Shown one piece after another: positions 1 through 64,000 of a DNA stretch of 64,000 nt. Position 1 is the stretch's first letter; each line of letters starts with the position of its first letter. The DNA is taken from assembly GCA_905182175.1 (NCBI GenBank), contig CAJJAT010000001.1, forward strand, positions 124,001 to 188,000, read 5' to 3'. Source of the stretch: Flavobacteriales bacterium UBA1494 (GTDB taxonomy: Bacteria > Bacteroidota > Bacteroidia > Flavobacteriales_E > Vicingaceae). Below the pieces are notes generated by a model. The model did not search any database, had not been told where the DNA came from, and saw only the letters and a list, made by a program, of their open reading frames with translations. The position numbers were made by a program, and so were the translations under genes.

Positions 1-2
1 GA

Positions 3-452
3 AATAGAGACGAACTTAACCCTGAGTTAGCTTGGGAGAATTATAAAGAAAAACTAATTTTAGTTGATGAAGAATTTGGTTACGGTGGAGTTAGTGGCTA
101 TAGAACCGACCGAGGTAGAGTTTACTTGCAGTATGGAAAACCGCAGCAATTGCAAGATGTACCGTACGATAGCGATAACCACCCCTATACCATTTGGCAG
201 TATTACAAGCTAACTGATTGTTATAGAAACGAATTAAATGGATTAACGGATAGAAAGTTTATTTTTTACAGCAATACCAACGAAATGTTAGGATACGAAG
301 TATTGCATTCTAACGTGCCTGGAGAAGTTCAAAATGAGCAGTGGGAATTTACACTTAACAAAAAACAAGTTGGAAAAAGACCAGGAACTAGGGAAAACAC
401 TACTTTAGAGGGACAGGATAGAGCGCGCGATTTATTCAACAATCCTAGGTAG
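3..452 (+). CDS. GWxTD domain-containing protein, C-terminal part (5' end outside window)
   Basis: The reading frame is open from the window edge to the stop at 450-452, so only the last ~149 codons are present. Near the start there is a GYRTDRGRVYLQYGKP stretch, which matches the conserved core of the GWxTD domain (normally G-W-x-T-D-x-G-x-x-Y...GKP; here the W is Y). This domain ends secreted or surface-associated Bacteroidota proteins of unknown biochemical role, and family members often follow a signal peptide and a long N-terminal region. The rest of the protein lies upstream, so signal peptide and full length cannot be judged. A family 2 glycosyltransferase starts 33 bases downstream on the same strand. 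The domain call is confident; the function is unknown. Confidence 0.8.
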   Translation, partial: NRDELNPELAWENYKEKLILVDEEFGYGGVSGYRTDRGRVYLQYGKPQQLQDVPYDSDNHPYTIWQYYKLTDCYRNELNGLTDRKFIFYSNTNEMLGYEVLHSNVPGEVQNEQWEFTLNKKQVGKRPGTRENTTLEGQDRARDLFNNPR

Positions 453-485
453 TACTTGCTTATTTTTACATTCTAATTTTTTGAG

Positions 486-1478
486 ATGAGCCCGAGTGTT
501 GCTGTAGTTATATTAAATTGGAATGGTTCAAAACATCTAGAAACTTACCTCCCTTCGGTTGTTAAGTATTCTGAAAATGCAACCGTTTATATGGCTGACA
601 ATGCATCTATTGATGGCTCCATCTTATTCACAGAAAAGAATTTTCCGACTGTTAAAATTATTAGAAATAATTCTAACGGAGGATTTGCAAAAGGCTATAA
701 CGAGGCTCTAAAGCAACTAAAAGAGGACTACTTTGTTCTTCTTAACTCGGATGTAGAAGTCACACCCAATTGGATTAAACCAGTTATTGACAAGCTACAG
801 CATACGGAAAATGTTTGTATTGCCCAACCTAAAATTAAAGCATACCTGAACAAAGAAGAATTTGAATATGCAGGGGCTGCAGGTGGCTTCATCGATTTTT
901 TAGGATATCCATTCTGCCAAGGTAGAATATTTGATACGCTGGAAAAAGATACAGCCCAATACGATGAAAGTAGAGAGATTTTTTGGGCTACAGGAGCCTG
1001 CATGTTCGTAAAATCATCTATCTTCAATCAATTAGGAGGATTCGACGAACGTTACTTTGCACACATGGAGGAAATTGATCTTTGCTGGAGGGCAAAAAAT
1101 TTAGGTTATTCTGTGTATTATGTTGCTGAAAGCACCGTATTTCACCTCGGGGGTGGGACCATGAAAAATACAAACCCTAGAAAGACCTTTTTAAATTTCC
1201 GAAATAGCCTACTTACCCTTTATAAAAACGATAACACCCCTTATCGTAAACTAAAACTATTACTCAGGCTTTTTTTAGACGGCATGGCATTTGTTAAATT
1301 GTTCATTAGTTCAGGTCCAAGACATGCATTTGCTATTGTACAAGCTCACTTTTCATTTTACAAAATGACGAAGATAAGATCTGCTGTGGAAAACCCAAAT
1401 ACCTCCGGAATTTTAAAGTCGAGTATCGTCTGGTCGTATTACGGAAAAGGAGTTAAATATTTCTCTCAACTAAAATAA
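486..1478 (+). CDS. Glycosyltransferase family 2 (rhamnosyltransferase-like)
   Basis: A 330-residue GT-A fold glycosyltransferase without a signal peptide, expected to work on the cytoplasmic face of the inner membrane. The N-terminus has the GT2 start (VAVVILNWNG) and the nucleotide-contacting ADNAS segment. The LLNSDVEVTPNW stretch holds the acidic metal/nucleotide motif (S-D-V in place of D-x-D). Further on, the ATGACMFVKSS and GGFDERYFAHMEEIDLCWRAK blocks are typical of WcaA/rhamnosyltransferase-type enzymes that add sugars to O-antigen or exopolysaccharide. The acceptor and sugar donor cannot be read from sequence. Its 3' end overlaps the convergent thioesterase by 13 bases. No other polysaccharide genes are adjacent in the window. 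Confidence 0.88.
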   Translation: MSPSVAVVILNWNGSKHLETYLPSVVKYSENATVYMADNASIDGSILFTEKNFPTVKIIRNNSNGGFAKGYNEALKQLKEDYFVLLNSDVEVTPNWIKPVIDKLQHTENVCIAQPKIKAYLNKEEFEYAGAAGGFIDFLGYPFCQGRIFDTLEKDTAQYDESREIFWATGACMFVKSSIFNQLGGFDERYFAHMEEIDLCWRAKNLGYSVYYVAESTVFHLGGGTMKNTNPRKTFLNFRNSLLTLYKNDNTPYRKLKLLLRLFLDGMAFVKLFISSGPRHAFAIVQAHFSFYKMTKIRSAVENPNTSGILKSSIVWSYYGKGVKYFSQLK

Positions 1479-1867
1479 AGCTCCATCTTTTCAACAAAGT
1501 ATTTTGGAGGCCTACAAGCCCTTTTGTTAACATCTATGAAAAAAAGGGTAGTTTGCGCTGTAACGATGAGTGCATCTTTTCGACGAATTTCATAATCGAA
1601 AACAATCTTGTTCGAAGGCATTTGTTTTACCCTTGTGATTACCTCTAATTCGTCATCGTATAAAGCGGCATTGTGATAATTGATTTTCAATTCCTTAACA
1701 GGCAATGCGTACCCTTCCTTTTCCATGCTTCTGTAGGACAAACCAACTGTCTTAAGCGCATCCACCCTACCAACTTCTAAATATTGAGCATAATTCCCAT
1801 AGTAAACGAACCCCATTTGATCTGTTTCAGAATACCTTACTATAAGTTTACTTCTTGATTCTATCAT
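1466..1867 (-). CDS. Acyl-CoA thioesterase, YbgC/4HBT hotdog family
   Basis: A 133-residue single hotdog-fold protein. The N-terminus has the 4-hydroxybenzoyl-CoA thioesterase signature: RYSETDQMGFVYYGNY, with the catalytic Asp in ETDQMG, followed by YLEVGRVDAL. Length and motif order fit YbgC/FadM-type enzymes that hydrolyse acyl-CoA thioesters in the cytoplasm. The natural acyl chain is not predictable. It is convergent with the glycosyltransferase, overlapping by 13 bases, and faces away from dnaA across a 293-base AT-rich gap. No Tol-Pal genes are adjacent, so a YbgC-like link to that complex has no support here. Confidence 0.85.
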   Translation of the reverse strand: MIESRSKLIVRYSETDQMGFVYYGNYAQYLEVGRVDALKTVGLSYRSMEKEGYALPVKELKINYHNAALYDDELEVITRVKQMPSNKIVFDYEIRRKDALIVTAQTTLFFIDVNKRACRPPKYFVEKMELYFS

Positions 1868-2160
1868 GTTCGTTTTGTTGATTCAATTTTTTAGTCGAAA
1901 TTAAATAATTACATAGCATAAAATAGTTATAAATCAATAGCACTTTTATTTTTTATTTCACTTTTTTCTGCAAATATTTGTCATGCGGTTAAAAACTACA
2001 TCATATTAGTTCATATCATTTACCATCAGTAATTTAAACTTTTATAGCCTGTTCACTTAAAAGTTTACTATTTATGATAAAATTATCAGTGGAATATTTG
2101 ATTTGAGTTAAAAGAAAGTTATGTTAACGCAGATTTATTAACCAATAAAATAAAACAAAA

Positions 2161-3594
2161 ATGAATAAAGACTTCAATCAAGTTTGGCAGAATTGTTTAG
2201 CAGTAATTAAAGACAATGTAAGCCTGCAAAGTTTTAAAACTTGGTTTGATCCAATTGCACCAGTAAAATTGGCCAACAATGTCCTTACCATACAAGTTCC
2301 TTCGCAATTCTTTTATGAATGGTTGGAAGAGCACTACATTACCTTGTTACGCAAGACCATAAAGAAAGAGTTAGGGACAGAAGGAAAGCTAGAGTACAGC
2401 ATTATTATGGAGAACGGTGTGAACAACCCTAAACCATACACGGTAAGAATACCAACCACCAATAGGCAAGCGCTGAAAAACGATCCTGTTGCCGTTCCTA
2501 TGGATGTTAATGGAGAAAAAGGCATTCGTAACCCTTTTATTATTCCTGGTCTTAAAAAGGTAAAAATTGACTCTCAACTGAATCCTAATTATTCATTTGA
2601 AAGTTTTATAGAAGGTGATTGCAACAGACTAGCTCGCTCTGCAGGATATGCAGTATCAAAAAATCCTGGAGGAACTGCTTTCAACCCCTTGTTAATTTAT
2701 GGTGGAGTTGGTTTAGGAAAGACACACTTGGTTCATTCTATAGGAATTGAAATAAAAAACAACCACCCAAGTAAAACAGTATTGTACGTTTCGTCTGAAA
2801 AATTCACGCACCAATTTATTGATGCGGTAAGAAACAACAACCAAAACGACTTTATTCACTTCTATCAAATGATAGACGTATTAATTATTGACGACGTACA
2901 GTTCTTTAGTGGAAAGGAGAAAACGCAAGATGTGTTCTTCCATATTTTTAACCATTTACACCAAACTGGTAAGCAGTTGATTTTAACTTCTGACAAAGCA
3001 CCTGTGGAGCTACAAGGAATGGAACAACGATTACTTTCTAGATTTAAATGGGGATTATCGGCCGACCTTCAAAATCCTGAATTAGAGACTAGAATTGCCA
3101 TTTTAGAAACTAAAATGTACAATGAAGGTTTAGATCTTCCAAAAGAAGTAGTGGAATACCTTGCTTACAGCATTACCACTAACATTAGAGAATTAGAAGG
3201 AGCTTTAATTTCACTATTAGCGCAATCATCTTTAAACAAAAAAGCAATTACGCTTGATTTGGCGAAGCAAATGATTGACAAATTTGTTAAAAATACAGCT
3301 CGTGAGGTTTCTATTGATTACATCCAAAAAGTGGTGTGTGATTACTTCGATTTACCAATTGAATTATTGAAGTCGAAAACTAGAAAAAGAGAAGTGGTGC
3401 AAGCAAGACAGATTGCGATGTACTTTGCAAAGAAAATGACAAAATCTAGTTTAGCAAATATTGGAATGCACTGCGGAGGAAAAGACCATGCAACTGTATT
3501 ACACGCGTGCAAGACAGTAAATAACTTAATTGATACTGACAAACGATTTAGAGGTTACGTTTCTGATTTAGAAAAGAAAATAAGCATTCAGTAA
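2161..3594 (+). CDS. dnaA: Chromosomal replication initiator protein DnaA
   Basis: A 477-residue DnaA of normal length. Domain I is at the N-terminus (VWQNCLAVIKDNVSLQSFKTWFDPI). The AAA+ core has Walker A GGVGLGKTHL at about residues 181-190 and Walker B VLIIDDVQF at about 239-247, with the sensor region around LTSDKAP. Domain IV ends with CGGKDHATVLHACK near residue 439, the helix-turn-helix that reads DnaA boxes. The protein binds origin boxes and opens the duplex for replication. The 293 bases upstream are very AT-rich, but no clear TTATCCACA box was found by eye, so an origin here is not supported. A strong terminator follows the gene. Confidence 0.98.
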   Translation: MNKDFNQVWQNCLAVIKDNVSLQSFKTWFDPIAPVKLANNVLTIQVPSQFFYEWLEEHYITLLRKTIKKELGTEGKLEYSIIMENGVNNPKPYTVRIPTTNRQALKNDPVAVPMDVNGEKGIRNPFIIPGLKKVKIDSQLNPNYSFESFIEGDCNRLARSAGYAVSKNPGGTAFNPLLIYGGVGLGKTHLVHSIGIEIKNNHPSKTVLYVSSEKFTHQFIDAVRNNNQNDFIHFYQMIDVLIIDDVQFFSGKEKTQDVFFHIFNHLHQTGKQLILTSDKAPVELQGMEQRLLSRFKWGLSADLQNPELETRIAILETKMYNEGLDLPKEVVEYLAYSITTNIRELEGALISLLAQSSLNKKAITLDLAKQMIDKFVKNTAREVSIDYIQKVVCDYFDLPIELLKSKTRKREVVQARQIAMYFAKKMTKSSLANIGMHCGGKDHATVLHACKTVNNLIDTDKRFRGYVSDLEKKISIQ

Positions 3595-3614
3595 AATTCA
3601 AAAATATTTTTTTT

Positions 3615-3658
3615 AACTCTATTGTCACGCTTTGTTTATCATGGTAGACAATAGAGTT
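3615..3658 (+). terminator. Rho-independent terminator after dnaA
   Basis: A perfect 12-base inverted repeat, AACTCTATTGTC at 3615-3626 and GACAATAGAGTT at 3647-3658, with a 20-base loop, followed at once by a T-rich tract. It lies 21 bases after the dnaA stop and just before the phosphatase gene, so it should separate the two transcription units. The opposite strand also has a run of T's after the stem, so it may work both ways. Confidence 0.85.
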
Positions 3659-3674
3659 TTTTATTTCAAAAGTT

Positions 3675-4142
3675 ATGAAAGTATTAATGGTTTGCTTGGG
3701 AAACATTTGCCGCTCTCCACTAGCCCAAGGAATTTTAGAAAAAAAAGTAGCACAGAAAGGATTGAATGTTGAAGTTGATTCAGCAGCCACTTCAGATTAC
3801 CACATCGGTCATGAGCCTGATTCACGATCAATTTCGAAAGCTGCAGAATACGGAATTAACATTACGCGCCAAAGAGGAAGACAATTGCAAAATTCAGACT
3901 TTCAAGAATTTGATAGAATATTTGTAATGGATACTTCAAACTATTCCAATACAATTGCCTTGACTAAACAAGAAAATGAAATCAAAAAAGTTGAAATTAT
4001 ACTGAATTTAATCAACCCCGGATCTAATCAATCCGTTCCTGATCCATATTTTGGAGGAGAAGACGGATTTGAAAATGTATACCGTCTACTTGACGCTGCC
4101 TGCGATCAAATAATTAAGCAAATCCAAAATGAGCAAAGCTAA
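3675..4142 (+). CDS. Low-molecular-weight protein-tyrosine phosphatase
   Basis: A 155-residue cytosolic phosphatase. The P-loop CX5RS is at the N-terminus (C7-LGNIC-R13-S14), and the general-acid Asp is in VPDPYFGG near residue 122, both in the expected places. Members dephosphorylate tyrosines on proteins (for example Wzc-type exopolysaccharide kinases) or arginine phosphate; nothing here decides the substrate. Its last 14 bases overlap the start of the RsmI-like methyltransferase gene, so the two are probably cotranscribed and translationally coupled. The gene starts 16 bases after the dnaA terminator stem, so its promoter must lie in or near that hairpin, or it depends on readthrough. Confidence 0.93.
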   Translation: MKVLMVCLGNICRSPLAQGILEKKVAQKGLNVEVDSAATSDYHIGHEPDSRSISKAAEYGINITRQRGRQLQNSDFQEFDRIFVMDTSNYSNTIALTKQENEIKKVEIILNLINPGSNQSVPDPYFGGEDGFENVYRLLDAACDQIIKQIQNEQS

Positions 4143-4842
4143 AGTTTATCTTATTCCTAACTTTTTAGGACTTGAAGTTTCTGAAAACCGTTCATTTCCT
4201 TCAGAAAATAAAAAAATAATTACTTCTTTATCTCACTTTGCTGTAGAAAACTTAAAAGACAGTCGACGCTTTTTAGTTAGAATTGGCCTAAAATCAAAAA
4301 TTGATGAAAGCGAGTTTTATAATTTAGATAAAAAGAGCACTTGGGATGACATTGAACCTATGATAGCCGCCTTAAAACAAGGAAATTCAATTGGAATTAT
4401 CTCTGACGCAGGTTGCCCTGGCATTGCTGATCCTGGTTCGCTTTTAGTAAAACATGCTCACATTCAAGGTTTCCAAACAGTTCCGTTAATTGGTCCCTCC
4501 TCAATTCTACTAGCCTTAATGGCGAGTGGATTTAACGGTCAATCGTTTACGTTTAAAGGTTATTTGGACAGAGATAGTGGAAAAAAAACCAAAGAGATTC
4601 GAGAAATGGAAAGCTTGGCCAATCATTATTTCCAGACTCAAATTTTTATGGAGACCCCGTATCGAAACGAGTCCATGTGGGAAGATTTAATGAAAACGCT
4701 GCAGGGTGAGACGAAACTATGTGTTGCAGCAAATATTAGTTTGCCAAACGAATACATAAGAACCAAAACAGTTTCAGAATGGAAAAAAGGCAACAAACAG
4801 AACCTATCTAAGATACCGGCAATCTTCTTACTCGGCTCCTAA
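4129..4842 (+). CDS. SAM-dependent methyltransferase, RsmI-like tetrapyrrole methylase superfamily
   Basis: A 237-residue class III (tetrapyrrole methylase fold) methyltransferase. Diagnostic blocks are the IGIISDAGCPGIADPGS segment and the PLIGPSSILLALMASGF segment, as in RsmI, which 2'-O-methylates 16S rRNA C1402. The protein is shorter than canonical RsmI (about 280 residues) and has a diverged N-terminus. It matches the short Bacteroidota RsmI-related family, so the precise RNA target is uncertain and no symbol is given. It overlaps the upstream phosphatase by 14 bases and converges on the BadF kinase gene, with a 15-base 3' overlap. Confidence 0.85.
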   Translation: MSKAKVYLIPNFLGLEVSENRSFPSENKKIITSLSHFAVENLKDSRRFLVRIGLKSKIDESEFYNLDKKSTWDDIEPMIAALKQGNSIGIISDAGCPGIADPGSLLVKHAHIQGFQTVPLIGPSSILLALMASGFNGQSFTFKGYLDRDSGKKTKEIREMESLANHYFQTQIFMETPYRNESMWEDLMKTLQGETKLCVAANISLPNEYIRTKTVSEWKKGNKQNLSKIPAIFLLGS

Positions 4843-5673
4843 ACTAGAATGATATAAGGCTAATCCTGAGATAGGCTTTTCAAGAATAGTACCTACTTGA
4901 ACGCCAAAATTCTGAGCTACTTTACGAATCAATTCTTGATAGTAAAAGGCAATTGATCCAACCAAATTGAGGGGAATGGTTTCATATTGGTCAAATCGGG
5001 TTACCATTTTTTGGAAATAAGCGGAGAAAGAGTTTTCTAGTATTTCAGAAATGAATGGGTTTTCCTTGTTGTGAAAAGCGAATCGGCTAAAAGATGCCAA
5101 GTATTTATTTGGATGTGGCTTTTTATACAAGTTCTCTAGTATTACATCTACCGTAGTTTTATATCTTTTTAAAAATCGCTCGTTCAATTCTTCTGGCATA
5201 CGTCCCTCTATAAAAGATTTTAGCACTCTTTTGCCAATATCTACTCCTCCACCTTCATCACTAATTATAAATCCACCACTTTTAAATTGCTGCACCACCT
5301 CTACTCCATCAAATAAACAACAATTACTACCAGTCCCAAGGATACCAGCAATTCCTTGTCTTTTACCACAAGCCGCTCTAGCAGCGCCCAATAGATCATG
5401 ATAAACGAAGATATCTGAGTGTGGAAATACTTCTTTTAATCCTAATTCAATAATTACATTTCTACTTTCGGAAGAGCAACCTGATCCGTAAAAATGAATT
5501 TTTAATACAGAACTAGAATCAATTTGGGAAAAAGTATCTCCCAACACATTCTTAACTTTTTCTGAATCAACAAAGTCCGGATTTAAGCCAATGCACGAAA
5601 ACTGCTTAATAGATTCATTATCAATTAATCGCCAATCTGTTTTTGTGGAACCACTATCTGCTACTAGAATCAT
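4828..5673 (-). CDS. BadF/BadG/BcrA/BcrD ATPase family, N-acetylglucosamine kinase-like
   Basis: A member of the sugar kinase/ASKHA fold. The start at 5673 puts the phosphate-1 loop ILVADSGSTKTDWRL at the very N-terminus; an in-frame ATG nine codons upstream (5700) would add a short non-conserved leader. The GILGTGSNCCLF block is the phosphate-2 motif and GGFIISDEGGGVDIG follows, as in eukaryotic-type GlcNAc kinases. At 281 residues the length is normal. It likely phosphorylates an amino sugar or related compound released from the cell wall, but the substrate is inferred only from the family. The gene stands alone and converges with the RsmI-like gene. Confidence 0.85.
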   Translation of the reverse strand: MILVADSGSTKTDWRLIDNESIKQFSCIGLNPDFVDSEKVKNVLGDTFSQIDSSSVLKIHFYGSGCSSESRNVIIELGLKEVFPHSDIFVYHDLLGAARAACGKRQGIAGILGTGSNCCLFDGVEVVQQFKSGGFIISDEGGGVDIGKRVLKSFIEGRMPEELNERFLKRYKTTVDVILENLYKKPHPNKYLASFSRFAFHNKENPFISEILENSFSAYFQKMVTRFDQYETIPLNLVGSIAFYYQELIRKVAQNFGVQVGTILEKPISGLALYHSSLGAE

Positions 5674-5807
5674 TTTTTTAAAACTAAAAGTAAAACCCAA
5701 AAATAGCAGAAAAGTGGAACTTTAACAGTAATCGAATCATAAGTATTTACGTCTTTTAAAATGAAGACCATTCTAATTGTTTAAATTTACTATCCATTGC
5801 TTTTTAT

Positions 5808-8800
5808 ATGAAATTTAGACTGTTACTTCTTCTCTTAACATTTTCGGCTTCTCCGTTATTTGCTCACAAGAGCGAAGGCTTCGTTGCTTATACGTTTACT
5901 GAAAACAATGGACAATGGCACAAAATTGTGACATTTAAGGCCGAAGTCGAAGGAGCTACCGTCTTTTTCGAAAAAAATGCTTTTCATTACCAATTTATAA
6001 ACACACCAAATTACCATGCAGGTAATATCCCTGAAGATGATTTCGAAAGAGGCCATATTTTTAAAGCACATTTTTTAAACTCAAATCAAGAAGTTGAAAT
6101 GAGTAAATCAGGTACCTCTGACTTCTACTATAATTATTACTTAGGTGATGATGAATCGAAATGGAAATCTGAAGTAAGGAGCTACCAAAAAATTAAGTAC
6201 CATCAATTATATACCGGAATTGACTTAGAGGTTTACTCCAAAGGTGGTTTTCTAAAGTATGATTACATCGTTGCTCCTGGTTTTTCGCCTGAACAAATCC
6301 TTGTTCAATATGAGGGCGTTGAGAAACCTATCCTCAAAAATGGAAATCTCTTCGTTTCTCATAAATTGGGAGAAATGATTGAAGAAAAACCATACGCTTC
6401 TCAAATAATTGATGGAAAGCAAATAAAAGTAGCTTGTATTTATTCCCTTACAGCAGAAGGAAATTTAAGTTTTGAATTCCCAGATGGATATAATCAGGAG
6501 CTTGAATTAACTATTGACCCTAAATTGATTTTTTCAACTTATTCCGGGTCAACCGCTAATAATTTTGGGCAAACAGCTACTTATGACGATTTAGGGAATG
6601 GATATATGGGCGGAATAGCAGATGCTATTGGCTATAATACTACGTTAGGGGCATTTCAAAGAAACTATTCTGGTGACTGGGATATTGCGATTAGTAAGTT
6701 TAATCCAGAAGGTGACTCTTTACTTTTTTCAACTTATTTAGGTGGGACAAAAGACGAAACGGTTCATAGCATGGTAGTAGATAACAGCCAAGATCTATTT
6801 ATTTTAGGAGCTACAGGATCTTCTAATTTTCCTACAACTACCAGTACTTACGATAATACACTTTCGTTGTCGGCTCAAATCACTACAGATATTGGTGTAA
6901 ACTTTGCATTCGGCACAGACATTATCATCTCAAAATTTAATTCAAATGGAACCCAGCTATTAGGGTCTACTTATTTTGGGGGCATTGGAGTTGATGGTAT
7001 TAATTTAAATCCAGGACTAACCGGAACATATGATGGCTTAAATTTTAATTATGGAGATTCTCACAGAGGAGAAATAGCTGTAGATTCGATGGGTAATTGC
7101 TACATTGGAACAACAACAACCACAGCTAACCTAGCAAATTCCATTGGAACATACGGGGGGAGTCAAGATGGTTTGGTTGTAAAATTAAATACAAACTTGA
7201 ATACTCTAATTTGGGCGAGATATGTTGGAGGATCAGGTCGGGATGCAATCTATTCATTAAAAGTAATTGACAGTAATAAAGTGTTAATCGGAGGCGGAAC
7301 GACAAGTTATACAGACTTTCCTACTACCAATGGGAGCTATCAAGAGGTATCTATCCAAAACACTTCTTCCACAAGTCGGCAGGCTGACGGTTTTATTTCC
7401 CTTATTTCCGCTGATGGAAGTACCATTGAAAAATCCACTTACATTTCAACTCCCAATTACGACCAAGTATATTTTGTAGAGTTTGACCGATTTAATAATG
7501 TTTATGGTTACGGACAAACAGAGGCAGGACTATTATTCCCTCGCCTACGAGCACCTGTAGCAAACCCCGGGGCTGGACAGTTCATTGTAAAATTAGACCG
7601 TAATTTAGATTCTTTAGAATTTTCAACCACATTTGGTAATGGAAATGGAACGGGCAGAGTTAATATTTCACCCACTGCATTCTTAGTTGATCAATGTCAA
7701 AATATATACGCTGCAGGCTGGGGCGGCAGACTAGTCCCTGCGGAAGGAGATAAGAATATCACTAACATGCCTTTAATAAGAGATACTAGTTATGGTACGA
7801 TTAATTCTAGCGCTTTTTATTTATACGTTATTAACAGAAATATCGATAGCGTGCTGTTTGCCACATTTATTGGCGGTTCCAATTCAGATGACCATGTTGA
7901 CGGCGGAACAAGTAGATTTGACAAAAACGGAGTTGTTTATCACTCCGTATGCGCATCTTGCAGGGCCGCTAATACTAGTGATTTCCCTACTACGCCCACT
8001 GCTTTTTCAAGAACCGATAATAGTCAAAACTGTAACAATGCGTTGTTCAAAATCGATTTTGAAGTTGTAATTCGAGCTGATTTCAGCCTAAGTAATAAGG
8101 AAATCTGTTTAAGACCAGGAACAATTGACAGTATTAGGGTAGTCAATTCAAGTGTAGATACTACCAACATGACTTGGGATTTCTATGGAGATACAGTCGC
8201 TTCGGCCTTCGCTGATACTGTTATTTACTTTAATTCTCCAGGAAATTACACCATTCGGCAAGTAGTATTTGATTCTGTTTGTGCCATTAGAGACTCCTTG
8301 GATTTGAATATAGTTGTGAGACCTGATGATATTGACTTGAGCATTCAGTTTGATTCTTTAGTGTGTTATTCAGATTCAACGACAATAACTGTTAATTCCA
8401 ATGGAGGAGCAAATGAATTTCGCTTTGCGAGAACAAGGAATTTTACATCCCCTATTAACTCCAATATTTTAGATTCTACCTTTAAGGTACAACTTATAAG
8501 AGGGAATAATTTTTTCTATATTCAAGCCATAAACCCAATTACAAATGCTTGTGTGAAAGAAGATTCAATTCTTATTTTCTATAGTCCTACAACTGCGAAT
8601 GCAAGCGTATCTGCCAATGGTGTTTGCGAAGGAACACCAATCCAATTTAATGCCACTGTTACCAATGCAAATAGTTTTACTTGGAATTTTGGAAACGGAA
8701 CGAATAACGCAAGTCTTAGTCCCCTATTCTCCTATCCTGCCCCCGGAAATTACACAGCCTACTTTATTTACGAAAACATTTTATGTCAATTAAAAGATTC

Positions 8801-10346
8801 GATTCCCTTCAATGTACAAATAGTGACCAATGACCTACAAATCAATAGTCCGATGGATACACTTTTCTGCGGATCAGGAAATTTTAACGTCTCTGTTCCA
8901 AGTTCAGGAACCATTTCCAAGTACCAGTATAGCTCCAATAGAGACTTTACCAATACCTTAAATGCGACCAATACCACAAATTCATTCACCATCAACAAAA
9001 CGGACTCTGCACTATTTTATGTAAAAATTAGTAACAATTTTTGCGAAAGAATTGACAGTATTTTAGTGCAATACATTGATTACTCTCTAGACTTAAATAC
9101 AATTAGCGATTCTGCTTGTTTGCCTCATTTTGAAGCATTGCAAGCTACTGTTGTAGGGGCAGATTCATTTCGAATTACGATCAACAACGGAACTACTTTC
9201 AGAAACAACGCCACACCTCTTGCCGTATTTACTCAAGAAGGTGATTATACAGTTAGATTAATAACTTCTAATGAAAGGTGTAATCGAAAAGATTCCATTG
9301 AACGAATTATCTCCATTCTTGAAAATGTAGAATTGTTAAGCATTCCAGATACGTTGCTGTGTGAAGGCGATAGTGTTCAACTTACAAGCAGCAGCTTAGG
9401 TTCGGCTAAGAGTTTTAGCTGGTCCACAACTCCGGACTTTAGTTCCACCATTTCTACAAATATTGACAGTATTTTAACTGCAACGCCACTTAGCACAACA
9501 AGCTACTACGTAAGAGGAAGAAACTCCATTTGCTTTGACACAGATACTATTGTAATAAATGTAGAGCAACTTGCAATTGAAGTGAATGACTTTGAAAGCT
9601 TTTGTATTTATGACACAATCTCACTAGATGCAGCTGTTATTAGAGCTTCCAGTCCACTGCAGTACAGTTGGACGCCACTGGATAGTATTTTAACCGGAGC
9701 CAATTTAATTTCTGCAACAATAGCTCCTAAAACAAATCAGTTTTATTTTCTAAAAACAGTCAGCCAGACTGGTTGTGAAGATTTTGATACCGTAGAGGTA
9801 GAAGTAAACCTTCCTGCTTTTGACGATGCATTCATTTTCGGAACAGATTCTTTGTTTAAAGGTCAAGAAACGCAACTTTCAACCAATAGAAATGGCAGTA
9901 ATTTAAGTTACCAATGGGAACCTGTCGACGATTTTGATAACCCCAACAGTCCTTCACCGAAAACCACATTAAATACAAGTACTACGTACAGCGTAACCAT
10001 TACAGATTTAAATACAGGTTGTACTGTTGTTGCGCTTAGAAGGTTGAAAGTGTTTGAAGTAAATTGCGCTCAACCGGATATTTTTATTCCGACAGCTTTT
10101 TCTCCAAATGGAGACTTGACCAATGATATTTTATATGTTCGAGGTGCTAACATTAGGGAATTAGATTTTCAGCTGTTTAACCGATGGGGAGAACTAGTAT
10201 TTGAAACGAAGCAGATAAATCAAGGCTGGGACGGAACTTACAACGGCAAAAAAGTTGATCCCGGAGTATTTGTATATCAAGTGAAGGCCATTTGCTTTGA
10301 TGGACAAAAGTACATTGATAAAGGAAATATAACCTTGTTGAAATAG
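5808..10346 (+). CDS. Giant secreted protein with SBBP repeats, PKD/Ig-like domains and T9SS type B sorting domain
   Basis: 1512 residues with a signal peptide (MKFRLLLLLLTFSASPLFA). The N-terminal ~240 residues resemble the DUF7948-type domain that precedes SBBP repeats (ENNGQW near residue 28). Residues about 240-650 hold SBBP-like beta-propeller repeats (FSTYLGG, STYFGG, FATFIGG). Then come cysteine-containing PKD/Ig-like repeats with the FTWNFGNGTN and NYTAYF patterns. The last ~90 residues (IFIPTAFSPNGD ... NRWGELVF ... WDGTYNGK ... GVFVYQVKA) are the gliding motility-associated/T9SS type B C-terminal domain. It is therefore exported and anchored at the cell surface, probably as an adhesin. 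Its TAG stop shares a base with the GTG start of the PorP/SprF gene, so the two are coupled. Confidence 0.93.
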   Translation: MKFRLLLLLLTFSASPLFAHKSEGFVAYTFTENNGQWHKIVTFKAEVEGATVFFEKNAFHYQFINTPNYHAGNIPEDDFERGHIFKAHFLNSNQEVEMSKSGTSDFYYNYYLGDDESKWKSEVRSYQKIKYHQLYTGIDLEVYSKGGFLKYDYIVAPGFSPEQILVQYEGVEKPILKNGNLFVSHKLGEMIEEKPYASQIIDGKQIKVACIYSLTAEGNLSFEFPDGYNQELELTIDPKLIFSTYSGSTANNFGQTATYDDLGNGYMGGIADAIGYNTTLGAFQRNYSGDWDIAISKFNPEGDSLLFSTYLGGTKDETVHSMVVDNSQDLFILGATGSSNFPTTTSTYDNTLSLSAQITTDIGVNFAFGTDIIISKFNSNGTQLLGSTYFGGIGVDGINLNPGLTGTYDGLNFNYGDSHRGEIAVDSMGNCYIGTTTTTANLANSIGTYGGSQDGLVVKLNTNLNTLIWARYVGGSGRDAIYSLKVIDSNKVLIGGGTTSYTDFPTTNGSYQEVSIQNTSSTSRQADGFISLISADGSTIEKSTYISTPNYDQVYFVEFDRFNNVYGYGQTEAGLLFPRLRAPVANPGAGQFIVKLDRNLDSLEFSTTFGNGNGTGRVNISPTAFLVDQCQNIYAAGWGGRLVPAEGDKNITNMPLIRDTSYGTINSSAFYLYVINRNIDSVLFATFIGGSNSDDHVDGGTSRFDKNGVVYHSVCASCRAANTSDFPTTPTAFSRTDNSQNCNNALFKIDFEVVIRADFSLSNKEICLRPGTIDSIRVVNSSVDTTNMTWDFYGDTVASAFADTVIYFNSPGNYTIRQVVFDSVCAIRDSLDLNIVVRPDDIDLSIQFDSLVCYSDSTTITVNSNGGANEFRFARTRNFTSPINSNILDSTFKVQLIRGNNFFYIQAINPITNACVKEDSILIFYSPTTANASVSANGVCEGTPIQFNATVTNANSFTWNFGNGTNNASLSPLFSYPAPGNYTAYFIYENILCQLKDSIPFNVQIVTNDLQINSPMDTLFCGSGNFNVSVPSSGTISKYQYSSNRDFTNTLNATNTTNSFTINKTDSALFYVKISNNFCERIDSILVQYIDYSLDLNTISDSACLPHFEALQATVVGADSFRITINNGTTFRNNATPLAVFTQEGDYTVRLITSNERCNRKDSIERIISILENVELLSIPDTLLCEGDSVQLTSSSLGSAKSFSWSTTPDFSSTISTNIDSILTATPLSTTSYYVRGRNSICFDTDTIVINVEQLAIEVNDFESFCIYDTISLDAAVIRASSPLQYSWTPLDSILTGANLISATIAPKTNQFYFLKTVSQTGCEDFDTVEVEVNLPAFDDAFIFGTDSLFKGQETQLSTNRNGSNLSYQWEPVDDFDNPNSPSPKTTLNTSTTYSVTITDLNTGCTVVALRRLKVFEVNCAQPDIFIPTAFSPNGDLTNDILYVRGANIRELDFQLFNRWGELVFETKQINQGWDGTYNGKKVDPGVFVYQVKAICFDGQKYIDKGNITLLK

Positions 10347-11350
10347 TGAAGAATGCCATTCTCCATATTCTTTTTTTGAGTTTCTCAATTTCGGTTATTG
10401 GACAAGATGTACACTTTTCACAATTCAATAAATCATATCAGAATTTAAATCCGGCACTGACAGGCAGTTTTGTTGGAGATTTTAGATTCAACGGAAACTT
10501 TAGAAACCAATGGGCTTCCATTTCTGAACCTTTTAGAACATTTTCAGCTGCCATAGACGCAAGTCACCCTTTTTCAAAACTCCCGCAATTTAAAATAGGC
10601 CTCGTCTTTATGAACGATGAAGTAGGTGTCGGAGGATTAAAGAATACCGCAGTAAACAGTAATTTTGGCTACGAAATAAAAATCGATCCAGATTCAACAT
10701 GGATTTTAAAAACTGGTTTACAACTTGGTTTTTCAGCTCGGTCAATTAATTTTGATAAGTTCACTTATGACAATCAATACGATGGAAGAGCATTTGACCC
10801 AAATCTAACAACAGGAGAAAACTTTGATCAAAGCAGTTTAGTTCACTTAAATTTGGGAACTGGTTTTGGATTAGAACATCGGCTTTCCAATACAGACGGA
10901 ATTGAAATCGGATTTTCTGCGTTTAACCTTACCTACCCTAACTTAAGTTTTAATAAAGCATCTGCTAGGTTAGACCTGAGGTCAAATTTTTATATTTTAT
11001 CCCAATTTCAATTGAGTGAAAATTTAAGTTTGCTTCCTTCCCTGCTTTTTTCAAATCAAGCTAAGTTTCGGGAATTGGTCATCGGCTCAGACCTAAAATA
11101 TAGATTTGAAGGCCAAAGTGCCTTCAGTAATATTTACGGAGGACTCTATTGGCGGACAGGAGATGCATTTATCTTCTCCGCAGGTTTAGACTATGATCAA
11201 TGGAATTTGGGATTAAGCTACGACGTGAATTATTCTCAACTTCGAACCGCTTCTAATAGACGAGGTGGATTAGAAATTTCGCTGACCTACATTTTCAAGA
11301 AGTATATACCAAATTTAAGACGCTACAAAATATGCCCAAATTTCATGTAG
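10346..11350 (+). CDS. PorP/SprF family type IX secretion outer membrane protein
   Basis: 334 residues with a short signal peptide ending near IGQ. It has the family start QDVHFSQFNKSYQNLNPALTGSF and ends in beta-strand-rich sequence expected to form an outer membrane barrel. PorP/SprF proteins help specific type B T9SS cargo reach or stay on the cell surface, and in Bacteroidota they usually sit just downstream of their cargo gene. That is the case here: the GTG start overlaps the stop of the 1512-residue cargo gene (TAGTG). The 3' end overlaps the OmpA/PD40 gene by 19 bases, making a tight three-gene unit. A GTG start is the best choice because no ATG is near the signal peptide. Confidence 0.93.
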   Translation: MKNAILHILFLSFSISVIGQDVHFSQFNKSYQNLNPALTGSFVGDFRFNGNFRNQWASISEPFRTFSAAIDASHPFSKLPQFKIGLVFMNDEVGVGGLKNTAVNSNFGYEIKIDPDSTWILKTGLQLGFSARSINFDKFTYDNQYDGRAFDPNLTTGENFDQSSLVHLNLGTGFGLEHRLSNTDGIEIGFSAFNLTYPNLSFNKASARLDLRSNFYILSQFQLSENLSLLPSLLFSNQAKFRELVIGSDLKYRFEGQSAFSNIYGGLYWRTGDAFIFSAGLDYDQWNLGLSYDVNYSQLRTASNRRGGLEISLTYIFKKYIPNLRRYKICPNFM

Positions 11351-13599
11351 TAAAATTCATTTTTTTTACATTACTGCTTTCAAGTACTGTTGCGGGTTTT
11401 GCTCAAGCTGCTGAAGCAACTATTGATGGTGCAGAAGACAGATATAAAACAGGTGATTTTTTTGGAGCACTTTTTGAATATGAGAAAGCCATGCAAATTG
11501 ACTCTGTTAATTTAGACGTGCTTTTTGGTTTTGGAAAAACACTACTTGCCGTAAATAACCCACAAAAAGCTAGTATTTATCTAAAAAAAGCAAAAGCGTT
11601 AGATCAAAAGAAATCAAAAGAAAGTTTGGGCTACTTGTTAGCAGAATCATTCAGACTTTCAGGAGATTATAGAAATGCAAGAAAATATTACAATTATGCG
11701 TTATCGCCATACAGAAGCGATAGAAAAGGATTCTGGTACCAACGTATTTTAATGAGTAAAAAAGCAAATGATTGGGCTACCAAAAGTCAAGAGAGTACTG
11801 AAGAATTAAAATCTTTAGGAAATAAGGTAAATTCTAACTTTTCAGAATTCGGTGCGCAAATCTATGATGGAAACATCTACTTTTCTTCACTCATTGCAGA
11901 CAGCACGGGAGCCTCAAATGTTGTTTTTGATAAAAATTATTATGCAAAATTATACTTTAAAGCTCTGGACAAATCCTCTAAAAAGCAGCCAATTCAATTC
12001 AGTAATAAAGATAACATCAACTTTAGAAATAAACATATATCCAACCCTAGTTTTTTAGGCAGCAGCTTGTTCTTTACCGTTTGTGATACCAACTTTAATT
12101 GTGAAATTTATAGAGGAAAACTGAACGGAAATAAACTGGTTAGCGTAAAGAAACTCAATAAAAATATAAACAACACGGTCAGTAATAATACACAACCACA
12201 TGCTGTCGTTGAAAAATCAGATACTGTCCTTTATTTCGTATCAAATAGAAAGCAAGGTTTTGGAGGGTTAGACATATGGCGTTCAAAAAAAGAAAGTTTT
12301 GGCTTTGGGCAAGCTACTAATTTAGGAAACGAAGTAAACTCACTCGACGACGAAGTCACACCTTTCTTTGATGTTCAAAGTCATCAATTATTCTTTAGTT
12401 CAAACTGGCACATTGGATATGGCGGTTACGATATTTTTAAAAGTGAAAAGCAAGGGATTAATTTTAAAACTCCAATTAATCTAGGCAAACCTTATAACAG
12501 TAGTTACAATGATTATTATTTTTTCCCTTTTCAGCAATTAGCCATAATTAGCTCAAATAGACCTTTGGGAAACGTAGAAGGTACTAACTCTTGCTGCAAC
12601 GATTTATATGAAGTCAAATACGAAAGAAATGTAATGGTGAAAGAGGAGAAGGTGAGGAAATTAACCCTTGCTGAAACAAAAGTTAACGAAGAGGAGTTGA
12701 ATAAATTTTTGCCCCTTTCACTTTACTTCCATAACGATAGTCCGAAACAAAATAGCAGCGATACAAGCACAAACAGCAATTTTATTGATTTAGCAATGGC
12801 TTACGTTAATTTAAAATCCGAGTATGCCAACAAATTGATTCCAACACTTAGTGGAGACTTGAAAATTGAGGAGGAAGAAAAATTAACTCAATTCTTCAAA
12901 AGAAAAGTAGAGTTTGGAACGGAGCAACTCCAAGAAATTACACCATTGTTGCTGGAAGAATTAGAAAAAGGAAATGAAATAGAACTTGCTGTGAGAGGTT
13001 ATGCAAGTTCATTGTCTAGCTCAGAATATAACTTAAAACTCACATTAAGGAGAATTCAATCCTTAATCAATTACTTGGAAATAGCCGAAAACGGCACAAT
13101 TCGACCTTTCCTAGATAACGGTAAACTAAAAATTAAAAAACTACCACTCGGAGAGTATGCAGTTACGAAAGTTCAAAAAGAAGCAAATAAATTAGCAGCT
13201 GTATATAGCGCAGATGCCGCATCTGAAAGAAAAATTGAAATTGTTGCTTTGAAGAGTTCCGGTTATAATGCAAGTATTAATGCAACAGACCAACCAAAAC
13301 TTGAAATAGAAAAAACAAAACACATTGCTATTTATAAAAAGGGCTCGACAGTAAAAAGAGGCTTTTTATTAAAAAACACTGGCAAGGAAATATTAAAGGT
13401 ATACCAAGTGATAGTTGATGAAAAGTTGGTTCAAACAAACCAACTTAGTTTTATTAATAAAAATGACTCTGATCGACTAATTGTTGAAGTGTTCACTTCT
13501 TACTTGGAAGGCGACGCTGTTATCGAAATCTTACTGGTAACAAACGACCCAACGAATAACATGCGCAAATTAGAAATTGAATTAATACTCAACGAATAA
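11332..13599 (+). CDS. OmpA-like/PD40 TPR protein with an extra C-terminal domain (T9SS-associated)
   Basis: 755 residues with a signal peptide (to about residue 27). The order is: TPR-like helices in the first ~150 residues; PD40/WD40-like beta-propeller blades (VLYFVSNRKQGFGGLDIWRS, QLFFSSNWHIGYGGYDIFKS) at about 180-420; a region resembling an OmpA C-terminal domain at about 530-610 (GYASSLSSSEYNLKLTLRR); then a DUF1573-like beta domain. The layout recalls PorE-type proteins that tie the T9SS to peptidoglycan. The Asp that normally contacts diaminopimelate (in G-x-T-D) reads Ser here, so binding is doubtful. The gene overlaps PorP/SprF by 19 bases. Confidence 0.85.
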   Translation: MPKFHVVKFIFFTLLLSSTVAGFAQAAEATIDGAEDRYKTGDFFGALFEYEKAMQIDSVNLDVLFGFGKTLLAVNNPQKASIYLKKAKALDQKKSKESLGYLLAESFRLSGDYRNARKYYNYALSPYRSDRKGFWYQRILMSKKANDWATKSQESTEELKSLGNKVNSNFSEFGAQIYDGNIYFSSLIADSTGASNVVFDKNYYAKLYFKALDKSSKKQPIQFSNKDNINFRNKHISNPSFLGSSLFFTVCDTNFNCEIYRGKLNGNKLVSVKKLNKNINNTVSNNTQPHAVVEKSDTVLYFVSNRKQGFGGLDIWRSKKESFGFGQATNLGNEVNSLDDEVTPFFDVQSHQLFFSSNWHIGYGGYDIFKSEKQGINFKTPINLGKPYNSSYNDYYFFPFQQLAIISSNRPLGNVEGTNSCCNDLYEVKYERNVMVKEEKVRKLTLAETKVNEEELNKFLPLSLYFHNDSPKQNSSDTSTNSNFIDLAMAYVNLKSEYANKLIPTLSGDLKIEEEEKLTQFFKRKVEFGTEQLQEITPLLLEELEKGNEIELAVRGYASSLSSSEYNLKLTLRRIQSLINYLEIAENGTIRPFLDNGKLKIKKLPLGEYAVTKVQKEANKLAAVYSADAASERKIEIVALKSSGYNASINATDQPKLEIEKTKHIAIYKKGSTVKRGFLLKNTGKEILKVYQVIVDEKLVQTNQLSFINKNDSDRLIVEVFTSYLEGDAVIEILLVTNDPTNNMRKLEIELILNE

Positions 13600-14120
13600 T
13601 TATTTTAATGTGACCCAAATAGCTACTCCATCTGCAATAACTTTATTCTGAACCTTGTACACCTGCTTTGTATATTTTTTGTTATACTCAAAACGCTTTA
13701 TAGTCTTCTTGTACTAAATTGATGCAATTGGAAAATCAATTTCAAGTAATCTATATTTTTTTTTCGGTCATTAAGTGCATGTTACAATCAAGATCCTCTG
13801 TATGGCCTATTGACAAGGAGACCTTATTGTTATTAACAATTACTCGTTTGGCTACGAATCCATCTTCCTAAACTTCCTGTGTATGGTTTTTTAATAAAGA
13901 TGCTGTAACATCAAACTAAGCTTCGCTATCTGTTGAATAGATCAATTCAATTAATTGACCTTATATATGTGAACAATCGCCATTCCTCATTTAATGTTTT
14001 CCAAGTAAACTCTACCCTAAAAGTTGTAAAAAGGTATTCTCATCATTACTGTTTTGAGCTTGAGCATATAGTATTATGTAAATAAGCAACAAGCTAGCGA
14101 AGGATATCTACTTAACTAGT
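13600..14120 (-). pseudogene. Decayed small secreted-protein gene
   Basis: The 613 bases between the OmpA/PD40 gene and the desaturase hold no intact gene but clear coding fragments on the minus strand. From the 5' side they are a signal-peptide-like FASLLLIYIILYAQAQNSN, then VEFTWKTLNEEWRLFTYIRS, then EDGFVAKRVIVNNNKVSLS, then KRFEYNKKYTKQVYKVQNK, ending WVTLK with a stop at 13602-13600. The fragments lie in different frames with several stops between them, and no start codon is visible before the signal peptide. The family was not recognised. This is inference from codon-like residue content, not from a known homologue. Confidence 0.55.
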
Positions 14121-14157
14121 GTGGCTTGGACTTTTATATGCTGCTCTAAAATTGGAC

Positions 14158-14189
14158 AAAAAAAAGGTGAGAAATTTCGTTCTCACCTT
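14158..14189 (-). terminator. Rho-independent terminator of the desaturase gene
   Basis: The inverted repeat AAGGTGAGAA (14164-14173) and TTCTCACCTT (14180-14189) has a 6-base loop. Read on the minus strand it is followed by a run of T's (the A run at 14158-14165 on the plus strand). It lies 23 bases after the desaturase stop, the right place to end that transcript. Confidence 0.85.
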
Positions 14190-14212
14190 AAATAAAATTT
14201 TTATATCAAAAA

Positions 14213-15301
14213 CTAGGCATGTCCTAATTTATATAACATTCTTGTGTGCTGCGATAATGCAGATCTAAATGAAGGAACGTTGTGGTAAGGAATATTAAAT
14301 TCTCTAGCTGTTCGTTCCACTATTGGAGCAATTTTCGAATAATGCACATGACTGATATTTGGAAATAAGTGATGTTCTACTTGGTAATTTAATCCGCCTA
14401 CGAACCATGAAAGAATTTTATTTTTTCCACCAAAATTTAAGGTTGTATTCATTTGGTGAACTGCCCATTGATTTAAAACACTACCTTCCGTTGGCACTGG
14501 ATAATCTAAATCTTCCATGACATGAGCCAATTGAAAAACACCTGCTAACGAGAATCCTGCAACAAAGTGAACAGTAAGAAATCCAATAATTAATTGCCAC
14601 CAAGCGATGTCCATTAACATAAGGGGAACAACTGCCATGTAAATAAAATAAATAATTCTCGTTCCGATAATCAACGTCATTTCTTTCTTAAGAGTCGTCT
14701 TAAGTTGTTTCAAAAGCCCAATTTTTTCATATCTTATTACATCACCAAAATCCTTTTGGAATGTCCAAGATAGTGTCATCAAACAATACAAAGGCCAAGC
14801 GTACAAATGCTGATACTTGTGCATTTTAAGTTTAGGAGCATTTGGTGAAAAACGCATAACTGGACCTGGGTCTAAATCTTCATCATGACCTTCAATATTT
14901 GTAAACGAATGGTGTAGAATATTATGTTGTGCTTTCCAATTGTTAATGTTACCACCTAAAAAATTAATAGAAAATCCTAAAAATTTGTTGAGCCATTTCT
15001 TTCTAGAAGCACTACCATGATTCGCATCGTGCATTACACTGAAACCTATACCTGCCATTCCAAGTCCCATCATTAAACACAATCCCCATTGAATTAATGG
15101 ATTTGTAACAACATCTGATAGCAATAAAAAATACGGCGCTGTGTAAAGGGCTAGCATCGCAACTGCTTTTATTTTAAATTTGATACCGCCGGTCTTGGCA
15201 ATCTTCTTTTCTTTGAAATATCCGTCAACCCGTTTTCTAAGGGTCTTGACAAATTCACTTTGGCTTGGATTGCTAAATCGAATTGGTTTTACTTTTTCCA
15301 T
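14213..15301 (-). CDS. Membrane fatty acid (acyl-CoA/acyl-lipid) desaturase
   Basis: 362 residues with several transmembrane helices and all three di-iron histidine boxes in order: HDANH at residues 91-95, HNILHH at 126-131, and QVEHH near 312. The QxxHH third box is typical of front-end/linoleoyl-CoA-type desaturases. The enzyme introduces a double bond into membrane acyl chains using O2 and reduced electron carrier. No fused cytochrome b5 domain is present. It is transcribed alone, with its own terminator downstream, and a broken glycosyltransferase gene lies divergently upstream. Regiospecificity cannot be read from sequence. Confidence 0.93.
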   Translation of the reverse strand: MEKVKPIRFSNPSQSEFVKTLRKRVDGYFKEKKIAKTGGIKFKIKAVAMLALYTAPYFLLLSDVVTNPLIQWGLCLMMGLGMAGIGFSVMHDANHGSASRKKWLNKFLGFSINFLGGNINNWKAQHNILHHSFTNIEGHDEDLDPGPVMRFSPNAPKLKMHKYQHLYAWPLYCLMTLSWTFQKDFGDVIRYEKIGLLKQLKTTLKKEMTLIIGTRIIYFIYMAVVPLMLMDIAWWQLIIGFLTVHFVAGFSLAGVFQLAHVMEDLDYPVPTEGSVLNQWAVHQMNTTLNFGGKNKILSWFVGGLNYQVEHHLFPNISHVHYSKIAPIVERTAREFNIPYHNVPSFRSALSQHTRMLYKLGHA

Positions 15302-15395
15302 AATAATTATCTAAGTTGCTAAATTAACCACAAAGAGGTGAAAAATATACTGATTTTACTCATCTTTCAACATCGCATTGGTTATAATTGTATTT

Positions 15396-17214
15396 ATGAG
15401 AACACAACGACTGGTTTTTTTTTATTTTCGTCGTAAGCACTCACAATTATCCTAACACAGTTAATCATGAATATGTTTTAGATGACTTCTCGGTTATCAA
15501 AGAAAATTTTGTTGCAAAAAAAGGTTTCGAAGGAATACCAACCATTTAGAAAACACACTATAAATATGGCTACGGTTACCAAAATGCCCATCTATATAGA
15601 CCATTAAGTTTAAGTTTATTCGCCATTCAATGGGAATTAGCCCCAAATAACCCAACTTTTCCTCATTTTACCAATGTTATTTTATATGCACTTTTATGCT
15701 TTCTAATTTTCATTTTTCTGACCCAACTATTTGGCGAAGAAAACAACTTACTAAGTTTTCTAGCTTCCCTGCTACTTACCTTACATCCTATTCACACCGA
15801 AGCAGTTGCTAACATAAAAAGCATGGATGATATTTTGGTCCTACTTTTAGGAATATCATCCTTCCTCCTGCTATTTAGCTACCTAAGAAATCAAAAGAAG
15901 GCTCATTTATCTTTGAGTTTAACCGCCATGCTATTTGCTTTATTCTCCAAAGAGAGTGCGATCACCCTAATTGACGTCATCCCTATTTTACTTGTTCTAT
16001 TTAAAAATATTAAATGGAAGAAAGCCTTAGTGATAACGTCATATTATCTAATTCCAACTATGGTTTTTGTAGGAATCAGAATAAAAATAGTAGGCAGCAT
16101 TAGTGGAAATAAAAGTATTGCTGGAATTGATAATTTATTAGTCAAGGCGCCTAATATAGCGGTTGAAATCGCAACGGCGTTAAAAATAATGGGATTATAT
16201 GTCTGGAAATTAATATTTCCGCATCCACTTGTAAGCGACTACAGCTTTAATCAAATTACTCTTACAGGTTTTGAGAATCCCTTCACTTGGTTGTCAATTC
16301 TAATTTATGGAATTATGCTATTTTTAGTAATTTATTGTTGGAGGAGAGCTCCCATCGTTAGTTTTTCTCTTTCCTTCTTCTTACTAACCATTTCATTGTA
16401 TACCAACTTATTTTATACAATAGGCACTTCTTTTGGAAAGCGCTTGCTATTCATACCCTCTTTAGGATTCTCTATTTTATGTGCCTACTTGTTACTACTT
16501 CCCTTTAAGATTAAGAGTTCCAAAAAATTAAAATTGCCCAACTTTAAAATCCCAATAGGCTTAACAATAATTCTTTGCGCTATTTACTCCTTCAAAACAA
16601 TCGACCGTAACAAAGCTTGGAAAAACAACCTAACGCTCTGTTCTACGGATATTAAAAATTGTTCCAATAGCGCTCGTTGCCACTATTACAACGGACTTAG
16701 CATAATGAAATACCAAGCATTGGCAAGTAAAAATAAAAACAAATGAAATGAGTATTTAAATCAATCAATACGAGCATTTATTAACGCGATAGCTATTCTG
16801 CCAGGATACTCTGATGCCCATGAGGAACTTGGCTTGGCCTATTACCGGTTAAAGAATTATGCTGAAGCGGAGAAAGCGTATTTAAAATCTATTCAGTTCA
16901 ATAAAAGCAATCCAGTTGTTTATTCTAATTTAGGGAGTTTATATTTTGAACTAAAAAGTTATCAGAAAGCAAAGACGTCTTACGAAAACGCTCTACAGTT
17001 GAACCCAAACCTTGTAGATGCTTTAGCACATTATGCCGCTTCATTGGGCACTCTAGGTGATTACAATAGAGCGATACAGTATTTTAAGAAGGCAATTAAA
17101 CTGAATCCGAATGAAGCCACTTATTATAAAATGGTAGGAATTACTTATCAAAATTTAGGCAAACAAACCGAAGCTAATCAATACCTAGCAAAAGCAAAAC
17201 AACTGCAACGTTAA
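15396..17214 (+). pseudogene. TMTC/GT39-like membrane glycosyltransferase with TPR tail, broken by three lesions
   Basis: Continuous homology-like sequence runs through a frame (first base 1 mod 3) interrupted by TAG at 15547-15549 and TGA at 16744-16746. The likely ATG (15396) is in another frame, joined across a run of nine T's at 15415-15423. The N-terminal part (YVLDDFSVI, LYRPLSLS, LHPIHTEAVANIKS) and the repeated hydrophobic helices match multi-span protein O-mannosyltransferase-like enzymes of the TMTC type. The C-terminal ~150 residues are TPR repeats (AEAEKAYLKSIQFNKSNPVVYSN pattern). An intact form would be about 600 residues. The longest surviving open pieces are 15823-16746 and 16834-17214. 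The TAG probably replaces a Trp codon. Confidence 0.82.
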
Positions 17215-17244
17215 TAAATATGATAGATCAGCTTTTAAGTATGC

Positions 17245-17651
17245 ACTCAAAGACAAATTTCCAACGAATTCAAAATTACATTAGAAGAGGGCTATTGCCA
17301 TTTCGCTGTTGACGAATTCGCTAGTAAGGAGCTGATTAGAATGGTCGGTATATCGGGTCAAGATTTTGCCAGTGAATTTACTCCTTGTGCAGATATTGGG
17401 TGGAGAATTGCTCTACACTTTTTGGAAAAGGATATACACCCGAGGCCGCTAAAAGATATTTGAGTTATGCCTTTGGAAACTTGCACGTAGAACAAGGATT
17501 TGCACTCGCTCCAGTTGTAAATAAAAGCCCCATTCACGTTATGTACAAAATTGGGATGCGTAAATTATTAGAATTAAAGCACCCACAACTTAAAGAGTAT
17601 AATAAATTGGTACATTGCGTTTGCTATGACATCAAACCTACACCCTGGTAA
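17245..17651 (+). pseudogene. GNAT N-acetyltransferase remnant with frameshift
   Basis: Two frames together spell the second half of a RimJ-like GNAT domain. The first is FKITLEEGYCHFAVDEFA ... GQDFASEFTPCADIGWRIA. After a shift in the T5 run at 17419-17423 it continues FGKGYTPEAAKRYLSYAF ... VVNKSPIHVMYKIGM ... CYDIK. The acetyl-CoA-binding loop is thus cut by one extra base. The N-terminal third of the domain is missing or unrecognisable. The 3' end overlaps the start of the intact methyltransferase gene. A base-calling error in the T run could mimic this, but the missing N-terminus argues for true decay. Confidence 0.75.
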
Positions 17652-18447
17652 CTACCTTGAAATCAACCGAAAATCGTGGAATAAACGATTAAAAACGCAC
17701 CTAAAGTCAGATTTTTACGATTTAGGTAATTTCATTAAAGGCAAAACGTCGCTAAACAGCATTGAATTGGACTTATTAGGCGATTTAAAAGGAAAGAAGG
17801 TCTTGCATTTACAATGTCATTTTGGACAAGATAGCATTTCATTAAGTCGACTTGGAGCTGAAGTTGTTGGAGTAGATTTATCTGATCAATCGATTAAAAA
17901 AGCACAAGAACTAGCCGCTGAATGCAACAGTAATGCTCGTTTTATTTGCTCTAACATTTATGATTTACCGCAACATTTAAATCAAAAATTCGACCTTGTT
18001 TTCACAAGTTACGGAACAATTTCATGGCTACGGGACCTTTCAAAATGGTCAGATGTTATAACCCATTTTTTAACCCAAAGCGGGAGATTTGTATTTGTAG
18101 AGTTTCATCCTATTGTTTGGATGTTCGATGACAATTTAGAAAAAATAGCTTATAATTATTTGAATAAAAAAGCGATAGTAGAATCGGAAGAAGGTAGCTA
18201 TGCAGACAGGAATGCAGATCTAAAGAACGAATACGTTTGTTGGAACCATGGATTAAGCGAAGTTATTTCGTCCCTTCAAAATTCAAACCTTCGATTGGAT
18301 ACTTTTCAGGAATACGATTATTCCCCCTATAATTTTGTATCACAAATGGAAGAATTTGAATCCAAAAGGTTTCGAATTAAACATTTTGGAGATAAAGTAC
18401 CACTTGTATATTCGTTAACTTGTTACAAAAACGTTAACACCGATTAA
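17626..18447 (+). CDS. Class I SAM-dependent methyltransferase
   Basis: 273 residues with a Rossmann-fold methyltransferase core. Motif I is KKVLHLQCHFGQDSISLSRLGAE, the acidic end of strand 2 is VVGVDLS, and motif IV is FDLVFTSYGTISWL. The residues after the core (YNFVSQMEEFESKRF) belong to a substrate-capping region. Related proteins are generally annotated as small-molecule methyltransferases; the substrate is unknown. The start at 17626 overlaps the end of the GNAT remnant. The next in-frame Met lies far into the fold, so this start is retained. It is followed by an independent LOG-family gene after 52 bases. Confidence 0.85.
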   Translation: MTSNLHPGNYLEINRKSWNKRLKTHLKSDFYDLGNFIKGKTSLNSIELDLLGDLKGKKVLHLQCHFGQDSISLSRLGAEVVGVDLSDQSIKKAQELAAECNSNARFICSNIYDLPQHLNQKFDLVFTSYGTISWLRDLSKWSDVITHFLTQSGRFVFVEFHPIVWMFDDNLEKIAYNYLNKKAIVESEEGSYADRNADLKNEYVCWNHGLSEVISSLQNSNLRLDTFQEYDYSPYNFVSQMEEFESKRFRIKHFGDKVPLVYSLTCYKNVNTD

Positions 18448-18499
18448 AAATACCAATCCCACGTATCAAAAACATATTTTCACCGAATAAATCTTTTTT

Positions 18500-19081
18500 A
18501 TGAAACGACTTTCTGTTTTTTGTGCCTCATCTGAAGGTAACGACCCAATTTATATGGAAAAAGCTTTTGCTGTTGGAGCTGCATTGGCAAAGAATAACAT
18601 TGGTTTAGTTTACGGCGGCGCATCCGTGGGCTGCATGGGCGCAGTAGCTAAAGGTGCCCTTTCTGAAGGTGGTGAAGTGATTGGAGTTCTACCACAGTTT
18701 CTAAACAAACGAGAAATTGCTGCATTTGGTTTAACCGAGCTAATTATGGTAGATTCAATGCACGAAAGAAAGCTAAAAATGAATCAGTTGAGCGATGGAA
18801 ACATTACCATACCCGGAGGTTTTGGAACATTTGAAGAATTATTTGAAATGGCAACTTGGGGACAACTTGGGTTGCATACTAACCCAACAGCTATTTTAAA
18901 TGTGAACGGTTATTACGATCACCTAATTGCTCAAATGCAACATATGACAAATGAAGGTTTATTGAAACAAGAGCACCTTAATACGCTTGTAATTGAAACC
19001 GATATTGAAATCTTATTGCAAAAAATGAGAGGCTATACGCCTCCGAAACTAGAACGTTGGTTAACTGAAAAAACGACTTAA
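18500..19081 (+). CDS. LOG family protein (TIGR00730 Rossmann-fold nucleotide 5'-monophosphate phosphoribohydrolase-like)
   Basis: 193 residues, the usual length of the LOG/TIGR00730 family. The signature PGGFGTFEELFE and the earlier YGGASVGCMGAVA and SMHERK motifs are intact. Family enzymes release bases or cytokinins from N6-modified adenosine monophosphates, or cleave nucleoside 5'-monophosphates, and are cytosolic. No partner gene such as an isopentenyltransferase lies nearby, so a cytokinin role is not implied. The region just downstream (19082-19888) is degraded coding sequence. Confidence 0.9.
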   Translation: MKRLSVFCASSEGNDPIYMEKAFAVGAALAKNNIGLVYGGASVGCMGAVAKGALSEGGEVIGVLPQFLNKREIAAFGLTELIMVDSMHERKLKMNQLSDGNITIPGGFGTFEELFEMATWGQLGLHTNPTAILNVNGYYDHLIAQMQHMTNEGLLKQEHLNTLVIETDIEILLQKMRGYTPPKLERWLTEKTT

Positions 19082-19888
19082 GGCGTTACTTACCGCCTAC
19101 TGCTTTACATTTATTTTTGTTTATTACCTGCACAATTTTCCGCCAACGGATATTTAATGGATAAATAACGAAAGAATACGCTTTGCCTCTATTGTTTTAT
19201 TGCTGTAAGGCGATTCGACAATCTCCGCATTCAACCTATCCAACAACCAAGGAAAGTAATCGTCAGAAGTACCCGAGAAAGGAGATTCCTTTTGCAGTAT
19301 TCGTTTTTAGGATCCCAAACAAAATTCAAGAAGCTACCAACAGATTGGAAGGAAGACAAAATCATTATCAAACGTCAAAATCTTGCCTTCAGCAATGTTA
19401 AGCTTAGAGATGCAGCAGTTACCTCAGACAGAGTTTCCATGAAAATGGCGGGAGACATACAATATAATGCCAAAGTATTTAAAGTTGCGCAAATTTATTG
19501 TGTGGAAAAATTACTTTCTAGAATACCTAAAATTGAGATGGACAAGGATGGTGACAGCACAGCAAAAGGTAAGATAGTAAAAGATGACGGTTGAATGAAA
19601 ATAATTTTTTGGAGACGACCAGAAAATGGCAGCAACCTTTAGAGTCAAATGCGAATGACAAAATTGAAGTCTTGGATAAAGAATTTAAAGAAGCAGAGTT
19701 GCAGGAGTTGATGATAGAGAAGACACAAAAACAATTAGCCTTACATTAGAGGTCAAGAATAAGAATTGTTTTAACCGTATTTTACGACACTTTGTTGCAT
19801 TACAAATTAATTAACAACAAGTAAACATCGGCTTAAGAACAGATATTGCAATTCCACCAATTTTTATCAACTTAGTATTCAATTAAAA
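19082..19888 (+). pseudogene. Decayed coding region of unrecognised family
   Basis: This 807-base stretch has no intact gene. The best coding-like part is 19292-19594, which reads in one frame as FLGSQTKFKKLPTDWKED ... AFSNVKLRDAAVTSDRVSM ... VAQIYCVEKLLSRIPKIEM. The same frame continues upstream to a hydrophobic LYIYFCLLPAQFSANGYL segment with a stop between them. Downstream, about 19605-19748, a second charged piece (ETTRKWQQPLESNANDK) ends in a stop. The pieces look like one or two former genes, the first possibly secreted. No family was recognised, so this is a low-confidence call based on residue composition and frame continuity. Confidence 0.4.
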
Positions 19889-20437
19889 ATGAATCATCCA
19901 TTATTTTCAAAAAGGCTTCAGTTCAGATTGATTAATTTGTCTGACGTAGAAAACATTCATGCGCTGCACTCGTTGCCCGAAACGGATGAATTTAATGCAC
20001 TAGGAGTTCCCGAAAATTTGGAAGAAACGAATGCAATTGTAGGGCCTTGGATTCTTGAGAATAAAAAAAGACACATTATCAACTATACCTTCGCTATTGA
20101 AGCGAAGATAAATCAAGATTTTATTGGTCTATTTGGATTTAAACTTGGTGCAGAGAAATATAAAAGAGCAGAAGTTTGGTTTAAAATACACTCCGACCAT
20201 TGGAATAAAGGGTATGCTACAGAAGCGTTAAAAACGATCATAGACTTTGGTTTTCAAACACTCCATTTGCATCGAATTCAGGCAGGTTGTGCTGTTCATA
20301 ATCTAGGCTCTATAAACGTTCTAGAAAAAGCAGGAATGACACAAGAGGGTCGGGGAAGACAAGTCTTACCGCTAAAATCTGGCTGGTCAGACAATTTTGA
20401 ATATTCAATTTTAGAGACCGATATTTTTAGTGTTTAA
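19889..20437 (+). CDS. GNAT family N-acetyltransferase (RimJ/RimL-like)
   Basis: 182 residues with a full GNAT fold. The start LFSKRLQFRLINLSDVENI is typical of RimJ/RimL-type members. The acetyl-CoA-binding loop is HWNKGYATEALKTIIDFGFQ, and the C-terminal part has the NLGSINVLEKAGMTQEG motif. It transfers an acetyl group from acetyl-CoA to an amine, such as a protein N-terminus or small molecule; the substrate is not known. Unlike the GNAT remnant at 17245-17651 it is intact, so that remnant may be an older relative rather than a broken copy. It is a single gene, convergent with the DLH-type hydrolase. Confidence 0.9.
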   Translation: MNHPLFSKRLQFRLINLSDVENIHALHSLPETDEFNALGVPENLEETNAIVGPWILENKKRHIINYTFAIEAKINQDFIGLFGFKLGAEKYKRAEVWFKIHSDHWNKGYATEALKTIIDFGFQTLHLHRIQAGCAVHNLGSINVLEKAGMTQEGRGRQVLPLKSGWSDNFEYSILETDIFSV

Positions 20438-20477
20438 TTCAAAAACCTTGACCAGTCAGCAAAAAAGGAATACTCTC

Positions 20478-21323
20478 CTATTTCAACCTTTTTCTCAAAT
20501 AGGCTAATGTTGCTGCGTTGGCTTTTTGAGCAGCCTCCTCAACATATTTTTCGCTACTTGGGTTAGCAAATGCATGATCTGCATCAAAAGCTAATACCTC
20601 TACTTCCCTTCCAGCTGTCTTCATATTCGATTGAAAAGTAGATACGACAGCAGCATTAATCCATTGATCTTTCTCAGGAAAAATAAATAGTACATCTGAA
20701 TTTAATTTCTTCAATCGATCAGCATCATCCACTGGCATTCCGTAATAAATAACACAAGCATCGGTTTTTGAACCAGCTAGTAAAGCAGTTTTTAGAGACC
20801 ATCCCCCGCCAAAGCACCACCCCGTTGTAGCTACTCGAGCACCTTCAGGCAGCGTTGCTAAAACACTTTTAATAATTGCATTAATTCTTTCTTCGTCTGC
20901 ACCTTTCATGTATTCCGTTGCTTTTTCTCTAGTAGTTGCCACATTTCCATCGTACAAATCCAAAGCAATTACAGTTGCATTACCTAAACTGTCGTGCAAC
21001 CTGTCTGCCTCAGAAATAATATGATTGTTTAATCCCCACCATTCATGCACTACAATTAGATAATTCGCTGAACCTTCCTTTCCAATTTTATAAATGTTAG
21101 CCGGCTTGCCATTTTCAACCTCAACAGTGGTCATAACACCCTTTGCATTTACTTCTAACACCAGCGGTTCGTCGTGCTTTTCTGCGAAACCATCTTCATT
21201 CACTAACGCAACAAACTCCTGTTGTTCCCCTTCCTTTTTTCCCTCTCCAACTTTTACCTGCTCTCCACAAGCTGTTGTAAAAATCACGATCAGCGCCAGT
21301 AGAGTATATGTTCCATTCTTCAT
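20478..21323 (-). CDS. Dienelactone hydrolase family lipoprotein
   Basis: 281 residues. The signal peptide ends in a lipobox (TTAC, Cys19), so it should be lipid-anchored facing the periplasm or surface. The alpha/beta-hydrolase core has the nucleophile elbow GWCFGGGW with Cys170, the Asp in FPEKDQW near 217 and the His in DADHAFANP near 253, giving the Cys-Asp-His triad of dienelactone hydrolases. DLH proper opens dienelactones in aromatic degradation, but no such pathway is present nearby and the export is unusual for that role, so the real substrate is open. The gene follows the peroxiredoxin on the same strand with 4 bases between them, suggesting one transcript. Confidence 0.9.
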   Translation of the reverse strand: MKNGTYTLLALIVIFTTACGEQVKVGEGKKEGEQQEFVALVNEDGFAEKHDEPLVLEVNAKGVMTTVEVENGKPANIYKIGKEGSANYLIVVHEWWGLNNHIISEADRLHDSLGNATVIALDLYDGNVATTREKATEYMKGADEERINAIIKSVLATLPEGARVATTGWCFGGGWSLKTALLAGSKTDACVIYYGMPVDDADRLKKLNSDVLFIFPEKDQWINAAVVSTFQSNMKTAGREVEVLAFDADHAFANPSSEKYVEEAAQKANAATLAYLRKRLK

Positions 21324-21327
21324 TTTC

Positions 21328-21786
21328 TTATTTTTTATTTATAAATTCTCTAATTGCATCTACATGTCCTTCACCTTCAAATATTGAGTTGTAAACAAAC
21401 TCAATTACTCCTCTTTCATCCATTAAAAAAGTCTTCCTTGAGGGAATTAATCCCATAAATGAGGCTGCTCCAAACTGCTTGCGAACCTTTCCTCCTTGAT
21501 CGCTCAACAAGGTAAAGTTCAAATTATGATTGGCTACAAATTTTTGATGTGCAGCAGGGCTATCTCCACTTATACCAATGACTTCATACCCCAATTTGGT
21601 CAATTCGCTTTGCCAATCCCTGAAGCTACAAGCCTGAGCAGTACAAACTTTTGTATCATCTTTTGGATAAAAATAGATGACTCTTTTTTTCTGATCAGAC
21701 GGTGAAATGGCAACTTTCTCATTCCTATGATTCAACAATGAAAATGACTGTATGGTGTCTCCTACTCCAAATTCTTTCTTTGCCAT
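21328..21786 (-). CDS. Thioredoxin-dependent peroxiredoxin, Bcp/PrxQ type
   Basis: 152 residues, the normal length of Bcp. The peroxidatic Cys48 and resolving Cys53 lie in the DDTKVCTAQACSFRD motif, five residues apart as in Bcp/PrxQ proteins, which reduce hydroperoxides with thioredoxin in the cytoplasm. The usual TPGCT reads TKVCT, a mild variation next to the active Cys. No signal peptide. It is immediately upstream of the DLH-type lipoprotein gene and divergent from the 921-residue secreted protein, with about 36 bases between the two start codons. Confidence 0.93.
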   Translation of the reverse strand: MAKKEFGVGDTIQSFSLLNHRNEKVAISPSDQKKRVIYFYPKDDTKVCTAQACSFRDWQSELTKLGYEVIGISGDSPAAHQKFVANHNLNFTLLSDQGGKVRKQFGAASFMGLIPSRKTFLMDERGVIEFVYNSIFEGEGHVDAIREFINKK

Positions 21787-21822
21787 TTTGTATTTTCTAC
21801 AAAGAACCTCATTTTTACAGTT

Positions 21823-24588
21823 ATGTTTCGACTTATAGCCTCTATTCTCTTTCTTCTATGCTTTGCTAATGCAAAAGCACAACGCTTTGGAGGTTTTAAA
21901 CCAAGCAAGCAGTGGAATCAACTAAAAAATGAGAATTACAGTTTACTTTACTCCACTGAATTAGAGAAAACTGCAAAAAAAGTAGCAGCTATCCTATCTC
22001 GAATGAACGCCATTGATGTTAACATTGGAGACAAGCGAAGAAACATTTCTATTATTTTACAAAACTCAACAACACAAGCCAATGGTTACGTCGGTTTAGC
22101 TCCTTTTGTATCTGAATTTTTCTTAACGCCTTATCCAGACCATAATGCGATAGGAACACTCCCTTGGCACTATACCCTAGCCATTCACGAATACCAGCAT
22201 GTTTTACAGTATTCAAATTCGTATTATGGTGTTTCTAAAATTGCCCACAAAATTGGTGGAGAATTTCTGTGGGGAGGTTTTCAGGCAGTAGCTATCCCAA
22301 ATTGGTTTTTCGAAGGCAATGCAGTGCAGGCAGAAACGCAATATACAAGACAAGGTCGTGGCCGAATTCCTTCCTTTTTTAACGGTTACCGTTCATTTAC
22401 TTTGGAGCATAAAATTCCGAGTTATGACAAGGCTAGAAATGGCTCGATTCAAGATTTTGTGCCTAGCCATTATCCATTAGGTTATTTAATGGTGAAATAC
22501 GGCAGAGAAAAGTACGGTGCAGAATACTGGACCAACGTATTGAGAAATTCTTCCTCCTATAAAGGTATCATCTACCCTTTCTCAAGAGCACTTAAAAAAG
22601 AAGGTGGAGAACATTCGAGAAAGATGTATGCAGGCATGATCGATGAATTCTCGAAAGAATGGAACCAAAGAGACCATGAGGTTGGGGAGTTAATGTATGT
22701 TCCTAAAAAAGAAGAGGTGTTAAATTTTTCTTTCCCTACAATTGATCAAGATGGCAGTCTCTTTTTTATTCAAAGCTCGTATGATAAAGCAAGTGCTTTT
22801 TACAGCGTAAAAAACGGGACGAAAGAGAAATTGCGAATGGCAGGGATTCGATCCAACAATTACTTTGATGTTTACGAAGGAAAAATACTTTCCACCCAAA
22901 CTTATGTTGACAAAAGGTGGGGGTGGATTGACTATGAAGACATTATAATCTACGATTCAAATTCGAAAAATTTTAGAAAACTTACTACGGAAGGAAAATA
23001 TTTTCATCCAGCATTCTCAGTTGGCGGTGAAGAAATTATAGCCCAATGTGCTCATCCAAATGGAACGTATGAAGTACATATTTTGGAAACCTCAACGGGC
23101 AACCTAATTAAAAAGGTTCACAATCCAAAAAACTTATACATATCTAATCTTCAACACTTTAATTCGAATGAATACATTGGAACTGCGAGAGATAAAAAAG
23201 GACAAATGGCCATTGTTAAGGTCTTAGCGAACGGAACTATTGCCGCAGTTTCTCCTTGGACCTATCACATTATTGGAAGAGCAACTTCGCACAATGGGGT
23301 ACTCTATTTCCAATCTAGTTTTGATGGAGTAGATAATTTGTATTCCATAAATAACAATACCATTACGCAACTTAGTCAGCACGGTTCCGGACGTTATTCC
23401 CCGATTGTGAATGCCAAAAACGGGAATTTATATTTTACTCAATTTAGCACAAATGGCATGCTTTTGAAAAAAGTAGCGCTAAACGAACTTTCACCTGTTC
23501 GTGTATTAAAGGAATTTCCTTCATTGACTTCTCTAGACTTCTACAACAGTGAGTTTATTTTAAATTCGGAGAAAATCGAAGTAACAGAAAGTCTTGATTC
23601 TTCAGAAATTTCAGAATATGCAAATTCAAAAGACCTGATTAACATCCATTCTTGGGTTCCTGATATAAGTAGAACAGATATTGGAATAGACATAACTTCT
23701 GAAAACGTTTTAAATACGTTGGATGTTTCTGCCGGATATTCCTACAACTTAAATGAAAATCAAGGAGGTGTTAACATTAGGGCTATTTACAGCCAGTATT
23801 ATTTGCATTTCAATGCTTTTGCTGCAAACAGACAACGGAGTATTTCGGTGCGATCTGGTACTGTTAGTTTTAATGAATTTAGAACAGGATTGGGACTTTC
23901 CTTGCCGTTAAACTTTTCAACCAACACCTTCCAAAGAAATTTAAGACTTTCGTCGGGCTATAATTTTATCAGCACTAACTCTTCCGAAATAGCAACTCAA
24001 GATTTTCATATTGTAAACTCTACTTTCAACTACTCCCAAATCAAATTAAAAGCAAGAAAGAACATTTTTAGCAAGTTGGGATTTAACTCCACCATCTCAG
24101 ATCAGCGAGCATTTAACGCAAAAAACTATCAATTCTTAGCTAAGAATACAATTTCGTTACCCGCACTTTTTAAAAACGACAACTTTGTAGTTGAAGCAGA
24201 CGCCCAATTTACAGGAAGTTCTACCAATTACAGATATACCAATCGGTTCGAATATTCTAGAGGGTTTAATGGTATTAGGGCAGACAAGTTGTATAAGCTA
24301 AGTGCCAACTATCACTTCCCGATAGCTTACCCTGACAAAGGCACTCTTGGAGTAATCTATTTTTTACGAATAAGGGGTAATTTTTTCTATGACCACACTT
24401 CAGCAAGCTCTGAAAGCATTAACTTAAGCAGTGTTGGTGCAGAACTGATTTTCGATACTAGACTGTTGCGTTTATTATCAGCCTCCATCGGATTGCGTTA
24501 CACATCATTACTTTCAGAGAAGTCATTTAGTCGAAATGAGGGAAAAGCGGGCGTATTTGAGGTATTTATTCCCGTTACTCGGTTTTAA
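21823..24588 (+). CDS. Secreted HExxH (gluzincin-like) protein with TolB-like propeller and C-terminal barrel
   Basis: 921 residues with a signal peptide (ending near AKAQ). The N-terminal ~250 residues carry a zinc-protease-like motif: HEYQH at residues 122-126 and, 38 residues on, WFFEGNAVQ with Glu164, the arrangement of gluzincins (HExxH ... WxxEGxA). Residues about 300-570 read as beta-propeller blades (DGSLFFIQSSYD, GVLYFQSSFDGVDNLYSI). The last ~300 residues are amphipathic strands resembling an outer membrane barrel. Proteins like this are usually just called TolB-like. A surface metallopeptidase is inferred from the motifs. It stands alone, convergent with the DUF6438 lipoprotein gene. 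Confidence 0.8.
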   Translation: MFRLIASILFLLCFANAKAQRFGGFKPSKQWNQLKNENYSLLYSTELEKTAKKVAAILSRMNAIDVNIGDKRRNISIILQNSTTQANGYVGLAPFVSEFFLTPYPDHNAIGTLPWHYTLAIHEYQHVLQYSNSYYGVSKIAHKIGGEFLWGGFQAVAIPNWFFEGNAVQAETQYTRQGRGRIPSFFNGYRSFTLEHKIPSYDKARNGSIQDFVPSHYPLGYLMVKYGREKYGAEYWTNVLRNSSSYKGIIYPFSRALKKEGGEHSRKMYAGMIDEFSKEWNQRDHEVGELMYVPKKEEVLNFSFPTIDQDGSLFFIQSSYDKASAFYSVKNGTKEKLRMAGIRSNNYFDVYEGKILSTQTYVDKRWGWIDYEDIIIYDSNSKNFRKLTTEGKYFHPAFSVGGEEIIAQCAHPNGTYEVHILETSTGNLIKKVHNPKNLYISNLQHFNSNEYIGTARDKKGQMAIVKVLANGTIAAVSPWTYHIIGRATSHNGVLYFQSSFDGVDNLYSINNNTITQLSQHGSGRYSPIVNAKNGNLYFTQFSTNGMLLKKVALNELSPVRVLKEFPSLTSLDFYNSEFILNSEKIEVTESLDSSEISEYANSKDLINIHSWVPDISRTDIGIDITSENVLNTLDVSAGYSYNLNENQGGVNIRAIYSQYYLHFNAFAANRQRSISVRSGTVSFNEFRTGLGLSLPLNFSTNTFQRNLRLSSGYNFISTNSSEIATQDFHIVNSTFNYSQIKLKARKNIFSKLGFNSTISDQRAFNAKNYQFLAKNTISLPALFKNDNFVVEADAQFTGSSTNYRYTNRFEYSRGFNGIRADKLYKLSANYHFPIAYPDKGTLGVIYFLRIRGNFFYDHTSASSESINLSSVGAELIFDTRLLRLLSASIGLRYTSLLSEKSFSRNEGKAGVFEVFIPVTRF

Positions 24589-24611
24589 AATTCTAGCGCA
24601 AAGAGCACTTT

Positions 24612-25223
24612 TTATTTCGTCTCCATCTCATTCCACTCTAACTCGTTAAACAAATTATCGAAATACTGCTCAAATCCTCTTAACGTTTCAGGACCATTAA
24701 ATCTGTTCACTACCGTTTTCATTCCTTCAGCATTTTTCACACTTGTTATGGTGGAAGGTAAATCTGTAATTGCTTGCTTGTCGTAAACATTATTCAACTC
24801 AAAAAAACCGTAAGTCCCAGCTTCCGTTATCAACTTCTCAATTACTTCAGGAGATATTGTTGATTCAAACCGTCCTTCTCTTGGCGTAAATTTCTTTCCA
24901 AAGTATTCTACTCTTCCTCCTTCAAAAACAGTTAATGTGTATATTGGACAGCGGCCAAAACAAGCTGTTCGTTGAATTCGCGCTGCAGCATTGCTGGGTA
25001 TTTCTTTCGAAACCATGTTGTAGTAATCTTCTCCCTCGTTTGGTAATTTCTCATTTTTCATTTGCTCTACTATGGCAGCCTCACGCTCAGTATCAGTCAT
25101 TTCTTGCTTTTCCGCTTGCGTCGCTTCTGTTTTCGCTTCTTCCTTTTTCGCCATGACTTCTTTTTTACCCTTGCAGGCATTTAAAGCTAATACAATGGTG
25201 AATAAGTATATGATCGTTTTCAT
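24612..25223 (-). CDS. DUF6438-like lipoprotein
   Basis: The start at 25223 gives the signal peptide MKTIIYLFTIVLALNAC with lipobox LNAC (Cys17); an upstream in-frame ATG (25244) would add seven non-conserved residues. After a charged low-complexity linker (residues about 20-60), the C-terminal ~140 residues contain RTACFGRCPIYTLTVFEGG and VEYFGKKFTPREG, matching the DUF6438 family, which is of unknown function and common in Bacteroidota. The CxxxC pair in CFGRC is conserved there. It is monocistronic. The DLH-type hydrolase and this gene are both envelope lipoproteins, but no functional link is visible. Confidence 0.82.
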   Translation of the reverse strand: MKTIIYLFTIVLALNACKGKKEVMAKKEEAKTEATQAEKQEMTDTEREAAIVEQMKNEKLPNEGEDYYNMVSKEIPSNAAARIQRTACFGRCPIYTLTVFEGGRVEYFGKKFTPREGRFESTISPEVIEKLITEAGTYGFFELNNVYDKQAITDLPSTITSVKNAEGMKTVVNRFNGPETLRGFEQYFDNLFNELEWNEMETK

Positions 25224-25244
25224 AGTTGTCCGTTTTTGTCTCAT

Positions 25245-25252
25245 TAGATTTG
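25245..25252 (+). promoter_or_regulatory. Candidate Bacteroidota -7 promoter element
   Basis: TAGATTTG fits the Bacteroidota sigma-ABfr -7 consensus TAnnTTTG. It lies 19 bases before the GTG start of the methyltransferase gene at 25272. A TTG at 25226-25228 could serve as the -33 element, but the spacing of 16 is shorter than usual. Prediction from consensus only. Confidence 0.35.
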
Positions 25253-25271
25253 CAATGATAATTCCAAATTA

Positions 25272-26156
25272 GTGAAAGACATCGAAAATTTTAAAAATAC
25301 CTCTTGGGAAGAGCAACAAAAGGCAATTGTATCTTACTACCAAGAGTGCGATAATGCATATCGCGATGCTTGGGGAATGGACAAAAACATGCAGCTTAAC
25401 CTTGGCATTTGGAACAGCAGCACTAAGAAATTGAGCGAGGCGCTTGTTAATTTAAACAACGAAATGCTGACCTTACTTCAACTTGGTAAGGCAGACCATG
25501 TTTTGGACGCTGGCTGCGGGGTTGGTGGTACTTTAATACATTTTGCGAAAGCCATTGGTTGCACCGGAATTGGAATTACCCTCACTCCACATCAAGCAGA
25601 AAAAGCAACTAAAAATGCAAAGAAAGCCGGCGTAAGTCATTTGCTGCGTTTTGAAGTCATGGATTACACCAATACTTCATTTGAGAGTGAGCAATTTACT
25701 GCCATTACAGGAATTGAAAGTATTTGCTATGCAGAGCCAAAAATGGCCTTTTTAAAAGAGGCAAAGCGCCTGTTAAAACCCGGAGGTAAAATTGCTTTGG
25801 CGGAGAATTTACAAGGGAAGGATGACCTAACTAAAAAAGAGATCAGATCCGTGTACACTGACGCCTTTAATGGTTGTCAAGTAATTAACCTAGATACTGA
25901 AAAACAATATAGAAACAATTTAAAAGCATTGGGCTTTTACAATATTCAATGCATCGATGAAACTGTCAGAATTCGACCAAGTATTGTACGTCTAAGAAAG
26001 TTCTACTACCCTGCTGTTGCCTACAATTTTGCGCATCGAATAATTGGAAAACGTTTTTCTAAAACGCAAGAGGCAAATACAAAAATGTGTTACCACTTAC
26101 TAAGCAGTTTAGATGCAGGTCTATGGAAATACGGACTAATTTTAGCCACAAAATGA
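25272..26156 (+). CDS. SAM-dependent methyltransferase (cyclopropane-synthase/tocopherol-methyltransferase-like)
   Basis: 294 residues, GTG start. The class I core has motif I VLDAGCGVGGTLIHFAK, GIGITLTPHQAEKA, and FTAITGIESICYA followed by LKPGGKIALAEN. The N-terminal helix with YYQECDNAYRDAWG and the LGIW turn are typical of methyltransferases acting on large hydrophobic acceptors such as tocopherols, sterols or polyketides. The true acceptor is unknown. Its stop overlaps the start of the CoA-transferase gene (ATGA), so the two are coupled, which suggests a shared substrate such as an acyl-CoA-linked compound; that link is only inference from position. Confidence 0.87.
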   Translation: MKDIENFKNTSWEEQQKAIVSYYQECDNAYRDAWGMDKNMQLNLGIWNSSTKKLSEALVNLNNEMLTLLQLGKADHVLDAGCGVGGTLIHFAKAIGCTGIGITLTPHQAEKATKNAKKAGVSHLLRFEVMDYTNTSFESEQFTAITGIESICYAEPKMAFLKEAKRLLKPGGKIALAENLQGKDDLTKKEIRSVYTDAFNGCQVINLDTEKQYRNNLKALGFYNIQCIDETVRIRPSIVRLRKFYYPAVAYNFAHRIIGKRFSKTQEANTKMCYHLLSSLDAGLWKYGLILATK

Positions 26157-27220
26157 AACCATTTGAACACTTAAAGATTGTTGAGTTAGCCAGCGTTCTT
26201 GCAGGGCCATCAGTCGGTTTATTTTTTGCCGAATTAGGTGCAAAAGTGCTAAAAATAGAAAATAAAAAAGCCGGTGGTGATGTCACTCGAAGTTGGAAGT
26301 TGGCAAGCGAAGATCAAGACCATCCATTTTCTGCTTATTACAGCAGTGTAAATTGGGGCAAAGAAAGTTGGATGCTCGATTTAAAAGATACAGCCGAAAG
26401 AGAAAAGTTAACTTACGAATTAGCACATGCAGATGTTATCATCGCTAACTTTAAACCTGGAGATGCTGAACAGTTGCAGTTGGATTTCCAAAGCATTAAA
26501 AAGATAAACCCAATCGCTATTTACGGCGAAATAACAGGTTTTGGATCAGAGAAAAGAACAGCATACGATGTTGTTCTTCAAGCTGAAAGCGGTTTTTTGA
26601 GCATGAACGGAACCTCAGATGGAGAATTATGTAAAATGCCTGTTGCCCTAATTGATATTTTAGCAGCGCATCACTTAAAAGAAGGATTGCTGCTTGCTTT
26701 ACTAGAACATCAAAAAACACCAAAGTCTATTAAAGTCTCTGTTTCCTTGTATGACGCTGCACTAGCTTCGTTGGCAAACCAAGCGACAAATTGGTTAATG
26801 GGCAAGCACGTTGCTCAACCTATGGGAACGTTGCACCCTAACATTGCGCCTTATGGTGAATTGTTTACTTGTGCCGATAAGAAGCAAATAGTTTTAGCCA
26901 TTGGCAGTAACGATCAATTTAGCAAACTATGCGAAGTCCTAAAGTCTAGCGAGTTATCTTCAGATAAAAGATACCTTTCGAATCAAGCAAGAGTGCTAAA
27001 CAGAATAATTTTGGCTGAGAGTTTGGCTGCTGTTATTTCAAAATTTAAGCGAGAGGAGCTCATTCAATTGTTAATTTCTCAACAAGTTCCTGCAGGAGCG
27101 GTTCGGAATATGGAGGAAGTATTTGAAACTCCCCAATCTCAAAATCGTCTAATTCACTCTAAAAAGGAAGGAAGAGAAATGATAAGTGTGAAGGGCAATG
27201 CTTTCGAGATTTCGTATTAG
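26153..27220 (+). CDS. CaiB/BaiF family (class III) CoA-transferase
   Basis: The start at 26153 (ATG overlapping the previous stop) places MKPFEHLKIVELASVLAGPSVG at the N-terminus, the canonical start of class III CoA-transferases. Other features are FFAELGAKVLKIE, DVIIANFKPG and the acyl-site region AYDVVLQAESGFLSMNG followed by ALIDIL, whose Asp matches the catalytic Asp position. At 355 residues the length is slightly short of the usual ~390-400. The enzyme moves CoA between carboxylic acids in the cytoplasm; donors are not predictable. It is coupled to the upstream methyltransferase. Confidence 0.88.
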   Translation: MKPFEHLKIVELASVLAGPSVGLFFAELGAKVLKIENKKAGGDVTRSWKLASEDQDHPFSAYYSSVNWGKESWMLDLKDTAEREKLTYELAHADVIIANFKPGDAEQLQLDFQSIKKINPIAIYGEITGFGSEKRTAYDVVLQAESGFLSMNGTSDGELCKMPVALIDILAAHHLKEGLLLALLEHQKTPKSIKVSVSLYDAALASLANQATNWLMGKHVAQPMGTLHPNIAPYGELFTCADKKQIVLAIGSNDQFSKLCEVLKSSELSSDKRYLSNQARVLNRIILAESLAAVISKFKREELIQLLISQQVPAGAVRNMEEVFETPQSQNRLIHSKKEGREMISVKGNAFEISY

Positions 27221-27315
27221 AAATATAAACTCCCTTCTCCCCAATAACATCTCGTTAACTTTCTTAAGCTTTTAATTTGTTTTACTTTGGAAACCTTACC
27301 AAAGCCGAATAAATT

Positions 27316-29619
27316 ATGCTGAATCGAATATTAATTACCCTACTACTTATTTCTCCAATTATTGGTTGCGGACAAACGGAACCCAAACCAAGTAACAAAC
27401 AAGTTGATCAACTAAATTTAAAAATCGATGGTTGGGCAGAAGATTTTGTAATCCCCGGTACAGCAGTTGCCATTATCGAAAACGGAGAAATTGTGTTACA
27501 AAAGGGCTATGGTTACGCCGATGTGAAGAATCAAATTAAAATTTCAACTCAAACGGGATTTAACATTGCCTCTATTTCTAAAACAGTTACTGCTTGGGGA
27601 GTGATGAAGTTGGTTGAACAGGGTAAATTAAATTTAGACAGTCCTGCAGAGTCTTATTTAACTAGATGGAATTTACCAGAATCAGAATACAGTACTAAAA
27701 AAGTAACCATTCGACGCTTGTTAAGCCATACCGCAGGTTTGTCATTGCATGGTTACCCAGGTTATGCACCAAAAGATACCTTACCGACACTAGAAGAATC
27801 TCTTTCTGGATCGACCAAGGGGTCAGGTGATGTGAGGTTAATTATGGAGCCTGGAACGTATTATCAATACTCAGGTGGGGGGTTTACCCTACTTCAGTTA
27901 ATTATTGAAGAGGTTACCGGTATATCGTTTGAGAATTACATGGAAAAGGAAATTCTTCTTCCATTAAAAATGACCAACAGCAGCTTTACGATTGATCAAC
28001 GAATTCTTAAAAATTCATCGGCAGAGCACAATGCTTTTGGAGAAAAGATAAATTTTGAATTATTTACAGCAAAAGCTGCTGCAGGATTTCAAACGACAAT
28101 TGAAGATTTAAGCAAGTTTGCCTTAGCTTGTTTGGATACAAACAATTCATACCAACAAGTGCTAAAGAGTTCTACATTAAAACAAATGGCAACTGATGAA
28201 GGTGCTGCTAAAGGTCGTTATGGCTTAGGTTTTTCTGTAGAATATTTCAACGGAAATGAAGTGAAAATAATAGGACATAATGGCTCGAACGATGGTTGGC
28301 AAGCTGCGTTGCGTTTAAATCAAAAAACTGGCGACGGTATTATTATACTCACCAACAGTGCCAATGGAAGCGACCTTATAGCCCAAGTATATTGCGATTG
28401 GATGGATTGGTCACAAAAGGTGTGGATGGGAAACCGCTCAGCAAAATCTATTACACCTCTATTCATCCGCACCTACAAAAAAGAAGGTATCGAAAGGGTA
28501 CTATCTACCTTCAAGACCATTAAAAAAAATCAAGATAAAGAGTATTATTACGATGAGCATCATTTAAACTTGTTTGGTTATGAGCTTCTTTGGAAAGGAA
28601 AAGTTAAAGACGCCGTAAAACTATTTAAAATCGTGGTTGAAGAATATCCTTACTCTTTCAATGCCTATGATAGCTACGCAGAAGCTTTATTGGCTGATGG
28701 TCAACGAGCGGAAGCAATCAAAAACTATACGCTTTCTGTTCAAATGAACCCTAAAAACGATAATGGCAAGGAAATTCTCATCAAGGAAGGAGTAAATGTA
28801 GATAGCATTAAACCGTTCGCAACTGAAGAAGAGATGAAAAAGCTTACAGGATTATACACCTCGAACGAAAAAAGTAAGACCGAATGGAACGTTCATTTGG
28901 AATTTAGTCATGGTGGATTGTTACTTAAAGACAGAGGAATGAATACGGCCCTTGTCCCACTTGGTAATAACAAGTTTGTTAATCCAAGACACCAAGGACC
29001 TCATGATAATGGCTTGCTCGTATTTAATGGAAAAGCCAACAACAAAGTTGAACTGAAAATGTACGACAAGTACTCATTGAGGAAAATAGATGAAAACCTA
29101 CTGGAGACTAAAGATACCTGGGGTCAAGAAATTTTTGTGTTTCCATTGAATTTTGCCCGAGACATAAATTACAAGGGATTTGAAGATGTTCGCTTTCCAA
29201 AAGGTTGGAGCAATAAGGATACAACAACATTTTGGTCGTATGCAGGTGCTTGGAGCATTAATGAAGAAAAGGTTTTCACCAAGAAAGAACTAAATGCCGT
29301 GTGGAGACTGTATTTTGATGGCCTAATGAACGACGTTAATAAAATTCAAGGTGCAAAATTAGAAAAAACTGTTGCAAATTTTGAGGTAGAGAAAACCACA
29401 AAAAACTCCACCCATTTTACAGGAAAATTGAGAGTTGTGAACGCATTTGGTGCAAATGAGCCCATTGAACTGCATGCAAAAGTCGAACAGCGCATTTGCC
29501 CAAGTAGTAAGAGGTCTTTTGTTTTGTTCAAGTTCTCCCCTTCTGCATTCAATCAAGAAGTTTGGAAAGAACTTGACGCTATTATTCTACTAAATAACCT
29601 GTGTTCAGCAAGTAAATAA
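27316..29619 (+). CDS. Class C beta-lactamase-fold serine hydrolase with TPR and C-terminal extension, lipoprotein
   Basis: 767 residues, with a signal peptide and lipobox ending IIGC (Cys18). The beta-lactamase/penicillin-binding fold spans about residues 30-370. Its Ser-x-x-Lys is S86-ISK89, the Tyr motif reads Y-S-G (YQYSGGG), and HNG replaces the KTG triad. Residues about 370-490 look like TPR-type helices (DAVKLFKIVVEEYPYSFNAYDSYAEAL). The remaining ~270 residues are beta-rich and unassigned. Such proteins are usually esterases or D-aminopeptidase-like hydrolases, not true beta-lactamases. A second, shorter member lies at 51304-52401. No operon partner is clear; a lipoprotein follows after 47 bases. 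Confidence 0.88.
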   Translation: MLNRILITLLLISPIIGCGQTEPKPSNKQVDQLNLKIDGWAEDFVIPGTAVAIIENGEIVLQKGYGYADVKNQIKISTQTGFNIASISKTVTAWGVMKLVEQGKLNLDSPAESYLTRWNLPESEYSTKKVTIRRLLSHTAGLSLHGYPGYAPKDTLPTLEESLSGSTKGSGDVRLIMEPGTYYQYSGGGFTLLQLIIEEVTGISFENYMEKEILLPLKMTNSSFTIDQRILKNSSAEHNAFGEKINFELFTAKAAAGFQTTIEDLSKFALACLDTNNSYQQVLKSSTLKQMATDEGAAKGRYGLGFSVEYFNGNEVKIIGHNGSNDGWQAALRLNQKTGDGIIILTNSANGSDLIAQVYCDWMDWSQKVWMGNRSAKSITPLFIRTYKKEGIERVLSTFKTIKKNQDKEYYYDEHHLNLFGYELLWKGKVKDAVKLFKIVVEEYPYSFNAYDSYAEALLADGQRAEAIKNYTLSVQMNPKNDNGKEILIKEGVNVDSIKPFATEEEMKKLTGLYTSNEKSKTEWNVHLEFSHGGLLLKDRGMNTALVPLGNNKFVNPRHQGPHDNGLLVFNGKANNKVELKMYDKYSLRKIDENLLETKDTWGQEIFVFPLNFARDINYKGFEDVRFPKGWSNKDTTTFWSYAGAWSINEEKVFTKKELNAVWRLYFDGLMNDVNKIQGAKLEKTVANFEVEKTTKNSTHFTGKLRVVNAFGANEPIELHAKVEQRICPSSKRSFVLFKFSPSAFNQEVWKELDAIILLNNLCSASK

Positions 29620-29666
29620 GCAACACCAATTTGTCTACCGATAAAAACAACCTCAACCCAAAAGCC

Positions 29667-30626
29667 ATGTTAAAAGAAAAACTTTTAGTAATTACGCTGA
29701 CCATAAGCTTGGTTCTAATCAATGCTTGTGGTCAAAATAAAGTAGCTGAAATAGAAGTTCAGAATAATCTGAATGTTGAAGCTGTTGCAGTAAATGAAGT
29801 AAAAAAGCCTGCGCATAGAGAACTTCACAAATACGGCGGATGGTATTGCCCTGATAACCTGCGTGGCTTCCCTCCTATAGACATTCAAAATTTTGAGCAA
29901 GTTAGTGTGATTAGGGATCGTCTGCCAACAAAAGAGGAAACAAGAACTGGAGCTTCTCTCATGTTTTTTGACCCTACTGAATTTCCTAATGCAACGCCAT
30001 TGGACATAAAGCTGCCGAGCGTTGCAAAAATCTATTCTTTCCAATCTAACATGGAAGAACTAGTAATTGTTATCCAAGCTGTTGTATCTGGGAAGGATAC
30101 AGTTGTAGGATTCCGCTACCCCAACGGTGGAAATGGAACATCTTGTTTTCAAGAAGTTACATTCCTTTCAGACAATGAAGTGAAGAAAATTGGCCCTGCA
30201 CCTTTTGTTTACGTTAGCACAGAAATTGCCGCTTCAAAGCAAGAAATATGGAATGCCATTACACAAACAAAATACATGAAAGATTTAGCTGTAATATTTG
30301 ATAAAGCAGCGTTTTTCGAATCCGATTGGAATAATGAATCATCGACAAAACTGAATTTCAATGCTTTTGGAATGAAAGCCAGAGGTGTGGTCTCTTCTCT
30401 ATGGGGCAATCTATATATTCATATAGATTACGATACTAACGATTTTCATTCTTCTGAAAAGATGTTAGTTTTTGCAAATGAAAAAAATGATTCAGCTTAC
30501 ATACATTTTGTTTCAGGTCCGCACCCTTCAGGTTTTGAACAAGAAAATGAAAAGTGGAAGAATTGGCTTGCGGAAGTGAAAGGATTAAGTGAGAATAGCA
30601 AGTGGATTCGAAACTATACTAAGTAA
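29667..30626 (+). CDS. Lipoprotein with SRPBCC (START/AHSA1-like) C-terminal domain
   Basis: The start at 29667 gives the signal peptide MLKEKLLVITLTISLVLINAC with lipobox INAC; an upstream ATG (29631) would add a hydrophilic leader before it and is less likely. Residues about 60-180 form an uncharacterised domain beginning HKYGGWYCPDNLRGFPP. Residues about 190-290 (YVSTEIAASKQEIWNAITQTKYMKDLAVI) have the opening helix and strand pattern of SRPBCC ligand-binding proteins, unusual on an exported lipoprotein. The function is unknown. The gene is 47 bases from the serine hydrolase gene and may be cotranscribed with it. Confidence 0.75.
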   Translation: MLKEKLLVITLTISLVLINACGQNKVAEIEVQNNLNVEAVAVNEVKKPAHRELHKYGGWYCPDNLRGFPPIDIQNFEQVSVIRDRLPTKEETRTGASLMFFDPTEFPNATPLDIKLPSVAKIYSFQSNMEELVIVIQAVVSGKDTVVGFRYPNGGNGTSCFQEVTFLSDNEVKKIGPAPFVYVSTEIAASKQEIWNAITQTKYMKDLAVIFDKAAFFESDWNNESSTKLNFNAFGMKARGVVSSLWGNLYIHIDYDTNDFHSSEKMLVFANEKNDSAYIHFVSGPHPSGFEQENEKWKNWLAEVKGLSENSKWIRNYTK

Positions 30627-30866
30627 ACTCAATTAAATGTTGCTTTATTTTTTTACTAGGTCTTACTATTTTTCATTCCTGCAAACTGTTTACATACCAC
30701 TAGGCGCTGTTGCTATCAAAACAGCCAGCTAAATACAACAATAATTAAAAGGTGAAATGGCTGTTTAAAAATGTATTATATTTATATTTCGTAAAACAAA
30801 TTAAACAAAGAAGATTCTAGGAATCAAGAGAATATTTGATGCTCCTAGCATTTAAGAACTACAAAA

Positions 30867-31769
30867 GTGCGAGTAAAAAAAGCATTCGTCATATCTATTC
30901 TATCAATTTTCGCTATGGTAGTTAACGGCCAAAACTATCTTGATGTATTTAAGCTTAACTATGCTACAACTGGTCAGAATAAATTTGATTCGTCAAATGC
31001 TAGTACCTCTTTAAATGAAATGAATGGAGATTTAACTATTCCATTTCCCGTCAATAACAAATTCACGATTTTAAGTGGTCTTTCGCATGAAATGACAACC
31101 GCTTCATTTAACCCAGATAGAAAGCAATAAACACTAACAGGATTGACCTTAAAACTGGGAGCAAATGTAAAACACAGCAACAAGTGGAGCGGAACGTACT
31201 TATTGCTTCCAAAAATTTCATCTGACTTAAAAAACGTTGGCGGTCAAGATTTCCAATTTGGTGCAGCCGTTCTACTAAAATATACAAAATCGGATGATTT
31301 GAATTACAGGTTTGGGGTGTATGCAAATCGTGAGTTATTTGGACCTTTGATTGTGCCCATATTTGGGTTGTACTACTTAAGCTCCAACGACAAATTTGAA
31401 GTAAAAATATTAATTCCACTTTCTGCTGATTTTAATTACTCCATCACAGAACATATTCGAATTGGACTCGATGCTAAAGGTCAGCTAAGAACCTATAATT
31501 TAAATACCCGAATTGGTGATGAGACCAGCCGCTATGCTGCAAGAGCAACTAATGACATTTACTCCTACTTTCAGTATGGACTAGAAAACGGAATTAACTT
31601 CCAAGTAGGTGTTGGGAGGTCAATTGGTAGATCCTACCGTATATTTGACGAGAAAGTTTCAGTTGGCATTCCGCTCGCCTATTTTGGCGATAATCGGGAA
31701 CAGCTCAATATCGATTTCGAAGATAGTTGGTTGTTCAAAATTGGAGCTTTCTATCGGTTAAAGTTGTAA
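30867..31769 (+). pseudogene. DUF6268-like outer membrane beta-barrel gene with one in-frame stop
   Basis: A GTG start at 30867 leads a signal peptide (ending VVNGQ) and 88 codons, then TAA at 31128-31130. The same frame stays open to 31769, and both halves read as one protein: amphipathic strands such as FTILSGLSHEMTT, TLKLGANVKHSNKWS, FRFGVYANRELFG-type strands, and DSWLFKIGAFYRLKL at the C-terminus ending in a hydrophobic residue. The sequence resembles DUF6268-type barrels of unknown function. Apart from the single TAA the frame is undamaged (300 codons), so loss is recent or the stop is a sequencing error. The lipoprotein MBL gene follows 18 bases later. Confidence 0.7.
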
Positions 31770-31787
31770 TTCAATTCAATAATTAAT

Positions 31788-32825
31788 ATGACACTCTTTC
31801 TAAGACACAGTTCTTACTTTATTCTTTCATCGCTACTACTCGCATCTTGTAATCAGAAAAAAGAAGTTGAAGCAAAAAAAAATGAGCAAACAGTTATTGA
31901 AATGAATGACAGCAGTTCGATTTCCAAAACAGCAGAAGACGCACCCAGACATCAAACAACAAAAACTAGATTAGTTATTCTCGGTACAATTCAAGATGCC
32001 GGCTCTCCTCAAATAACTTGCAAAAAGTCGTGCTGCGAAGGTTTATTCGAGGACCCTGACCAACGCAGGAAAGTAGTTTCGTTGGGTTTAATAGATGCTC
32101 TGAATAACACAACCTATTTATTTGAAGCAACTCCTGACATTGGCAGCCAAGTTAAAAAGCTAACTCAATTAGAGACAAACAGCGAAAGCGAAATGGTAGA
32201 CGGCATTTTTCTAACGCATGCACACATGGGCCATTATACAGGTTTAATGTACTTAGGTAAAGAAGCTATGGATGCCAAGAATACCCCAGTTTACGCCATG
32301 CCTCGCATGAAAAGCTTTTTAGAAAACAATGGCCCTTGGAGTCAATTGTTAGTAAGAGAAAACATTCACATAAATGCGTTGCGGTCAGATTCAAGTGTTC
32401 AACTCTCTAATGGACTAAAAGTAACGCCTTTTTTAGTTCCCCACAGAGATGAATTTTCAGAAACCGTGGGCTACAAAATTGAAGGACCCAATAAAAGCGC
32501 TTTGTTCATACCAGACATCGACAAATGGGAAAAGTGGAGCAAAGACATTGTTACAGAAATAAGAAAAGTTGATTATGCTTTTTTAGATGCAACTTTTTTT
32601 GATGCGAAGGAATTGAATAATCGAGACATTTCACAGATTCCACATCCGTTTATAATAGAGAGTTTAGAAAAGTTCGGGGACCTAAATAAAATTGATAAAC
32701 AGAAGGTTATTTTCATTCATTTTAACCATACCAACCCTGTTATTGACAGAACGAGCAAAGCATACAAATTAACGACACTAAAAGGCTTTAGAATTGCACA
32801 AATAAATGAGCAATTTGAATTGTAA
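31788..32825 (+). CDS. MBL-fold metallo-hydrolase lipoprotein (PqqB-like)
   Basis: 345 residues with a signal peptide ending in LLASC, so a lipoprotein. The metallo-beta-lactamase-fold signature LTHAHMGHYTGL gives the main metal-binding motif (H-x-H-x-x-H), followed by the later histidines in VPHRDEF and FIHFNHTNP. The N-terminal TCKKSCCEGLFEDPDQRR cluster and the overall order resemble PqqB, an MBL-fold protein of pyrroloquinoline quinone synthesis, but PqqB is not a lipoprotein and no other pqq gene is in the window. It is best called a secreted MBL-fold hydrolase of unknown substrate. It follows the broken barrel gene by 18 bases. Confidence 0.83.
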   Translation: MTLFLRHSSYFILSSLLLASCNQKKEVEAKKNEQTVIEMNDSSSISKTAEDAPRHQTTKTRLVILGTIQDAGSPQITCKKSCCEGLFEDPDQRRKVVSLGLIDALNNTTYLFEATPDIGSQVKKLTQLETNSESEMVDGIFLTHAHMGHYTGLMYLGKEAMDAKNTPVYAMPRMKSFLENNGPWSQLLVRENIHINALRSDSSVQLSNGLKVTPFLVPHRDEFSETVGYKIEGPNKSALFIPDIDKWEKWSKDIVTEIRKVDYAFLDATFFDAKELNNRDISQIPHPFIIESLEKFGDLNKIDKQKVIFIHFNHTNPVIDRTSKAYKLTTLKGFRIAQINEQFEL

Positions 32826-33089
32826 TGTGAAACAATTAATAAAAAACATTTTCTTATAAAATTTTAAATTACTCACGATTATGTACTAACGAAAAGAAAC
32901 TATACCCAGATTTGCTATACTTTTTAGAACGAAGATATACTTGAGTTCAACACTCAGTCACTTGTTGACTGTTTTGATTTAACCAATTATTATTGCAAAA
33001 TATTCGTGTTAATTCTGTTAAATATTTCACTATCCTTGCCCTTCACAGTTTTAATTATTCAGTAAAAATCATTTTTTAATTCAATTTAT

Positions 33090-33540
33090 AACAAAGAATC
33101 ACGACCATTTATTAACAATGTTTGGATATACAGCTAGATTGTACTCTGCGATTAGTTCTTGAAGAATAATCCAAACAAATTAAGCACTTTAATAAAATAG
33201 AAAATTTGTGTTTAAAAAATTGAAGTAAAAAATTATGGCAATTTGTTACTACTTAATTATCGAATTACTTAAGCCTGAAATTATGCTATATTATTTTCTA
33301 TAAATATGACGAACATTAACAAAACCATTTGTTAACAACATTCGTACAAATATTTTAAGATACAGCTAGATTATACTCTGTGATTAGTTTTGAAGAATAA
33401 TCCAAACAAATTAACTACTTTACTTAAGTTGAAAATTTATATTTTTAAAATTGAGGCAAAAGAACATAGCAACCGGTTACTACTTGGTTATCAAGTTACC
33501 TAAACATAAAATTATGCTATATTATTTTCTATAAACATGA
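33090..33540 (+). repeat. Tandem duplication of the leader before the SiaB-like gene
   Basis: Two imperfect copies lie head to tail, roughly 33090-33309 and 33310-33540. Shared blocks include ACAGCTAGATT...ACTCTG, GAAGAATAATCCAAACAAAT and ATTATGCTATATTATTTTCT, offset by 231 bases, with a region of indels near the front (offset 220). Copy 2 ends in the ATG of the 33537 gene; copy 1 ends in an equivalent ATG (33306-33308) followed by only eight more codons. The rest of the gap 32826-33536 is AT-rich with nothing else recognisable. Confidence 0.85.
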
Positions 33541-34631
33541 AGGATATTTACAATTCCTTTTCGAAATCTACTGTTAGCATTAGTTATCTAGGAAAGACTG
33601 ATGACGAAATAACAGGACGATTGATTCAATTGGCAGAGTCATATTTACAAAATATGGAAGGCTTAAATTACCTTTCAAGAAGAGTCCCTTTTCTGATTGC
33701 CGAAAGCTTTCAAAATGTTGTCCGCCATGGAAGCCAACCAAATAATCAATTAAATAGAAGTCTTGAAACAGACCTTTTCCAAATCTATATATTACACGAT
33801 AGAGTTATTTTATGCGCTGCAAATCAAATTAAGAATAAAAATGTTGCCGCATTAGATGCTAGAATAAATAACTTGAACTCACTGGATAAAGAAGAGTTAA
33901 AAGAATTATGGAAGCATACAATAACAAAAGATGACTTTTCCGACAAGGGTGGAGCAGGCCTTGGCTTGATTGAAATGGCACGAAAAAGTCGCATGCCAAT
34001 TATAAAAAAGTTTGTAAAACTTAATGAAAAAACATCTCTATTTTTTTTAGGTATAGAAATCTTAAAAAAAGATACTACCCATGAGTCAACCTTTAACCTT
34101 TCTCAAACTGAAAAGCTGTACAATAATTTTGTAAAAGATGGAGTGATTCTCCAATACAATGGACATTTTTCAGAAGAAACAAATGCGCCTCTTATTGAAA
34201 TTATTCAAAATAATCTTATCAGGCAAGGTGCGATGAGCGCCAATGCAACTGAGAATCTATCTGTGATTTCGTGGCTTATGAAAAAGTCATCGAAACATGG
34301 CGTGATTATAAACGAATTGAGAGAAGGTATTTTCAGCATTCGTAAAATTCATGATGAACTGTTCATTTATTGCGGCAATTTTATTAATTACGAAAGCCAT
34401 AGAGAGTTCAAACAACAATTAGAAAGACTTAAATCAATGAGCCTTGAAGCACTGGAGCAAGAACAAAATTTACGAAGAAAAGAAACAGAGTTGTCCGGGA
34501 ATGGCGATGCAGATCTAGGTTTTTTAGGCATCGCGATATCTACCAAAAACACATTCGAATTTTCTTTTAAAAAGATGGCTAACAATCTTTACTTCTACTC
34601 CATTGAAATTAAACTGAAAGACATTCGATAG
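33537..34631 (+). CDS. SiaB family protein kinase-like protein (DUF6272), tandem-domain
   Basis: 364 residues. The first ~185 residues match SiaB-type HATPase-like kinases: an N-box-like AESFQNVVRHG (residues 55-65) and a G-box DKGGAGLGLIEMAR (about 135-148). The second half (about 192-364) repeats the layout (NNFVKDGVILQYNGHF start, GNGDADLGFLGIAIS in place of the G-box, then FSFKKM...FYSIEI) but with altered key residues. SiaB phosphorylates SiaC in a partner switch controlling diguanylate cyclase and stress/biofilm outputs in other bacteria; no SiaC, SiaA or GGDEF gene is in this window. The leader before it is duplicated. Function is inferred from the family. Confidence 0.75.
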   Translation: MKDIYNSFSKSTVSISYLGKTDDEITGRLIQLAESYLQNMEGLNYLSRRVPFLIAESFQNVVRHGSQPNNQLNRSLETDLFQIYILHDRVILCAANQIKNKNVAALDARINNLNSLDKEELKELWKHTITKDDFSDKGGAGLGLIEMARKSRMPIIKKFVKLNEKTSLFFLGIEILKKDTTHESTFNLSQTEKLYNNFVKDGVILQYNGHFSEETNAPLIEIIQNNLIRQGAMSANATENLSVISWLMKKSSKHGVIINELREGIFSIRKIHDELFIYCGNFINYESHREFKQQLERLKSMSLEALEQEQNLRRKETELSGNGDADLGFLGIAISTKNTFEFSFKKMANNLYFYSIEIKLKDIR

Positions 34632-34929
34632 TTTCAATAGGTTGGAGAAAATACCGCTTCCCTATTTTTTTGATCACAAACCATCCTACTTCATTGCAAT
34701 TAAGACCCTTTTACCAATTTGCCGTTTTAAAGTACCATCAATTAATAAAGGACGTATATTCTAAATTTGGGCAATAACATTTCTGAAGAATAAATAAGTC
34801 AAACGGCCGTTGCACTTTTGTTGATCACAGGTCTTCTTTACCTTACAAGAAAATATTATCTTTAAGCTTCTTACATCAAATGTCCCTTGGCCTTAGTAGC
34901 CATCAATTAGTTCAACTATACTTTACACC

Positions 34930-37092
34930 ATGACACATATTTCAAAAACAAAAAAGGCGCTACTACTATTGGCAAGTGCGGTTACCTTTGTAAGTTGTAA
35001 TACTATGAATGAAAAAGCAGAAGAATCGGCAGAGCTCGTGGTAGAGAATGCATTGCTAAAAGAATGGACCGGCCCTTATGGAGGTGTTCCGGCTTTTGAC
35101 TTGATGAAAATTGAAGATGTAAAGGCAGCTATGCTCACAGGAATGGAGTTAAATCTAGAAGACATTGAAGTCATAGCAAACAATGCAGATGCTCCTACTT
35201 TTGAAAACACCATTGCAGAAATGGAACGTGCAGGACAAGAACTGGATAGAGGCTTTGCTTATTATGGTATTTTGAGTGCTAATATGTCTTCTCCAGAATT
35301 TCGAGACATTCAAACTGAATTGGCTCCCTTATTCTCGGAGTTTGAATCTAAAATCACACAAAATGAAAAATTATTTCAGCGCATAAAATCGGTGTATGAC
35401 GCTTCTCTAGAAAAGCCTCTTGACAAAGACCAGCAAAGAGTGGTAGATTTAACGTACAAAAGATTTGCTATGAATGGAGCAGAACTAAGCCCTGAGAAGA
35501 AAGCAAGTTACGCAGCCATAAATAAAGAATTATCCAGTCTTTACACCAAATTTTCCAACAACGTATTACACGACGAAGAGAATTACGTCACCTATTTAAC
35601 TGAAGAGCAATTAGAAGGCCTATCTGAAGGTTTCATTAAATCTGCCGCAAGGATAGCAACAAATAAAGGACAAGAAGGAAAGTATGCCATTACGAATAGT
35701 CGTTCCTCGATGGATCCTTTCTTAACTTACTCTACTGAGCGAGAGTTACGCCAACAAGTTTGGACCAATTACTACTCAAGAGGAGACAATAACGACGAAT
35801 ACGACAACAACGAATTAATTGCAGACATTTTAAAACTACGCCGTAAACGAGTAGAGCTTTTAGGACATAAAAACTTTGCAGAATGGCGTCTACAAGATAG
35901 AATGGCGAAGACTCCGGAAAACGCTATGGATTTAATGGAAGCGGTTTGGCCTGCTGCCATTGCTAGAGTTGCAGAAGAAGTTGCAGACATGCAAGCCGTT
36001 GCAATCGCATATGGAGATGACATTAGTATCGAATCTTGGGATTACCGCTTTTATGCGGAAAAAGTTCGCAAAGAAAAGTACGATCTAAACTCTGATGAAG
36101 TAAAACAATACCTGCAATTAGATAAGCTGACAGAAGCAATGCATTACGTTGCAGGCAGGTTGTTTAACTATAATTTCACACCAATTCCTGAAGGCACTAT
36201 TCCTGTTTATCAGGAAGATGTGAAGGTTTGGGAAGTAACAGACAAAACAAGTGGAGATAACATAGGACTTTGGTACTTGGACCCTTACGCTAGAGAAGGT
36301 AAACGTTCAGGAGCTTGGGCAAATACTTTTAGAGGCCACTCCTCTTTCGATGGCGAGAAAAATGTACTGGCCACCAACAATTCAAACTTTGTAAAACCAG
36401 CACCCGGCGAAGCATTGCTTATTTCTTGGGACGATGCAACTACTTTCTTTCACGAATTTGGTCATGCTTTGCACTTCTTCTCTTCTACTGTAAAGTACCC
36501 AACCTTAAACGGTGGTGTTAGAGATTACACGGAGTTTCAATCACAATTACTAGAGCGTTGGTTGTCTACCGATGAAGTCATCAACAACTATTTAGTACAC
36601 AACGAAACTGGAGAGCCTATGCCGGCAGAATTAGTAGCAAAAATTAAAAATGCAGCAACTTTTAATCAAGGCTTCTCAACCACGGAGTATTTGGCTTCGG
36701 CAATTATGGATATGAAATTCCATGTAGCAGACCCAACAAAGATTGATGTAGACAAATTTGAGCGTGAAACACTTGCCGAATTAAACATGCCAAAAGAATT
36801 ACCAATGCGGCACAGAACGCCTCATTTTGGACATGTATTTTCGGGCGAAGGTTATGCTACAGCTTACTACGGTTACATGTGGGCAGATGTTTTAACAGCT
36901 GATGCTTCTGAGGCGTTTGCAGAGGCTCCAGGAGGTTTCTACGATGAACAAATGGCTGCCAAATTAGTCAAGTATTTGTTCGCTCCACGAAACTCAATGG
37001 ACCCCGCAGAAGCATATCGATTGTTTAGAGGACGTGATGCAAAAATTGAGGCATTGATGAGAGATAGAGGTTTTCCAGTAACCACAGAATAA
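34930..37092 (+). CDS. M3 family peptidyl-dipeptidase (Dcp-like), lipoprotein
   Basis: 720 residues. The signal peptide ends in FVSC, so it should be lipid-anchored. It has the M3 zinc motif HEFGHALH at residues 508-515, with the third ligand expected in the downstream Glu of the family. The N-terminal helical part (TFENTIAEMERAGQEL, residues about 80-95) and ending YRLFRGRDAKIEALMRDRGF are typical of peptidyl-dipeptidase Dcp, which removes dipeptides from the C-termini of short peptides, probably in the periplasm for nutrition. Many Dcp proteins of this phylum are exported lipoproteins. It stands alone; the 298 bases before it (34632-34929) hold nothing recognisable. Confidence 0.95.
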   Translation: MTHISKTKKALLLLASAVTFVSCNTMNEKAEESAELVVENALLKEWTGPYGGVPAFDLMKIEDVKAAMLTGMELNLEDIEVIANNADAPTFENTIAEMERAGQELDRGFAYYGILSANMSSPEFRDIQTELAPLFSEFESKITQNEKLFQRIKSVYDASLEKPLDKDQQRVVDLTYKRFAMNGAELSPEKKASYAAINKELSSLYTKFSNNVLHDEENYVTYLTEEQLEGLSEGFIKSAARIATNKGQEGKYAITNSRSSMDPFLTYSTERELRQQVWTNYYSRGDNNDEYDNNELIADILKLRRKRVELLGHKNFAEWRLQDRMAKTPENAMDLMEAVWPAAIARVAEEVADMQAVAIAYGDDISIESWDYRFYAEKVRKEKYDLNSDEVKQYLQLDKLTEAMHYVAGRLFNYNFTPIPEGTIPVYQEDVKVWEVTDKTSGDNIGLWYLDPYAREGKRSGAWANTFRGHSSFDGEKNVLATNNSNFVKPAPGEALLISWDDATTFFHEFGHALHFFSSTVKYPTLNGGVRDYTEFQSQLLERWLSTDEVINNYLVHNETGEPMPAELVAKIKNAATFNQGFSTTEYLASAIMDMKFHVADPTKIDVDKFERETLAELNMPKELPMRHRTPHFGHVFSGEGYATAYYGYMWADVLTADASEAFAEAPGGFYDEQMAAKLVKYLFAPRNSMDPAEAYRLFRGRDAKIEALMRDRGFPVTTE

Positions 37093-37582
37093 AAGATAAA
37101 ATCCAAAATTTGATTCGAATAGATTATTTTTCGAAGCAATTGGATGAGGTTAGACCGAAATTACTAGAAGAAGTTCGTAAAAAACTTGAAAAACGATTGA
37201 CTCACCTTAAACTTATAATGGGTGACAATTTTGACCGATACAATAAATCAGTACCTAATGGCTTTAAAGTTAAAACCGTACCGAGGGACCCCCAAATTGT
37301 GTGGTGTATAATAAAAATCCGTTCAAACTAAAGTCTTGCGATCGAGCGAATAAAGCGCTAAAAAATCAAGTGCAGCGCTACAAGCCGACCGTAAAAAATA
37401 GTTCTATTTTGTGCTACATACCGTTATTTTTTCAAGTAGTTATTGAAATGTTGTATGAGTTGAAGTTGAATACGTTTTCGGTTACGCCAAAAAATAATTC
37501 TTGTGGATTTTCCGGTAGAAATTTTTTAGTGGTTTTTAATTCTACAAATAGAATTTCATCTAAATACGTGCTAATATAGCCT
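37093..37582. other. 490-base gap with no confident gene
   Basis: Between the M3 peptidase and the topoisomerase lies AT-rich sequence. On the plus strand 37110-37331 is open from a TTG and begins with a charged, coiled-coil-like stretch (LDEVRPKLLEEVRKKLEK), but it has no recognised family, no ribosome-binding site and a short random-looking tail. The frame after 37301 is low in coding character. A small 7-base hairpin (AATTCTA/TAGAATT) lies at 37538-37555. A decayed gene is possible but not shown. Confidence 0.35.
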
Positions 37583-39898
37583 TTATCCTACTGCACTTTG
37601 CTTAATCAATGCCGTTACCAGTTCCACAGTTAGTGGCTTCTTATCTGCTTTTTTACGAATAGCATCAAAGGTGTATCTGAAATTACAACCGGCTTTGTAC
37701 GCACTGCAGCCGTAAGCTGTTTTCCCTTTTATAATCCTTCCCTTCGCACAAATTGGACAAGGAATGGAGTTTTGTGCACCCTTGCTCTCCTCCGGTTTTA
37801 AAATTTTCTTTTCTTCCAACAATAACTCAAATGCGCTGTCAAAACGAATAAGACCTTCTTTACTTCCTGCTGAAATCTTAAAGCCTTTCAAGTTTACGGT
37901 GCATCCTTTCTCAAGCAAACGTAAATACTGTTTGTCCGATATTTTTTTCCCTTTGAAATAAAAAGGAAGCAAAAGCGTACAGCCGTTTTTATAGTCGCTG
38001 CAACCGTAGCCAGTTTTTCCCTTTAAGAAAATACCTTGTTTGCATTTAGGACAAGACATTCCAATAATTTCGGTTACCGCTGTCGCTTTTTGTATTACTT
38101 CTTTCGTCGTCGTCTCTTCGGTGGTAAGTGATATTTTATCATACGATTGTTCCATTCGGACTTCATACACCAAATCATCCACCATTTTCTTCATGTTTTT
38201 TACAAAAGAGCCTGCATTGTATTTTCCTTTTTCAATCTCTTTCAATTGCTTCTCCCACTGTCCGGTTAGCTCTGCAGAGGTCAATAATTTATTGCGGATT
38301 GTGCCAATCAATTTTAGTCCAATTTCCGTTGGCAAAATCTGTTTTTTATTGCGCTCTATGTATTTCCGTCTGAACAGCGTTTCAATAATATTTGCTCTTG
38401 TAGAAGGTCTGCCAATGCCGTTCTCCTTCATTAATTCACGCATTTCATCATCATCTACTTGCTTTCCAGCAGTTTCCATCCCCCTCAATAAAGTAGCTTC
38501 TGTATACTGATTCGGCGGCTTGGTTTCTTTTTCTAGAAATGAGGGTTCATGCGGACCTTTTTCGCCCTTTTTAAAGGCTGGAAGTAAATCTTTTTCCTTT
38601 TTGTCTTTATCCTCTGTTTTTTCAAAAACTACCTTCCACCCTTTCTCTAGTATTTCTTTTCCCGTCGTTTTAAACGGCACCGTATCCACGTTACCAATTA
38701 CTACAGTATTTGCCACCATGCAATCGTCATAAAAAACGGCAATAAAACGCTTTGTAATGATGTCATACACCTGTTGATGGCTTTGCGATAAACTAGACTG
38801 CATACCAGTAGGAATCAATGCATGGTGATCGGTTACTTTTTTGTCATTAAATACTTTAGAAGATTTTTTAATCTTCTTCCTTAAAATGGGCTCAATTAGT
38901 TTTGCGTAATTCGTTAGCTTTTGCAGTATTCCTGATACTTTTGGGTAAACGTCGTTCGGTAAAAAAGTGGTATCTACTCTAGGGTAGGTAATTACTTTTT
39001 GCTCGTATAGTTTCTGAGCTATTTTGAGTGTTTCGTCTGCAGAAAAGCCAAATTTAGTGTTGCAATATACCTGTAGTCCTGTTAAATCAAAAAGCTTAGG
39101 AGCGTATTCTTTCCCCTTTTTCTTAGTGACAGAAACCACTTCAAAGTCGTTCTTTTTAACAACGTTAGCAAAGGTCTCTCCTTCCTCTTTCTTATAAAAT
39201 TTCCCTTCCTCGCAATTAAAAAGCGTTTCTCTGTAAACCGTTTGCAGCTCCCAATACGGCTGTGGTTTAAAATTCTGAATGTCGTTAAATCGATGAACAA
39301 TCATGGCTAGTGTGGGTGTTTGAACCCTGCCAATGGATAATACTTGTTTGTAACCGCCATGCTTCACGGTATACAGTCGAGTAGCATTCATTCCCAGTAA
39401 CCAATCTCCGATTGCTCTTGAATAGCCTGCATAATACAAGTTATCGTACTTTTTAGAGGGCTGTAATTTTTCAAAACCCTCTTTAATCGCTTCTGTTGTT
39501 AAAGAGGAAATCCACAATCGCTTTACTTCGCCTTTGTAGTTCGCCTGCTCAATAACCCACCGCTGAATCAGCTCCCCTTCTTGACCAGCATCACCACAGT
39601 TAATGACAAGAGTGGCATCATCGAAAAGTTTTTTTACAATGTCAAACTGCTTTTTAATTCCCGGGTTATCAACTACTTTAGTTTTAAACTTATCGGGTAG
39701 CATTGGAAGGTAATTGAGGTTCCAACTTTTCCAATGTGGCTTATAATCGTTCGGTTCAAATAAAGTACATAGGTGACCAAAGGTAAAGGTCACCACATAT
39801 CCATTGCCTTCAAAGTAACCATCGTGCCGATTATTTGCTCCCAAAACAGAGGCAATTTCACGGGCAACACTAGGCTTTTCGGCAATACATACTTTCAT
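37583..39898 (-). CDS. topB: Type IA DNA topoisomerase III
   Basis: 771 residues with the start at 39898 (MKVCIAEKPSVAREIA); an ATG three codons earlier is less likely. The N-terminal Toprim domain starts CIAEKPS and has the acidic motif NCGDAGQEGELI. The active-site Tyr lies in VITYPRVDT, about residue 305. The C-terminal ~200 residues include two four-Cys zinc ribbon-like repeats (SCPKCKQG...GYGCSDYKNGC and PCPICAKG...AYGCSAYKAGC). It relaxes and decatenates single-strand-containing DNA during replication and recombination. Similar plasmid/ICE-borne TopB proteins occur in Bacteroidota, but no transfer genes are near, so a chromosomal role is assumed. Confidence 0.95.
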   Translation of the reverse strand: MKVCIAEKPSVAREIASVLGANNRHDGYFEGNGYVVTFTFGHLCTLFEPNDYKPHWKSWNLNYLPMLPDKFKTKVVDNPGIKKQFDIVKKLFDDATLVINCGDAGQEGELIQRWVIEQANYKGEVKRLWISSLTTEAIKEGFEKLQPSKKYDNLYYAGYSRAIGDWLLGMNATRLYTVKHGGYKQVLSIGRVQTPTLAMIVHRFNDIQNFKPQPYWELQTVYRETLFNCEEGKFYKKEEGETFANVVKKNDFEVVSVTKKKGKEYAPKLFDLTGLQVYCNTKFGFSADETLKIAQKLYEQKVITYPRVDTTFLPNDVYPKVSGILQKLTNYAKLIEPILRKKIKKSSKVFNDKKVTDHHALIPTGMQSSLSQSHQQVYDIITKRFIAVFYDDCMVANTVVIGNVDTVPFKTTGKEILEKGWKVVFEKTEDKDKKEKDLLPAFKKGEKGPHEPSFLEKETKPPNQYTEATLLRGMETAGKQVDDDEMRELMKENGIGRPSTRANIIETLFRRKYIERNKKQILPTEIGLKLIGTIRNKLLTSAELTGQWEKQLKEIEKGKYNAGSFVKNMKKMVDDLVYEVRMEQSYDKISLTTEETTTKEVIQKATAVTEIIGMSCPKCKQGIFLKGKTGYGCSDYKNGCTLLLPFYFKGKKISDKQYLRLLEKGCTVNLKGFKISAGSKEGLIRFDSAFELLLEEKKILKPEESKGAQNSIPCPICAKGRIIKGKTAYGCSAYKAGCNFRYTFDAIRKKADKKPLTVELVTALIKQSAVG

Positions 39899-40499
39899 TT
39901 GAAACAAAAATAATAAAAAGACATTGCATGCTTGGATATATTAATCTGTAATTCACCAATAAATTAGTCAATAGATTCGTTGTATGCCTGTCTCTATTTC
40001 TACATCAAATATGACTGACAAACTCTAAGATAAATATAGAATAGCCCCACGTTTGGCCAACTAAAACAGTAGTTGGAATAAGACTTACCGTATACCAGTT
40101 GGCAGCAAAATCAGAACTATTATTTTGGAGAAATACACAAGGTATAATACAATTATCACATGTTTGATGTAATCACCAATTTATTGTGGTCAGAAATCGT
40201 TGACCATACCATTAATTTAAAATTAGGAGAATTCATTACAATGCCACATCAAGTTCATCGGGTTTTCGTGTTGGATAGTTCCGATTCGATTGAAACGCTC
40301 CATGATACGGAATAAGATTTCCCATCTATACGTAGATGTAAGGTCTGTATTTTTATAAGCCAACTATATTGGGTTTGTACTCATAAAAATTACTTCTCAG
40401 AAGTAACTCATAGTAAACTTAAAACAGCACTATTATTTTTTGATTACTTCTATAATCTCGAATAAAGTCTTCATTTAAAATACGTTATAACAGAAATAT
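39899..40499. other. Gap with a short cupin-like remnant
   Basis: This AT-rich stretch before the kinase fossil has no intact gene. At 40160-40315 a 51-codon ORF is open, reading DVITNLLWSEI...KLGEFITMPHQVHRVFVL. The phrase MPHQVHRV resembles the metal-binding turn of cupins (P-x-x-x-H-R), preceded by LGEFI, so it may be a cupin end. It has neither a recognisable upstream half nor a ribosome-binding site. Nothing else was recognised. Confidence 0.3.
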
Positions 40500-40502
40500 T
40501 TA

Positions 40503-40995
40503 AAATTCACTACACCGGCGATTCATCCAAAAAAACGACTCTACAACCTCAATTTTGACATTGACTCCGGTGTATTAATCTGGGTCTACATTATAAGTGA
40601 TTTTTTCACAAATACCTATAAACAAGCTTTTAATGATAAAATAGGTGGTTTCATATAGATTGAATTACCTCGAAAAAAAGACGACAAATATCAACTAGTA
40701 ATTCTGACTAACGCCTAATTTATTTATTGAAAATCAATTAGTTAATATTTTTAAAATTAACCAAATTTCACTTTCTAAGATCTCAAAAAATTTGGCGTTA
40801 GCGATAGAAATTAATTGAGATTTCTTAATGTGGGGAATTAACGACAATGGCATCTTAATTCCAAATAACATAGACATGGATAATCCATAAACACTTGGTC
40901 TTTAATTTATAGCAGCTTTAGGATATCAAGTTGAAGGAACCATTGAAATAAATTCAACTAAAAGGTTTAAATGCACTGTGTACTTTAAAATATAA
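40503..40995 (+). pseudogene. Sensor histidine kinase fossil (HATPase domain)
   Basis: Two frame-separated fragments spell the ATPase domain of an HWE/HisKA_2-type histidine kinase. The first (40503 on) reads LYNLNFDIDSG ... SDFFTNTYKQAFNDKIGGF, then a TAG, then KKDDKYQLVI, equivalent to the N-box region of intact kinases. The second, from about 40740, has MWGINDNGILIPNNIDMDNP, then a TAA, then TLGL, another TAA, and ALGYQVEGTIEINSTK ... YFKI with a final stop. The expected order is kept, but an insertion of about 100 bases separates the two and at least four stops break it. No PAS or response-regulator part is visible upstream. Confidence rests on several family-specific motifs in order. Confidence 0.65.
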
Positions 40996-41109
40996 AAAGA
41001 TCCTACCACCAACTCCTGTAATTAGACTCCAGCTGTTGATTTTAACATTTTTTTGCCAAATTTATCAAGTCAATATTCAAAATTTATTTCTTTAAAATTC
41101 GCAAGTAAA
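40996..41109. other. Short AT-rich gap
   Basis: Region between the kinase fossil and the start of the Ig-like surface gene. No element was recognised; it should hold the promoter for the following gene. Confidence 0.3.
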
Positions 41110-42867
41110 ATGATAAAATCGATCACAAAGATGTTGTTCGTGAACCTTAATTTTAGCTTCCTATTTTCTGCTACAGCATAAGAACCAACAAAACCGACCT
41201 ACGAAAACAAAGTACATGAAGAAGAAGGAAAGTATTTTGTACAAAAATCGTTATCTGTTTACCTTAGTTTTTCGACCACTCCGGACGGAAAAGATTACCC
41301 TCTAAAAAGCAAGGTAAATCCTAAGGATGCAAATCCAATGTATTTAGATACAGAAGGCATTAATTACATCCGCAGTAAATGGGCGGTTGATCCTGCTTCA
41401 GGAGAAACAATTACTCCAAAACGGGAAGTGTTGATGGAAATGTATGCAGATGGTCTTGCCCCAAGAACAACGTTAAATTTTTCTGGAACACCTAGATACA
41501 ATGACGGCAGTGTTAGTTTTTTTGGAAAAGGCCTAAATTTCGATTTATCTGCCAAATACGGTGTTTCAGGTGTATCTGAAACACAATTTTCATTAAGTAG
41601 CTCGTATGCAAAGTACTCCACTACTGTAAGCGGCACCAAGGAAGGAGCAAATACCTTATATTACTATTCTGCTGACAAGGTTGGGAATGCTGAAAAAACC
41701 CGATCGAATGCATTTACAGTAGATTTATCTCCACCAAGCTCAGCTCATTCTATCGTTGGTATTTTGCACAACAGCAACATCATTTCACCAAGCACAAAAT
41801 TCAGCTTGAGCACAACAGATAACCTTTCGGGAATCAAAAGTGTTGTTTATTCTTTCGATAGTCAAGGAAACGAAACGTATGTTCCAAACATTAGTGTTAA
41901 TTCATTAGCTGATGGTGACCACACCTTACATTATTATGCTACAGACAACGTTAAGAACGAAGCAACGAAAAAAAGCTTCAGTTTTTACTTAGACAAAATT
42001 GTCCCAGTAGTCTCATCAACGGTGGTTGGAGATCAGCACAAAGGAAACTACATGTTCGTTTCTTCTAGAACCAAAATAAATTTAGCCGTTACAGATAATA
42101 AAGCGGGCGTAAAACAAATTTATCAACGTTTAGATTCAGACGGGCAAACTGACTATTCCTCTAATTTTAGTGTACCAAATAAACTAGGCCTTCATTATAT
42201 AAAATACAGAGCAGTAGATAATGTAGAGAACATGGCAGCAAATAAAACCTTGACAGTTTACATGGATAATAAATCTCCTGAAACTGGAATTATTTACGGT
42301 AGCCCGCAGTTTTTTCATAGAGACACCTTGTTTATTACAAGCCAAACACCTGTTACTTTGCGTTTCCGCGATGTACATTCGGGCATCAAAAGCACAAGCT
42401 ATAGTATCGACGGAGCAAGCAAAACCTTGTATGCTAAATTTACTGTACCAGGTGAAGGAAACCATTCTATTGGATTCAATTCTGTAGACAATGTCAACAA
42501 CAACGAAGAAGAAAAAAGCAGCAAAGTTTTTGTAGACAATACGGCACCGGAAATCTTTATCAACTTTTCTATTGAGCCTATTGGAGTTAAAAATGGAGTT
42601 AAAAATGGAGTTAAAAATGGAGTTAATTTATATCCAAATTATGTAAGAATGTACATTGGCGCAACAGACCAGCATGTAGGTACTGAGAAACTTCTTTACT
42701 CTATTGATGGAGCACCGTTAACTGAATACTCTTCTCCAAGAACCTTAGATATTTCTGAATTAAACCGTTTCAAAAAAATGAAGAAATACAGGGTAAGAAT
42801 CGTTGCAAAAGACAAACTAAACAATGAATCTGAAAAAATTGTTGAATTTTTTGTAGGGAACAAATAA
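41110..42867 (+). pseudogene. OmpL47-type/Ig-like repeat surface protein with stop just after the signal peptide
   Basis: An ATG at 41110 begins MIKSITKMLFVNLNFSFLFSATA, a good signal peptide, then a TAA at 41179-41181. The same frame continues open to 42867: EPTKPTYENKVHEEEGKYFVQKS and then, from 41338 (an ATG), 509 more residues. The body has four to five repeats of the OmpL47-type/Ig-like kind (TKEGANTLYYYSADKVGNAEKT, DGDHTLHYYATDNVKNEAT, GLHYIKYRAVDNVENMA). If translated from an internal ATG the product would lack its export signal, so the gene is probably dead, but the body is undamaged. A 12-base tandem repeat lies inside. The TAA may stand for a CAA (Gln) after ATA. Confidence 0.65.
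42583..42626 (+). repeat. 12-base tandem repeat inside the Ig-like surface gene
   Basis: The unit GGAGTTAAAAAT occurs three full times from 42583 to 42618, followed by a partial unit to 42626. In frame it gives V-K-N-G repeated three times, then V-N. Because the unit is a multiple of three, copy-number changes would keep the frame and only lengthen a loop between strands. Confidence 0.9.
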
Positions 42868-42884
42868 TATCTCCACCTTCTTAA

Positions 42885-42925
42885 AAAAAGCCGCTTATTG
42901 AGAATACTCGCTAAACGGCTTTTTT
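42885..42925 (+). terminator. Rho-independent terminator between the surface gene and the HxlR gene
   Basis: AAAAAGCCG at 42885-42893 pairs with CGGCTTTTT at 42916-42924 and is followed by more T's. The opposite strand also has a T run, so it can end both the plus-strand surface gene and the convergent minus-strand HxlR regulator gene. Confidence 0.75.
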
Positions 42926-42944
42926 AGTTTTAAGATTAGTTGCT

Positions 42945-43391
42945 CTAGTCGGAAGAGTTTCTTGCTTGTCGCAACACCTTTTGAACTAATTCCCTATACT
43001 CATTCTGAACACTTGAAACGATGACTGATTTCGATGCATTTTTAGCATCGTACGCATTCATTGTCTTGTTGTATTCCCGAACATATTTATCGCTCCAAAT
43101 AACGATTTCAAATATTAAAGGAGCTAACTCAATTCCTTTTTCTGTAAGTAAGTAAAGGTTTTCTTTTTTATTTTCTGGTAATTTTCGTTTGGTAATTACC
43201 TCCAATGATTCCAATAATTTCAATCTGGAAGACAACAGATTAGTTGCTATTCCTTCTTCAGAAGAAACGATTTGCTTAAAACTGATCTTTTTGTTCAATA
43301 ACATGTCTCTAATAATTAGCAAAGACCACTTATCACCTATTAAATCCAAGCAAGACGCTATAACACAAGAAGACCTAAATTTTTTATTCAT
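42945..43391 (-). CDS. HxlR family winged-helix transcriptional regulator
   Basis: 148 residues. It has the HxlR signature: CVIASCLDLIGDKWSLLIIRDML, FKQIVSSEEGIATNLLSSRLKLLESLEVI, then the wing and LLTEKGIELAPLIFEI. HxlR-type proteins bind DNA as dimers and often control an adjacent divergent gene in response to small electrophiles or redox state. That is the layout here: a membrane protein gene starts on the other strand only 71 bases away, with two identical-type palindromes between them. The C-terminal tail of about 40 residues (KYVREYNKTMNAYDAKNASKS...) is longer than in many family members. The inducer is unknown. Confidence 0.9.
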   Translation of the reverse strand: MNKKFRSSCVIASCLDLIGDKWSLLIIRDMLLNKKISFKQIVSSEEGIATNLLSSRLKLLESLEVITKRKLPENKKENLYLLTEKGIELAPLIFEIVIWSDKYVREYNKTMNAYDAKNASKSVIVSSVQNEYRELVQKVLRQARNSSD

Positions 43392-43408
43392 AATGCTATT
43401 TCAAAATT

Positions 43409-43454
43409 ACTTTAAATTATAAAGTTATATTATTTTTACTTTAAATTTTAAAGT
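43409..43454. promoter_or_regulatory. Twin palindromic operator for the HxlR regulator
   Basis: Two near-identical 17-base palindromes, ACTTTAAATTATAAAGT at 43409-43425 and ACTTTAAATTTTAAAGT at 43438-43454, lie between the divergent HxlR and membrane protein genes. Their starts are 29 bases apart, close to three helical turns, so dimers could bind on one face. The second ends eight bases before the ATG at 43463 and overlaps the ribosome-binding region, consistent with repression of that gene and autoregulation. The binding protein is inferred from position. Confidence 0.7.
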
Positions 43455-43462
43455 AAAAATAT

Positions 43463-44164
43463 ATGCTAGCAGGACACTTTTCAACAGCACTAATCGCAAA
43501 TCAAAAATTTCCAAAAGGAACGCTACTCTACTTTTTAATTGTTTCCCAATTACAGGATTTAATGTGGTTTACCATGCATTACATAGGTCTGGAAACAACT
43601 GAACCAAGTGACGTTTTTAATACAACATTGAGCAACATGACGGTAGATCTGCTTTACAGCCACGATCTAATTCCACAAGCAGTATGGCTAGTCGTTATCT
43701 TTATAATTGGGAAAATTTTGTTTAAAAACACAAAAATTGGACTTGTAGGTTCAGTTTTAGTAGCCGGACATTTTGTGCTCGACTTCTTTTCAGGCCATGC
43801 ACACCATATTTTTGGGGCAGAAACGGCTGATGTTGCGCTTGGGTTATACGCCACCAACGTTTACCTCGCCATAGCAATTGAAGCTGTTTTTTGTATTTTT
43901 ACACTATCCTATTTCTTTAAACAAGAAACAAAGAATGGAACTCATCGTACTTCCAAGAATAAAGGCGCCATTATTGGGTTGTTTATTTTCGGAATTGTGT
44001 TTATGCTAAGTATTGCAGAGGCTTCATTTAGAGAACTTTTTGGTGTTCCAGAATTTAACCTTGGCTTTAATTCTAGTGTTCCTACCTTAGTTGCTACCTA
44101 CATCGGAATGATTTTATACCTTCAGTATTTTGTGGGGAAAATTAAAGTTGGCAAGTCGTTTTGA
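43463..44164 (+). CDS. Multi-span membrane protein of unknown function
   Basis: 233 residues with about six or seven hydrophobic helices. It starts MLAGHFSTALIANQ, and it has a conserved-looking His pattern: GHF near the start, YSHDLIPQAVW, and GHFVLDFFSGHAHH in the middle. This pattern resembles a family of integral membrane proteins distantly like YdjM/DUF457 metal-dependent membrane hydrolases, but the link is weak and no reaction can be assigned. The gene is divergent from the HxlR regulator and its start lies directly beside the twin palindrome, so it is the likely target of that regulator. The 3' neighbour is a frameshifted membrane protein gene. Confidence 0.75.
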   Translation: MLAGHFSTALIANQKFPKGTLLYFLIVSQLQDLMWFTMHYIGLETTEPSDVFNTTLSNMTVDLLYSHDLIPQAVWLVVIFIIGKILFKNTKIGLVGSVLVAGHFVLDFFSGHAHHIFGAETADVALGLYATNVYLAIAIEAVFCIFTLSYFFKQETKNGTHRTSKNKGAIIGLFIFGIVFMLSIAEASFRELFGVPEFNLGFNSSVPTLVATYIGMILYLQYFVGKIKVGKSF

Positions 44165-44253
44165 AGGTAAAATTGATGCTATATTTCATAATTGAGTTGC
44201 AGGAAAGAAATTCAGAATTATTCTACTTTAGACTTATTATAAAGCTTTTATAG

Positions 44254-44984
44254 CTTAGTTTTATATTTTTGAACGGAAGAAGTAGAATTAAAGTTCTTGG
44301 TGTAAATGCATGGTTCAAACCATTCAAGTTTACTTTTTCTACGTTTTTATTTTCCCAGGTAATGGGCTGGTACTGTTTCTATCTAGCCGATTTCAATGCA
44401 AATTTATTCAATCGGTCCATCATTGTATTATCGGGCTTCGAAATCTTGTACATTTCCTTTCAGGCAGGAAAAGTACAGCTGTCTCATTATAATATTATTA
44501 CCTATTGTGCTCCATACTGTATTCACCTTTGGGCCTAGCTGCGTCAGCAGTTTCTTTGTATACCGGCTTTGTAGGTTTCTTGGTTTTCAGTCAATCCTTT
44601 CCAGATTTACCAGATTATTCCGTTTGGTCCATCCGAATGAGCATTTTTATTTTTGTCGTTTTTTCTTTTCAAGGATTTTTAATGGGATCTAAAATGAACC
44701 ACAGTGCAGGTGCACTCAATGACAATTCGAATTGGTTTATTCCTGGTTGGAGTAAAACAGTCGGAGACTTAAGAGTTTTGCACTTTATAGGAATGCATGC
44801 GTTGCTAGTATTGCCGTTTGTTTCTTTCTATCTTTTCAAGAATACTCCAGCAACACTTGTATTTTCTGTGTTTTACGGTCTTCTTACCACTGCTACACTA
44901 ATTCAAGCATTAAAGGGCAGACCTGTTTTTAAAACCAAAAAGAATAAAGTAGTCAGCCGACGAAACAGCTACTATTCTGGCTGA
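44254..44984 (+). pseudogene. Frameshifted membrane protein gene of unknown function
   Basis: Two reading frames supply the halves of one hydrophobic protein. The first, 44254-44538, starts FIFLNGRSRIKVLGVNAWFKPFKF and includes VLSGFEILYISFQAGKVQLSHYN. The second, about 44505-44984, continues with GLAASAVSLYTGF and includes YSVWSIRMSIFIFVVFSFQGFLMGSKMNHSAG, GDLRVLHFIGMHALLVLPF. The order of these motifs matches a family of Bacteroidota integral membrane proteins that I recognise only by layout. The junction lies near 44490-44510. The 5' end has no convincing start codon and a stop (TAG at 44251) precedes it in frame. Function is unknown. Confidence 0.65.
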
Positions 44985-45638
44985 AACTAGCACCTTTCTC
45001 CCCCTAAAAAAACGGTAGCCTACAATTTTTAAAGTTGCTAAATTGAGAGTTCAACCAATTCGTTTCTTGAATGCTTGGCCACACAGTTGGCATAACGCCC
45101 AAATCAGACAACTTAAATTCACAGATTCATTCTAATTGGCAAGTAAACCATCATCAGAAGTCAAATAACTTTCTTTATTATTTCAAATCAGCTAAAATGA
45201 GAAAGCCTTATTTTATATCTTAATTATATCTCGCAATTAGGCAGCTATAAAACCTAAAGTATACTTTGAATTTAGAAATTACAGAATATAATTTAGTGGA
45301 AAAAGTAGATGTTGGAATTCGGAATTCCTCTTCTAATGTTTTAAACTAGTCACCTGAAGATAGAAACAGGTTTTTACAATTTAATTACAAAACTACTTTT
45401 GACTAGTATTCTTTTATTAGTCAAAAAGATAGTCTAAATTAATACGAGCCTGGCCTACTGCATTTATTTGCAATGGATTATTTGCAAAGTGTCGATCGTT
45501 TTCCAAGAGAGTTTAGCAGTTTCCTTACCAACGAATGGTCTGAACTGATAACAGCTATTAAAAAATAGAATTACAGCTCATCAAAAAAACAACCTGCCGT
45601 TTGAACAGTTCTAGAAAGAAGAGGTAAACTGATATATT
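44985..45638. other. Degraded gap with short coding-like pieces
   Basis: 654 bases after the frameshifted gene with no intact gene. Around 45450-45570 a frame reads LHLFAMDYLQSVDRFPREF ... WSELITAIKK and a stop, which looks like a coding end but was not assigned; it might be the front of the oxygenase fossil that follows. No repeats or insertion sequence ends were seen. Confidence 0.3.
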
Positions 45639-46021
45639 ATGTCTTGTGATTACTATTCAAAACCTGCTCACTGTGCTTCATTTACTGAGAATGCTACTCG
45701 ACTTTCTGCTCATTCAGATGTTTCACTCTTCACTGCGTTTCCATTCGAAGCTGCTATAGGACTTTCTTATTTTAACGGCGACAAAATATTGAGGTAAAGC
45801 AGACGAATAAAATGACACCATTTTGTGGCTACTATTCCCAATTTAAGAGCAATGGTGAGGTGAACGCACTCAACCATGAAGAAGAACTACATGCAGACCT
45901 GAACTCATATAGGTATTCCTTTGCTATCTTCTCAATTCCAAAACCGGACCATATTTTTTACCCGGGAAAGGATAAGTTAAGCGGTACCGACTATTGTAAA
46001 AAGTATTTATCTCTGTTTTAA
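45639..46021 (+). pseudogene. 2OG-Fe(II) oxygenase (isopenicillin N synthase family) fossil
   Basis: The C-terminal half of an IPNS-type dioxygenase is recognisable across frames. Around 45700-45770 the frame reads RLSAHSDVSLFTAFPFEAA, whose H-S-D is the metal-binding HxD. After stops and a shift, 45812-46021 reads NGEVNALNHEEELHADLNSYRYSFAIFSIPKP, holding the distal His region and the R-x-S (RYS) that binds the cosubstrate carboxylate, then DKLSGTDYCKKYLSLF and a stop. The spacing and order match these enzymes. The N-terminal half is not seen. The original substrate is unknown. Confidence 0.6.
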
Positions 46022-46062
46022 TCTCGAAATTTATTGAACCCATTTCGAGAAATGGGTTCAAT
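46022..46062 (+). promoter_or_regulatory. Mutually exclusive hairpins (attenuator-like) before the pnuC fossil
   Basis: Stem A pairs TCTCGAAAT (46022-46030) with ATTTCGAGA (46042-46050). Stem B pairs ATTGAACCCATTT (46033-46045) with AAATGGGTTCAAT (46050-46062) across a CGAG loop. The 46042-46050 segment is shared, so only one can form. No T run follows, so plain termination is unlikely. The element is placed between two decayed genes. Confidence 0.5.
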
Positions 46063-46601
46063 GGCTTTACGCCTCATCTATTTAGCGTTATTGATATAAG
46101 AAAAAATTACCTGTTGATTTTACGGAATAGCAGCTTCTATTATCAGCATCTACCTTTTATATTCCATTGGCTTGTATTCGGAAGCTTTACTTTATATTTA
46201 TTATGTAATTATTGGAATTTACAGTTATTGGCTCTAGAATAGAAGTAGAAAGTGAGACCCTAGCAGTAAGAACCGTTCTACTGAAAACCCATGTGCTAAT
46301 TGTTTTTGTAGGCGTTATATTGTCTTTTACACCGGGCTATATTTTTGAAAATAATACTAACACCATTAATCATTACTAAGATTCAACGACAACCATTTTT
46401 AGCTTTATTGCAAGTTTGTTCGAGACTAAAAAAAATCTACGTTCTTGGATTTTTTGGTTGTTTATAAATGCATCTATCTTAGTCTTATATGTGCAACAGG
46501 ACTTAAATTATTATCTATTTCTAACGATTGTTTACTTTATTTTTTCAGGAATTGGATTTGCAAAATGGAGAAAGCCGTATCTCTCGGCGAAAATCCAATG
46601 A
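46063..46601 (+). pseudogene. PnuC-type nicotinamide riboside/mononucleotide transporter fossil
   Basis: Fragments from two frames match the PnuC membrane transporter. About 46121-46245 reads IASIISIYLLYSIGL-like helices followed by EALLYIYYVIIGIYSYWL, then a TAG. About 46290-46378 is hydrophobic (HVLIVFVGVILSFTPGYIF), ending in a TAA, and 46416-46601 reads FETKKNLRSWIFWLFINAS ... LNYYLFLTIVYFIFSGIGFAKW, matching the C-terminal PnuC helices with the conserved W-x-x-W. Several stops and a shift show it is dead. PnuC imports nicotinamide riboside or related vitamins. BioY at 54973 is intact, so vitamin import is not lost overall. Confidence 0.6.
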
Positions 46602-46626
46602 AATACTTTGGGCATTTTACGTGCTA

Positions 46627-47247
46627 CTAATTTGGCATGTAGATCACCTTCTTTGTCTCAAAAAACTCGTTATCGAAAAAGTCAATAATGTCAAAGGATG
46701 TATATTTTTTGCGCACCTCTTGCAGCTCTTCTTTCAAGTCACCACCTTTTAGAAACAAGTAACCATTTGGTCGTTCATTAATCGATTTCTTTTTGATTTT
46801 ATCTTTCACCCAAGGCAAGAAATTAGCGGTTCTCGTTACAGCTCTGCTTACTACAAAATCGAACTGACCCTCTACTGACTCTGCTCGTTTATGCTCAGCT
46901 TTTAGATTGCTTAATCCTAATGATTCTGCGATAGCGTTAACTACTTTAATTTTTTTTCCAATAGAATCCACTGACACGAAAGCAACCTCTGGAAAAAGAA
47001 TTGCCAATGGGATAGAAGGAAAGCCTCCACCACAACCGACATCCAAAATTTCAGTTTTAGGTTTAAAATCTAAAACTTTAGCTAAGGCCAAGGAATGCAA
47101 AACATGACGAATGTAAAACTCATCTAAGTCCTTTCTAGAAATAACATTAATTTGAGCATTCCACTCTTCATAAAGCCCCTTCAACGAGGTAAATTGCTGC
47201 AGCTTCAAAGCAGTAAGGTTCGGAAAGTAGTACGTAATTTCTTCCAA
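46627..47247 (-). CDS. rsmG: 16S rRNA (guanine(527)-N(7))-methyltransferase
   Basis: 206 residues, matching RsmG/GidB. The N-terminal part (LKGLYEEWNAQINVISRKDLDEFYIRHVLHSLAL) is diagnostic, and the SAM motif I is ILDVGCGGGFPSIPLAI. It methylates N7 of G527 in 16S rRNA. The start at 47247 is the only ATG near the conserved N-terminus. It lies 3 bases downstream of the sigma factor gene, in a minus-strand unit with the sigma factor and a family 2 glycosyltransferase. Confidence 0.96.
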   Translation of the reverse strand: MEEITYYFPNLTALKLQQFTSLKGLYEEWNAQINVISRKDLDEFYIRHVLHSLALAKVLDFKPKTEILDVGCGGGFPSIPLAILFPEVAFVSVDSIGKKIKVVNAIAESLGLSNLKAEHKRAESVEGQFDFVVSRAVTRTANFLPWVKDKIKKKSINERPNGYLFLKGGDLKEELQEVRKKYTSFDIIDFFDNEFFETKKVIYMPN

Positions 47248-47250
47248 AAC

Positions 47251-47856
47251 TTAAATAGATTGTTTGCTTCTGCGCATTAAGTCAGAAAGCAGCGCCCTGG
47301 CTCTAAAAAGTTGAGCTTTTACCGTTCCTATGGGTTTGTCTTGCGATTTCACTATCTCTTCATAGGTCAACTCCTTAAAATAACGAAGTGTTACTAGTGT
47401 TTTATATGGCTCTTCCAGCTTTTCTACATACTGTCGCATTAAAACAATTCTCTGTTGCTCTATGTACTTTTCTTCCGGATCTTTGTTAGAGCCCTCAATT
47501 TGAATTTTCATTCTTCCATTTTCACCGTTATCCACTACTTCGTCGATAGACAACGTTTTCACCTTGTTTTTGCGAATAAAATCAATGCTGTGGTTAGTGG
47601 CAATTCGAAATAACCAAGTAGAGAAAGCATATTCCGGAATATATTGATCTAACTTTTTAAAAGCCTTTTCAAATGCCTCAATAGCAACATCTTCTGCATC
47701 GATCGAATTCCGTACCATCTTCAACACCAAATAATAAATTGGTTCACGGTATCGAACCATAATAGTGGTATACGCAACTTGATCTCCAGTTTTTGCGGCC
47801 TTCACCAACTCAAAGTCTTCTGTTGCTTTTTTAGAAAGATTGCTATTTACTTCCAT
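47251..47856 (-). CDS. ECF-type RNA polymerase sigma factor
   Basis: The start at 47856 gives 201 residues; an ATG at 47877 would add seven and both overlap the 3' end of the glycosyltransferase gene. Region 2 is clear (ARNSIDAEDVAIEAFEKAFKKLDQYIPEYAFSTWLFRIATNHSIDFIRKNK type) and region 4 follows (LEEPYKTLVTLRYFKELTYEEIVKSQDKPIGTVKAQLFRARALL). Regions 1 and 3 are absent, as in ECF sigma factors that direct RNA polymerase to stress or envelope promoters. No anti-sigma gene is visible beside it, unlike many FecI-type pairs. It precedes rsmG by 3 bases. Confidence 0.9.
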   Translation of the reverse strand: MEVNSNLSKKATEDFELVKAAKTGDQVAYTTIMVRYREPIYYLVLKMVRNSIDAEDVAIEAFEKAFKKLDQYIPEYAFSTWLFRIATNHSIDFIRKNKVKTLSIDEVVDNGENGRMKIQIEGSNKDPEEKYIEQQRIVLMRQYVEKLEEPYKTLVTLRYFKELTYEEIVKSQDKPIGTVKAQLFRARALLSDLMRRSKQSI

Positions 47857-48968
47857 TCTTTTACTTTCCAAAACCATGTGGAAATACCAATAGCGGTTAT
47901 GCTAAAAATATAAAGTGGCTCTAAAACAACTAATAAAGGCATTAAATCTTGAACTTTTAAACGTTTAGCTACCCCTCTAAACAATAAGTATTCCAAAGCT
48001 TGCTTAGTTACAAATATCACAAAAATTAACAGGCTAAAAGGACTTTTAAGCAAAAGAATTCCAAAAAGCATATAGTACAAGAAGCTTGTTGCCCCAAAAA
48101 CCGCAAGCCTAATTTTATCCGACTGCTTGTAGTAAGCCCCTGCAGTTAATTGTCTTCTTTTTTGATAAATGAACCGTTCCCAGCTTGTTTCTCCCTTGGT
48201 TACCGTTTGCGCATTGGCATGCAATTGAATCGCAACGTTCGAACTTGTGGATGCTTTGTTAACCAATAAGTCGTCATCTCCACTAAGTATATTTTCATGA
48301 GCAGAGAAACCATCTACTTTTAAAAAGGTAGATTTTCGGTAAGCTAAATTTCGTCCTACTCCCATATAGACTTTTCCTGCATGTGCAAAGCCGAAATACT
48401 GCAGAGCAGAAATAAAACCTTCGAATCGTGTTAACTTATTTAACAACGTAGTAGTCTTTTCAAAGGCTCCAAAACCCAAGACTATTTCAATGTCATTTGT
48501 AAAACCTGAGGTCATTTCAGCAATCCAATTTTCTGAATTCGGCCAACAATCTGCATCTGTAAATAGCAACAGTTCGTGCTTTGCTTCAAAAATCCCCCTA
48601 CTAATAGCTGACTTTTTACCTGGCTTACCGTCATTATTAATCACTTTTAATTTGCTACCCTCAAAATCCCGAAGCATCTTTAATGTATCATCTGTTGAAT
48701 AATCATTTACCACAATTATTTCAAAATCGATATACTTTTGCGTAAGAAGGTGATCGATTAGTTTCAAGATTGTTTTTTCTTCATTACGAGCAGCAATGAC
48801 AATAGAAACAGCTTTGTGGTTCTCTCCCACACTTTCATTTTTAAATTTCGCTAGGGGTAAAAAATACCTGACATAAAAGTAGAGTTGAACAACAAACATC
48901 AATAAAAACCCAAAGAGTAGCAGCGCTTCAAAAATTGAAATCTCGGATGGTTGTTGCACTGAAAACAT
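47847..48968 (-). CDS. Membrane-anchored glycosyltransferase family 2
   Basis: 373 residues. An N-terminal transmembrane helix (LLLFGFLLMFVVQLYFYVRYF) is followed by the GT-A domain: VSIVIAARNEEKTILKLI, IIVVNDYSTDDTL, then the D-x-D-like TDADCWPNSENW and the QxxRW-type YQKRRQLTAGA. Two to three more helices close the protein. Layout fits processive or lipid-linked sugar transferases acting at the inner membrane. Acceptor unknown. Its 3' end overlaps the sigma factor gene, so the three genes (transferase, sigma factor, rsmG) probably form one transcript. Confidence 0.9.
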   Translation of the reverse strand: MFSVQQPSEISIFEALLLFGFLLMFVVQLYFYVRYFLPLAKFKNESVGENHKAVSIVIAARNEEKTILKLIDHLLTQKYIDFEIIVVNDYSTDDTLKMLRDFEGSKLKVINNDGKPGKKSAISRGIFEAKHELLLFTDADCWPNSENWIAEMTSGFTNDIEIVLGFGAFEKTTTLLNKLTRFEGFISALQYFGFAHAGKVYMGVGRNLAYRKSTFLKVDGFSAHENILSGDDDLLVNKASTSSNVAIQLHANAQTVTKGETSWERFIYQKRRQLTAGAYYKQSDKIRLAVFGATSFLYYMLFGILLLKSPFSLLIFVIFVTKQALEYLLFRGVAKRLKVQDLMPLLVVLEPLYIFSITAIGISTWFWKVKEWK

Positions 48969-49061
48969 AAAATTAAAGTAGGCTTTATTTTTAAAATGTT
49001 ATCGCAGTTTTTTGAAAGAAATACAGCCTAAAACCAACTCCTTCTATTGTGCGGCTTTACT

Positions 49062-49069
49062 TACTTTTG
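49062..49069 (+). promoter_or_regulatory. Candidate Bacteroidota -7 promoter element before tgt
   Basis: TACTTTTG matches TAnnTTTG, the Bacteroidota -7 consensus. It lies 19 bases before the ATG of tgt at 49089. The nearest TTG (49047-49049) is 12 bases upstream of it, too close for the usual -33 spacing, so the call is weak. Confidence 0.35.
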
Positions 49070-49088
49070 CTGTTTTGAAGAAACTCAC

Positions 49089-50219
49089 ATGAAATTCACT
49101 TTAGCCCATACTGATCCGCAATCAAAAGCAAGAGCAGGTATTGTAGAAACCGATCATGGTTTAATAGAAACACCAATTTTTATGCCTGTTGGCACAGCTG
49201 CAACTGTTAAAGCTGTTCATCAACGAGAACTAAAAGAAGACACTAAAGCACAAATTATACTTGGGAATACCTATCATTTAAATCTTAGACCTGGATTAGA
49301 TATTTTAAAGGCTGCTGGTGGGTTACATAAATTCAATGGCTGGGATCTACCCATTTTGACAGATAGCGGCGGCTACCAAGTTTATTCTCTCTCCGGAAGA
49401 AGAAAAATAACTGAAGAAGGCGTTAAGTTCTCCTCTCATATTGATGGATCAAAACACATTTTTACGCCCGAAAATGTAATGGATACACAGCGAATTATTG
49501 GCGCTGATATTATTATGGCATTTGATGAATGCACACCTTATCCTTGCGAATTCGGCTATGCAAAAAATTCGATGCAGATGACACACCGGTGGTTAAAGCG
49601 CTGCTGCGATCGTTTTGATTCAACTGAACCGCTCTACGGCTACAATCAAACACTCTTTCCAATTGTGCAAGGAAGCACCTATAAAGATCTAAGAAAAGAG
49701 TCGGCGGAGACCATCGCTTCGTTTGAAAGGGAAGGAAATGCTATTGGCGGACTTTCTGTTGGTGAACCTGCAGAAGAAATGTATGAGATGTGCGAATTAG
49801 TATGCGATATATTGCCAAAAGACAAACCTCGTTATTTAATGGGCGTTGGCACGCCAATTAACATTTTAGAGAATATTGCATTGGGGGTTGACATGTTTGA
49901 CTGTGTAATGCCGACAAGAAACGGAAGAAATGGAATGTTATTCACTAAGAATGGTTTCATAAACATGCGAAACCAAAAGTGGAAAGATGATTTTAGTCCA
50001 TTAGACCCTGAAGGAACTAGCTACGTTGATAGTCAATACAATAAAGCCTATGTTCGCCACCTTTTGATTTCAAAAGAAATATTAGGAGCACAAATAGCAA
50101 CACTCCACAATTTAGCATTTTATTTGTGGTTGGTGAAAGAAGCTAGAAAGAGAATAATTGATGGCACCTTTCTTGAATGGAAAGAAAAAATGGTAATTAA
50201 CATGGCTCAACGTCTATAA
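49089..50219 (+). CDS. tgt: tRNA-guanine transglycosylase (queuine tRNA-ribosyltransferase)
   Basis: 376 residues, start at 49089 (MKFTLAHTDPQSKARAG); an upstream ATG would add 14 unconserved residues. The TIM-barrel enzyme swaps guanine for a queuine precursor at tRNA position 34. Conserved blocks are LTDSGGYQVYSLS with an active-site Asp, ADIIMAFDEC, GGLSVGEP, and DMFDCVMPTRNGRNG. The usual zinc motif C-x-C-x-x-C near residue 309-314 reads G-T-S-Y-V-D, so the three cysteines are absent. The His of IATLHNLAFYLW remains. The gene overlaps the lptF/G start by one base. Confidence 0.96.
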   Translation: MKFTLAHTDPQSKARAGIVETDHGLIETPIFMPVGTAATVKAVHQRELKEDTKAQIILGNTYHLNLRPGLDILKAAGGLHKFNGWDLPILTDSGGYQVYSLSGRRKITEEGVKFSSHIDGSKHIFTPENVMDTQRIIGADIIMAFDECTPYPCEFGYAKNSMQMTHRWLKRCCDRFDSTEPLYGYNQTLFPIVQGSTYKDLRKESAETIASFEREGNAIGGLSVGEPAEEMYEMCELVCDILPKDKPRYLMGVGTPINILENIALGVDMFDCVMPTRNGRNGMLFTKNGFINMRNQKWKDDFSPLDPEGTSYVDSQYNKAYVRHLLISKEILGAQIATLHNLAFYLWLVKEARKRIIDGTFLEWKEKMVINMAQRL

Positions 50220-51298
50220 TGAAGGTACTCGATCTATATATTTTAAAGAAGTTTTTGGGGACTTTTTTCTTTTCCATTGCTCTAATTATTTCGATTTCTA
50301 TTGTCTTCGATTTTTCAGAAAACGTAGATGAGTTCATTGAAAAAAGCGCTCCTACAGAGGCTATTATCTTCGATTATTACCTCAATTTCATACCCTATTT
50401 TGCGAACCTTTTTAGCCCACTGTTCATTTTTATTTCAGTTATTTTTTTCACATCAAAAATGGCTGAAAATACAGAAATAGTCTCCATTCTAGCAAGTGGT
50501 ATTTCTTTTCGAAGAATGTTAGTCCCTTATTTAATAGGCGCAGTGTTAATCGGTTCTCTTTCGTTATATCTAAATAATTTTTTAATCCCGAAGAGCAATG
50601 TTAAAATGCTTGAGTTTAGATACAGGTACATTAAAAATCAATTTCGGAATAAAGATAAAAACATACACCTACAACTCACTAAAAATACATTTGCCTACGT
50701 AGGAAGTTATGCCACTGCCACTAATGTAGGCGTTAAATTTAGCTTAGAAAAATTCAATGAGAAGGGAGATTTGACCTATAAGTTAATAAGTGATTTTGTG
50801 CGTTGGGACACAACGAAGCAAATGTGGTCCATTCAAAATTACTACGAACGGGAAATAGATGGTCGAAATGAAACCATTAAAAGAGGCATACAAAAAGATA
50901 CTTCTATTAATATGGCCGTGTCAGACTTTACTCGAAGAAGCACAGATGTAGAAATGTTGGACTATTTTCAGTTGGAAGAAGAGAGGGAAAAACTACTTTT
51001 TAAAGGTTCAAAGGATGTGATTAACCTAGACATTGAAAAACACAAACGAATTGCCTTTCCTTTTGCTACCATTATACTTACATTTATTGGAGTAGCAATT
51101 GCTAGTCGAAAAGTTAGAGGTGGAATTGGACTGCATTTGGGCTTAGGTCTCGCACTCAGCTTTACCTTTATTATGTTTATGAAAATAACCCAAACCTTTG
51201 CTACCAACGGTGGCTTAGATCCAATGATTGCTATGTGGATTCCGAACATAGTGTATGGTGTATTGGCGATAATACTAGTTCAAAAGGCCCCTAAATAG
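50219..51298 (+). CDS. LptF/LptG family LPS export permease
   Basis: 359 residues with the LptF/LptG layout: start MKVLDLYILKKFLGTFFFSIALIISI, then a hydrophobic helix pair, a periplasmic beta-jellyroll-like middle (residues about 115-250) and three closing helices (IAFPFATIILTFIGVAIASR ... MWIPNIVYGVLAIILV). Together with an LptB ATPase, LptF and LptG extract LPS from the inner membrane. Only one of the pair is here, so which one it is cannot be settled. The ATG overlaps the tgt stop by one base (TAATG), so the two are translationally coupled. A serine hydrolase lipoprotein follows 5 bases on. Confidence 0.93.
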   Translation: MKVLDLYILKKFLGTFFFSIALIISISIVFDFSENVDEFIEKSAPTEAIIFDYYLNFIPYFANLFSPLFIFISVIFFTSKMAENTEIVSILASGISFRRMLVPYLIGAVLIGSLSLYLNNFLIPKSNVKMLEFRYRYIKNQFRNKDKNIHLQLTKNTFAYVGSYATATNVGVKFSLEKFNEKGDLTYKLISDFVRWDTTKQMWSIQNYYEREIDGRNETIKRGIQKDTSINMAVSDFTRRSTDVEMLDYFQLEEEREKLLFKGSKDVINLDIEKHKRIAFPFATIILTFIGVAIASRKVRGGIGLHLGLGLALSFTFIMFMKITQTFATNGGLDPMIAMWIPNIVYGVLAIILVQKAPK

Positions 51299-51303
51299 AC
51301 CCT

Positions 51304-52401
51304 ATGAAAAAAACTACAGGAATTGTCCTACTCCTTATTTTTACCCTATCAGGGTGTAAAGTAGGTAGATTTTTTATTTACAATTTTGCCGATATAACAG
51401 ACTATCAAAAGTTTCCTAAACGAGAACTAGTCAAATCTGAAACACCTTTTCAATTTGAAAGATTGGCGGAACTAAAAAAGCCAAAAAGCTTTACCGTAAA
51501 TGGAGCGCAAATAGACTTCGACGATTATTTAGAGGACAACAAAACAGTGTCATTTTTAATTATTAAAAACGATACCATTCACTACGAGAAATATTATAAC
51601 AAATACGAGAAAAGTTCAATAACCACTTCATTTTCAATGGCAAAATCAATCACTTCAATGTTGGTGGGTTTCGCTTTTCAAGATGGATTAATTGGTTCTG
51701 AAAATGACTTGGTGACTCAATACATTCCAGAATTAAAAGAACAAGGATTCGACAACGTAACCTTAAAACATTTGTTGCAAATGACTTCTGGTTTAAAATT
51801 CAACGAGAGTTACATTAACCCTTTTGGACATGCTGCAACGTATTATTATGGCAGAAAATTAAGGAAAACCATAGCCAACGCTACTTTAGAAAACGAACCC
51901 GGTTTAGTGTTTAACTACACCAGCGGACAATCTCAAATTTTAGGCTTAGCGCTAGAACGCTCATTGAAAGGGAAGAAAGTAACTGAATACTTGCAAGAGA
52001 AAATTTGGACCCCACTTGGTATGGAATACGACGGAAGTTGGAGTTTAGACAGAAAGAAAAATGGCTTAGAAAAGACCTTTTGCTGCATTAATGCTAGAGC
52101 GTTAGATTTCGCAAAACTAGGCAGATTTTACTTGAATGAAGGAGAGTGGCAAGGGGAACAATTGTTAAATAAAGCGTGGATAGAAAAATCAACTAAAATA
52201 GAAACTATAGATGGTTCATCTGCCAAATACCAATATCAGTGGTGGTTAAAAGGAGATCAAGGCGAATACATGGCTCAAGGAATTTTAGGACAGTATATCT
52301 ATATTCACCCCAAAAAAAAATTAATAATTATTAGAATGGGTAAAATTTACGGCAATACGAATTGGCCAACTATTTTTAATGCACTGTCGAAAGCATATTA
52401 G
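51304..52401 (+). CDS. Class C beta-lactamase-fold serine hydrolase, lipoprotein
   Basis: 365 residues, signal peptide and lipobox LSGC (Cys18). The active-site Ser-x-x-Lys is S111-MAK114, and FNYTSGQSQ holds the Y-x-S equivalent of Y-x-N. The C-terminal part (GILGQYIYIHPKKKLIIIRMG) matches the usual end of these hydrolases, in which H/K-T-G is replaced. Substrate unknown; most members are esterases, D-Ala peptidases or amide hydrolases. It follows lptF/G by 5 bases and is likely in that transcript. A larger relative lies at 27316. Confidence 0.9.
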   Translation: MKKTTGIVLLLIFTLSGCKVGRFFIYNFADITDYQKFPKRELVKSETPFQFERLAELKKPKSFTVNGAQIDFDDYLEDNKTVSFLIIKNDTIHYEKYYNKYEKSSITTSFSMAKSITSMLVGFAFQDGLIGSENDLVTQYIPELKEQGFDNVTLKHLLQMTSGLKFNESYINPFGHAATYYYGRKLRKTIANATLENEPGLVFNYTSGQSQILGLALERSLKGKKVTEYLQEKIWTPLGMEYDGSWSLDRKKNGLEKTFCCINARALDFAKLGRFYLNEGEWQGEQLLNKAWIEKSTKIETIDGSSAKYQYQWWLKGDQGEYMAQGILGQYIYIHPKKKLIIIRMGKIYGNTNWPTIFNALSKAY

Positions 52402-52609
52402 ACTCTTTTGTAAGTGAGAGATCCATAATATTTGCTAATTAAAGGTCTATAAAATATACGAAAGCTTTAATTCTCTTCAAAAAAATATTGGATGGTTATT
52501 CCTTGTAAAGGTGACCTCAGAAAATAGAAAAAAAAAGTAGCTTAGATTCCATTTTTATGGGCAAGTATCTTATTTTTTAACTCCTGCTGTTTAGTTTTTT
52601 ATTGAATTA

Positions 52610-53986
52610 CTAGATAGCACCTTTCCAGGGAGATACTACATCCGGTTTAGTTAACTCATCAAATTCTGTTCTATTATTCTCTACTATACTTTTAGCTGCC
52701 ATTATCCCTGCGTAGCTGGATTTATCTGCTCCAGTTCTATTGATTTGATACAAATTCTCAAAACCGGACAGTTGCTTGTAAAGGCTCTTTCTTGTCGAAT
52801 CCATTTTATAGTCTTCCCAACTTTGAGCTGAATCTGCCTGTAAATTTCTAATTACTAACACATCAGCACAGTCATTTTTATCGAATAAATTTGATTTTTG
52901 ACATTCAGAAATAGCAAGTTCTTTAATTTCCTGATCGCTTAACGTAATCAAGTGTTTTGAATGAGGAGTAAAGTACTCCAAGCATAAACAAGCCTTACCT
53001 TTAGGTATCATCGTTCCTCCAAACGCGGCATAATTTGTAATTCTAGAAACAAACACATTTGGACATGACACCCGAAGACTGTTGTGCACAAACTTCACGG
53101 GTTTTTTAAGAAAAAGATACACCATAATAACTCCTCTTTTAAAAGAGAGTTCCATTTTTGAGGGAGCAAAATCGATTCCCATTAATGGACTAACAAATTG
53201 CAGCGGCAAGCTAGAGACAAATTTGGATCCTGAGATTTTCACATCTTCATCAGATTTACTTACAGTAACATTGCTAATTTGGTTATTTTGATGAGAAATT
53301 GCTGTTACCTGACAACCAGTGTATATTTCACCACCCATCTGTTTAATTTCTTTCACAAGTTGCTCTATTATTTGGCCTGTCCCTTTGTTTGGATGAAAGC
53401 TCCCCCCCTTTTTAGGAATAGTCTTTAATGCATCCGATAGGAAGTCCGAGAGTGGCTTGCTATCCTTATTATTACTTGGAGCAGGTATCCTTGACCACTT
53501 CAACCCTCTGCTTCTTTCTGAATATTCTTGAGAGAAAATTTGAGTAAATTTTTTTCCTCGCCGAGCATAAATGGAGTTGGCCAACGAAGAAGTATTTAAT
53601 CTCCTATAGCGAAGCTTTGAGATTAGCATGTCTACTGCTGAGCTTACTAAAAGTCCGAGCGGCATTCCTCGTGTAACGCCTTTATATTTCTTTTCTAATT
53701 CTATTACATTGCCTTTGTATAAAATGCCAGTTCTAATCTCAATGGACGAATAATCGTCCTTTAAAAGCTCTTTCCAAAAATGATGCACATCAGGAATACC
53801 ATTGTCTAGGTTCTTATACCCATAGTCAACTGAAAAATCTTTGAATTTAACGGAGCGCATTAGCCCGCCAACTTCATTTTCTTTTTCAATAATTACAACT
53901 TTAACTCCCTTTTTTAGCAAACTGTGAGCACAGGACAAACCACCTGCACCAGCACCTAATATGATTACCTCAGCGTCCATTTCCAA
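52610..53986 (-). CDS. FAD-dependent oxidoreductase (protoporphyrinogen oxidase/phytoene desaturase-like)
   Basis: 458 residues, an amine-oxidase-type flavoprotein. The dinucleotide-binding start is VIILGAGAGGLSCAHSLLKKGVKVVIIEKENEVGGLMRS, and the closing part has IMAAKSIVEN after NRTGADKSSYAG, as in the family's C-terminal FAD contact. Members oxidise porphyrinogens, carotenoid precursors or diverse small molecules, and this one could also be grouped with UDP-galactopyranose mutase-like enzymes. Substrate not decided. A second ATG two codons in (53980) is an equal start. It is single, with 208 bases of empty sequence on the 3' side. Confidence 0.85.
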   Translation of the reverse strand: MEMDAEVIILGAGAGGLSCAHSLLKKGVKVVIIEKENEVGGLMRSVKFKDFSVDYGYKNLDNGIPDVHHFWKELLKDDYSSIEIRTGILYKGNVIELEKKYKGVTRGMPLGLLVSSAVDMLISKLRYRRLNTSSLANSIYARRGKKFTQIFSQEYSERSRGLKWSRIPAPSNNKDSKPLSDFLSDALKTIPKKGGSFHPNKGTGQIIEQLVKEIKQMGGEIYTGCQVTAISHQNNQISNVTVSKSDEDVKISGSKFVSSLPLQFVSPLMGIDFAPSKMELSFKRGVIMVYLFLKKPVKFVHNSLRVSCPNVFVSRITNYAAFGGTMIPKGKACLCLEYFTPHSKHLITLSDQEIKELAISECQKSNLFDKNDCADVLVIRNLQADSAQSWEDYKMDSTRKSLYKQLSGFENLYQINRTGADKSSYAGIMAAKSIVENNRTEFDELTKPDVVSPWKGAI

Positions 53987-54173
53987 TGGTTTATTTAAAG
54001 TTTAGTTAAACACAACCTAATCTGAAATATAAGGGATTTATTTATAAAATTATGGGAGTATATTTTTTAATTCAGAAATCAAGTATACTGACCTTGTCTA
54101 ATAAAGCTGAACTAACTCTAGGAAAGCTGCATTAGCCAATTAACTTTATAACAATTAAAATTACCTCAAAAAA

Positions 54174-54204
54174 ATAGCCCTTACAGAAAATCGATAAGGG
54201 CTAT
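54174..54204 (-). terminator. Rho-independent terminator of rpmB
   Basis: ATAGCCCTTA (54174-54183) pairs with TAAGGGCTAT (54195-54204) across an 11-base loop. On the minus strand it is followed by a run of about eight T's (the A run ending at 54174 on the plus strand). It lies about 20 bases after the rpmB stop. Confidence 0.85.
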
Positions 54205-54224
54205 TATATATTTGGAAAACGATT

Positions 54225-54458
54225 CTACATAAATCCTTTTGCTTTTGCTTCTTTTATACAAGCTGTTAGGCCGTTTTTCGTAATGTTTCTAATTGCCGAA
54301 GCTGAAACCTTCAACGTAACGTATGCGTTAGTGTCTGGGTTAAAAAACCTTCTAGTAAATAAATTCGGCTCAAACGTTCTTCTCGTTCTTCTTTTTGAGT
54401 GCGAAACGTTATTACCCGTTATTACTCTTTTCCCTGTTAGTTGACAAACCTTTGACAT
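54225..54458 (-). CDS. rpmB: 50S ribosomal protein L28
   Basis: 77 residues with the start at 54458 (MSKVCQLTGKRVITGNNVSHSKRRTRRTFEPN), the typical L28 N-terminus and length. An upstream ATG (54518) would add 20 non-conserved residues and is rejected. It binds 23S rRNA near the E site. The Cys of VCQLTG is the only one and the zinc-ribbon form is not present. The gene has its own terminator. In many Bacteroidota rpmB is followed by rpmG and a small ORF, but here no L33 gene lies downstream within the terminator. Confidence 0.97.
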   Translation of the reverse strand: MSKVCQLTGKRVITGNNVSHSKRRTRRTFEPNLFTRRFFNPDTNAYVTLKVSASAIRNITKNGLTACIKEAKAKGFM

Positions 54459-54581
54459 ATCTTTTTCTCTAAAAAATTGAACTGCAAAATAAGTACTTTT
54501 CCTGCTCTTAAACAACATTAAATCAACAAAAATCCGTGTTTATTTTAGAACTTAGAAGACCTATCTTTACAGAAAAAATAA

Positions 54582-54998
54582 ATGCGCCTAATTTTTACAT
54601 TTTTACTGGTACTATTTGGAGGTTTAACCGTTGGTTTTGCGCAACAAAGCCTAAAAGGAAGACACATTGAACAAGTTGTTATTAAGACTGAAAAAAAGGA
54701 TTTACAAATTAATTATTCAGTAAAAATTAATAAAGAAGACAAATCAATGCTCAAAATTCGCTTTTTTAATAAAACAAAGGCTAATATAAAAGTAGATTTA
54801 GTGCTTGGAATATACAGCAATGGTGTCTTGTTAGAAAAAGCCGACATCGTAGATTGTTTAAAAAAGTCTTTTTTAAACAACTTTTTTCGACCATATCACC
54901 TGGTTGAAACTACCATTTCAGAGACAAAAGGCTTAGAAATTGACATCCTAAATATCTTAACAGAAGTAACAGATGAATGCAGACCAAGTCTTAAATAA
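54582..54998 (+). CDS. Small secreted protein of unknown function
   Basis: 138 residues with a signal peptide (MRLIFTFLLVLFGGLTVGFA, cut before QQS). The rest is beta-rich: HIEQVVIKTEKKDLQINYSVKINKEDKS and KTKANIKVDLVLGIYSNGVLLEKADIVD. No lipobox and no known domain. The pattern could be a small beta-sandwich protein in the periplasm. Its last 26 bases overlap the bioY start, so the two are coupled. A TATCTTTA (-7-like) lies about 22 bases before the ATG. Function unknown. Confidence 0.7.
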   Translation: MRLIFTFLLVLFGGLTVGFAQQSLKGRHIEQVVIKTEKKDLQINYSVKINKEDKSMLKIRFFNKTKANIKVDLVLGIYSNGVLLEKADIVDCLKKSFLNNFFRPYHLVETTISETKGLEIDILNILTEVTDECRPSLK

Positions 54999-55521
54999 CA
55001 GCTTAGGTACGTTAGTTTCTGTCGCTAGCTTAGGAGTTGCGGCACAATTAGCAATTAGCTTACCTGAAAGTGTATCTGTTGCCCCTATTACAGGCCAATC
55101 ACTCGCTGTTTTACTAGTTGCTCACCTACTAAAAGAGAAATGGTCAAGTATCGCGGTGATTGTTTACCTCGCTATTGGCACGCTAGGAGCACCAATTTTT
55201 GCTGGGTTTAAAGGTGGCTGGGAAATTTTTACAGGCCCAAGCCTAGGTTATTTTTTAGGATTTATATTGGCCGCTTTTGTAGGTGGTTTTTTAGCGCGCA
55301 AGCAACAAGAACGTTTTGGCTTTTACCTTTTGCAAATGTTAATCGGAACACTTCTTATTTTACTTTGTGGTTGGATCGGTTTATTTCGATTTTTAGATGG
55401 GAAGGAAGCATTTGTAAAAGGAATCTTGCCCTTTTTACCAGGAGCCTTTATCAAAATAATCATAGGAGCACTGCTCTTATCGGTTGTTCGCCGTTTTAAA
55501 GGCTTTATGAAAACCGTGTAA
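54973..55521 (+). CDS. bioY: Biotin transporter BioY (ECF-type substrate-binding component)
   Basis: 182 residues with six predicted helices. BioY features are VSVAPITGQSLAVLLVAHLLKEKWS, IVYLAIGTLGAPIFAGFKGGW and SLGYFLGFILAAFVGGFLARKQ. It binds biotin and works alone or with ECF energising components, which are not in this window. The start 26 bases inside the preceding gene is the only ATG before the first helix. The following glycosyltransferase begins 15 bases after its stop, so the bioY transcript may continue into the glycan genes, though no functional link is known. Confidence 0.92.
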   Translation: MNADQVLNNSLGTLVSVASLGVAAQLAISLPESVSVAPITGQSLAVLLVAHLLKEKWSSIAVIVYLAIGTLGAPIFAGFKGGWEIFTGPSLGYFLGFILAAFVGGFLARKQQERFGFYLLQMLIGTLLILLCGWIGLFRFLDGKEAFVKGILPFLPGAFIKIIIGALLLSVVRRFKGFMKTV

Positions 55522-55536
55522 TTGGAATGAATAATT

Positions 55537-56730
55537 TTGAAAAAAAACCAATCGCATTTGAATAAGTCCAATCTCAACGTTTTATTTCTTCCAAAATGGT
55601 ACCCAAGTAAATTTGATGAATTTGATGGTAATTTTATTGAAAACCACGCAATCTCACTCTCAAAAGTCTGCAACATAGGTGTGATTTTTGTACATTCTGA
55701 TGAACAAGTTGACGGTGGTTTTACTGTTGAGATGTCAGAAAAACACGGTTTTCATGAATATCGTATTTTCTACCAAAGACCAAAATTTGGCTTTCGTCTT
55801 TTAAACCAAGCCATAGGTTTTCTGCGGTACAGAAAAGCACAACTTATTGGCTACAAAAAATACTTACAAGATGTTGGTAGACCAAATATTTGTCATGTGC
55901 ATGTTAATGGTCGGTCTGCCCTATTGGCCAATTTTTTAAACACAACAGAAAAAATCCCTTTTCTAATTACTGAACACTGGTCGGGTTACACCAAAGAAAG
56001 TGGTGTTTTTAGAGGTTTTTTTAGAAAAAAATTCTATCAGTTTACTGCAACAAAATCCAGTGGGATTACTTGTGTTTCCAACTACTTAAAAGAGGCTGTT
56101 CATAGTCATGGAATAGAAAGCTCGTTTAGCATTGTGCCCAATGTTGTGAATACTGAATTGTTTCAACCGGTAGCTGAACGAAAAGAAGGTAAAATCAGAA
56201 TTGCTCACATCTCCAACCTCAGTAAAACACCAAAGAATATTCATTTAATTGTTGAAGCCTTGCATCAAGTAGGGTTACAGCGAACAGATTTTGAAGTTGA
56301 CTTTATAGGAACAGGTACAGATGAGGAGTACCTGCTTTCACAATTAGATAAAAGCAGTCTAGCAGAACGATATACTTTCCACGGAGAAGTAGAATTGCCG
56401 CAAGTCGCTTCTATTTTAGCCAAAGCAGACTTTATGTTACTGTATAGCCAATTCGAAACACAATCTGTTGTCATGTTAGAGTCTTTTGCTTGCGGAGTGC
56501 CCGTGCTAATGCCAAATGTGGGTGGAATTCCTGAACATGTAAACAAAGAACGAGGAATATTACTCCCACCTAATTCTGCAAAGGAATTAGAAAAGGGAAT
56601 ACTTGAAATGCTACATTGCTACCAAGATTTCGACAAGAGTAAATTGCGAAACTACGCGGTAGAGCATTTTAGTGAAGAACAAATTCGACAGCAATTTATA
56701 ACGCTGTACAACCAAATTTTACAAAAATGA
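55537..56730 (+). CDS. Glycosyltransferase family 4 (GT-B)
   Basis: 397 residues. The start is TTG at 55537 followed by KKNQSHLNKSNLNVLFLPKWYPSKFDEFDGNFIENH, the standard GT4 opening. The C-terminal donor domain has IAHISNLSKTPKNIHLIVEALHQ, FIGTGTDEEYL and the E-x7-E motif in QFETQSVVMLESFACGVPVLMPNVGG. It should transfer a sugar from a nucleotide donor in the cytoplasm. Its stop overlaps the start of the next gene (ATGA). It is the first of a three-gene glycan cluster with the formyltransferase-like fusion and the flippase. Confidence 0.93.
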   Translation: MKKNQSHLNKSNLNVLFLPKWYPSKFDEFDGNFIENHAISLSKVCNIGVIFVHSDEQVDGGFTVEMSEKHGFHEYRIFYQRPKFGFRLLNQAIGFLRYRKAQLIGYKKYLQDVGRPNICHVHVNGRSALLANFLNTTEKIPFLITEHWSGYTKESGVFRGFFRKKFYQFTATKSSGITCVSNYLKEAVHSHGIESSFSIVPNVVNTELFQPVAERKEGKIRIAHISNLSKTPKNIHLIVEALHQVGLQRTDFEVDFIGTGTDEEYLLSQLDKSSLAERYTFHGEVELPQVASILAKADFMLLYSQFETQSVVMLESFACGVPVLMPNVGGIPEHVNKERGILLPPNSAKELEKGILEMLHCYQDFDKSKLRNYAVEHFSEEQIRQQFITLYNQILQK

Positions 56731-58340
56731 TTGAGCGTAAAAAACTTCGGTTCGCCGTTTTGGTTGATTCAGCTATTCTAAAACAATGGCAAATAGATTC
56801 TATTGAGGATTTATTGAAATCTGACAAGAGTGAATGTCTGTGTTTCATTAAAAACACAAGTAAGGCAAGCCCGTCCAACTCGAAAACTTCCATTGGTTTT
56901 AGGTTGCTGTACAAAAGTATTGATCACAATGGCCCCTTAAGTATTGTGGACTGGACAAAGCAATTTAAAAGCATTCCTGTCCTTGAGTTTAACCCAGTTC
57001 AAAAAGGAATTTCTTCCTATTTAAACGAAGAGGATGTGACCCATTTTCGCGCATTAAATTTAGATTTTGTGCTCCGTTTTGGTTTTGGAATTTTAAAAGG
57101 CGAGGCATTAACCATTCCTACTTATGGTATCTGGTCGTTTCATCACGGCAATCCGGAATATTATCGTGGAGGCCCTGCAGGCTTGTGGGAAATTATACAA
57201 AAAGACAGGGTAACAGGCAGTATTCTGCAACAGCTAAATAAAAAACTGGATCAAGGCAACGTGCTTCGAAGAGGGTTTTTCCAAACTATAGACCACAGTT
57301 ACAAAGCTAATTTGCACCATATTTTAGATGAGAGTTCGAAGTGGCCTAGTTTAGTTGTGACATCTATACTTGCTCATCCTGAGAAATTACTGGTAACGTC
57401 TCCCATTTCAAACAAAGGAAAACTGTACAAAATTCCTTCAAATTGGAAAACACTTCAATTGTTTTTTAGACTATTCGAAAACAAAATAGCTTTTCACTTA
57501 AACCGCCTTTTTAATGCAGAAAAATGGAATATAGGAACTGTTAATCAACCTATAGAAGACTTGGTTACTAATAATTTAAATAAGATTAACTGGCTAAACG
57601 AAGCACCTAAAAATCAATATTTTGCCGATCCATTTCCATGGAAGAGTGACCAAATTTTATTAGAGCTTTACAACTATAAAACAGAAAAGGGAGCGCTTAA
57701 AACGTTGGACAGAAAGTCGGGGAAACTTATAGATTTTAAAAACAGCGAAACACATTCTTCCTACCCTTTTACATTAGAATTTGCAGGAAAAAATTACATT
57801 TTACCTGAGAACTACCGCAACAAGTCACTTCTCTTATTTGAAGTGAAAGAGGACTTAACGATAGAGGCAAAATATGAATTAATTAAAGGAGAATGGATTG
57901 ACCCAAGTCTAATTCAACACAACGGCCACTGGTGGTTATTTTGCACACACCAAAGTTCGCCGAAAGAGAATTTATATGTCTTTTATTCTGAAAACATTAC
58001 TGGGCCTTATACCGCCCATTTAATGAACCCTGTGTTAACAGATATTCGTTCAGCTCGACCAGGAGGAACTCCATTTGTAGTGAATGGAAAAATAATTCGT
58101 CCGACTCAAAATTGCGCTACAACCTACGGTGGAAGCATTGTACTCAAAGAAATAGAGACGTTAAATACAACTGAATATTCCGAACGTTTTTTGAAGGAAA
58201 TATTTCCTCCAAAAGGGCGCTATTCTAAAGGCCTGCATACCCTAAGTAAAGCAGGCGATAAAATATTAGTGGATGGCAAACGTTACCACTTCAATGTTTC
58301 TAATTTTATGCATCAGCTAAAAAGCAGTTTAAAAAAATAG
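56727..58340 (+). CDS. Fusion: formyltransferase-like N-terminus and GINT1-like beta-propeller C-terminus
   Basis: 537 residues, not exported. The first ~250 residues resemble a formyl transferase (Fmt/ArnA-type): YGIWSFHHGNPEYYRGGPAGLWEI gives the N-x-x-P/H core shape, then TGSILQQLNKKLDQGNVLRRGF. From about 270 there are repeats of the kind found in glucosamine inositolphosphorylceramide transferase N-terminal or GH43-type propellers: YFADPFPWKSD, GEWIDPSLIQHNGHWWLFCTHQ, and RSARPGGTPFVVNGKIIRPTQN. It likely modifies an amino sugar during glycan assembly, but catalysis by either half is unproven. It overlaps the GT4 gene by 4 bases and precedes the flippase by 4. Confidence 0.8.
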   Translation: MIERKKLRFAVLVDSAILKQWQIDSIEDLLKSDKSECLCFIKNTSKASPSNSKTSIGFRLLYKSIDHNGPLSIVDWTKQFKSIPVLEFNPVQKGISSYLNEEDVTHFRALNLDFVLRFGFGILKGEALTIPTYGIWSFHHGNPEYYRGGPAGLWEIIQKDRVTGSILQQLNKKLDQGNVLRRGFFQTIDHSYKANLHHILDESSKWPSLVVTSILAHPEKLLVTSPISNKGKLYKIPSNWKTLQLFFRLFENKIAFHLNRLFNAEKWNIGTVNQPIEDLVTNNLNKINWLNEAPKNQYFADPFPWKSDQILLELYNYKTEKGALKTLDRKSGKLIDFKNSETHSSYPFTLEFAGKNYILPENYRNKSLLLFEVKEDLTIEAKYELIKGEWIDPSLIQHNGHWWLFCTHQSSPKENLYVFYSENITGPYTAHLMNPVLTDIRSARPGGTPFVVNGKIIRPTQNCATTYGGSIVLKEIETLNTTEYSERFLKEIFPPKGRYSKGLHTLSKAGDKILVDGKRYHFNVSNFMHQLKSSLKK

Positions 58341-58344
58341 TATT

Positions 58345-59610
58345 TTGATAGGCAACATTATAAATACTGTATCTACAAGAATAACCTTGGCTGTTTTATC
58401 CATTATTTTACTTCTACTTAACTCAAATGTGTTAGGAACAGAAGGCTTGGGCACAATAGGAATAATTGTTTTAGAAATTACCATTTACTTGCTCATTAGC
58501 AACGTTATCTGTGGCGGAAGTTTAATCTACTATTCATCTCGTAAAAAGGTAAACGAATTAATGATTGCTGCCTATCTCTGGATTTTACTTTCTGCCGGAG
58601 CCTATTATTTAATTATTAGCCTTGTGCCTGTGCTATCTTCAGATTATTTAAATTCAATTGTGCTGCTTGGTTTTCTCCAATCAATAATCACTGCAAACCT
58701 GAGCTTACTAGCAGGTCAACAGCGATTTAAAGTCTTTAATTTGGTGGCGCTAAGCCAAGCAATCATTCAAATTTCAAGCTTGTGTATTTGCTTCTTTCTG
58801 TTGGATGAGAGATCAATTGAGTCGTTTATTCAAAGCACTTTAATAGCCTACAGCTTTGCCGTGGTATTCAGCTTTATTCGATTGATTCCTACCATCGAAA
58901 CAAGAATAAAGCTACCAACCTTAGCGCTATTTAAAGAACTGATACATTATGGGTTTTACTTGCAAATTGCAAATGTCACTCAATTAATGAACTACCGTCT
59001 AAACTACTTTTTACTGGATTACTTTTCAGGAAGAGCATCTGTTGGTCAATTTATGGCAGGAGTTCAACTGTCAGAGGGGTTATTGTTGCCAAGTAAAAGT
59101 ATTGGGACCGTTCAATACGCTAAAATTTCAAGCCAAAAATCTAAAACAGAAGCGACAAGACTTACTGTCACCTTATTAAAAGTTACACTGCTGCTAACTA
59201 TTCCAATTACTGTCCTTTTAATTTTACTTCCCGAAGTAGTTTATACCACCCTTTTAAGTTCTGATTTTAATCGAACACCCGAAGTAATTGCTGTAATGGG
59301 TATAGGAATAATTGCTCTGGCGGGAGAAATCATTTTGAGCCGCTATTTTTCAGGCACAGGACAGCAAAAAGTAAACGCAGTTAGCTCAACTGTTGGCCTA
59401 GCAGTAACCGTTATTGCGGGGTTTACACTTATTCCCATTTATGGCCTACTTGGTGCCGCTGCTTGTGCAAGCTTGTCTTACCTCAGCATATTCATCTTCT
59501 TACTGTTCAAAATTATTAGAGGCACTTCTCTAAAGCTATCTGATTTCATTTTAAAGAAACAAGATGTAGTCTATTTTAAAAGAGTGCTTCGAAAAGTTAG
59601 AAAATCCTAG
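58345..59610 (+). CDS. Polysaccharide flippase (MOP/MATE-fold, Wzx-like)
   Basis: 421 residues with about twelve hydrophobic helices. TTG start at 58345 followed by IGNIINTVSTRITLAVLSIILLLLNS. The helical pattern and a late GLLGAAACASLSYLSIFIFLLF match the MOP superfamily polysaccharide flippase (Wzx/RfbX). It should move lipid-linked oligosaccharides across the inner membrane, the next step after the GT4 and fusion enzyme of the same operon. The polymerase (Wzy) and initiating transferase are not in the window, so the glycan is incomplete here. It is convergent with bshB1, overlapping by 4 bases. Confidence 0.88.
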   Translation: MIGNIINTVSTRITLAVLSIILLLLNSNVLGTEGLGTIGIIVLEITIYLLISNVICGGSLIYYSSRKKVNELMIAAYLWILLSAGAYYLIISLVPVLSSDYLNSIVLLGFLQSIITANLSLLAGQQRFKVFNLVALSQAIIQISSLCICFFLLDERSIESFIQSTLIAYSFAVVFSFIRLIPTIETRIKLPTLALFKELIHYGFYLQIANVTQLMNYRLNYFLLDYFSGRASVGQFMAGVQLSEGLLLPSKSIGTVQYAKISSQKSKTEATRLTVTLLKVTLLLTIPITVLLILLPEVVYTTLLSSDFNRTPEVIAVMGIGIIALAGEIILSRYFSGTGQQKVNAVSSTVGLAVTVIAGFTLIPIYGLLGAAACASLSYLSIFIFLLFKIIRGTSLKLSDFILKKQDVVYFKRVLRKVRKS

Positions 59611-60323
59611 CGTAAATCAGTTAACGATTCTACCCCAGCAGGTCGCTCCATTAAAAACCCTTCAGCATAATCTACTTGAATGTACCGCCCCATGTCTATC
59701 ATTCTAGATTCAACGTATTCAAAGAAATTTTTCATTGTTAACGGCGATTCAGGCTCGTCTGAACCCGGAGTGTAGAATTGAGAAGAAAAGGCTTTAATGG
59801 ATTCCATTTTTGTTTTCAAAAATGGAGTTATATCTACCACAAAATCAGGCTCAATAAAACGGTCTTGGATGTAGTTATAGATTGATTTTGGCCTCCAAGC
59901 GTCTTGAATCTCACCATTCATTTTCGTTTCAACCTTTCTTAAACCACTATAAAAACAGGCATCCGAGGTCAATTTCGAAGCTCTGCCATGATCAGGATGT
60001 CTGTCCTTGGGTGCATTGGATAAAATAATATCAGGTTGATACTTTCGAAGAATTTCAACTATTGGCAATATATGCTCTTGGTCATTTATAAAAAATCCAT
60101 CCGCTAAACCTACATTTTCTCTGCAAGAAAGACCTAATATTTTAGCGGAATTTGCAGCTTCTATTAAGCGCAAAGGACCAGAACCTCTAGTTCCCAATTC
60201 ACCGTGCGTTAAATCTAAAACACCCACTTTTTTACCAGCTGCTATTTCTTTTAAAATAGTTCCTGCACAGCTTAATTCAATGTCATCGGGATGAACACCA
60301 ATCGCTAATATATCTAACTTCAT
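59607..60323 (-). CDS. bshB1: Bacillithiol biosynthesis deacetylase BshB1
   Basis: 238 residues, start at 60323 (MKLDILAIGVHPDDIELSCAG); an ATG ten codons upstream (60353) is less likely. It belongs to the PIG-L/LmbE zinc deacetylases: HPDD metal motif at residues about 11-14, DLTHGELGTRGSG, and DRHPDHGRASKLTSDA. It removes the acetyl group from GlcNAc-malate in bacillithiol synthesis. Its ATG overlaps the glutathione peroxidase stop by one base, so the pair is coupled. BshA and BshC are not in the window. Confidence 0.93.
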   Translation of the reverse strand: MKLDILAIGVHPDDIELSCAGTILKEIAAGKKVGVLDLTHGELGTRGSGPLRLIEAANSAKILGLSCRENVGLADGFFINDQEHILPIVEILRKYQPDIILSNAPKDRHPDHGRASKLTSDACFYSGLRKVETKMNGEIQDAWRPKSIYNYIQDRFIEPDFVVDITPFLKTKMESIKAFSSQFYTPGSDEPESPLTMKNFFEYVESRMIDMGRYIQVDYAEGFLMERPAGVESLTDLR

Positions 60324-60865
60324 TACTTTATAAAGTTCAAAATTGTTTCGCAAGCAGGAGATTCTTGAGGAGCAACCATCGCAACATATTTACCATTTTC
60401 GTCAATTAAGTATTTCTGAAAATTCCACGCTACGTCTGTATCCTCTACTCCATTTTTTGCCTTCTGAGTTAACCACTGATATACTTCATGCATGTCATTC
60501 CCTTTCACCGAAATTTTACCCATCATTGGGAAGCTTACACCGTAATTTGTGGAACAAAACGTTTCAATTTCTTCATTTGAACCCGGCTCTTGTCCTCCGA
60601 AATTATTTGCAGGAAACCCAATAATCACAAACTCATCACCACCGTATTCTTTGTACACCTCTTCTAAGGTTTCGTACTGAGGAGTTAATCCACATTTAGA
60701 AGCGGTATTTACGACCAAAAGCTTCTTTCCTTTAAATTGGCTTAATTCAATTTTCTCTCCCGTAATGGATTCTACTGTAAAATCGTGTAATGTCATTTTT
60801 TGTGCGTTTAAAGCGAGCGATACAATAAGTAAGGAACTGCTAATTATTAATTTAATAAAATTCAT
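60323..60865 (-). CDS. Glutathione peroxidase (Cys-type), exported
   Basis: 180 residues. The start (60865) includes a signal peptide (MNFIKLIISSSLLIVSLALNAQ), so it should act in the periplasm. The GPX core has Cys58 in TASKCGLTPQ, then GFPANNFGGQEPG with the Gln/Trp-type partners and WNFQKYLIDENG. A Cys replaces selenocysteine, so it probably works through thioredoxin or another low-molecular thiol. It overlaps bshB1 at the stop/start. The truncated haemoglobin gene is divergent upstream. Together these suggest a peroxide/oxygen response unit, but no regulator is seen. Confidence 0.92.
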   Translation of the reverse strand: MNFIKLIISSSLLIVSLALNAQKMTLHDFTVESITGEKIELSQFKGKKLLVVNTASKCGLTPQYETLEEVYKEYGGDEFVIIGFPANNFGGQEPGSNEEIETFCSTNYGVSFPMMGKISVKGNDMHEVYQWLTQKAKNGVEDTDVAWNFQKYLIDENGKYVAMVAPQESPACETILNFIK

Positions 60866-60962
60866 GTCGTAACATTTAACTGCACTACAAATGAACGAAA
60901 AAAAGAGTTTGGAAGAGGACTAAAGTGCAAGTAAAAACAGACAATGGGCGTAAGTTTAACAA

Positions 60963-61334
60963 ATGAAAAAAGATATTTTGACAGCAGAGGACATTCAATT
61001 TATGGTGAATAATTTCTATGACAAAGTTCAAAAAGACGAATTACTTGGACCTATTTTTGAAAACGTTGTTAAAGGAAATTGGGAGCCACATTTACAAAAA
61101 ATGTGTGGGTTTTGGGAAACCATTGTCCTGAACGTGCGCAAATATAGCGGCAGTCCTTTTCAAAAACACATCCCTCTTCCAATTGAAGAAAAACACTTCG
61201 AACGGTGGTTAACCTTATTTCACGCAACAATTGATGCTAATTTTGAAGGCGAAAAAGCTGATGAAATTAAAAACCGAAGCTCTCAAATGGGGATGATGTT
61301 CAAATATAAATTAAAACACATCAAAGAAAATTAA
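60963..61334 (+). CDS. Group III truncated haemoglobin
   Basis: 123 residues, the length of TrHb group III. The FYDKVQKDELLGPIF start and the FWETIVLNVRKYSG segment are typical, and a proximal His is likely in FQKHIPLP (His69) before HFERWLTLFHATID. It binds heme and is thought to handle oxygen or nitric oxide in the cytoplasm. It lies 97 bases from the divergent glutathione peroxidase gene, so a shared promoter region is likely. The C-terminus ends in basic residues, normal for the group. Confidence 0.93.
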   Translation: MKKDILTAEDIQFMVNNFYDKVQKDELLGPIFENVVKGNWEPHLQKMCGFWETIVLNVRKYSGSPFQKHIPLPIEEKHFERWLTLFHATIDANFEGEKADEIKNRSSQMGMMFKYKLKHIKEN

Positions 61335-61357
61335 ACCAATAAAATACGAGAGCGCTA

Positions 61358-62533
61358 TTAGCGGATGTCTAAAGTCAACTTAAACCTCAATAACCTACCG
61401 TTTCCGGTATCAGCGATGTATAATACTTTATTATTATAGGCAACAGCAGTTGGTCCGTTAAATTTGCTTGCTCCAATCCCAGTACCTCCAAAAGAGGTTT
61501 TAATAAATTTAGTTTCTCCAGATGCGGCTGGTGGCTCAACACCTTCTAAACCATTTGCCGTAAACTGATAAAGAGAATCTTTCTCAGCATCTATTACAAA
61601 AATGTAGTTTGTCCCATCTCCAGTAAATTCAACATCAACAGGACGATCAAATTTGAACGGATCATTGATAAAACTACTCGCTAAAGTAGTGTCTGCACTA
61701 AAATTAGTTTTAGGGGTGTACGCTATTCCATCGACAGATTCTAACTTCTCTATGTATTGTACTTTTAAAACTCCATTAGGATCTACTGAAGTAAAAATAA
61801 AGTCTCCTCTGTTATCTACTCCAATTTGAGGTGGCTTTACTAAGCTTGTAATTCCAACTGGGTCTTTAAAAAAGTCAGGAAAAACGGCCCCTCTACTATC
61901 GGTAATTTCTAACGGAGTTATAAATTTGCCTGTATTGTCAAAAAACAAGATTGCATCATCTCTTGTAGGGGTTGTTCTTGGACCTGTTCGAGTAACGTAA
62001 AAAGAATTATCAGATAACACCGCAATGTTATTCAAACTAACATCTTGATCGCTAGAAATAGACGAAGACTTAAAGTAAAATGGATGCGTAATGGTATCGG
62101 TAAAAACTGCAAAACGCAAACCATATCCTAAAGATGTGGACAAGTCTAAACGATAAATACAGCTTCGTGTAATGTTATTTGAATCCGTAATGCTTCCAAT
62201 AACCAACAAGTCTAATTGTCTGTCTTGGGCCATTGTTTTTGCTCCCTGAATAAATCTTCTTCCTACTTCTCTACCAGACTGATCTAACGCAATCACCTCT
62301 TGAGAACCGTTGTCTACCACATAAATTAACTCATCAAAACCTGCAATTACATCTGTGGGCGAAGCAAATTGATTTAGTATTGGTTGTACCGGCACGTAAG
62401 CAACCTCTCTAAAATTTTGCTGTGGCAGCTCTATAAACGACAAGTCCGTCTTATCTCCAAGATACCCTTCGCAACTCGATAGAGATATAATTAAAACCGC
62501 CAAACCAAAAAGTCTACTACTAACGTTCTTCAT
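61358..62533 (-). CDS. NHL-repeat lipoprotein
   Basis: 391 residues with lipobox LSSC (Cys21), so a lipoprotein. The body shows NHL/six-bladed propeller blades: LIYVVDNGSQEVIALDQSGREV, NYIFVIDAEKDSLYQFT, and NGPTAVAYNNKVLYIADTGNGRLLRFK at the end, at intervals of roughly 40-60 residues. Such proteins bind ligands or partner proteins at the surface. Its start overlaps the PorV-type gene stop by 14 bases, and the two follow a TonB-dependent receptor. This recalls SusCD-like surface modules, but neither SusD nor a glycoside hydrolase is seen. Confidence 0.82.
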   Translation of the reverse strand: MKNVSSRLFGLAVLIISLSSCEGYLGDKTDLSFIELPQQNFREVAYVPVQPILNQFASPTDVIAGFDELIYVVDNGSQEVIALDQSGREVGRRFIQGAKTMAQDRQLDLLVIGSITDSNNITRSCIYRLDLSTSLGYGLRFAVFTDTITHPFYFKSSSISSDQDVSLNNIAVLSDNSFYVTRTGPRTTPTRDDAILFFDNTGKFITPLEITDSRGAVFPDFFKDPVGITSLVKPPQIGVDNRGDFIFTSVDPNGVLKVQYIEKLESVDGIAYTPKTNFSADTTLASSFINDPFKFDRPVDVEFTGDGTNYIFVIDAEKDSLYQFTANGLEGVEPPAASGETKFIKTSFGGTGIGASKFNGPTAVAYNNKVLYIADTGNGRLLRFKLTLDIR

Positions 62534-63542
62534 TACCTCGATCCATTTTATTTATTCCAAAAGAAACTCCTACTGTGTGCTGCACTCCTAAAAAGTCTGT
62601 CGGGTTTGCTGCATAATTAAAGTGTAGCGGATGCGCACCAACTCTATGTCGCAAACCAAACCCAAAAGTTGGTAAGCTTTGGCTTGCTACATTCAACATA
62701 TAACCTGCCCTTACATAAAGTAATTTCATATACTCATACTCTAGCCCTACACGGTAATTTTCAGCATTATCTGAAGGGTGGTTTAGTTGAAGTGCAAGTA
62801 AAAGCGACTGCTTTTTACTTTTCCAAGGTACAATTGATGCACCCAAGCTAAATACCGTAGGAACTGAGTATTCATTCGCCGTTGGGCTTAAACTTCTATT
62901 AAAATCAACTGGTAAATCGTCTCCATCAATGGAAGAGCTTCCTCCAAAATTTTGAATCATTACAGCAAAATTCAAATCTTTATAATCTGTCTTGTATAAG
63001 AAACTTACATCTGCAGCTACGGTAGCATTCGTGTACGTATCAATCTGCTCGTAAATAAACTTCATGGTAATTCCTGCAGAAAACATATCACTCAGTTGCT
63101 GCGCATATGTGCCCCCTAGCGCCATGTTGGTGACGTAAAATTTTTCTCCTGTTCCTTCGGGTTGAAATTCCGTTCGCTTTTCCATCGCTCCGGAGTTTAA
63201 CATGTTTAGTGAAAACCCAAATGTAGCGTAGTTATTTTTTCTAGGTATTGAAACCGTTAAATACGAATGCTGAATTCCTGCGCCAACAGTTAAGTTGCTT
63301 AAGCCCGCATGAAATGTTTTTAAATCCGCAGTGGCTGCAGGGTTGGTCATGGATGAAAATGCATCAGCATCCAACGCAACACTTGCTCCTGACATTCCGG
63401 AAGAGCGAGCATTTAAGTCGTTCTTTAAGAATGCAAGCGTAGATAATCCAGCACGTTGAGCGCCAAAATTTGGAATTAACTGCGCCGTGGCACTTGATGC
63501 AACAAGTACAAGACAAACGATAGTCGTTAGTATATTCTTCAT
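62520..63542 (-). CDS. PorV/PorQ family outer membrane beta-barrel (T9SS-associated)
   Basis: 340 residues, start at 63542 (MKNILTTIVCLVLVASSATAQ), a clean signal peptide; upstream in-frame ATGs fall before non-conserved sequence and inside the previous gene. The sequence has the family opening FGAQRAGLSTLAFLKNDLNARSSGMSGASVAL and repeats of amphipathic strands with a hydrophobic C-terminus. PorV and PorQ act in the T9SS at the outer membrane, PorV as a shuttle for cargo. It is between a TonB-dependent receptor and the NHL lipoprotein on one strand, with a 14-base overlap to the latter. PorV and PorQ cannot be told apart here. Confidence 0.86.
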   Translation of the reverse strand: MKNILTTIVCLVLVASSATAQLIPNFGAQRAGLSTLAFLKNDLNARSSGMSGASVALDADAFSSMTNPAATADLKTFHAGLSNLTVGAGIQHSYLTVSIPRKNNYATFGFSLNMLNSGAMEKRTEFQPEGTGEKFYVTNMALGGTYAQQLSDMFSAGITMKFIYEQIDTYTNATVAADVSFLYKTDYKDLNFAVMIQNFGGSSSIDGDDLPVDFNRSLSPTANEYSVPTVFSLGASIVPWKSKKQSLLLALQLNHPSDNAENYRVGLEYEYMKLLYVRAGYMLNVASQSLPTFGFGLRHRVGAHPLHFNYAANPTDFLGVQHTVGVSFGINKMDRGNEER

Positions 63543-63552
63543 ATCTCTCATC

Positions 63553-63999
63553 TTAAAACTTAAATGAAACGCCATATAAAATTTGTCTCGGTGCTCGGTA
63601 TCTTGAAGGATCATCTGGTGGTGTTCCATTTTCTTCAGGTCCTATAAACCTAGGATCTCTCCATTCGTTGGGAACGTTATCTCCTTCCTCATATGCTCTT
63701 CCCGTAACGGGGTTAATAATTTGAGCATTTTTCATGTTCAATAAATTTCGAACCTCTACACTTAACACTAAACCTGTTTTCTTTGCTTTGGAAAGCCAAA
63801 TGTTCTTGCTAATCTTTAAATCTGAATTGAACCAAGCGGTTGCCTGTCCTTGCAAAAACTGATCATCTAAGGTTATGTATTGCGGTCGGCCAATGGTATT
63901 TACACCCTCTTGTCTTAATGGCGTATACCTGAACCCTGAAACGTAATTAAACGACGCAAAAATCCTTAATCCGGGGATTGCTTTTCCTCTAATTTTAAA
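63553..63999 (-). CDS. TonB-dependent receptor, C-terminal part (5' end outside window)
   Basis: The frame is open from the window edge to its stop at 63553, giving the last ~148 codons. The sequence is barrel-like: AIPGLRIFASFNYVSGFRYTP, LKISKNIWLSKAKKTGLVLSVEVRNLLNMKNA, and the C-terminal YRAPRQILYGVSFKF ending in Phe, the outer membrane barrel insertion signal. The phrase NLLNMKNAQIINPVTGRAYEEGD is typical of TonB-dependent receptors in this phylum. Plug domain and substrate are outside the window. It is followed by the PorV-type gene after 10 bases. Confidence 0.85.
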   Translation of the reverse strand, partial: FKIRGKAIPGLRIFASFNYVSGFRYTPLRQEGVNTIGRPQYITLDDQFLQGQATAWFNSDLKISKNIWLSKAKKTGLVLSVEVRNLLNMKNAQIINPVTGRAYEEGDNVPNEWRDPRFIGPEENGTPPDDPSRYRAPRQILYGVSFKF

Positions 64000-64000
64000 C

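Follow-up and report, generated by a model that had tools for sequence, protein, structure and literature searches.

Short tandem duplications of promoter or 5' regions, formed through microhomology or slippage, occur in bacteria. Our search of the literature for duplications equivalent to the one described below returned no specific matching case. In flavobacteria, 5' leader peptides and structured 5' UTRs have been described (PMC9723704), and in Flavobacterium johnsoniae an A at positions -3 and -6 favours the initiation of translation (PMC6847099).

Here, we analysed a 64,000-nucleotide stretch of Flavobacteriales bacterium UBA1494 (contig CAJJAT010000001.1, positions 124,001 to 188,000; hereafter the window) and found by alignment within these 64 kb two imperfect direct copies, head to tail, at 33104-33323 and 33324-33554, directly at the start of a gene of the SiaB kinase family. 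The features of the locus, in coordinates of the window, are the following:

32955-32971, + strand: terminator-like hairpin with a T-rich tail after it, between the upstream gene and the repeat (one found, 0.1 expected)
33104-33323, + strand: copy 1 of the tandem unit, leader plus truncated gene start, 220 nt; homology extends to 33330 via the shared ACCATTT
33128-33183, + strand: block A of copy 1, 56 nt with two substitutions and a 1-nt gap
33279-33308, + strand: block B of copy 1, an AT-rich translation-initiation region with A at -3/-6 that ends in ATG; one substitution in 30 nt
33306-33335, + strand: nine-codon mini-ORF, MTNINKTIC followed by TAA, whose nucleotides resemble those of gene codons 1-8 (the real gene begins MKDIYNSFSK)
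33324-33330, + strand: junction word ACCATTT, matching ACCATTT at 33104-33110 upstream and TCCTTTT at 33555-33561 inside the gene
33324-33554, + strand: copy 2 of the tandem unit, leader plus first codons of the real gene, 231 nt; homology extends to 33561
33360-33414, + strand: block A of copy 2, counterpart of that in copy 1
33510-33539, + strand: block B of copy 2, whose last three bases are the ATG of the kinase-family gene
33537-34631, + strand: DUF6272 / SiaB-family protein kinase gene, 364 aa (PF19788, E 1.8e-43; NF038262, E 2.1e-50, above cutoff)

The repeat consists of an ungapped segment of 172 nt with 80% identity (33159-33330 versus 33390-33561, offset 231) and a further 41 nt with 85% identity (33117-33157 versus 33349-33389, offset 232). 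A gapped alignment starting at ACCATTT (33104/33324) unites both segments with one gap of 12 nt, which is either an insertion in copy 2 or a deletion in copy 1, and one gap of 1 nt. The diagonal of the repeat scores 169, whereas no unrelated diagonal in the 64 kb exceeds 31 and the top diagonals of five Markov-shuffled windows reach 29-30. The tandem duplication of the leader that a sequence-only reading of this DNA had proposed is thus real: two head-to-tail copies stand far above the chance maximum of ~30, and the second adjoins the gene. Tandem Repeats Finder did not report a repeat at 33104-33554, because the copies are too diverged. In ~356 kb of sequence sampled, a figure that includes duplicates of this locus, there was no other comparable tandem duplication; a weaker case at another locus (L036; offset 555, score 61) lies within a multi-domain DUF6272 gene. 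No third, older copy was found upstream, where local alignments of 32826-33100 with both copies scored at the shuffle mean.

The limits of the copies differ from those first read. Copy 1 starts at about 33104 and not at 33090, and the second copy does not end exactly at the ATG of the gene: the similarity goes 22 nt past both ATGs, with 15 of these 22 nt identical, such that the repeat unit covers the first ~8 codons of the gene. The equivalent ATG at the end of copy 1 (33306) and the nine-codon frame that it opens were read correctly.

How old is the duplication, and how did it arise? Differences were counted at 37 of the 202 aligned ungapped positions, a Jukes-Cantor distance of 0.21 substitutions per site. 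This makes the duplication old, and with ~18-20% divergence between them the copies cannot be one segment that was simply assembled twice. At the join, the ends of the unit have the word CC[A/T]TTT in common, which is probably the microhomology of the duplication, and such a short common word suggests one microhomology-driven tandem duplication. We propose that a single event of ~220-231 bp would have doubled the promoter/leader region together with the first ~8 codons of the SiaB-family (DUF6272) kinase gene, and that it would have taken place in this lineage, the copies having since diverged by ~20%. The word is short and the unit ends are blurred by divergence, which counts against this explanation. 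Alternatively, the entire gene could have been doubled along with its leader, the first gene body being deleted afterwards from codon ~8 to just before the second leader. The duplicated unit indeed contains the gene start, and tandem DUF6272 genes, or ones whose domains are doubled, occur in relatives (G059:C19, G041:C119 and G039:C58 have neighbouring matches). However, such a history requires two events, a join at a word common to both unit ends is what a single duplication leaves, and no remnant of a gene turned up between the copies, so that we regard the loss of a whole duplicated gene as rather improbable.

Is the leader shared with other genomes or other genes of the family? It has no other copy in its own genome, where matches were short and AT-rich, and it was absent by BLAST from 6 genomes of the genus and 46 of the family, by pattern search with up to 3 mismatches from 100 relatives, by exact pattern from GTDB and viral contigs, and from phage and plasmid records. 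A dispersed repeat, MITE or REP-like element was rejected, since searches of the genome and of phage and plasmid records turned up no further copies. Among 33 loci of DUF6272 relatives, none showed a similar leader or a tandem arrangement in its upstream region, and a leader common to other DUF6272 genes, including the two paralogues in the same genome, was rejected with scores at the null level.

In the closest genome (G004), the upstream and downstream neighbours of the locus show 80% and 88% protein identity, respectively, and lie on separate contigs. The ancestral state is unreadable there because these contigs end in transposase-adapter sequence just at the repeat interval, which hides it. 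The adapter is of the Nextera type and represents assembly contamination; it was seen at the end of L071 and the start of L072 (G004 C232 and C172) and also at the end of L081. In three other members of the genus (G001-G003), the upstream neighbour is followed by different genes.

The kinase-family gene at 33537-34631 scores above the cutoffs of both NF038262 and PF19788 and far below that of NF038264, the equivalog model for the SiaB of the P. aeruginosa type (68 versus 225). By eye, its product contains two DUF6272-like stretches: N-box-like and GGAGLGL motifs persist in the N-terminal one, and the C-terminal one looks degenerate. The genus holds no close orthologue and the genome_contigs search yielded no close homologue; the nearest protein matches in 60 relatives are only ~30% identical, as are the paralogues in the same genome (L077 and L078). 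We identified no SiaC-like gene adjoining 33537-34631. One of the paralogues, with a single DUF6272 domain (L078:2212-3159), is followed 15 bases on by a 128-aa gene that resembles a SiaC partner and is a candidate for this role. Elsewhere in the window, a perfect 12-bp tandem repeat of 3.8 copies (TGGAGTTAAAAA) at 42582-42626, in the ORF 41338-42867, codes for a VKNG repeat and is a possible length-variable site.

Within the duplicated unit the differences are spread unevenly: 2 of 55 aligned positions in block A, 27 of 95 in the middle between the blocks (71.6% identity), 1 of 30 in block B and 7 of 22 past the ATG. In permutation tests, the longest run of identity and the variance among windows each gave p ~0.02, and a change-point test gave p 0.03, values that come from a single pair of sequences in one genome, with the blocks chosen post hoc. 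Such a spread is a weak sign that both copies are under constraint, or that gene conversion has acted on them. Of the earlier claim that the duplicate has been kept for some time, the age agrees with ~0.21 substitutions per site, and retention by selection finds weak support in the clustering. A coding sequence within the repeat was rejected: the differences are even over the three codon positions in every frame, and short frames are not common to both copies.

What could the leader contain that was doubled? The terminator-like hairpin at 32955-32971 lies ~130 bases past the upstream gene of the metallo-beta-lactamase fold (stop at 32825). This site suggests that the kinase gene has its own promoter in the interval, in which case the duplication would probably have doubled promoter sequence. 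Both copies could then hold a regulatory site (block A) and a start region (block B), retained as a functional tandem promoter or operator to raise or tune the expression of the kinase. Two well-kept blocks at matching places in both copies, the clustering of the differences and the probable promoter in the interval are consistent with this. However, scans for the sigma-70 and the Bacteroidota -33/-7 consensus, the latter as quoted in PMC6847099, gave no match at equivalent positions of both copies, and the number of sigma-70 or Bacteroidota TTTG/TAnnTTTG sites in the repeat was no higher than in shuffles; as consensus scans only, these are weak evidence. The clustering, in turn, is weak, post hoc and from one genome. 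A promoter motif common to both copies was rejected, its matches being within chance number and not at equivalent positions, and we consider a functional tandem promoter unlikely. As for the doubled promoter or operator first suggested, the doubling of the leader holds, a promoter-like match at equivalent positions was not found, and the sequence is compatible both with a doubled function and with its absence.

A structured leader, also suggested at first, fared worse. If a riboswitch-like element or small RNA had been doubled in tandem, a common fold would be expected in both copies. Block A of copy 1 can indeed form a stem of 8-9 bp (GUUUGGAU / AUCCAAAC; z -2.1), but copy 2 does not preserve this stem (z +0.4), the z values of other segments are close to 0, and no fold better than shuffles was found in both copies. 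Rfam covariance models gave no match at the gathering score and, under lax thresholds, one chance match, and there were no homologues for covariation. A riboswitch or other known RNA was rejected on these grounds, and we consider a doubled structured RNA so improbable as to be nearly negligible.

Since codons 1 to ~8 of the gene fall within the similarity, the most plausible reading of the mini-ORF at 33306-33335 is a copy of the gene's 5' end that was duplicated and truncated. Could it nevertheless be translated? Ribosomes starting at 33306 would make MTNINKTIC, a leader or decoy peptide that would affect the transcription or translation of the downstream gene. Its initiation context is kept: the 27 nt ahead of the ATG region are identical, and block B of both copies has the A at -3 and -6 that favours initiation in F. 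johnsoniae (PMC6847099). Against such a role, the peptide is just what would result from truncating a duplicated gene start, the divergence of its codons (7 of 22 nt) exceeds that of the leader, and the mini-ORF lies ~200 nt away from the gene start. Moreover, from 33335 to the gene start there is neither an attenuator hairpin nor a run of regulatory codons, and copy 2 folds no more stably than its shuffles do. We therefore consider regulation through the mini-ORF very improbable. The frame that had been read as a possible decoy peptide is present, and its sequence is compatible both with a decoy role and with the absence of one; annotation of the nine-codon ORF as a leader peptide needs evidence, whether or not copy 1 is functional.

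In summary, we consider it fairly probable that the locus goes back to a lineage-specific duplication of promoter/leader and gene start, in which the gene uses copy 2 and copy 1 would be a relic or auxiliary region. The better preservation of the two blocks relative to the middle counts against this reading. The alignments and searches show the duplication, its extent, its divergence and its absence from the other sequences searched; from these we infer a microhomology origin, near-neutral retention and a role of copy 2 as the working leader. Copy 2 joins the gene directly and would supply the working translation start. Copy 1, now ~230 bp further upstream, would be left as a relic or auxiliary start region whose ATG opens only the truncated nine-codon frame, such that this spare start region may yield a nine-residue peptide at most. 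The likely outcome would be little or no effect, or some extra upstream transcription into the gene. There is also a slim chance that the doubled start region has come into use, with a regulator bound at block A of both copies and ribosomes captured by block B of copy 1 as a decoy, which would set the level of the kinase; such a device would have evolved from a chance duplication that included the start codons. A functional copy 1 would illustrate clearly how, in a phylum that lacks Shine-Dalgarno signals, a tandem duplication reaching into the first codons of a gene gives rise to an upstream mini-ORF and to another start region; a copy 1 without function would be an ordinary relic. The event is modest and mostly ordinary unless the spare copy proves to be used.

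How does the locus compare with the described systems? The kinase-family gene fits both models of the SiaB / DUF6272 family (NF038262 and PF19788) above cutoff; unlike SiaB, it encodes 364 aa with two DUF6272-like stretches and stands outside any SiaB-SiaC pair, and its kinase activity is predicted. As among the flavobacterial 5' leader peptides and structured 5' UTRs (PMC9723704), a short ORF lies upstream of a gene in Bacteroidota; in contrast to these, the locus carries no attenuator structure, run of amino-acid codons or Rfam motif. In arrangement, the locus resembles the short tandem duplications of promoter or 5' regions, with head-to-tail copies upstream that adjoin the gene and join at a short common word. 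It differs from them in that its copies are ~20% diverged, and thus old, and in that the unit reaches ~8 codons into the gene, so that a truncated start remains upstream.
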